Positions 1 through 24,663 of a stretch of DNA of 24,663 nucleotides are shown piece after piece. The DNA is taken from positions 1 to 24,663 of the IMG/VR virus record IMGVR_UViG_3300025120_000517. One strand, given 5' to 3'. The translations under genes were made by a program, and so were the position numbers. This DNA comes from a virus. Positions within the stretch are counted from its first letter, which is position 1, and the number at the start of each line of letters is the position of its first letter. A model generated the notes under the pieces. It ran no database searches and had not been told where the DNA came from. It saw nothing but the letters and a program-made list of their open reading frames with translations.

Positions 1-2
1 CC

Positions 3-167
3 ATCTTAACGAAATACGAAGACAACAGAAAAGATTTCATTTATGGACTATCAGAAGAAGACTTTGATCTTGTTGCTGATCAAAAGTGGGATCAATGGTC
101 AACAAATGTTCAAAACTGGATTTCAAAAGCGTGTTTGGATGGAAAGAATGAAGCACAAAACAAATAA
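3..167 (+). CDS. 3' end of a truncated gene, unknown product
   Basis: This frame is open from the window edge to a TAA at 165-167 and encodes the last 54 residues of a protein whose start lies upstream. The visible part is acidic and rich in Trp, Asp, Asn and Lys (for example DFIYGLSEEDFDLVADQ). Its composition looks like a real soluble protein, and its last 20 bases overlap the next gene, as elsewhere in this operon. No family was recognised. A competing open frame that starts at 43 covers the same bases, but its first 35 residues look unlike a natural protein. Confidence 0.6.
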   Translation: MLTKYEDNRKDFIYGLSEEDFDLVADQKWDQWSTNVQNWISKACLDGKNEAQNK

Positions 168-297
168 ACTTGAAGAAACAATTATTTTCAGATGTCAGAA
201 GCCCTTGTTTGAAGCCTTGAAGAGAATGGCCAAAGAACAGGGGATCAGTATCTCACAACTGATCCGATCCCTTTTGGAAGAAAATACAACTGAATGA
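148..297 (+). CDS. Small ribbon-helix-helix (CopG/Arc-like) DNA-binding protein
   Basis: A 49-residue protein with the layout of a ribbon-helix-helix repressor. A short strand (about residues 10-15, ETIIFRC) is followed by two helices (about 17-30 and 34-46), and the turn GISISQLIR between them is typical of CopG/Arc-type proteins. Such proteins bind operators as dimers of dimers and often repress their own or neighbouring genes. The ATG at 148 was chosen because GGAAAG lies just upstream and because longer versions run through the coding region of the preceding gene. A perfect inverted repeat lies 30 bases after the stop, a plausible target. The fold is inferred from the sequence pattern; the target is a guess. 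Confidence 0.7.
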   Translation: MKHKTNKLEETIIFRCQKPLFEALKRMAKEQGISISQLIRSLLEENTTE

Positions 298-304
298 AGA
301 AAAC

Positions 305-335
305 TTGGATCGTTTATTCCAAAACAATGTATACT
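305..335 (+). promoter_or_regulatory. Candidate sigma70-like promoter
   Basis: TTGGAT at 305-310 and TATACT at 330-335 resemble -35 and -10 boxes, but the 19-base spacer is longer than the usual 17. The site lies in the only sizeable gap of the early cassette (298-392), upstream of the unknown gene at 393. The -10 box is a good match; the -35 box is mediocre. Confidence 0.35.
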
Positions 336-342
336 GTATACA
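328..342 (+). promoter_or_regulatory. 15-bp inverted repeat, candidate operator
   Basis: TGTATAC-T-GTATACA is a perfect inverted repeat with 7-base arms around one central base. It overlaps the candidate -10 box TATACT, so a bound protein would block RNA polymerase. It lies just downstream of a gene for a ribbon-helix-helix protein, a family that recognises short palindromes. The repeat is seen directly; operator function is inferred. Confidence 0.5.
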
Positions 343-392
343 GGTCGCCGGCCGGGTGATCTATTTCAATCAATAAAAACAAGGTGTACAAA

Positions 393-707
393 ATGAACTG
401 GAAACTAAATCAACCAACTAGACTCAGAAACGGATCAACCGTTCTTCTTTCCATTGAAATCCAGATTGACGGTGATTATAAATACTTTCCATGGACTGTT
501 GAAGGGTTTGAAGCCGCTTCAATATTGTGGATGGACAACACTTCAAAGATTCGATCAAATGATTTTGAAAACTATTCAATCAAGATTGTTTCTGACAGTC
601 TGATCGATGCAGTCGAATACATTTCAAAGCGTGAACTTGGACAAAAAGATTGGTTCTTTTATCTTGCTTTGATGACTGGTCAACTTCAAGAAAAGGTGTC
701 CAAATGA
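393..707 (+). CDS. Hypothetical protein, 104 residues
   Basis: First gene after the putative promoter/operator. The start is the ATG at 393, placed six bases after AAGGTG; a GTG at 384 is in frame but is itself part of that ribosome binding site. The product is a small soluble protein with alternating hydrophobic segments (about residues 15-35, likely beta strands) and a C-terminal half that is probably helical. It has no cysteine, no membrane segment and no recognised motif. Its stop overlaps the next start (ATGA), so the two are probably translated together. Confidence 0.7.
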   Translation: MNWKLNQPTRLRNGSTVLLSIEIQIDGDYKYFPWTVEGFEAASILWMDNTSKIRSNDFENYSIKIVSDSLIDAVEYISKRELGQKDWFFYLALMTGQLQEKVSK

Positions 708-919
708 ATGTATTTTTCTACAAAGGCCACAAGATAACAAGAACGGTATTCAAACTACCCGTGATCCGTCAATGCTTTGAAAACTATTACAGAACGGCCG
801 CTCCGTTGTACGTAGTCAGAGGGCCAGTCTACAACATTCACAACTTGCTTCTTGGCTGTACTAGCCTTGATCAATGTAAAGAAGAGATCAACACAGCTCT
901 TCAAGGGGAGATGGTATGA
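704..919 (+). CDS. Hypothetical protein, 71 residues
   Basis: A short protein starting at the ATG at 704, which overlaps the previous stop by ATGA and is preceded by AAAAGGTG. Longer in-frame starts at 650 would lie inside the previous gene. The sequence has aromatic residues near the start (MNVFFYKGHKITR), then a basic stretch and a final helix (CKEEINTALQ). No family recognised. It ends in an ATGA overlap with the next gene, consistent with one co-translated operon. Confidence 0.6.
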   Translation: MNVFFYKGHKITRTVFKLPVIRQCFENYYRTAAPLYVVRGPVYNIHNLLLGCTSLDQCKEEINTALQGEMV

Positions 920-1290
920 ACAGAAGACAAGTAACAGAATGGCTTTTTCATTCAGCAACACTTGAAGATCTCCAAACCCGTCTTGAATATGCTTTTGACA
1001 ATGTTGATAAGTACCTTCCTTATCTTGTACCAGTCTTTGGTGGATCTGTACCAAATGAAGATGGAGTATCAGAACATTTCATTTTAAGTAAAGAAGGTCG
1101 GTTGGATTCACAAGGAAACAACTACATGTTTGGATACTCTGGAAACTGTCAGTTTGGTGTCATGTCATGGGATGAAGATCGGCTTCTGGTCTTTGATGAA
1201 GTCGAACACAACTTTCATATTGTGATCCGTTCACAGTTTGTTTGGTTTGGTGGTTCAAACAACAACTTTCAACAGGAGCTGAACCAATGA
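916..1290 (+). CDS. Hypothetical protein, 124 residues
   Basis: Starts in an ATGA overlap with the preceding gene; AGGGGAG lies a few bases upstream. The product is acidic and rich in aromatic residues, with an N-terminal helix (residues about 2-30) followed by probable beta strands rich in Phe and Trp (for example QFVWFGG near the end). It has no membrane segment or recognised motif. It overlaps the FlbD-like gene by ATGA. Confidence 0.65.
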   Translation: MNRRQVTEWLFHSATLEDLQTRLEYAFDNVDKYLPYLVPVFGGSVPNEDGVSEHFILSKEGRLDSQGNNYMFGYSGNCQFGVMSWDEDRLLVFDEVEHNFHIVIRSQFVWFGGSNNNFQQELNQ

Positions 1291-1472
1291 TCACACTTAA
1301 ACTTCATAATGGAGATACTATTTATCTAAATGCCAACCATGTTGTTCACGTTCAAAAAGACGGCGATACAACTTTTATCAAACTTTCAACCGGTGGAATA
1401 CATGTCAAAGACGAACTTCACCAAGTATTGATTAAACTTGAAATAAAACTTCAACCAAGGGATTCAAAATGA
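1287..1472 (+). CDS. FlbD-like small protein, 61 residues
   Basis: The protein begins MITLKLHNGDTIYLNANHV and continues with a pattern of short beta strands ending in a helix. This resembles the FlbD family of small proteins (strand, NG turn, YLN motif, then a threonine-rich strand). In flagellated bacteria FlbD lies in flagellar operons and its biochemical role is unclear; FlbD-like proteins in phages have no assigned role. The ATG at 1287 overlaps the previous stop and follows AGGAG at a good distance; an in-frame upstream start at 1242 lies wholly inside the previous gene. The family call rests on pattern memory only. Confidence 0.6.
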   Translation: MITLKLHNGDTIYLNANHVVHVQKDGDTTFIKLSTGGIHVKDELHQVLIKLEIKLQPRDSK

Positions 1473-1606
1473 AAACGAACTTTACTAGAAAACAGGCCAA
1501 AGAACTTGGTGAAATGATTGGAATACTATCTATTGGAATCGGTTTGACATTGCTTTGGATGCCATTTCTTCACATGATCGTTTGGATCTATGAGTGGTGT
1601 GTATGA
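1469..1606 (+). CDS. Single-pass small membrane protein, 45 residues
   Basis: A short ORF overlapping both neighbours by ATGA. A basic N-terminus (MKTNFTRKQAKELGE) is followed by one long hydrophobic segment (about residues 17-41) that starts IGILSIGIGLTLLW and then has Trp at the membrane interface. By the positive-inside rule the N-terminus should face the cytoplasm. It could be a small inner-membrane modifier such as a superinfection-exclusion peptide, but nothing in the sequence proves this. The perfect start/stop coupling with both neighbours is the main support for a real gene. Confidence 0.65.
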   Translation: MKTNFTRKQAKELGEMIGILSIGIGLTLLWMPFLHMIVWIYEWCV

Positions 1607-1935
1607 AAGTTCAAATCACAAAAGATCAACTGAATCCAAATCCACTTGACAATCTACCCATCCAAGAACCAAGAACTTTTTCAGACTTTTGGCCGGATCA
1701 AGGAGCGATCACGATCCGCAACTTGACATATCATCCAACTTGTATTTTTGCTGAACTGACTATTGACGGCGTGAATTATGAAGTTGGGTTTTGGTGGGGT
1801 TATGACAAGGACGGCAAAAAAGAGTTTTACGCTAGAAATTGCACGTCAGATCAACCAATCTACAAAAAGACAAACCAAGAAGCCCTTGATCGTTTTGCTG
1901 ACTTTTTAACCAATCAAGACTGGAAGGAAGAATGA
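1603..1935 (+). CDS. Hypothetical protein, 110 residues
   Basis: The start is the ATG at 1603, coupled to the previous stop by ATGA; two in-frame GTG codons just upstream are less likely. The protein is acidic and aromatic, with a probable beta-sheet core in its middle (CIFAELTIDG, then a Gly/Trp-rich strand GFWWGYDKDG) and a C-terminal helix (QEALDRFADFL). No recognised family. It overlaps the next gene by ATGA. Confidence 0.65.
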   Translation: MKVQITKDQLNPNPLDNLPIQEPRTFSDFWPDQGAITIRNLTYHPTCIFAELTIDGVNYEVGFWWGYDKDGKKEFYARNCTSDQPIYKKTNQEALDRFADFLTNQDWKEE

Positions 1936-2375
1936 AAGTGATCCCGTGGGTATTCGATCCAGAACTGGCCGCCCTTGGTGTTGACTGGTATTTGATGAAC
2001 GACAACAAGAAGGCCTTGAACGTTGAAGAAACGTTGAAGGTGCTTCTGAAAGGTTCAAACCAATGGCCGGTGATCTTCCAAATGATCAGTGAAGAAGGTG
2101 TTGTGGAGTTTCTGAAACCACAAGACCTTCTTTCAAAGTTTCCTGTTTGGTGCTTTGTGCTGAATGGAGAGATCACCAAGTTCTTTGACAACTTTGAAGC
2201 CGTGGTTTCAAATCTGAATGACATTCAAGATCATCCTTTCACCGTTGGATGGTCAACAGATGCTTTGGCCGTTGTACCAGCTTCAAAGAGTTTCTTGGAC
2301 AAAGTGAAAACAATGAAACCCGGTAACATAGAGATCCAGATCGTTGAATGGTTTGGAATCAAAACAATACAATAG
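1932..2375 (+). CDS. Hypothetical protein, 147 residues
   Basis: The ATG at 1932 overlaps the previous stop and follows GGAAGGAAG. The protein is soluble, mixed alpha/beta, and rich in Trp, Phe and Val, with no signal peptide, membrane helix, metal site or catalytic motif visible. An 11-base gap separates it from the zinc-ribbon gene, so it is part of the same cassette. No family recognised. Confidence 0.65.
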   Translation: MKVIPWVFDPELAALGVDWYLMNDNKKALNVEETLKVLLKGSNQWPVIFQMISEEGVVEFLKPQDLLSKFPVWCFVLNGEITKFFDNFEAVVSNLNDIQDHPFTVGWSTDALAVVPASKSFLDKVKTMKPGNIEIQIVEWFGIKTIQ

Positions 2376-2386
2376 GAGTATTTGAA

Positions 2387-2773
2387 ATGAGAAATGTAAA
2401 CAGTTTACCAAACGGCCGCCTTGTTGTGGCCTGTTTGAATTGTGGATTCAAGATGGACTTGGCCAAATATGGATGGACAAAAACAGTCTGTGGAAGTTGT
2501 CGAACCATCATCCAGAACCCGATCAATGAAAAGGTTGAAGAGGAAACCAAGAAAACAAACTTGATGCTTTCACTTGTTGATCGTCAGTTCATTGGCACGA
2601 TTTCAACACTTCAAAGTGTAACCAAGTCAAAAGCACTTTCACAGATACTTGAATATAGCCGTCAAGAATACCGGGCGGCCGGTGGTGTGTTGCTGGGACT
2701 AGAAGAAGAAGATTCTTTGGAGAGTACCAAGAAGGCCGTCAAAGGTGTATTCAAGAAGAAGGCCAAGAAATGA
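2387..2773 (+). CDS. Zinc-ribbon protein, 128 residues
   Basis: A pair of CxxC knuckles at Cys16/Cys19 (CLNC) and Cys35/Cys38 (CGSC) forms a classical zinc ribbon in the first 40 residues. The rest is predicted helical, and the last 15 residues are very basic (VFKKKAKK at the end), which suggests nucleic-acid contact. The start is the ATG at 2387, eight bases after GGAG; the longer in-frame start at 2348 would overlap the upstream gene by 28 bases. It overlaps the methyltransferase gene by ATGA. A DNA-binding or regulatory role is inferred, not shown. Confidence 0.65.
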   Translation: MRNVNSLPNGRLVVACLNCGFKMDLAKYGWTKTVCGSCRTIIQNPINEKVEEETKKTNLMLSLVDRQFIGTISTLQSVTKSKALSQILEYSRQEYRAAGGVLLGLEEEDSLESTKKAVKGVFKKKAKK

Positions 2774-4371
2774 AAGATTTTGATTGGATCGACGTTGCAG
2801 ACTTGAAGCCTTGGTTGAAGAATCCCCGGTGGAATGATCAAGCCGTTCAACCGGTGGCCGCTTCCATTGAAGAGTTTGGTTTTGGAGCGCCGATCGTGGT
2901 TCAATCTGGTTCAAATATGATCATTGCAGGCCATACCCGTTTGAAGGCGGCGATCAGACTTGGTTGGAAAAAAGTACCGTGTCGAATACTTGAGATCACC
3001 GATCGAAATGCTGAACGTTTGGCCATAGCCGATAACAAAACGAATGAAATAGCCGATTGGAACGAAGAACACCTTCAAGAAATCATGGCCGCCTTTGAAC
3101 CAGAAGAACTTGAAAACCTTGGTTTCAATGATGAAGAGTTGAATGATCTTCTTGGTGATGGTCAAAACGATGAAGACAACATTGATCAACCAGCTCCAGA
3201 ACCGGCCAAGGCTTTCACAAACCAAACTTTCACGTTGTTGAAAGGTAATTGTTTGGAGAGATTGAAAGATCTTGAAGATGCTTCCATTGATTCTGTTGTT
3301 TGTGATCCACCCTATGAAATTGATTTTATGGGTAAAGGATGGGATCGATCTGGCATCGCTTACAGTGTTGAACTATGGTCTGAATGTTTGAGAGTGTTGA
3401 AGCCCGGCGGCCATTTGATCGCCTTTTGTGCAACAAGAACCGTTCATAGAATGACAGTTGGCATTGAAGACGCTGGTTTTCAAATACGTGATCAGTTGGT
3501 TTGGTGTTATGAATCCGGGTTTCCAAAGTCATTGAATGTTTCAAAGGCGATTGACAAAAATCTTGGAGTTGAAAGTCAGATCATTGAAGAAAAACCAACA
3601 CAAGGTATTGGAGGAAATGGTGTCTTCAATGGTCACAGTGAAAACGCAACTTGGAAGATCACCAAAGCAACCAGTGAAGAAGCCAAACGGTTTGAAGGAT
3701 GGGGTACAGCATTGAAGCCAGCCTTTGAACCAGCTGTATTGGCAAGAAAGCCCGTTGAAGGTACGATCGCCAACAACTTCCTTCTTCATGGTGTTGGAGG
3801 GTTGAACATTCAAAAGACCCGGTTTCCATATGGTGATCCGATCTGGTTTGGTAGTGGTGAAGAAGTCAAGAATGGAAAATACATGAAAAATATCGGTATT
3901 ATGCACGATGATAATTGGGAATCAGATCAAAATCAAAATTGGAACGCTTCAAAAGTTGGAAGATGGCCAGCCAACATTGTAAGATTCAAGAAAGCACAAC
4001 GATCGGAGCGTGAAGAAGGTCTTGATCACTTGGAAGCCAAGAAAGGGTTTGAAGCCGTACACCGTAAAGAAGGATCAGCCGGGGTACAGAATCCACGGGC
4101 CGGAGCTGGTCGAACTTCTGAAAACGTGAAGAACTTTCATCCAACTGTGAAGCCGCTTGAACTCATGCGTTGGCTAGTCCGTTTGGTGACACCAGAAGAA
4201 GGTGTTGTTCTTGATCCTTTTCTTGGAAGCGGTACAACGGCGGCGGCGGCTATGCTTGAAGGGTTCAGTTGTGTTGGTTGTGAAATGACCAGTGACTATT
4301 GGCCGATCATTGAAGGCCGTGTTGAAAATGCTAAAAGACAATATTTAGAGAGGTTTGAAGATGGGACGTAA
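2770..4371 (+). CDS. ParB-like domain / beta-class DNA methyltransferase fusion
   Basis: A 533-residue enzyme that should transfer a methyl group from S-adenosylmethionine to the exocyclic amine of adenine or cytosine in DNA. Residues 1-100 form a ParB/sulfiredoxin-like domain with the signature AGHTRLKAA (GHTR at 54-57). The methylase part has the catalytic DPPY at 179-182 and, far downstream, HPTVKP (457-462) and the SAM-binding DPFLGSGTT (482-490). Motif IV before motif I is the beta-class order seen in CcrM-type enzymes. The roughly 270 residues between them would hold the target recognition region. No restriction enzyme gene is nearby, so it is an orphan phage methylase, perhaps protecting phage DNA. 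The recognition site is not known. Confidence 0.9.
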   Translation: MKDFDWIDVADLKPWLKNPRWNDQAVQPVAASIEEFGFGAPIVVQSGSNMIIAGHTRLKAAIRLGWKKVPCRILEITDRNAERLAIADNKTNEIADWNEEHLQEIMAAFEPEELENLGFNDEELNDLLGDGQNDEDNIDQPAPEPAKAFTNQTFTLLKGNCLERLKDLEDASIDSVVCDPPYEIDFMGKGWDRSGIAYSVELWSECLRVLKPGGHLIAFCATRTVHRMTVGIEDAGFQIRDQLVWCYESGFPKSLNVSKAIDKNLGVESQIIEEKPTQGIGGNGVFNGHSENATWKITKATSEEAKRFEGWGTALKPAFEPAVLARKPVEGTIANNFLLHGVGGLNIQKTRFPYGDPIWFGSGEEVKNGKYMKNIGIMHDDNWESDQNQNWNASKVGRWPANIVRFKKAQRSEREEGLDHLEAKKGFEAVHRKEGSAGVQNPRAGAGRTSENVKNFHPTVKPLELMRWLVRLVTPEEGVVLDPFLGSGTTAAAAMLEGFSCVGCEMTSDYWPIIEGRVENAKRQYLERFEDGT

Positions 4372-4792
4372 AACAAAGATCAATGAAAGCGTTGTTTCTA
4401 AGATATGCACGGCGATCAAGTTGGGTTGTACTGTACAACTGGCCGCCGGGTATGCTGGCCTTCATGTTAGAACCATATACTTTTGGCTTCAACGTGGACA
4501 GGATGACAAGACCGGGCAATTCAAAGATTTTTACACACGCTATAAAGAAGCGGAAGCAATCGGAGCGGTGAACAACTTGGCCTGTATCAACAGCGCCGCC
4601 AAAGGTGGAGATTGGAGAGCCGCCGCTTGGATACTCCAAACAAGACACGGTTTCTCACAAAATGCACAACAGATCGATCCACTTCAAGAACAAGTGGAAG
4701 CACAACAGATCAACGTGAAAGAACTTCTGGAAGCCGTCAAGGAAAACCAAAAGGAGTTGGAAGCAATCAAAGAACCCGGTTCAAAAGAATGA
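4361..4792 (+). CDS. terS: Terminase small subunit (HTH protein)
   Basis: A 143-residue protein with a helix-turn-helix near the N-terminus (about residues 23-45, LAAGYAGLHVRTIYFWL). A helical middle region and a charged, coiled-coil-like C-terminus (about 105-140, rich in Glu, Gln and Lys) follow. This is the usual plan of small terminase subunits that recognise the packaging site and recruit TerL. The start is the ATG at 4361, after AGAGAGG and inside the last 11 bases of the methylase gene. Position directly upstream of terL supports the call. A general HTH regulator is the alternative. Confidence 0.8.
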   Translation: MGRKTKINESVVSKICTAIKLGCTVQLAAGYAGLHVRTIYFWLQRGQDDKTGQFKDFYTRYKEAEAIGAVNNLACINSAAKGGDWRAAAWILQTRHGFSQNAQQIDPLQEQVEAQQINVKELLEAVKENQKELEAIKEPGSKE

Positions 4793-4962
4793 ATGACTTT
4801 TGTTCAGTTTGTGAATGTGATCCATGTGATTGTGATGATCAATACATTCATGATATACTTTCCATGTTGTGGACTTGGCAACGTTCAAGATTTTATGACG
4901 TGTTCTTTGGTGTTGGAGTCGGGGACAGCTCCAACACCGTTTTCTTCTTTGTGATTGCATGA
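4789..4962 (+). CDS. 57-residue Cys/Asp-rich small protein or leader peptide
   Basis: This ORF links terS to terL and overlaps both by ATGA. Its first 17 residues hold five cysteines with aspartates (CSVCECDPCDC at residues 5-15), which could bind a metal ion. The rest is aromatic and ends in a hydrophobic tail. The terminator-like hairpin at 4909-4950 lies inside its C-terminal coding region, so translating ribosomes would pass through it and stop at the terL start. It may be a true small protein or a leader peptide that controls terL expression. Another frame (4793-4954) is also open here, but it lacks the start/stop coupling to terL. Confidence 0.55.
   Translation: MNDFCSVCECDPCDCDDQYIHDILSMLWTWQRSRFYDVFFGVGVGDSSNTVFFFVIA
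4909..4950 (+). terminator. Terminator-like hairpin just before terL
   Basis: GGTGTTGGAG (4909-4918) and CTCCAACACC (4929-4938) form a perfect 10-bp stem with a 10-base loop, followed by a T-rich stretch (TTTTCTTCTTT). This is the form of an intrinsic terminator on the plus strand. It is unusual because it lies inside a short ORF and ends only nine bases before the terL start codon, and no promoter is seen between it and terL. It may act as a conditional attenuator or an mRNA processing/stability element. Confidence 0.6.
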
Positions 4963-6446
4963 ACAAACGTCAACTTCTAAGGATGTACGAACAACAACAA
5001 CTTCTGTTGACCATCCAAAGAAATCACCCTTTGGCCTTGGCCCGTCTATGGTCACCCCGTTGTGAAAGATGGAGTGGAAAGAAAGACGACGATCGGCCAG
5101 TTGGTTGTGGTGAACCAATGGAACACCTACACACAACACGCTTCAAGTGTTCTTCATGCAACATTGAAGAGAATAGAACCAGTCAGAAACACGCGTTGAT
5201 CGGAATGGGTACAGAAGCACATTTGATCGGCGGTGGAAATCGCGCCGGGAAAACTGATCTTGGTGCACAATTGGCCGTGGCCGTTGCTTTGGGTTCAAAC
5301 GATTGGAGTGTTCAACAGTGGTTGGAACTGAACGACCTTCCAGAAGACCTTGTACAAGAAGACCCGTCCACAGTTTGGTGTGTTGCTTTGTCTTATGGAG
5401 ATTCGATCGAATATGTACGGCCAAAACTTGATAAATATATGCCAAGATCAACGAAGAAGAGCAAATGGAACGCACAAGACCGGGCCACAGCATCTTTTGA
5501 AAACGGTGGAAAGATCGTCTGTTTGTCCTATGAAGCCGGCCGGAAAAAGTTTCAAGGTCAAGGGGTGAAGTTGGTTTGGATCGATGAAGAAGGAAAAGAC
5601 GATCAAGTTTTCATGGAATGTTTGATGCGAACGATCGATCTTGGTGGCCGTGTCATTGTCACAGCTACACCCGTTGACGGTTTGAACTGGTTGTTTGATC
5701 AGTTTGTTGAAGAAATCCGTGAAGGTTATTCAAGAATCCAGATCTCCGGACTTGATAACCCTTGGATCGATAGTGTAAAACTGAAAAGAACGGTTCAACA
5801 TATGACCGAAAGCATGCAAAGAACCCGGTTGTTTGGTGATTTTGTCAGTCAAGAAGGTTTGGTTTATGATGAGTTTGATCCAAGATACCATGTTGTGAAG
5901 CCGTTTGACATTCCAAAAGATGGTGAAATATACCGGGCTATTGATTTTGGTGTCAGAAATCCTTGGTGTACTTTGTGGATCTATCGTGATCGGTCTGGTT
6001 TGTTTGGTGCTGATGATTCACTTTATGTTTATAGAGAGTACTACAAGACGAATAGAACCACGCTTGAAAACGGCCGTGAAACAATAAGGCTTTCACAGAA
6101 TGATCCAAGATGCCTTTTCACAGTTGCAGACAGCGCCGGGAAAGATGCACGGTTGATCTTGGCCCGTGAACTTGGAGTATCAACAAAGCCTTCACCAAAA
6201 GAACTTGGAATGGTAACAATGATCGGTTTGGTGAAAGAACGGTTGATGATTCATGCAGATGGAAAGCCAAGATTGTTTGTATTCAACAATTGCCCGGCTT
6301 TGATACAGGAGTTGAGAAAATACCGTTGGAGTAAAACAAAAGGCAAGGATCAACCGATGAAACAGGATGACCACGCGCTTGATGCTTTAAGATATGCAAT
6401 TGGCTTTTTATCACGATATGATAGACTGAACCACAAACGGAGTTGA
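4959..6446 (+). CDS. terL: Terminase large subunit (packaging ATPase/nuclease)
   Basis: A 495-residue packaging motor that drives DNA into the prohead and cuts the concatemer. Walker A is GGGNRAGKT (91-99), Walker B with the catalytic Glu is LVWIDEE (205-211), and the coupling motif is VTATP (234-238). The C-terminal RNase H-like nuclease shows its acidic residues at Asp329 (AIDFG), Asp391 (VADSAG) and the DDHALDALRYA motif (470-480). An N-terminal segment with Cys35, Cys50, Cys64 and Cys67 may form a zinc ribbon ahead of the ATPase. The start overlaps the previous stop (ATGA) with no clear Shine-Dalgarno, so it is probably translationally coupled. Length is normal for the family. Confidence 0.95.
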   Translation: MNKRQLLRMYEQQQLLLTIQRNHPLALARLWSPRCERWSGKKDDDRPVGCGEPMEHLHTTRFKCSSCNIEENRTSQKHALIGMGTEAHLIGGGNRAGKTDLGAQLAVAVALGSNDWSVQQWLELNDLPEDLVQEDPSTVWCVALSYGDSIEYVRPKLDKYMPRSTKKSKWNAQDRATASFENGGKIVCLSYEAGRKKFQGQGVKLVWIDEEGKDDQVFMECLMRTIDLGGRVIVTATPVDGLNWLFDQFVEEIREGYSRIQISGLDNPWIDSVKLKRTVQHMTESMQRTRLFGDFVSQEGLVYDEFDPRYHVVKPFDIPKDGEIYRAIDFGVRNPWCTLWIYRDRSGLFGADDSLYVYREYYKTNRTTLENGRETIRLSQNDPRCLFTVADSAGKDARLILARELGVSTKPSPKELGMVTMIGLVKERLMIHADGKPRLFVFNNCPALIQELRKYRWSKTKGKDQPMKQDDHALDALRYAIGFLSRYDRLNHKRS

Positions 6447-6450
6447 CACA

Positions 6451-9360
6451 ATGAAATGGTATCAAAGACTTTTCACACAGATCGGTTTTGCTTCTGAAAC
6501 AAAACAGCTTGGCAAGGTAGACACCAAACCGACTGAGATCCAACACGGCGCTTCATACATTTCAAACGGTGGCCGATCGGCATATAGTCAACTTGGTTCA
6601 CTTGGTGCATATGTTCAACACCCATATGTATATGCGGCCTTGTCTAGGATTTCTCAAGACTTGGCTTCAACTCCTTTGGTACTCATTCAAGGAAAAGGGA
6701 AGAACTCCAAGATCATTGAAGATCACCCGGTGTTGGAGTTGTTGGAAGAACCTTCAACAGGTGTTGACCAGTTTTCATTTCTTGAACAGTTGATCATTGA
6801 TCTGGTAGCCGCCGGAAACGCTTACATTTTGATTCTTGGAGAAACAGAAACACCGGTTTCAATTGTTCGACTTCATCCAGAACAGGTTGGCATTGTAACA
6901 AATGAAAACGGGATCATTGGATACCGATTCGATGCAGATGGCCAAAGCATCTTGTATACAACTGAAAGAGTGATCCATATTAAAAACGCCGGGTGGGCAA
7001 CTGGTATTCAAGGTCTTTACGGTGTTGGAGCTGTACAACCTACACAACAAGAAATCAAAGCCGATCTGAATGTTTCCGGTTTGGTTGAAGTTGCTTCCAA
7101 GAAGGGCCGTCCAGATGTGATTCTTTCACCAAAGAATGAACTTGACGTTTGGCAAGAAGAAACCCGGCGAGATGTTCTTGATCGTTACAATGGAATGATT
7201 GAAGACGGCGGCGCGATCGTTTTGTCTGGTCAAGTTCAAGTGGACGTGGCCAACACTTCACCAAGAGATGTTGAGTTTGCAAAGGTCAAGGAGTTTTCAA
7301 AGTTGGCAATCACGGCCGCTTTTGGAACACCGCTTTCAATACTTGGAGAGGGATCAGCCAACTTCGCAACGGCCCGACAGGAAGCGATCATTCACTGGTC
7401 GAACGTTGAAAAGAGAGGGAAAAAGATCGGGTGGGCTTTGACCAAGATCGCCCGGCGCTTTGATTCAACTCTTCGGTTTGAGTTTGATTATAGTGGCGTT
7501 GAAGCACTTAACGCAATGAGATCAGAACAGATTGAAAGAGTAACGGCCCATATCATGAACGGAATGGAAGCCGGGGCGGCCTATGCTTTTGAAGGACTTG
7601 GTGAAGCGCCAATTGGATCGAATGAACAAAGAACAGAACCAGTTGAAACCCCGGCCTTGGAAGAAGAAGAACAAGTGGCCAGTCTTGCCAACTGGATTGA
7701 ACGATCATACTATGACGATGATGATTCAACAGAAGAAGTTGAAATGAATGTTGAAAAGGCTGAAGATCCTTTGGCCAAATATGGAAGCCTTCAAGAAGCG
7801 TTTGATGCACTCCCAAAAGCAACACAAACAGCATTGACAAACAAAGCCGATGATCACAATGAAGAACACACCGCCAAATCAAAACGAACTTCAAAGTTGA
7901 AGCTGGCCGCCGTCTATTGGAGAGGGATCGGAGCGTACAACACAAACCCCGGTTCAGTTCGACCAAGTGTTAACAGTGCTGAACAGTGGGCAATGGGTAG
8001 AGTGAACAGTTTTCTCTATGCTTTGAGAAATGGCCGGTTCAGAAGTGGAAAGCATGATCAAGACTTGCTTCCAAAAGATCACCCAATGGCCAGCGATGAA
8101 GAAAAGAGTTTTGATCAAATCATTGAAGAAATACTTGGTGGAATGTATACCAAGAAGGGATCAGTTGGAGATGTTGATCCAACAAACTTTCCAGTTGATG
8201 GAGAAAACAAACCAGTTGACCTTGAAAGAAGCCAATGGAAAACGTTTGATCCAAAGTATGCTGAAGATCTCAAGTTGAACCATCCAAGGATCTGGAAAGC
8301 CGGAGGAAACATTGAAGGTAACAACCAATACCGGCGACTGTATCCAATAGCAACCAGACAAAACCAAGAAGCCAAGACAGAAACAGAAGAAATGGCCATT
8401 CGAAAACGTGAAGCGTGGAACGCTAGACACTTTGAAGACGGTTCACAACATGAAGATCCGGAGTTGTCACCAAACCTTTCAAACGTTGCCGGGATAGTTG
8501 CTCAAATCAAATGGTTGGCCGTGGGTTCACTTGGTGAACGTAAAATGAAAGCCGTGTTGAATGAACTGAAAGCCAAACTGGAAGAACAGAAGAGCATGAA
8601 AAGAAAGGCGCGTTGGAATCATTATATCAAAGCCAAGTCAGATCCAGCCGAACGAATGATCCAAAAGGCAACCCGTCAATACTTGTTGGATGCTTCCAGA
8701 AGATACAAGAAAAGAATCCGTAAAAACGTGGTGAAAGGTACAAAGGGGATCGTTGATCTTGGTGAACTTCAAGCAATGGAAGAGGAATCAAGACAGATCT
8801 TCAACACTATTGGCGGCGCTTTTCAACGTGTTTGGAGATTGAATGGTGATTCAACCCTTGATCAAGTCTTCCAAATAGCCGGGATTCCAAAACCCCTTGA
8901 CTTGAACTTTGGAAGCCAAGAACTTTTGTTGGAACTTTCAGAAGAACTTTCCAAACAGATCAGCAGAACAACAGCCAACGCAGTGACACGATCGATCCAG
9001 AACAGTTTGATCAATGGTGAGAGTATCACACAGATCGCCGACAACATAGATCAGATCGCCGCCTTTGGTGTTGGTCGTTCGATGACTATAGCAAGAACAG
9101 AATCAACAAAGGCCTTGAACCGATCAGCCGTTGAAGCATACCGTCAAGCAAGCCAAGAAACAGGTTTGACGATTGAAAAAGAATGGTTGGCAGTACAAGA
9201 CGGAAACACCAGACCAACCCACGGTGATCTGGATGGTGTCAAAGTTGGTATTGATGAACTCTTTGAAATAGATGGTTATACAGCTCTTTCACCAGGTGAC
9301 TTTGGAGAAGCAGAAGAAGACTGTAATTGTCGTTGTACTGTGATCCCGGTTGTGAAATGA
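6451..9360 (+). CDS. Portal / internal domains / MuF head morphogenesis fusion
   Basis: A 969-residue fusion. Residues 1 to about 395 match an HK97-like portal (for example VAAGNAYILILGE and a Gly-rich IQGLYGVGAV segment), which forms the DNA-entry ring. Residues 395-460 are an acidic linker. Residues about 482-545 hold a conserved-looking block (YWRGIGAYNTNPGSVRPSV, then EQWAMGRV and LLPKDHP). Another block follows at about 605-740 (HPRIWKAGGN, then NVAGIVAQIKWL). The C-terminal part is an SPP1 gp7/MuF-type domain with IARTE (880-884), TRPTHGDLDG (from 920) and DCNCRC near the end. In most phages portal and MuF are separate genes. I see no stop or frameshift breaking the reading frame. Confidence 0.9.
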   Translation: MKWYQRLFTQIGFASETKQLGKVDTKPTEIQHGASYISNGGRSAYSQLGSLGAYVQHPYVYAALSRISQDLASTPLVLIQGKGKNSKIIEDHPVLELLEEPSTGVDQFSFLEQLIIDLVAAGNAYILILGETETPVSIVRLHPEQVGIVTNENGIIGYRFDADGQSILYTTERVIHIKNAGWATGIQGLYGVGAVQPTQQEIKADLNVSGLVEVASKKGRPDVILSPKNELDVWQEETRRDVLDRYNGMIEDGGAIVLSGQVQVDVANTSPRDVEFAKVKEFSKLAITAAFGTPLSILGEGSANFATARQEAIIHWSNVEKRGKKIGWALTKIARRFDSTLRFEFDYSGVEALNAMRSEQIERVTAHIMNGMEAGAAYAFEGLGEAPIGSNEQRTEPVETPALEEEEQVASLANWIERSYYDDDDSTEEVEMNVEKAEDPLAKYGSLQEAFDALPKATQTALTNKADDHNEEHTAKSKRTSKLKLAAVYWRGIGAYNTNPGSVRPSVNSAEQWAMGRVNSFLYALRNGRFRSGKHDQDLLPKDHPMASDEEKSFDQIIEEILGGMYTKKGSVGDVDPTNFPVDGENKPVDLERSQWKTFDPKYAEDLKLNHPRIWKAGGNIEGNNQYRRLYPIATRQNQEAKTETEEMAIRKREAWNARHFEDGSQHEDPELSPNLSNVAGIVAQIKWLAVGSLGERKMKAVLNELKAKLEEQKSMKRKARWNHYIKAKSDPAERMIQKATRQYLLDASRRYKKRIRKNVVKGTKGIVDLGELQAMEEESRQIFNTIGGAFQRVWRLNGDSTLDQVFQIAGIPKPLDLNFGSQELLLELSEELSKQISRTTANAVTRSIQNSLINGESITQIADNIDQIAAFGVGRSMTIARTESTKALNRSAVEAYRQASQETGLTIEKEWLAVQDGNTRPTHGDLDGVKVGIDELFEIDGYTALSPGDFGEAEEDCNCRCTVIPVVK

Positions 9361-9386
9361 AAGAAAAAATATTGGAGAAAAGAAGC

Positions 9387-9815
9387 ATGTTGACAAGTTT
9401 ACTTTTGGCCGGCCTTGGTGGTTTGGTAGTTGGTGGAAGCGCCGTCTTGATACTGACCAAGAACAAAGAAGAACCAGTGGAAGAAACAACAGTTGTTGTT
9501 GTTGGTGATGAAACAAGCGAAGCACAACAAGAAGTGATCAAACAAGTGACTTCACCCGATCTTGTTTCTGTCAGTTGTTCAAAAGAGCATATTGATCAAC
9601 ACGGTGATCTTCTTTGTCGTGAAATGTTTTGTCGTCTTCAACAGCGCGGGATTGATGCCAAAACTTCTTCTTCTGAGTGTGAAGAGATCAGCAATATCGC
9701 AAACACAAAGATCATTCTTGAAGCATGTGTGAAAGAAGTTGAAGTGGATGGTGAAGATCGGAAAGTTTCAGTTTTCAATGAAGAGTGTACAAGACTATTC
9801 AGTCAAAGAAAATAA
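9387..9815 (+). CDS. Membrane-anchored six-cysteine protein
   Basis: 142 residues, beginning with a hydrophobic Gly-rich segment (about residues 5-23, LLLAGLGGLVVGGSAVLIL) that could be a signal anchor. A Glu/Thr/Val-rich linker follows, then a soluble domain with Cys64, 77, 82, 98, 114 and 134. Six cysteines outside the membrane could form three disulfides. There is no lipobox, and no family was recognised. The ATG at 9387 follows GGAG by nine bases; an in-frame ATG at 9357 overlaps the portal stop (ATGA) and would add ten charged residues. Its place between the portal fusion and the protease is odd for a membrane protein. Release, entry or exclusion roles are possible. Confidence 0.65.
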   Translation: MLTSLLLAGLGGLVVGGSAVLILTKNKEEPVEETTVVVVGDETSEAQQEVIKQVTSPDLVSVSCSKEHIDQHGDLLCREMFCRLQQRGIDAKTSSSECEEISNIANTKIILEACVKEVEVDGEDRKVSVFNEECTRLFSQRK

Positions 9816-9833
9816 TCAAGGAATAAACACTTT

Positions 9834-9862
9834 TTGACAGTTATCATTTTTTGGTGTACAGT
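9834..9862 (+). promoter_or_regulatory. Sigma70-like promoter before the protease and capsid genes
   Basis: A consensus -35 box TTGACA (9834-9839), a 17-base spacer and TACAGT (9857-9862) as -10 box lie in the gap upstream of the prohead protease. The spacer ends in TTTTGGTG, identical to the spacer end of the promoter at 23050-23078. It should drive abundant capsid gene transcription. A second possible -10 (TATAAA at 9869-9874) lies just downstream. Confidence 0.65.
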
Positions 9863-9884
9863 CATTGATATAAAGGGGATCAAA

Positions 9885-10637
9885 ATGCTTCAAAAGTTTG
9901 TCAGTATAGAAACCAAGAATGAAGGAAGAGCGTCTTTTATCGCTTCAACAAGTACTTCTGATCGTTATGGTGATGTGATAGATCAAAGGTCTTGGAACTT
10001 GGACGGGTACAAAAAGAACCCGGTGATCTTATTGAACCACCGTCAAGATATGCTTCCAATTGGCAAGGCTTCCAATGTTTCTGTTGTGAATGGCCAGCTT
10101 GAGATCGATGTTGATTTTGATATGAACGATGAACTTGGAGCATCCGTTGCCAGAAAAGTACAAGAAGGATTTTTGACGGCGGTATCAGTTGGATTCCAAC
10201 CAACAAAAGCGGCCATGAGATCAGAACTTCCAAAAGATCACAAAGCCTTTGGCAAGTCTGGAATGTATTATGAAGACGCTGAACTCCTTGAAGTATCAGT
10301 TGTAACCATCCCAGCAAACAGTGAAGCAATAGCAAAAGGTCACAAAGGAATGATTCCAAATCTTGAACGCTTGATCCGTCAAATCGTGAAGGCTGAACTG
10401 TTGTCAAGGCCGGCCGTTGAACTTGAAAACGTCAAACATATTCTTCAAGTTGAAGAAGAAGCTGATCGTTATATCGTTCATTTTGCAAAGCCAGAAATGA
10501 TGGAAGAAGAAGAAGAGGTTTCAGAAGACCTTGAAGAAGTCATGGAAGGAATGAAAGACGATGAAGAAGAAAAACGTAAAGACGATGAAGACGATCTTGA
10601 AGAAATGAAACACTTGATAAAATACTTACTATCTTAA
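9885..10637 (+). CDS. Prohead maturation protease (HK97 type)
   Basis: A 250-residue serine protease that should cleave the capsid protein's N-terminal delta domain inside the prohead. The HK97 protease pattern is clear: STSTSDRYGDVID (21-33), the catalytic His52 in LLNHRQ, the catalytic Ser101 in TAVSVGF and the C-terminal strand LLEVSVVTIPAN (134-145). The last 60 residues are very acidic with Lys/Arg patches (about 195-240), which resembles a scaffolding tail. The start is the ATG at 9885, six bases after AGGGG and downstream of the promoter; the in-frame codon at 9834 lies inside the -35 box. Confidence 0.9.
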   Translation: MLQKFVSIETKNEGRASFIASTSTSDRYGDVIDQRSWNLDGYKKNPVILLNHRQDMLPIGKASNVSVVNGQLEIDVDFDMNDELGASVARKVQEGFLTAVSVGFQPTKAAMRSELPKDHKAFGKSGMYYEDAELLEVSVVTIPANSEAIAKGHKGMIPNLERLIRQIVKAELLSRPAVELENVKHILQVEEEADRYIVHFAKPEMMEEEEEVSEDLEEVMEGMKDDEEEKRKDDEDDLEEMKHLIKYLLS

Positions 10638-10659
10638 CCCATAAACGGAGATCCAAATT

Positions 10660-12117
10660 ATGGAATATACAAACGCAAAACAGGCGCGTGAAGCGTTGAA
10701 CAAACTGATCGTTCAACAACAAAACGCAACTGAAAAAATGAACCAGTTTGAAACTAAAGTTGACGATCTAAAGAAGATCCAGAAGGCTTTGGTTGAAACT
10801 CAAAACCAACCAACTCAACCCGTTGGCGATGATTCGATCCTTTCACGTTACCGTGATGAAAACGGATCTGTTGTATTGAAAAACACAACAGTGAAGAAGC
10901 ATATTGATGGCCGTGGATCTGTACCAGTACAACAAGAAGGTTTGTTGGATGCAACGATCCCCGCCAACGATTGGCATCAAGAACTATTGAAGCAAACACA
11001 AAAGCGAACTTTGGCCCGTTTGGTGATGCGTGATCCGTATACTCCAAACGCAGACGCTAAACTTTACAAGCATTTGATGAAAGCACCAAAAGTAATTCTT
11101 CCATCGATCCAACGTGCTTTCAATGATCAAGCCGGTACAGGTGCGGAGTTCATCCCGGATCAGTTTTCAACAGACTTGTTTGAAAGTTTCCAACAACGCG
11201 CCGGCCTTCGTGGTCTTCTTCAATCTCAAGAAGTAGAACGTCAAACTTTGTTGTTGCCCCGCATGGATAGAGGTTCACGGCCATACATAAAAGGTCAGAT
11301 CACTTCAAACGATCCAGCACTTTACCGGGCTTCTGACATTGCAACCAGTCAAAAGCAAATCTCAATTGCTGGTTTGGCTTCAAGAATCATTGTTGACGAC
11401 GCCGCTTCAGAAGACGCCGCTTTTGCTATGACTTCACTTCTTCAAAATGTTCTTTCACAAGACATTGAAGACGCGTTTGAAGATTGCATGATCAACGGTG
11501 ACACCACCGGAGCACAAGACGATCTTGCAAACTGGAACGTTAGATCCCGATGGGGAAATAATGGCCTTGGTACAGCATCCGATCACCGTAGAATGTTCAA
11601 CGGTATGAGAAAGATCGCTTTTGATCGTTCTTCTACTCATGACATAGCCGCCGCCGGTGCTTCTACTTTGGAATATGCCGATCTGATCGCTATGTTGGGC
11701 AAAATGGGAGAGTTTGGAGTTTCTGACAAGGTGATCGTTGTATCTCCAGAAGTTATGGTTTCCGGTATCATGAACATGACAGAAACAAAAACTTTAGATG
11801 TGTTTGGCCCTAGCGCCGCAGTTCTCAAAGGCCAGATCGCGTCCGTCATGGGTATGCCCGTGATCATGTCCCGTTTCATGGGATCGGACTTGAACGCCGC
11901 TGGTAAGTTTGACAACGTCACCAAAACAAAGAGTGGTGTGTTGATCTTCGCCCGTGAATCTTATTATCAATACTTAAGACGTGGAATCTTGGTGGAAACA
12001 CAGAAAGACATTCGCGCCGGTGCTATTGAAATCGTGGCAACCCTTCGATCTGTTATGGATACACCAGATACAGCCGACAAGAAAAACGTGGTCTTTGGCT
12101 TCAACGCTGGATACTAA
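10660..12117 (+). CDS. Major capsid protein (HK97 fold)
   Basis: 485 residues, preceded by GGAGATC at a good spacing. Residues 1-50 form a charged coiled coil typical of the delta domain that acts as internal scaffold and is removed by the upstream protease. The later part has the usual HK97-family pattern: the N-arm and E-loop region (about 150-230), then helices and the P-domain and A-domain region with TLEYADLIAMLGKM and a final strand IEIVATLRSVM. The gene directly after the protease confirms the role. The exact cleavage site cannot be read from the sequence. Confidence 0.9.
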   Translation: MEYTNAKQAREALNKLIVQQQNATEKMNQFETKVDDLKKIQKALVETQNQPTQPVGDDSILSRYRDENGSVVLKNTTVKKHIDGRGSVPVQQEGLLDATIPANDWHQELLKQTQKRTLARLVMRDPYTPNADAKLYKHLMKAPKVILPSIQRAFNDQAGTGAEFIPDQFSTDLFESFQQRAGLRGLLQSQEVERQTLLLPRMDRGSRPYIKGQITSNDPALYRASDIATSQKQISIAGLASRIIVDDAASEDAAFAMTSLLQNVLSQDIEDAFEDCMINGDTTGAQDDLANWNVRSRWGNNGLGTASDHRRMFNGMRKIAFDRSSTHDIAAAGASTLEYADLIAMLGKMGEFGVSDKVIVVSPEVMVSGIMNMTETKTLDVFGPSAAVLKGQIASVMGMPVIMSRFMGSDLNAAGKFDNVTKTKSGVLIFARESYYQYLRRGILVETQKDIRAGAIEIVATLRSVMDTPDTADKKNVVFGFNAGY

Positions 12118-12132
12118 AAGGAGATATGAAAA

Positions 12133-12498
12133 ATGAATACATTTAGAATACATTGCGCGGCTTTGAAGTCTTCTTCATTGAATACAGATGCAATTTTGAA
12201 ATACATTCCATGCGATCGAAATGCAACATTGACAGAGGTTGTCATTGTTTCACGTGGTGGAATTACCGCCGCCGGTGTCAACTTTTCAAAGTTTCAAGTC
12301 AAGAACGGATCAGATGTTTTATTTGAACGCTCTTTTGAAACTGATAGTTTGGCCGCCGGTACAAATGAAGCGTTGTCACCTTTGAAAGATTCAAATGTTA
12401 ATTCAACAACAGAGTTGGCGATCAATTATGATGCAACCGGTAACGGTTTGGCTATTGATCTTGATGTCTTGTTGGTGTTTGAGTTGGCACGAGGTTAA
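12133..12498 (+). CDS. Small beta-rich head protein, possibly decoration protein
   Basis: 121 residues with a strong AAGGAG ribosome binding site. The sequence is a string of alternating beta strands with Thr, Asn and Val (ATLTEVVIVSRGGITAAG; LAIDLDVLLVFEL), and no helix-rich part. Small beta proteins next to the capsid gene are often decoration, spike or head-fibre proteins that attach to the capsid surface. No specific family was recognised, so the role comes from position. It lies 15 bases after the capsid gene. Confidence 0.6.
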   Translation: MNTFRIHCAALKSSSLNTDAILKYIPCDRNATLTEVVIVSRGGITAAGVNFSKFQVKNGSDVLFERSFETDSLAAGTNEALSPLKDSNVNSTTELAINYDATGNGLAIDLDVLLVFELARG

Positions 12499-12503
12499 GT
12501 TTT

Positions 12504-13115
12504 ATGAGTTTGGTATCAGTTGCAACATTGAAAGAATACTTGACAGAGATCGGACAAAATACCGGATCTGATACCGAACTTCAAAACCTTTTGGATCGTG
12601 TTGAAGCTGTTGTGGCTGAATACCTTGGTTTTCCAAAACCATCGTCTTCAACTTCAACAGCACAACTTGAAGATACAACATATACTTTGTATTTTGACGG
12701 CCCAAATAGCAGTGATCAAACGGTTCTTCAACTGAACGTGAAACCAATAAACAGTTTGACAAGTGTTCATTCTGATCTGATGAGAGTATACGGATCAGAT
12801 ACAGCACTTGATACAACCAACATTGACGTTGACAGCGTGAATGGCCGTTTGATTATTCGACCCGGTAAATCTGATTTTTTCTATAAAGGTTTAAGAGCCA
12901 ACAAAGTTGTTTTGAACGCTGGGTATCAAACAGCTCCACCGGCCCTTGAACATGCTGTTTGTGTTTTGTGTTCACACTTGCAAAGAGCAAAGCAAAGTCA
13001 AGGAAAAGAAACAATGGCCTTGGCCGGTATTTCTGTCAACTTGTCTTCAAGGGTGATCCCAGAAGAAGCCAAACAGGTACTTTGGCAATTTAGAAATCCA
13101 CGTTCGATTCTTTGA
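12504..13115 (+). CDS. Head-tail connector (gp6-like)
   Basis: 203 residues. The N-terminal helical part starts LVSVATLKEYL, continues with TELQNLLDRVEAVVAEYLG, and is followed by a beta insertion and a final helical part with LEHAVCVLCSHLQRAK. This is the pattern of HK97 gp6-like connectors: two N-terminal helices ending in YLG, then strands, then a C-terminal helix bundle. It should form the ring under the portal. Gene order (capsid, connector, gp10-like, tail terminator) agrees. Confidence 0.75.
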   Translation: MSLVSVATLKEYLTEIGQNTGSDTELQNLLDRVEAVVAEYLGFPKPSSSTSTAQLEDTTYTLYFDGPNSSDQTVLQLNVKPINSLTSVHSDLMRVYGSDTALDTTNIDVDSVNGRLIIRPGKSDFFYKGLRANKVVLNAGYQTAPPALEHAVCVLCSHLQRAKQSQGKETMALAGISVNLSSRVIPEEAKQVLWQFRNPRSIL

Positions 13116-13127
13116 AGGTGGTGTTGT

Positions 13128-13550
13128 ATGCTTTTAGAAGAGTTTGAAAAATTATTTGAAGGCCGGGCCAATACGTTCAAGAAAGATGTGATCAAAGAGT
13201 TGACACGTTTTCGGTTCAAGTTGGAAGCCAAGGCCAAACAAAACGCAACTGAAGATTTTTATCAACCAACAACAAGATCTGGATCTACCCGTGACTATCC
13301 TTTGACGGGTCGACTTCGATCTTCAATCGTTGCCGGGTTTGATACAACACAAGATGGTTTCAACATTGTTCTTCAAGCCGGGGGTTTATCTCGTGGTGCT
13401 GTTGTTGATTATGCTGATGATCTGGAGTTTGGAACGGATACAATCAAACCGTTCTTTTTTCTTGGTCGTACCATTCAACAAACCAAAGACGACCTTCCAG
13501 AAGTTCTTGGTGATATGTTGGAATTGACATTATCACCAAAAGGATCTTGA
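13128..13550 (+). CDS. HK97 gp10-like neck / tail component
   Basis: 140 residues with a basic N-terminal helix (FEGRANTFKKDVIKELTRF), the motif LTGRLRSSIVAG, then YADDLEFGTDTIKPFFFLGR and a C-terminal helix. The order 'TGRLRSSI ... EFGT ... PFF' is characteristic of HK97 gp10-like proteins, which sit at the head-tail interface and complete the tail. It lies between the connector and the tail-terminator candidate. Confidence 0.75.
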   Translation: MLLEEFEKLFEGRANTFKKDVIKELTRFRFKLEAKAKQNATEDFYQPTTRSGSTRDYPLTGRLRSSIVAGFDTTQDGFNIVLQAGGLSRGAVVDYADDLEFGTDTIKPFFFLGRTIQQTKDDLPEVLGDMLELTLSPKGS

Positions 13551-13551
13551 A

Positions 13552-14007
13552 ATGCCTACTCCAATTATTCAAGAAGTTTGGGAAGCCCTAGAAACTAAAA
13601 GCGCTCATGACTTCACAAACGGGTATAGTGGTCTGAATATGACTTTGGCCATATACAAAGGCCGGTTTGTTGAAGCCCCGGCGATCCCATCGGTTTATAT
13701 TGGATTCATATCCAGTACACAACAGAATGGAACGACCTTGACCAGATACCAAGGCGATCTGGTTTTCCAACTGTATTGTTTTACAAGTGGTTCAAACAAC
13801 TATGACAGAACAAAGAAGGCCGTTCAACTTGGTGCAGATATACACAACCGAATACTTGAAGATCGAACTTTGGGATTGACGGCCGGTCGTATAGACAATA
13901 TTGTAATTCAATCAACAGCCGTTGATGGTGATCGTTATGGTTTCAATCAACTTGGTGTTTGTATACTCCAAGCAACGATTTCTTTTGTATCTGATAGAGG
14001 GGTTTGA
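13552..14007 (+). CDS. Tail terminator / tail completion protein
   Basis: 151 residues with the features of the lambda gpU / DUF3168-type family. An N-terminal helix (IIQEVWEAL) is followed by strands, a central GDLVFQLYCFT strand (in these proteins a strand carrying the ring contacts), a helix (YDRTKKAVQLGADIHNRIL) and a final strand ATISFVSD. Such proteins cap the tail tube and bind the head. One base separates it from the preceding gene. The call relies on position and strand pattern. Confidence 0.65.
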   Translation: MPTPIIQEVWEALETKSAHDFTNGYSGLNMTLAIYKGRFVEAPAIPSVYIGFISSTQQNGTTLTRYQGDLVFQLYCFTSGSNNYDRTKKAVQLGADIHNRILEDRTLGLTAGRIDNIVIQSTAVDGDRYGFNQLGVCILQATISFVSDRGV

Positions 14008-14009
14008 TC

Positions 14010-14774
14010 ATGTCAGTTTGGTTTGATGACAATTACATATATAGACAACCGATCACAGTTGACTTTTCCGCGGTAACTGGATCACCAACTACCAAAGATG
14101 TACGTATTGAAATCCCTTCTGATTGGGATCTCTTTTGGGATACAGTCAGATCCGATTTCAAAGATGTTGTTGTAACAAATGAAGAAGGTGTTGTGGTAAC
14201 CTTCCAAAGAACAGGCGCGAACTATTCAAACCGTGAACTGAAACTTGAAGTGGATAATTTGGCCGTCGCTGATGATAACATTGTTCAACAGCTCTTCTTG
14301 TTTTATGGTTATGCCAATGAATCAGTTGATCGATCGGGTACTTTCACCGCAACAACTCCACAATCTGGATATATTTATTTAGGCGCTCCGTTGTTGAAGA
14401 TCGTTGAAGGTTATGGTCTAGTACCAACTTCAAACCAACCGCTTCAAACCTTTGTCAAACAAACGACTGAATCAATAGATATATTCTTTTCAATACAAGG
14501 TTTGTTGGCATCCAGGACAACAGAAGCCAATGGAAGACTTTTATTCGAAGAGATCTCTTTTGTGAAAGTAAAAAGTTTAGACAGCTCCGGATCAGACAAC
14601 GTTGAAAGATACGCTTTGACAGAAACAAGATTTCTTCAAGGATATGTGAAGGTAAGAACTAAAGCCGGATCAAACAATACAAATTATTCTTTGGCGTTGA
14701 TCGTCAATACAACACAATCACAAATATATGATATAAGATGTTTAATCAAAGTTAAAGATCTTTTACCTTCATAG
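14010..14774 (+). CDS. DUF2341-like beta-sandwich protein
   Basis: 254 residues. The N-terminal 110 residues match the DUF2341 pattern: an opening 'Trp ... Tyr-Arg ... Ile-Thr-Val' (here WFDDNYIYRQPITVDF), then LFWDTVRSDFKDVVVTNEEG, ending with a LFLFYGYANE strand and the VDRSGTF tail. In other proteins this domain is a carbohydrate- or surface-binding beta-sandwich. The C-terminal half is unknown and beta-rich. The start is the ATG at 14010, seven bases after GAGGGG; an in-frame TTG at 14004 is less likely. It sits between the tail terminator and the tube protein, so it is probably a virion protein. Confidence 0.65.
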   Translation: MSVWFDDNYIYRQPITVDFSAVTGSPTTKDVRIEIPSDWDLFWDTVRSDFKDVVVTNEEGVVVTFQRTGANYSNRELKLEVDNLAVADDNIVQQLFLFYGYANESVDRSGTFTATTPQSGYIYLGAPLLKIVEGYGLVPTSNQPLQTFVKQTTESIDIFFSIQGLLASRTTEANGRLLFEEISFVKVKSLDSSGSDNVERYALTETRFLQGYVKVRTKAGSNNTNYSLALIVNTTQSQIYDIRCLIKVKDLLPS

Positions 14775-14786
14775 GGAGAAAATACA

Positions 14787-15731
14787 ATGTCAGCAGTTTT
14801 AACCGGTCACGGCGCTTTCATCAAACTTGGAAAAGAAACCACATGGGGAGCGGCCATATCCACAACGATTTCAAATCGAATCAATAGCGTTTCAATCCAG
14901 AAGACACAAGAAAGAAACCCAAAAGCGAACCTTTCCGTTCCATCAAGTGGTGTCCTTGGTGGTCTTTATGATGGATTTTTAACGGTTGAAGGATCTGTTG
15001 AAATGCCTGTAATGTATAGAGGCCTTGGTTTGTTGCTTGAAATGGCACTTGGTAACATTGGCACAACAGGATCTGATCCTTATACACATGTATTTGATCC
15101 AGATCTCACACTTGGATCAGCAACGTTGGAAGTTCAACGGGGTACAGGTATCAACAACCAAATGGAACGTTTCACCGGGGTCAAAGTTTCTTCTTTGTCA
15201 ATCAGTTGTGAAGCCGGTGGTGAAATGGTCGCAACTTTGGAGTTCATTGGAAAGACCAGCTTGGCCAGAGGTGCAAACATTACTTCAAGTTTTGGAACGG
15301 GTACAAGTGTTTTACATTTTCATGCGGGTCAACTCAATTTCAATTCAGTCAACTATGATGTTCGATCTTTTACTTTCAACGTGACAAACAATCTTGAACG
15401 CCGTGATCTTCTTGGTTCAAAGGAAACAGCAGAACCGGCCGTTGGAGATGTAAGAACGATCACTTTGGAAGCAACACTTGACATTGAAAACGATACACTC
15501 CAAACGGCCTTCATAGCCGGGACACAATCAAACGTGACTTTGAACTTCACAAGTGGAGATTCACAGATCCAATTTGACTTGACCAACGCTTTGATCACTG
15601 AACATTCCGATCCTGTTACCGCCTTTGGACGTGTTGAACAAACTGTAACTTTTACCGGTTTGGCAAATGCTACAAATGTTGGTGGAAAGATCACTTTGAT
15701 CAACGATGATTCAACAGGGATAGCCAACTAA
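14787..15731 (+). CDS. Major tail tube protein
   Basis: 314 residues beginning GHGAFIKLGKETTWGAA, the typical opening of the tail tube family in which a strand is followed by a 'KETTWG' segment. Further on are Gly-rich strands (GLYDGFLTVEGSVEMPV) and a second half with repeated strands, which suggests two tube-like domains. It should polymerise into the tube around the tape measure. GGGAG precedes the start. The stop overlaps the chaperone start by one base (TAATG). Confidence 0.85.
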   Translation: MSAVLTGHGAFIKLGKETTWGAAISTTISNRINSVSIQKTQERNPKANLSVPSSGVLGGLYDGFLTVEGSVEMPVMYRGLGLLLEMALGNIGTTGSDPYTHVFDPDLTLGSATLEVQRGTGINNQMERFTGVKVSSLSISCEAGGEMVATLEFIGKTSLARGANITSSFGTGTSVLHFHAGQLNFNSVNYDVRSFTFNVTNNLERRDLLGSKETAEPAVGDVRTITLEATLDIENDTLQTAFIAGTQSNVTLNFTSGDSQIQFDLTNALITEHSDPVTAFGRVEQTVTFTGLANATNVGGKITLINDDSTGIAN

Positions 15732-16243
15732 TGAAGTTTATTCAGAAGATACAAGAAGCAACCACCGCCAAGATTGAAGTCTTTGGTGGTTTGGTTGTTT
15801 TGGAGTGCAAGATCCTTTCACCTTTGGAAGCAGAAGCCGCCGGGCTTGCTTCTTCACTTGTTGCTTCAAGTGTTCTTGATCCAAACCAGTTGAAGAAGAT
15901 AGCAAGAAGAAAACAAATCTTGGAACGTGCTGAATCAGAAGAAGCCGGTGAAGAGGATCTTGAACAACTCCTAAACATGATGCAAGGCTTTGATCCAAAT
16001 AAGTTGATGAAGATCGAAGAGCACCAAAACAAGATCTTGAAACAGGTGGTGATCCGTGCAAGTGAAGACGGCGGTGAAACCTTTGAAGACTTGGTTCTTG
16101 TTGATTCTGTTGAAGATCAAGACGCTGAAAACAACCGACTTTGGATCGGTGCTATACCAAAAGACGACAGAAACAAGATCATGGCCGTTGTGATGAACCA
16201 TCACAAGGAGGTGGTTGATCATCTCCAAACCTTTCAAGGATGA
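15731..16243 (+). CDS. Tail assembly chaperone, G-like (upstream frame)
   Basis: 170 residues, acidic, helical, with a central coiled-coil-like part (residues about 55-100). Position between the tail tube gene and the tape measure gene is that of the lambda G gene. These chaperones coat the tape measure during tail assembly. Its 3' end overlaps an alternative frame that encodes a T-like segment, and a perfect Shine-Dalgarno sequence lies in its last 40 bases, so a fraction of the product may be extended as a G-T fusion. The start overlaps the tube protein stop. Confidence 0.75.
   Translation: MKFIQKIQEATTAKIEVFGGLVVLECKILSPLEAEAAGLASSLVASSVLDPNQLKKIARRKQILERAESEEAGEEDLEQLLNMMQGFDPNKLMKIEEHQNKILKQVVIRASEDGGETFEDLVLVDSVEDQDAENNRLWIGAIPKDDRNKIMAVVMNHHKEVVDHLQTFQG
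16205..16235 (+). promoter_or_regulatory. Candidate recoding site of the G/T chaperone
   Basis: AAGGAGGTG (16205-16213), a nine-base perfect match to the 16S anti-Shine-Dalgarno, lies inside the G gene. TTT-C (16232-16235) follows 18 bases later: a tRNA-Phe on TTT could slip one base to TTC and continue in the T frame. The G stop codon lies at 16241-16243. The T frame is open from 16197. The required shift is +1 (or -2), not the lambda -1. The alternative is a new start at TTG 16215, three bases after AGGAGG. Confidence 0.5.
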
Positions 16244-16454
16244 AGGATGGTTACACCTTTTAGACGCGGTTGGAAGATCCTATGGTATTCCACCCAGTGA
16301 ACTGAGAAAGATGGACTGGAACGATCTTCTTTTCAATTACTATTGTATACAGACAAGAAAATACAGAATCCAGAACACGTTGAAGAAACAAAAATCAAAG
16401 AAGTCTATGGTGTTTCCAAACCTTTCACTGACTGACATGATCGATATATTGTGA
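16215..16454 (+). CDS. T-like extension of tail assembly chaperone (downstream frame)
   Basis: The frame encodes about 79 residues with KDEGWLHLLDAVGRSYG, then IPPSELRKMDWNDLLF and a basic tail. 'PSEL ... DWNDLLF' is the hallmark of the T part of G-T chaperones, in which T binds the tail tube protein while G binds the tape measure. It has no ATG before Met33 of this frame (16311), so it is expressed either by a +1/-2 frameshift from G, giving about 240 residues if the shift is at TTT 16232, or from the TTG at 16215. Its stop is 12 bases before the tape measure start. Confidence 0.7.
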   Translation: MIISKPFKDEGWLHLLDAVGRSYGIPPSELRKMDWNDLLFNYYCIQTRKYRIQNTLKKQKSKKSMVFPNLSLTDMIDIL

Positions 16455-16466
16455 TAAGGTGAAAAC

Positions 16467-18899
16467 ATGGCCAATATTGTAAAATACATACTTGACGTAA
16501 ACACAAGAAAAGCCGTCAAAGGTTTGGACGATGTAGGCGACGAAGCCAAAAAAACTGGTAAAGACTTGGACAAAGCCAAGAAATCTGGTTTGGCTTTTGC
16601 TTCACAACTGGGTGGAGCTGTTACCGGTTTGGCTTCTGGTATCGGTTTGGTGACCGGGGCTTTGTCAACGGTTGTTGGTGCTTTACAAGATGCAGCCGTT
16701 GGTGTATATGATTTCAATAAGTCGGTTGTTGATTCCATAAACGACTTGAACGATCTAAATGCTCAAAGTGCTTTGAGTGCTCAAAGCATCCAAGCGGTTC
16801 AAGTTGCCTTTGAAGGATCTGGTCAAAGTGCAGAACAGGCCGCCGGGTTCATTTCAAAGTTTCCAAGGTTGATGGCAGATCTTGAAGCTGGTTCAAGCCG
16901 TGCAAGTCAAGCCGCCGCCGATCTTGGAATCAAGATCAGAGATCAAGCCGGTGAAATGAAATCAAGTGATACGATTCTAAGAGAAACTATCAAATCACTT
17001 CAACAGATTGAAAACGATACTGAACGATCAACAACGGCCTTCTTGTTGTTTGGAAGAAGCGCCGGCCAGTTGCTTCAAGCCTTTGGGAAAACAAGCGATT
17101 TTGAAAACTTCTTGGCATTGTCAGAAGAGTTTGGAGTAAAGACCGGGCCAGAAGCATCCAACGCGGCGGCAAGATTTCAAGAACTTTTGGCCGCTTTGAA
17201 TGTTGTGGCCGCCGGTACAAAACAGGCTTTCATTGAAGCGATCGGAGGTATTTCTTTTTTCAACGATCTTCTTCTTCGAACGGTGAAGTTGGTGGCAACA
17301 GTTCAAGTTGTAATTCAAGACAATCAAAAGGCGATCGGTGAGTTTTCAACGGCCCTTGGTGGTATTGGATCGGGTATCGTTGATCTATTCCAAACCATGA
17401 TCTTGAGTGTTCAAGGCTTGATCGCTGAAAGCGTGGCTTTCATGGTCATGAAGTTGACCGTTCCATTGTTTATTTTGAATCAGATCGGTTTGATCAGTGA
17501 TGAAACCTTTGAAAAGATTGATCAACTTGGTTTGGAAACTGGAAACGCGGCCCGTGCACTTGAAGAAGTTGTTGTTGGTGTCAATACTACAACTGAAAAC
17601 AGTATATCCGCCGGTCAACGTGTTGAAGAGTTGGTTGAAGGCATCTTGGCCGGGATCAGTGGTGAAGGTAAAGGTCTTGAAGATGACTTGAAAGGCCTTG
17701 AAGATGCAATGAAGAACACCGGAAAAGCGGCCAAAGAGGCACAGATCTCTTTTGGTGGTGAAAATGAGTTTGAAGCGGATGAATTACAAAAGGCAATTGA
17801 AACAATCAACAAGGCCAGCGATTCTTTCAAACCCTTGGAAGCCGCCGCAAAGAAGGCAAGGAATCAAGTTCTTGATCTTGAAAGCGCGTTGGCAACATTT
17901 CAACAAGTTGGTTTGGATACAACAAACGTTGAAGAGCTGTTGAACGTAGCCCGGCAAAATGAAACCGACGCTTTGAACAACCTTGTTGGAGTAACAGAAG
18001 ACGCCACTTTTGGATTTGAAAAGATCGGTGAAACAATCGCTTCTGTATTGGAAGGAATAGCAAAGGCGATCGATCGTATCTCTTCACCAGATTCACTTGT
18101 TGGAAACTTTGGCGATGGATTCAAGAAACTTGGAGCGTTGGCAAGTAAAGCCGGGGAAGAGATCGGAGGTTCAAAAGGTGCTTCTTTGAGTAAAGCCGGG
18201 GCGGCTTTGGGTACAACAGGAGCGATCGCCGGTGGTGTTGGTGCGGTTGTTGTTGCCTTGGAGAAACTTGGACAAAGTACACCAAAAGAACTTGAAGATA
18301 AGTTTGATTCATTCATTACAAACTTTGAAAAAGGGGCGCGAATACTTCCAACATTGATCGCTGAAATCTTGCCAACGTTCATTGGACGTTTGACAGTTGC
18401 AGTTGGTGAAGCCTTCTTGAATCTGATCTTTCAACTACCAAGGGCGATCGCTGATGGAGTAGTTGAAGGTGGTATTGTTTTTGCTGAAGAGTTGAAGAAG
18501 GCTTTGTTTGGATGGTTGGATCGGATCAAAGAGTTCTTTGATAATTTTGGTGAATACTTTTCCAATATCTTCACCCGTGAAGGAAGAAGAGAAAACAGAA
18601 AAAGCATCCTTGGCTTTGAATCCGGTGGTCGATTCATTCCACAACAAAATGGAATCTCTTTCACCGGTGGCCAAGATGGTTTGGCGATGCTTCACCGGGG
18701 TGAATATATAGTTCCAGAGAGTAACAGAAGAAGCCAAGCCGTTGATCGTACAATGCAAGGCATGAACGGCGGCGGTGTTCAAATCGTTGTCAATGCTGAA
18801 ATTGTTGAACAATCGGCAATTGATGAACTTGTAAGAAAAATAGAACAACGCTTTCAAGGCTTTGGCGGTGGTCGTTCAACGTTGTTTGGTGGGGTGTAG
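16467..18899 (+). CDS. Tail tape measure protein
   Basis: 810 residues, rich in Ala, Gly, Leu and Glu, with a coiled-coil N-terminus (about 15-45), hydrophobic Gly-rich segments (about 45-80, 240-350 and 580-620) and charged helices between them. The C-terminus has the common tape measure signature FESGGRFIP, followed by GLAMLHRGEYIVPE. It sets the tail length and is ejected at infection, when the hydrophobic segments may help cross the inner membrane. At about 1.5 angstrom per residue it suggests a tail near 120 nm. AAGGTG precedes the ATG. No lysozyme or peptidase domain was seen. Confidence 0.9.
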   Translation: MANIVKYILDVNTRKAVKGLDDVGDEAKKTGKDLDKAKKSGLAFASQLGGAVTGLASGIGLVTGALSTVVGALQDAAVGVYDFNKSVVDSINDLNDLNAQSALSAQSIQAVQVAFEGSGQSAEQAAGFISKFPRLMADLEAGSSRASQAAADLGIKIRDQAGEMKSSDTILRETIKSLQQIENDTERSTTAFLLFGRSAGQLLQAFGKTSDFENFLALSEEFGVKTGPEASNAAARFQELLAALNVVAAGTKQAFIEAIGGISFFNDLLLRTVKLVATVQVVIQDNQKAIGEFSTALGGIGSGIVDLFQTMILSVQGLIAESVAFMVMKLTVPLFILNQIGLISDETFEKIDQLGLETGNAARALEEVVVGVNTTTENSISAGQRVEELVEGILAGISGEGKGLEDDLKGLEDAMKNTGKAAKEAQISFGGENEFEADELQKAIETINKASDSFKPLEAAAKKARNQVLDLESALATFQQVGLDTTNVEELLNVARQNETDALNNLVGVTEDATFGFEKIGETIASVLEGIAKAIDRISSPDSLVGNFGDGFKKLGALASKAGEEIGGSKGASLSKAGAALGTTGAIAGGVGAVVVALEKLGQSTPKELEDKFDSFITNFEKGARILPTLIAEILPTFIGRLTVAVGEAFLNLIFQLPRAIADGVVEGGIVFAEELKKALFGWLDRIKEFFDNFGEYFSNIFTREGRRENRKSILGFESGGRFIPQQNGISFTGGQDGLAMLHRGEYIVPESNRRSQAVDRTMQGMNGGGVQIVVNAEIVEQSAIDELVRKIEQRFQGFGGGRSTLFGGV

Positions 18900-18901
18900 T
18901 C

Positions 18902-19756
18902 ATGGGAAATCCAAAGTTTTACTTCTTTCCAGAACCGGATGGATCACAGTTGGTTGAAATCGATCTTGGTGAAGGTTTGGCAGAGTTCTTTTTTGATTTT
19001 GAAGTTCAATCGTCAAGCGCCGTAGCCTTTGATGGTGCGATGTACAGATCAACGACAACACACAGACAGGTTTTGAACATTCAACGCGATCGGTTTACAG
19101 CCGGTGAAGACTTGGCGATCAAGTTTGCGGCGCTTCAAAACCATCTTGATCGGGGTTTCAGTTGTGCTTTTGCCGTGGATTCTGATCGCGCTTGGTGTCA
19201 TCCAATACTGACTGAACCAGCCGGCGGTGATCAATCAGTTCTTCTTGGTGGTGATCCTTTTCGTGGTTTCAGTGGACTTCAAGCGCCTTTGGCCAATGAC
19301 TATTGTTCAATAGTTTCACAGAATCCAGAACTTTTATTTGAACAAAACAAAGTTTCAAGTTCATTTTCAAGTGTTGGATGGTCACCAGCTAACGGTGGAA
19401 CGTTGCCTTTGGAAAACAAGATCGCCTTTTCGTATTCAAGACCGGCTTTCATACATCAATATAGATTCTTTCCTTTGTTGAAGAGGGTTCAGGGTGACGT
19501 TGGTTCAAACTTGATCACAAATGAAGGTGGACGGTTGTTCAGTTTGTCGATCCGTTTGGTGGTTGATACCGCCGCTCTTTTCTCCTTTCACCCAAATGTG
19601 GATCAACAAGCTGGCCAAGCAAACAGTTGGATCGGTGATCCAGTTCAAGGTGGAGTGGCCGCCGGTCGTTTGACTTTGGATCGGCCGTCTTCAACTCCAA
19701 GACCAACTGGAATATACAACCCACACCAACAGATCACCAAACCTTGGTGGAGTTAA
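18902..19756 (+). CDS. Tail tip protein, possibly distal tail protein
   Basis: 284 residues, starting two bases after the tape measure stop with GGGGTG as ribosome binding site. The N-terminal part is aromatic (FYFFPEPDG, then EFFFDFEVQ) and the rest is beta-rich with no membrane segment. The position right after the tape measure is that of distal tail or minor tail proteins that start the tube and link it to the tip. No domain was recognised, so the role is inferred from gene order alone. Confidence 0.65.
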   Translation: MGNPKFYFFPEPDGSQLVEIDLGEGLAEFFFDFEVQSSSAVAFDGAMYRSTTTHRQVLNIQRDRFTAGEDLAIKFAALQNHLDRGFSCAFAVDSDRAWCHPILTEPAGGDQSVLLGGDPFRGFSGLQAPLANDYCSIVSQNPELLFEQNKVSSSFSSVGWSPANGGTLPLENKIAFSYSRPAFIHQYRFFPLLKRVQGDVGSNLITNEGGRLFSLSIRLVVDTAALFSFHPNVDQQAGQANSWIGDPVQGGVAAGRLTLDRPSSTPRPTGIYNPHQQITKPWWS

Positions 19757-19760
19757 AAGA

Positions 19761-21335
19761 ATGACTTGGTCAACAACATTCATATCTGAATTATATAAAC
19801 CATCGATCACCCCGGTCTTCAAGTTGGAGTTTGTAGATCTTGCCAATGGTGTTGGTCGTGATTTTGTTGTATTCAGTCATGGCCAGAACAACTTGAAGAT
19901 CGGCGCGGGTGGTGTTTCAGTCAATGGTGTTGGTGTAGTCCCTTCAAGATGGTCAGTCAGTTTTGGAGGTTTCACGGTTTCACTTGTTGGAGATTCAACA
20001 CAACTTCTTCAAGCCGTAGCCCGTGGCAGTTATGCCAACCTATATTGTTCACTTGGTTCAAGTGGCTTTGAACGAATAGCCGCCGGCCAGTTGTACGGAA
20101 TCAGAAGAAACGGAACAGAACCCCGTTTGACTTTGCAGTTTGTCGATCTTTTGACGGCCTTTCAAAACAGAACTTCAAGCGTTGTTGGAGCTGTACCAAC
20201 TCCTTCAACAGCAAACCCACCAAGACAAGATCTATTTTATGAACTTGGAACGTTCAGAAGTGTAATTGGCAACTGGTCACCCGGTGACACAACATTGACC
20301 TTGACAAACACAACAGGGATCAGAAAAGAAACCGGTGAAAATGGTTTGGTGAAATGTTTTCCAACTTCTTCTTCAACTCCGTTCTTCTTGGAGTTCAGCG
20401 CTTCAACGTCTTCAACGGTTGACACTTCACCAAACAGTGGTCAAGAATCGTTCCCAAGTACAACAAGCGCCGCCCAACTTCATAACGGTCAAGGATCATA
20501 CATTGTTCTTTGTGCTCAAGTTGACGATCACCCGGCTAGAATACTTGGAAAGATCATCGAATCAACAGGAACTGGAAACAATGGAAGCCTTGATACGTTG
20601 CCGGTTGAATGGTCGATCGGTGGTGTGTTTGGTGTTGGACTTTGGGATCAACTAGACGCAAACCTTCAAGAAACATATATAACCGGGTCAACGACTACCA
20701 ATTACAAGTGGCGTTTTGTACTGGATGAACCCCTTTCAAACGGTATCCGGGATATATTGAATACCGCTTCAAATGTTGGTCAGTGGATGGTTTGGAGACA
20801 AGGCCAATTATCTTGGAGAGGATGCCAAGATCCAAACAAAGCCGGGTTTGTTGCTGGTCAACTTGGTGATCAAGATATATTTCAAGTTGTAAGTCACGAT
20901 CTGTTTGATCCAGTTCAACAACAAATATATCCGATCAGTACGTTGGAATACTCTTCAACCGTACCCTTGAACAGTCTTGAAAGAAATAGTGTTGGTGTAA
21001 CAAGTGGCCGTTTGGCATCTTTTCCGGCTTCAAGACAAGTCAAAAGAACGGCGATCGCGTTGTACAGTCCAGACACAAATGAAGGTGACTTGGCCCTTGG
21101 TGACTTGAACAGAATGGCCAATTGGGATCACTGGACTTTTGAACGTGTTGTTTTGCGTTGCAAGTTGATCACAAGTCAGTTTGTAGCCGGTGACATTTTG
21201 GAAATCTCTTCTGACAGAATACAGGGTTTGAATGGATCATATCAAAACCAACGCGTTATGGTTTTGGCTTCTTCATTTGATTTTTCTTCCAATTCAAGTA
21301 CAATCACAGTTGGATCAATAACAGGAGATCGATAA
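19761..21335 (+). CDS. Tail tip / baseplate hub-like protein
   Basis: 524 residues, beta-rich, with Thr/Ser/Asn-rich loops in the middle (about 180-240). It is the second large protein after the tape measure, where siphophages keep the central hub or tail-associated host-contact protein. The first 130 residues (strands such as PVFKLEFVDLANG and LTLQFVDLLTAF) and the final 90 (FERVVLRCKLI, then GDILEISSDRIQG) look like paired hub domains that recur in tail proteins. No lysozyme motif is visible. The start follows GGAG. Confidence 0.65.
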   Translation: MTWSTTFISELYKPSITPVFKLEFVDLANGVGRDFVVFSHGQNNLKIGAGGVSVNGVGVVPSRWSVSFGGFTVSLVGDSTQLLQAVARGSYANLYCSLGSSGFERIAAGQLYGIRRNGTEPRLTLQFVDLLTAFQNRTSSVVGAVPTPSTANPPRQDLFYELGTFRSVIGNWSPGDTTLTLTNTTGIRKETGENGLVKCFPTSSSTPFFLEFSASTSSTVDTSPNSGQESFPSTTSAAQLHNGQGSYIVLCAQVDDHPARILGKIIESTGTGNNGSLDTLPVEWSIGGVFGVGLWDQLDANLQETYITGSTTTNYKWRFVLDEPLSNGIRDILNTASNVGQWMVWRQGQLSWRGCQDPNKAGFVAGQLGDQDIFQVVSHDLFDPVQQQIYPISTLEYSSTVPLNSLERNSVGVTSGRLASFPASRQVKRTAIALYSPDTNEGDLALGDLNRMANWDHWTFERVVLRCKLITSQFVAGDILEISSDRIQGLNGSYQNQRVMVLASSFDFSSNSSTITVGSITGDR

Positions 21336-21336
21336 C

Positions 21337-21948
21337 ATGATCTATCATGAAACAGAAGAACGGCCAGAAATCCTTGATCGTGTTGAAGCGCTTGGTTTTG
21401 TAACCTTTGACGGTGCTTTTGATCTCAACTTGATCGGTGTACGGAATCCAGAAGCCAAAGCCAACCAGTTTGACGATCTCTTTCATGTTGTTTGTAAGGA
21501 TGAAAAGAACCTTTGGCAACATTTCATTTTTACTTGTACAACTGATCCGGGTTTGTACTGGTTGCAAAAGTCAACAAGGGTTGATGGTACGGCGATCATG
21601 GTTGATCCACAACAAGCTCGCGGTTGTTACAAACTTGATCTTCATGCTGGTAAATACTTGGCCCTTTGTCAAAGGGGTGGAAAAGTCAAGGTTTGGAGAG
21701 ATGCCAACAAAGACCAGATTCTTGATCGTGATGGGAAACAGCACGTTGGATACTTTGGGATAAATATACACCGGGCAAGTCAAACAAGGATCGTTGACAA
21801 AGTTGAACGATACAGCGCCGGGTGTACAGTCATCCAAAAGTTCAGTGATTTTGATATGTTGATCCACCTATGCAAGAAACAGATTCAAACAATTGGAGTT
21901 GACACCTTCACATATACATTGATCAAAGGCGATCAAGGAGAGTTTTGA
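21337..21948 (+). CDS. Possible YkuD-like cysteine enzyme, tail- or lysis-associated
   Basis: 203 residues. The segment FGINIHRAS (140-148) carries His145, and SAGC (160-163) carries Cys163, with 14 residues between His145 and Ser160. This spacing and the SxGC pattern resemble the active site of L,D-transpeptidases (YkuD fold), where His and Cys act on peptidoglycan stem peptides. I recall similar phage proteins with 'CTTDPG..YW', 'HxGKY.AL' and 'FGINIH..SAGC' blocks, but cannot check the family here. It starts after AGGAG, one base past the hub gene, and is followed at once by a holin-like gene, so a cell-wall role is plausible. Reaction and substrate are not established. Confidence 0.6.
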   Translation: MIYHETEERPEILDRVEALGFVTFDGAFDLNLIGVRNPEAKANQFDDLFHVVCKDEKNLWQHFIFTCTTDPGLYWLQKSTRVDGTAIMVDPQQARGCYKLDLHAGKYLALCQRGGKVKVWRDANKDQILDRDGKQHVGYFGINIHRASQTRIVDKVERYSAGCTVIQKFSDFDMLIHLCKKQIQTIGVDTFTYTLIKGDQGEF

Positions 21949-21949
21949 A

Positions 21950-22273
21950 ATGATGCCAGAGCAAGAACTGATCCAAATACTGATGAACGGCGGGGCAAAT
22001 GTTGCTTTTGCGGCTTTCCTTTGGTATCAAAACAGAGATCAACAAAAGAGAGCTGATGATCGTGAAGCCAAAGCAGACGTGAAAGAAAGAGAATTACGGG
22101 ATCGATATGACAAAGTGATCATTGATCTTCAATCCCGTGAAGACAAAATGAGAGAAGACGTTGTGAAAGAGATCGGAGATCTTGACAAAAGGATGACCCT
22201 TCTTGAACAAAAACTTGAACATATATCCAAAGTTGTTGATGAAATCAAAGCGCGTTTCATGAGAGTTGGATAA
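21950..22273 (+). CDS. Holin-like small membrane protein (BhlA/UviB-like)
   Basis: 107 residues: a short N-terminus, one hydrophobic helix (about residues 8-26, ending in FLWYQNR) and a long charged coiled coil (about 30-100). This is the plan of BhlA/UviB-type holin-like proteins. It lies immediately after the YkuD-like gene and before the terminator that ends this operon, as expected for a lysis gene. The start is the ATG at 21950, nine bases after AAGGAG. A structural membrane protein is the alternative. No separate lysozyme gene is present in the window. Confidence 0.55.
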   Translation: MMPEQELIQILMNGGANVAFAAFLWYQNRDQQKRADDREAKADVKERELRDRYDKVIIDLQSREDKMREDVVKEIGDLDKRMTLLEQKLEHISKVVDEIKARFMRVG

Positions 22274-22314
22274 AAGTAATTACTGGCCTTTGTTTGAAAT
22301 GTTGTTAGGTTGTT

Positions 22315-22331
22315 GGTGTACATTTTACACC
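22315..22331 (+). repeat. Short inverted repeat GGTGTA/TACACC
   Basis: GGTGTA-CATTT-TACACC is a 6-bp inverted repeat with a 5-base loop between the holin-like gene and the terminator. Its left arm carries the same GGTGTA word as the -10 regions of both candidate promoters. It may be an operator or a small RNA hairpin; its role is unknown. Confidence 0.35.
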
Positions 22332-22333
22332 TT

Positions 22334-22376
22334 GAAACCCTTGGAAGCCGGCCAGCACTCCAAGGGTTTCTTTTTT
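22334..22376 (+). terminator. Strong intrinsic terminator after the tail/lysis operon
   Basis: GAAACCCTTGGA (22334-22345) and TCCAAGGGTTTC (22359-22370) form a perfect 12-bp stem around a 13-base loop, followed by TTTTTT (22371-22376). The T run is only on the plus-strand side, so it terminates the long rightward transcript before it meets the two minus-strand genes. Confidence 0.9.
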
Positions 22377-22391
22377 GTTGGTGGTGTTTGT

Positions 22392-22580
22392 TTACTGTTC
22401 AGAAGGTGGCAACACTCCAAACCGTTCAAAGTATGCTTCAACCAAATCCTTCTTCAACTCTTTTGGCATCACTTGAAGGATCTGTTGAAACATGACTTTG
22501 GATTGAACACGGCCTTCTTCTTTGATAGCCCGGCGGATCAGTTGTAACCATTGAACCTTCAACTTGCTATTGTTTTCCAT
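22392..22580 (-). CDS. Hypothetical minus-strand protein, 62 residues
   Basis: A small, mostly helical charged protein (MENNSKLKVQWLQLIRRAIK at the start, then a helix KELKKDLVEAYFERFG). The start at 22580 is one base after the stop of the upstream minus-strand gene and follows GGGGTG. No family recognised. It reads against the surrounding late genes and ends about 15 bases from the plus-strand terminator. Confidence 0.65.
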   Translation of the reverse strand: MENNSKLKVQWLQLIRRAIKEEGRVQSKVMFQQILQVMPKELKKDLVEAYFERFGVLPPSEQ

Positions 22581-22581
22581 G

Positions 22582-22932
22582 TTACACCCCGGCCGCGTAC
22601 GTATTCATTTCAACCAAGGCTTCTTCAAAAGTCAACGTTCCAAGGTACTTGGCAAAACCGGCGGCTTTCACGTGGCCAAAGTGGAAGCGACCAGAAGCCC
22701 GGCAACGATGGATCAAACCATTCTTTTCTTCATGTTGATAGAAACGGATCTGTTTAGCGCCGTATTTGATGGAATCAAGACACTTAACAACGTGATTTAT
22801 TCTCATGTCAACATTTAGTTTGGCCATTTCTTTTGAAGTGAATGATTGACACAACAGATCACCTTGAACTGTATAGAATGGAAGACGGCCTTTCAGATTT
22901 TGCCGTTGAATCAAATGATTTTTGTATTTCAT
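22582..22932 (-). CDS. Hypothetical minus-strand protein, 116 residues
   Basis: A basic protein with many Lys, Arg, His and aromatic residues, an N-terminal basic patch (KYKNHLIQRQNLKGR) and three cysteines spread through the sequence. AAGGTG lies six bases before the ATG. The pair of minus-strand genes is embedded in late plus-strand genes, so it probably has its own promoter in 22933-23050. Such islands are often morons that modify the host or regulate the phage. No family or motif was recognised. Confidence 0.65.
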   Translation of the reverse strand: MKYKNHLIQRQNLKGRLPFYTVQGDLLCQSFTSKEMAKLNVDMRINHVVKCLDSIKYGAKQIRFYQHEEKNGLIHRCRASGRFHFGHVKAAGFAKYLGTLTFEEALVEMNTYAAGV

Positions 22933-22986
22933 GGTTACACCTTGGTTTTTTGAATACAGCCAAACAAGATTGATTGACTTGTAAAG

Positions 22987-22992
22987 AGTATA
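22987..22992 (-). promoter_or_regulatory. Candidate -10 box for the minus-strand genes
   Basis: On the minus strand TATACT lies about 55 bases before the start of the 116-residue gene, a fair -10 box. A -35 box at the right spacing is not convincing. The gap 22933-23115 must hold the divergent promoters for the minus-strand pair and the tail fibre, so this is the best candidate only. Confidence 0.25.
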
Positions 22993-23000
22993 TCATAAAG

Positions 23001-23024
23001 GAATAAAGATCGATCCCTTTATTC
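23001..23024. repeat. AT-rich inverted repeat between divergent genes
   Basis: GAATAAAG (23001-23008) and CTTTATTC (23017-23024) form an 8-bp stem around the loop ATCGATCC. It lies between the two divergent transcription units, close to the candidate minus-strand -10 box. It is too AT-rich and lacks a clean T run, so an operator is as likely as a weak terminator. Confidence 0.35.
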
Positions 23025-23049
23025 TTTCCATTTTTCCAGTATTACATGG

Positions 23050-23078
23050 ATGACACAAGATTGATTTTGGTGTATTGT
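23050..23078 (+). promoter_or_regulatory. Sigma70-like promoter before the tail fibre gene
   Basis: ATGACA (23050-23055), a 17-base spacer and TATTGT (23073-23078) form a promoter 37 bases upstream of the tail fibre start. The spacer ends TTTTGGTG, exactly as in the promoter before the prohead protease (9834-9862), which supports both as members of one promoter class. Confidence 0.6.
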
Positions 23079-23115
23079 ATCTTTGAACACAAAACCCATA
23101 TTGGAGAATTACAAA

Positions 23116-24663
23116 ATGGCAATTCAAATTACAAGCGAACAAATCAAATCGTCCAACATTATCACTTCACTTTTGGCCAATGATGCAGTCACGGCGGCGA
23201 AACTTGATCAAACTGGAACGTTTGACTTCACCGGTGGATCGGTATCGGTGGCAGCTCCGACTTCTGACAATCACGCAACTACAAAAACTTATGTTGATTC
23301 TTTGGTTTCTGGTCTTCATTGGAAAGACGCCGCACGGGTAGCAACAACAGCAGACTTGGCCGCAACGTACAACAACGGATCAAGTGGTGTTGGTGCAACA
23401 CTCACAGCAAACGCAAACGGCGCGATCACTATTGACGGTGTTTCATTGATTGCAAACAACCGGGTTCTTGTCAAATCTCAATCAAGTGGAACAGAAGCCG
23501 AAAACGGGATCTATGTTGTTACAACAGTTGGTGACGGTGGAAACCCTTTTGTTCTTACACGTTCAGACGATGCCAACACCCCGGCCAAACTCCAAAGCGC
23601 CGCGATCTTTGTCCTTGAAGGTTCAAGCAATAGTGATGCTGGTTTTGTTTTGTCTTCTGACAACATCACAGCAATTGGAACTGATGACATTGTTTTTGCT
23701 CAATTCTCAGGAACTGGATCGGTAACGGCCGGAGATGGATTATCTAAAGCAGGAAATACCCTATCCGTTGACCTTGCAACAGATCCCGGTTTGGAGTTTT
23801 CAAGCGGTGCATTGAAAGCCAAGATCGACGGTTCAACACTTGGTCTTGACTCTTCTGGATTAAAGATCGCTAGTGGTGGAGTTGGTACAACTCAACTTGG
23901 ATCAGCATCGGTAACTCAAGCCAAGATCGGAACGGCGGCGGTTGGCTCTTCACAGCTTGCTTCAAATGCTGTAACGGCGGCCAAACTTTCAGACGGTGCA
24001 GTTTCAACCAGTTCAAAGATTTCAGATGGGATCGTTGTTGGTGTAAAATTGGCGGCTGATTGTATTGATCAAAGCAAGATCGCAGATTCAGCCGTTCAAC
24101 GTGAACACTTGAACAGTAACGTTGTCCGTCCAAACAGTGGTTTGGCCTTGGATAGCACAGACAACGATCTTGAAGTTCAAGTTGATGATGCAACCGTTGA
24201 GATCAATGGAAGCGGTCAAGTAATCGTGAAGGCTTCTGGAATCGGTGCTTCACAACTTGCTTCAAATGCAGTTTCAGCCGTCAAGATTGCTTCAAATGCA
24301 ATTGTCACAGACAAGATTTCTTCAAGTGCGGTAACGTCAACGAAGATCGCCAACGGAGCTGTTCAAGCCATACATTTGAACGCTGACGTTGTCCGTCCAA
24401 ACAGTGGTTTGGCCTTGGATAGTACAGATAACGATCTTGAAGTAAAGGTTGATGATTCAACGATTGAGATCAATGGAAGCGGTCAAGTAATCGTGAAGGC
24501 TTCTGGAATCGGTGCTTCACAACTTGCTTCAAATGCTGTAACGGCGGCCAAAGTTGCTTCAAATGCAATTGTGGAAGACAAGATCTCTTCAAGTGCAGTC
24601 ACCGCAACGAAGATCGCAAACGGAGCGATCGACAATGCTGATAAACTTGGATCTTCTGTTGTT
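23116..24663 (+). CDS. Tail fibre protein, 3' end beyond the window
   Basis: Open from the ATG at 23116 (after TTGGAGAATT) to the window edge: at least 516 residues and no stop. The N-terminal part has the common tail-fibre block 'HATTKTYVD ... GLHWKDAARVATTADL ... VLVKSQSSGTEAENGIYVV' seen in many phage fibres. From about residue 250 it consists of short repeats of the type SNAVTAAKI / SSAVTSTKIANGA, a Ser/Ala/Lys pattern that forms elongated trimeric fibres. The C-terminal receptor-binding tip and any chaperone are outside the window. It has its own promoter. Confidence 0.85.
   Translation, partial: MAIQITSEQIKSSNIITSLLANDAVTAAKLDQTGTFDFTGGSVSVAAPTSDNHATTKTYVDSLVSGLHWKDAARVATTADLAATYNNGSSGVGATLTANANGAITIDGVSLIANNRVLVKSQSSGTEAENGIYVVTTVGDGGNPFVLTRSDDANTPAKLQSAAIFVLEGSSNSDAGFVLSSDNITAIGTDDIVFAQFSGTGSVTAGDGLSKAGNTLSVDLATDPGLEFSSGALKAKIDGSTLGLDSSGLKIASGGVGTTQLGSASVTQAKIGTAAVGSSQLASNAVTAAKLSDGAVSTSSKISDGIVVGVKLAADCIDQSKIADSAVQREHLNSNVVRPNSGLALDSTDNDLEVQVDDATVEINGSGQVIVKASGIGASQLASNAVSAVKIASNAIVTDKISSSAVTSTKIANGAVQAIHLNADVVRPNSGLALDSTDNDLEVKVDDSTIEINGSGQVIVKASGIGASQLASNAVTAAKVASNAIVEDKISSSAVTATKIANGAIDNADKLGSSVV
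24109..24642 (+). repeat. Tandem duplication of a 267-bp fibre segment
   Basis: Two direct copies offset by 267 bases (89 codons) start at 24109 and 24376. Long blocks are identical, such as GTCCGTCCAAACAGTGG and the stretch around 24230-24270 and 24497-24537. The second copy diverges near its 3' end. The period is a multiple of three, so the reading frame is kept and the fibre shaft is lengthened by 89 residues. Confidence 0.85.

What the first reader, a model, noticed from the sequence alone, without database searches (positions are those of the whole stretch)
16197..16454. G/T tail chaperone overlap that needs a +1 (or -2) shift and carries a perfect internal Shine-Dalgarno
The T-like frame has no ATG at its start and overlaps G by 47 bases. 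It is +1 relative to G, unlike the usual lambda -1 slippery heptamer, and no such heptamer is seen. AAGGAGGTG (16205-16213) matches the anti-Shine-Dalgarno over nine bases. TTT-C at 16232 allows a clean +1 slip of tRNA-Phe, giving ...HLQTF-KDEGWLHLL. A ribosome binding site this strong inside a gene is either a recoding stimulator or a start site for TTG 16215.
Basis: partly seen in the sequence, partly recalled or inferred. Interest (0 to 1): 0.65.

Follow-up and report, generated by a model that had tools for sequence, protein, structure and literature searches.

The report
Conserved +1 frameshift in tail chaperone
In a large group of uncultivated, mostly marine tailed viruses, ribosomes appear to skip one base at a fixed UUU-C site to fuse two overlapping tail-assembly genes, and the site is preceded by a conserved ribosome-binding-like sequence and often a small RNA hairpin, but it has no structure after it as phage frameshift sites often do.

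Summary
G (15731-16243) and T (open from 16197) overlap by 47 nt, and T is in the +1 frame. In 72 loci (window plus 71 related, down to about 15-25% identity) T is always +1 of G. In 70 of 71 locatable sites the zero-frame codons at the junction are TTT followed by C (UUU_CGN in 49, UUU_CAR in 17). TTG 16215 is not conserved, and in 16 loci T has no ATG/GTG/TTG from its upstream stop to 25 codons past the site, so a separate start cannot be general. A -2 shift allows no re-pairing. GGAGG lies 20 nt (23 in some clades) before UUU. Glu there is GAG in 48/48, whereas Glu codons elsewhere in these genes are about half GAA. The 27 nt before UUU also fold better than codon-shuffled controls (mean z -1.4 to -1.5); nothing downstream does. 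In the window the 'perfect Shine-Dalgarno' is the 5' arm of an 8-bp hairpin ending 5 nt before UUU. The slip motif is the UUU_CGN of influenza PA-X and amalgaviruses, and it also sits in haloarchaeal virus chaperones (HSTV-2, HRTV-8, HSTV-4). I file it as a new variant of a known kind. How the upstream element works is inferred, not shown.

The parts
15731..16243 (+). G-like tail assembly chaperone ORF (zero frame), ends HLQTFQG*
   Evidence: ORF; lies between a major tail protein (phrog_290, 3.5e-34) and a tape measure (phrog_8125); AF2 model pLDDT 81.7 matches the viral model named 'Tail assembly chaperone [Mycobacterium phage Madruga]' at E 1.8e-4
16197..16454 (+). T-like frame, +1 of G; product starts in effect at TTC 16233 (FKDEGWLHLLDAVGRSYG...)
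   Evidence: T HMM finds the +1 frame in all 65 HMM-paired loci, plus 7 added by hand
16205..16213 (+). SD-like AAGGAGGTG; GGAGG core 16207-16211, 20 nt before TTT
   Evidence: GGAGG at 20 nt (22-23 in some clades); Glu codon GAG 48/48; preceding residue K/Q/E/R/M/T/G with third base G in 47 of 51
16207..16226 (+). predicted hairpin GGAGGUGG-UUGA-UCAUCUCC ending 5 nt before the slip codon
   Evidence: fold -10.4 kcal/mol, z -2.7; equivalent hairpins in L005 and L009 with G-U to G-C changes; class-wide MFE test
16232..16235 (+). slip site UUU_C (P-site tRNA-Phe moves from UUU to UUC); zero-frame A-site codon CAA, +1 codon AAG
16241..16243 (+). G stop codon TGA, two sense codons after UUU
16467..18899 (+). 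tape measure protein (downstream landmark)
14787..15731 (+). major tail protein (upstream landmark, used to find relatives)

Best explanation
This is a programmed +1 ribosomal frameshift that makes the G-T tail assembly chaperone fusion. Most ribosomes read G to TGA 16241. A fraction pause with peptidyl-tRNA-Phe on UUU 16232-16234, re-pair one base forward on UUC (a better fit for the GAA anticodon), take AAG instead of CAA in the A site and go on through T, giving ...HLQTF-KDEGWLHLL... (inferred from comparison). The upstream signal, a GGAGG element plus a small hairpin that can re-form just behind the ribosome about 5 nt from the slip codon, probably pushes in the forward direction, as a close-spaced SD duplex does in prfB (inferred). 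G would coat the tape measure and the scarce G-T would recruit the tail tube protein, as in lambda (established for lambda, inferred here).
For: T is +1 of G in 72/72 loci. UUU_C sits at the junction in 70 of 71 located sites, while the next residue varies among Arg/Gln/Leu/Pro yet always begins with C in those 70; AGA/AGG make 27% of Arg codons elsewhere in G but 0% here. Only one in-frame UUU_C occurs in each overlap. In L077 and L085 the overlap is 17 nt and UUU_C is the only codon in it that re-pairs at +1. 16 loci have no ATG/GTG/TTG from the upstream stop of T to 25 codons past the site, and 22 have no start-like codon at all before the site. F is the one invariant column of the 24-protein fusion alignment, with F-A in most rows. 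Haloarchaeal chaperones annotated as joined reading frames share UUU_CGC. SD element: stronger than codon-shuffled controls with the protein held fixed (Fisher 2e-4 for 38 representatives, 0.012 for 24, 0.035 for 12). Hairpin: 27-nt MFE mean z -1.43/-1.52, Fisher 3e-11/8e-9, Wilcoxon 2.5e-5; it survives fixing the SD codons (z -1.02/-1.21) and is absent downstream (z about -0.1) and at most other upstream positions. Upstream hairpins and SD duplexes next to the E site stimulate +1 shifting on 70S ribosomes (PMC6321510) and a hairpin does so in yeast (PMC3639245).
Against: No peptide or reporter data. The 13-locus clade L074-L092 has SD and UUU_CAA but little hairpin. RNAalifold finds no shared helix, and the best register is not above shuffles for cells paired. 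A helix-length test is only p = 0.06. A 20-nt SD spacing is outside the windows known to act. CGC/CGU are not rare codons in most bacteria, so why the A site is slow is not explained. In the L010/L027 clade a GTG or ATG 7-10 codons into T has a GGAG nearby, so a second, shorter T product cannot be excluded there.
Confidence: 0.92

Rival explanations
1. T is translated independently from TTG 16215, or from ATC 16218/16221, using the AAGGAGGTG as its ribosome binding site.
For: The SD is perfect over nine bases and TTG 16215 follows it; ATC 16218 stands at a near-ideal spacing of 6 nt.
Against: L004 has TAG and L005 TGA in the T frame at this place, and L020 has no start-like codon before the site. 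22 loci have no NTG/ATN codon in T before the site and 16 have no ATG/GTG/TTG even 25 codons beyond it, although the SD is present in most of them. TTG 16215 begins one base after the 9-nt SD match, too close for normal initiation.
Confidence: 0.04
2. The frame change is -2 rather than +1 (as annotated for HSTV-4), by backward slippage at the same place.
Against: The codon before UUU is TCC, CGA, ACC, ACG, ATG, GGG, AGG, TCG, ACT, CGG, ACA, AAC or GCC, so no common -2 re-pairing exists. What is invariant is UUU followed by C, which serves only a forward step.
Confidence: 0.03
3. The upstream elements are by-products of protein conservation (K/Q-E-A helix of G) and have no role; UUU_C alone gives low-level +1 shifting, as in PA-X.
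For: PA-X works without evident stimulators (PMC5009743); the H-K-E-A stretch is conserved as protein; there is no shared helix register.
Against: The Glu codon is GAG in 48/48 with GAA about half elsewhere; the residue before it varies over seven amino acids with third base G; L055/L056 keep AGGAGG-like DNA in another codon register, and L114 has AGGGGG at 20 nt. The hairpin signal exceeds codon-shuffled controls only in this 27-nt stretch.
Confidence: 0.3
4. Sequencing or assembly error, or a decayed gene.
For: Metagenomic contigs are unreviewed.
Against: The same +1 relation appears in 72 diverged loci, with conserved reading frames on both sides.
Confidence: 0.01

Closest known systems
Lambda-type G/G-T tail assembly chaperone frameshift (reviewed in PMC5009743)
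   Same: Two overlapping frames between major tail protein and tape measure; shift near the 3' end of G makes a C-terminal T extension.
   Different: Direction is +1 rather than -1; slip site UUU_C rather than a heptamer; signals lie upstream only.
Haloarchaeal virus chaperones (HSTV-2, HRTV-8, HSTV-4; Hafunaviridae)
   Same: Cultured viruses with a chaperone pair in +1 relation and UUU_CGC at the junction; HSTV-2 described as very likely +1 in PMC5009743.
   Different: No close sequence relation found; the purine-rich GGAG element, where present, is about 11 nt from UUU rather than 20-23; HSTV-4 is annotated as -2.
UUU_CGN +1 motif of influenza A PA-X and plant amalgaviruses (PMC5052127)
   Same: Identical slip motif and direction; A-site codon mostly CGN.
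   Different: Eukaryotic ribosomes and RNA viruses; no upstream SD or hairpin; here CAA/CAG (and rarely CUC, CCA) also occur in the A site.
prfB (RF2) +1 frameshift, CUU_UGA_C with SD 3 nt upstream
   Same: SD-like element upstream of a pyrimidine P-site codon, +1 direction; relative L105 has GGGAGG-UCC-CUU_C, a prfB-like arrangement.
   Different: Sense codon, not a stop, in the A site; SD at 20-23 nt with a hairpin in the gap; not autoregulatory in any evident way.
Upstream refolding hairpins that stimulate +1 shifting (PMC3639245, PMC6321510)
   Same: Hairpin next to the E site with effect in the +1 direction.
   Different: Those are engineered constructs or a coronavirus -1 attenuator; here the hairpin would be a natural +1 stimulator, which is not shown.
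Listeria phages PSA, A118, A500 +1 sites (PMC5009743)
   Same: Phage structural genes using +1 shifting.
   Different: Capsid or tail shaft genes; in PSA the shift is on a proline codon before a pseudoknot or stop; not the chaperone pair.

Membership tests
Lambda-type G/G-T tail assembly chaperone | Overlapping ORF pair between major tail protein and tape measure genes | tested here: met
   phrog_290 protein at 14787-15731, pair at 15731-16454, tape measure at 16467; same order in relatives
Lambda-type G/G-T tail assembly chaperone | T has no start of its own and is reached by frameshift from G | tested here: met
   16 loci with no ATG/GTG/TTG from T opening to 25 codons past the site; 72/72 in the same relative frame
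Lambda-type G/G-T tail assembly chaperone | -1 shift on a slippery heptamer | tested here: not met
   T is +1 of G in all loci
Lambda-type G/G-T tail assembly chaperone | Sequence or fold relation to known chaperones | tested here: inconclusive
   No PHROG or Pfam family passes; Foldseek hit to a mycobacteriophage chaperone model at E 1.8e-4 but TM-score about 0.4; no PDB match
Lambda-type G/G-T tail assembly chaperone | G binds tape measure, T binds tube protein; neither in the virion | not testable with these tools
   -
UUU_CGN +1 frameshift class | UUU codon in frame followed by C, at the start of a conserved +1 ORF overlap | tested here: met
   70 of 71 located sites; unique in each overlap
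UUU_CGN +1 frameshift class | CGN in the A site | tested here: inconclusive
   CGN in 49 of 71 loci; the window itself has CAA
UUU_CGN +1 frameshift class | Measured +1 product | not testable with these tools
   -
prfB-type SD-stimulated +1 shift | SD about 3 nt before the P-site codon | tested here: not met
   Spacing 20 nt (22-23 in some clades) in almost all loci; met only in the single locus L105
prfB-type SD-stimulated +1 shift | Stop codon in the zero-frame A site | tested here: not met
   A-site codon CGN, CAR, CTC, CCA or TTC

The most novel reading that the evidence does not exclude
A conserved module (GGAGG at about 20 nt plus an E-site-adjacent hairpin plus UUU_C) drives +1 recoding in a broad lineage of uncultivated tailed viruses. 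It would be a natural phage example of an upstream hairpin acting as a +1 stimulator, and of an SD-like element working from a spacing outside both known windows.
Probability: 0.45. Interest if true: 0.68.

Novelty: new variant of a known kind. Interest (0 to 1): 0.52.

Why it matters
PRFect's authors state that no general motif has been identified for forward frameshifts (PMC10885494). Here one motif, UUU_C, recurs at the chaperone junction of very diverged bacterial-type and haloarchaeal tailed viruses, the same motif used by influenza PA-X. That gives a simple rule for annotating the T gene, which is otherwise missed or called -2. The upstream-only signals make a concrete test system for how mRNA duplexes in the ribosome exit channel set the direction of slippage.

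Tried and rejected
Independent start of T at TTG/ATC: rejected from relatives. -2 slippage: rejected for lack of any conserved re-pairing. Downstream stimulatory structure: none (window z -0.5). One conserved helix for all members: not found. Transcriptional slippage: no homopolymer run at the junction. Cultured relatives by G or tail protein: none for G; only weak hits of the tail protein to Nonagvirus and related phages, and Nonagvirus JenP1 is in a -1 relation. Known families for G or T: none significant; DUF7391 only at E 0.012 or worse, in 7 of 33 members. Papers: no held paper names UUU_C in phage chaperones; Xu 2004 and Sencilo 2013 are known only through the review (PMC5009743), and a look-up for the latter failed.

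Full report
What is there. The window is a 24.7-kb viral contig; its nearest relatives come from IMG/VR. G is 15731-16243 and the T frame is open 16197-16454 in the +1 frame, between a major tail protein of family phrog_290 and a tape measure protein. AAGGAGGTG occurs once in the window, and GGAGG is strongly depleted there (7 seen, about 31 expected), so one sitting exactly at the frame junction stands out.

Relatives. G, T and the tail protein were used as queries against IMG/VR and GTDB genomes. After iterating HMMs for G and T, 65 distinct loci (the window among them) held both, all with T in the +1 frame. Seven more distant loci were added by eye, including two MAG contigs labelled Verrucomicrobiales and Anaerolineaceae. 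The 72 loci fall into 39, 25 and 13 clusters at 80, 60 and 40% identity of G. Cultured phages in INPHARED have no relative of G.

The slip site. In 70 of 71 located sites the zero-frame codon at the junction is TTT and the next base is C: CGC 35, CAA 16, CGT 10, CGA 4, CTC 3, CAG 1, CCA 1. One (L131) has TTT_T instead. L105, the only locus without an in-frame TTT at the junction, has CTT_C three bases after GGGAGG, which looks like prfB. In other Phe codons of these genes TTT_C makes 6.5%. The amino acid after Phe changes (R, Q, L, P) but its codon always starts with C in those 70 loci; AGA/AGG, 27% of Arg codons elsewhere in G, are never used. The codon before TTT takes 13 forms, so no backward re-pairing is shared. 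In L077 and L085 the two frames overlap by only 17 nt, and UUU_C is the only place in that overlap where a P-site tRNA can re-pair at +1. The fused proteins align through the junction with F as the one invariant residue.

No separate start. TTG 16215 is replaced by a stop in L004 and lost in L005, L009 and L020. Of 71 loci, 22 have no NTG or ATN codon in T before the site, and 16 have no ATG, GTG or TTG from the opening of the frame to 25 codons past the site. In the L010/L027 clade a later GTG/ATG with a GGAG nearby could add a shorter T, which I cannot exclude.

The SD-like element. In the 51 loci that align without gaps the SD codons are NNG GAG in most: the Glu codon is GAG in 48 of 48 although GAA is 52% of Glu codons in the bodies of these genes, and the residue before it is K, Q, E, R, M, T or G with third base G in 47 of 51. 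GGAGG ends 20 nt before UUU, or 22-23 in other clades, and L055/L056 keep it in another codon register. With the protein fixed and synonymous codons shuffled, pairing to the anti-SD is stronger than expected (Fisher 2e-4, 0.012 and 0.035 for 38, 24 and 12 representatives). This is significant but modest, because K-E-A codons give GGAGG often by chance. The spacing is outside what is known: next to the E site for +1 and 8-11 nt for -1 (PMC6321510).

The hairpin. In the window GGAGGUGG pairs with UCAUCUCC around a UUGA loop (16207-16226), ending 5 nt before UUU (-10.4 kcal/mol, z -2.7). L005 and L009 keep eight possible pairs with changes such as G-U to G-C; L033, L034, L041-L047, L051 and L064 form other hairpins in the same place. 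Against codon-shuffled controls the 27 nt before UUU fold better (mean z -1.43 and -1.52, Fisher 3e-11 and 8e-9, Wilcoxon 2.5e-5), also with the SD codons held fixed (z -1.02 and -1.21). Downstream windows give z about -0.1 and other upstream windows -0.6 to +0.3. Against this: no single helix register is shared (RNAalifold finds none; cells paired 56.8% against 55.6% in shuffles, though above all slid versions), a helix-length test gives only p = 0.06, and the UUU_CAA clade L074-L092 has hardly any hairpin. Representatives are also not independent. I hold the hairpin as likely but not proven.

Mechanism. Shown by comparison: a +1 shift at UUU_C joins G to T. Inferred: tRNA-Phe gains a Watson-Crick third pair on UUC; the hairpin, and perhaps the SD, form a duplex behind the E site that favours forward movement. 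Upstream hairpins and SD duplexes do this on 70S ribosomes at CUU_UGA (PMC6321510), and a hairpin did so in yeast at CUU_CGG_C, with the effect of an upstream hairpin (measured as -1 attenuation) halved when spacing grew from 2 to 5 nt (PMC3639245). Why the A site is slow at CGC or CAA, and what GGAGG does at 20 nt, is open.

Comparison with the known. +1 chaperone shifting is already suspected in HSTV-2 (PMC5009743). I read that record: its junction is AAG TCC TTT CGC, and HRTV-8 and HSTV-4 have AAG AAG or GAG AAG before TTT CGC, the last annotated as -2. So UUU_CGC recurs in a second, very distant set of tailed viruses. The motif equals UUU_CGN of PA-X and amalgaviruses (PMC5052127). G and T match no PHROG or Pfam family; the G model matches a mycobacteriophage chaperone model at E 1.8e-4, which together with gene order supports the chaperone identity.

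Verdict. Real, and a new variant of a known kind. The +1 site is near certain by comparison; the upstream signals are the open and more interesting part.

Noticed in passing
L134 14982-15813 (HSTV-2), L135 583-1366 (HRTV-8), L136 583-1363 (HSTV-4): Haloarchaeal virus chaperones share TTT_CGC at the junction; HSTV-4 is annotated as -2, but the site fits +1.
   Followed up: partly
L105 4990-5022: The only relative without an in-frame TTT at the junction has GGGAGG-TCC-CTT_C, a prfB-like spacing of 3 nt; a single contig, no second copy found.
   Followed up: partly
L131 5470-5509: A MAG contig labelled Verrucomicrobiales has TTT_T instead of TTT_C, with GGAGG still at 20 nt.
   Followed up: no
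window, whole: GGAGG is strongly depleted (7 seen, about 31 expected) and all seven copies are inside genes; gene starts seem to use weaker sites such as AAGGTG.
   Followed up: partly
window 6451-9360: One 969-aa ORF matches portal proteins in its N-terminal half and head morphogenesis/minor head proteins at its C-terminus (phrog_2662, phrog_2468): an apparent fusion.
   Followed up: no
window 2770-4371: A 533-aa ORF combines a ParB-like domain with a DNA methyltransferase (phrog_620, phrog_67).
   Followed up: no
L125, L126, L127, L128: Distant loci found by tail protein similarity appear to have chaperone pairs in the -1 relation, unlike the +1 group.
   Followed up: no
window 15731-16240 and relatives: Weak matches of G to Pfam DUF7391 in 7 of 33 members (best E 0.012, below cut-off).
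   Followed up: no
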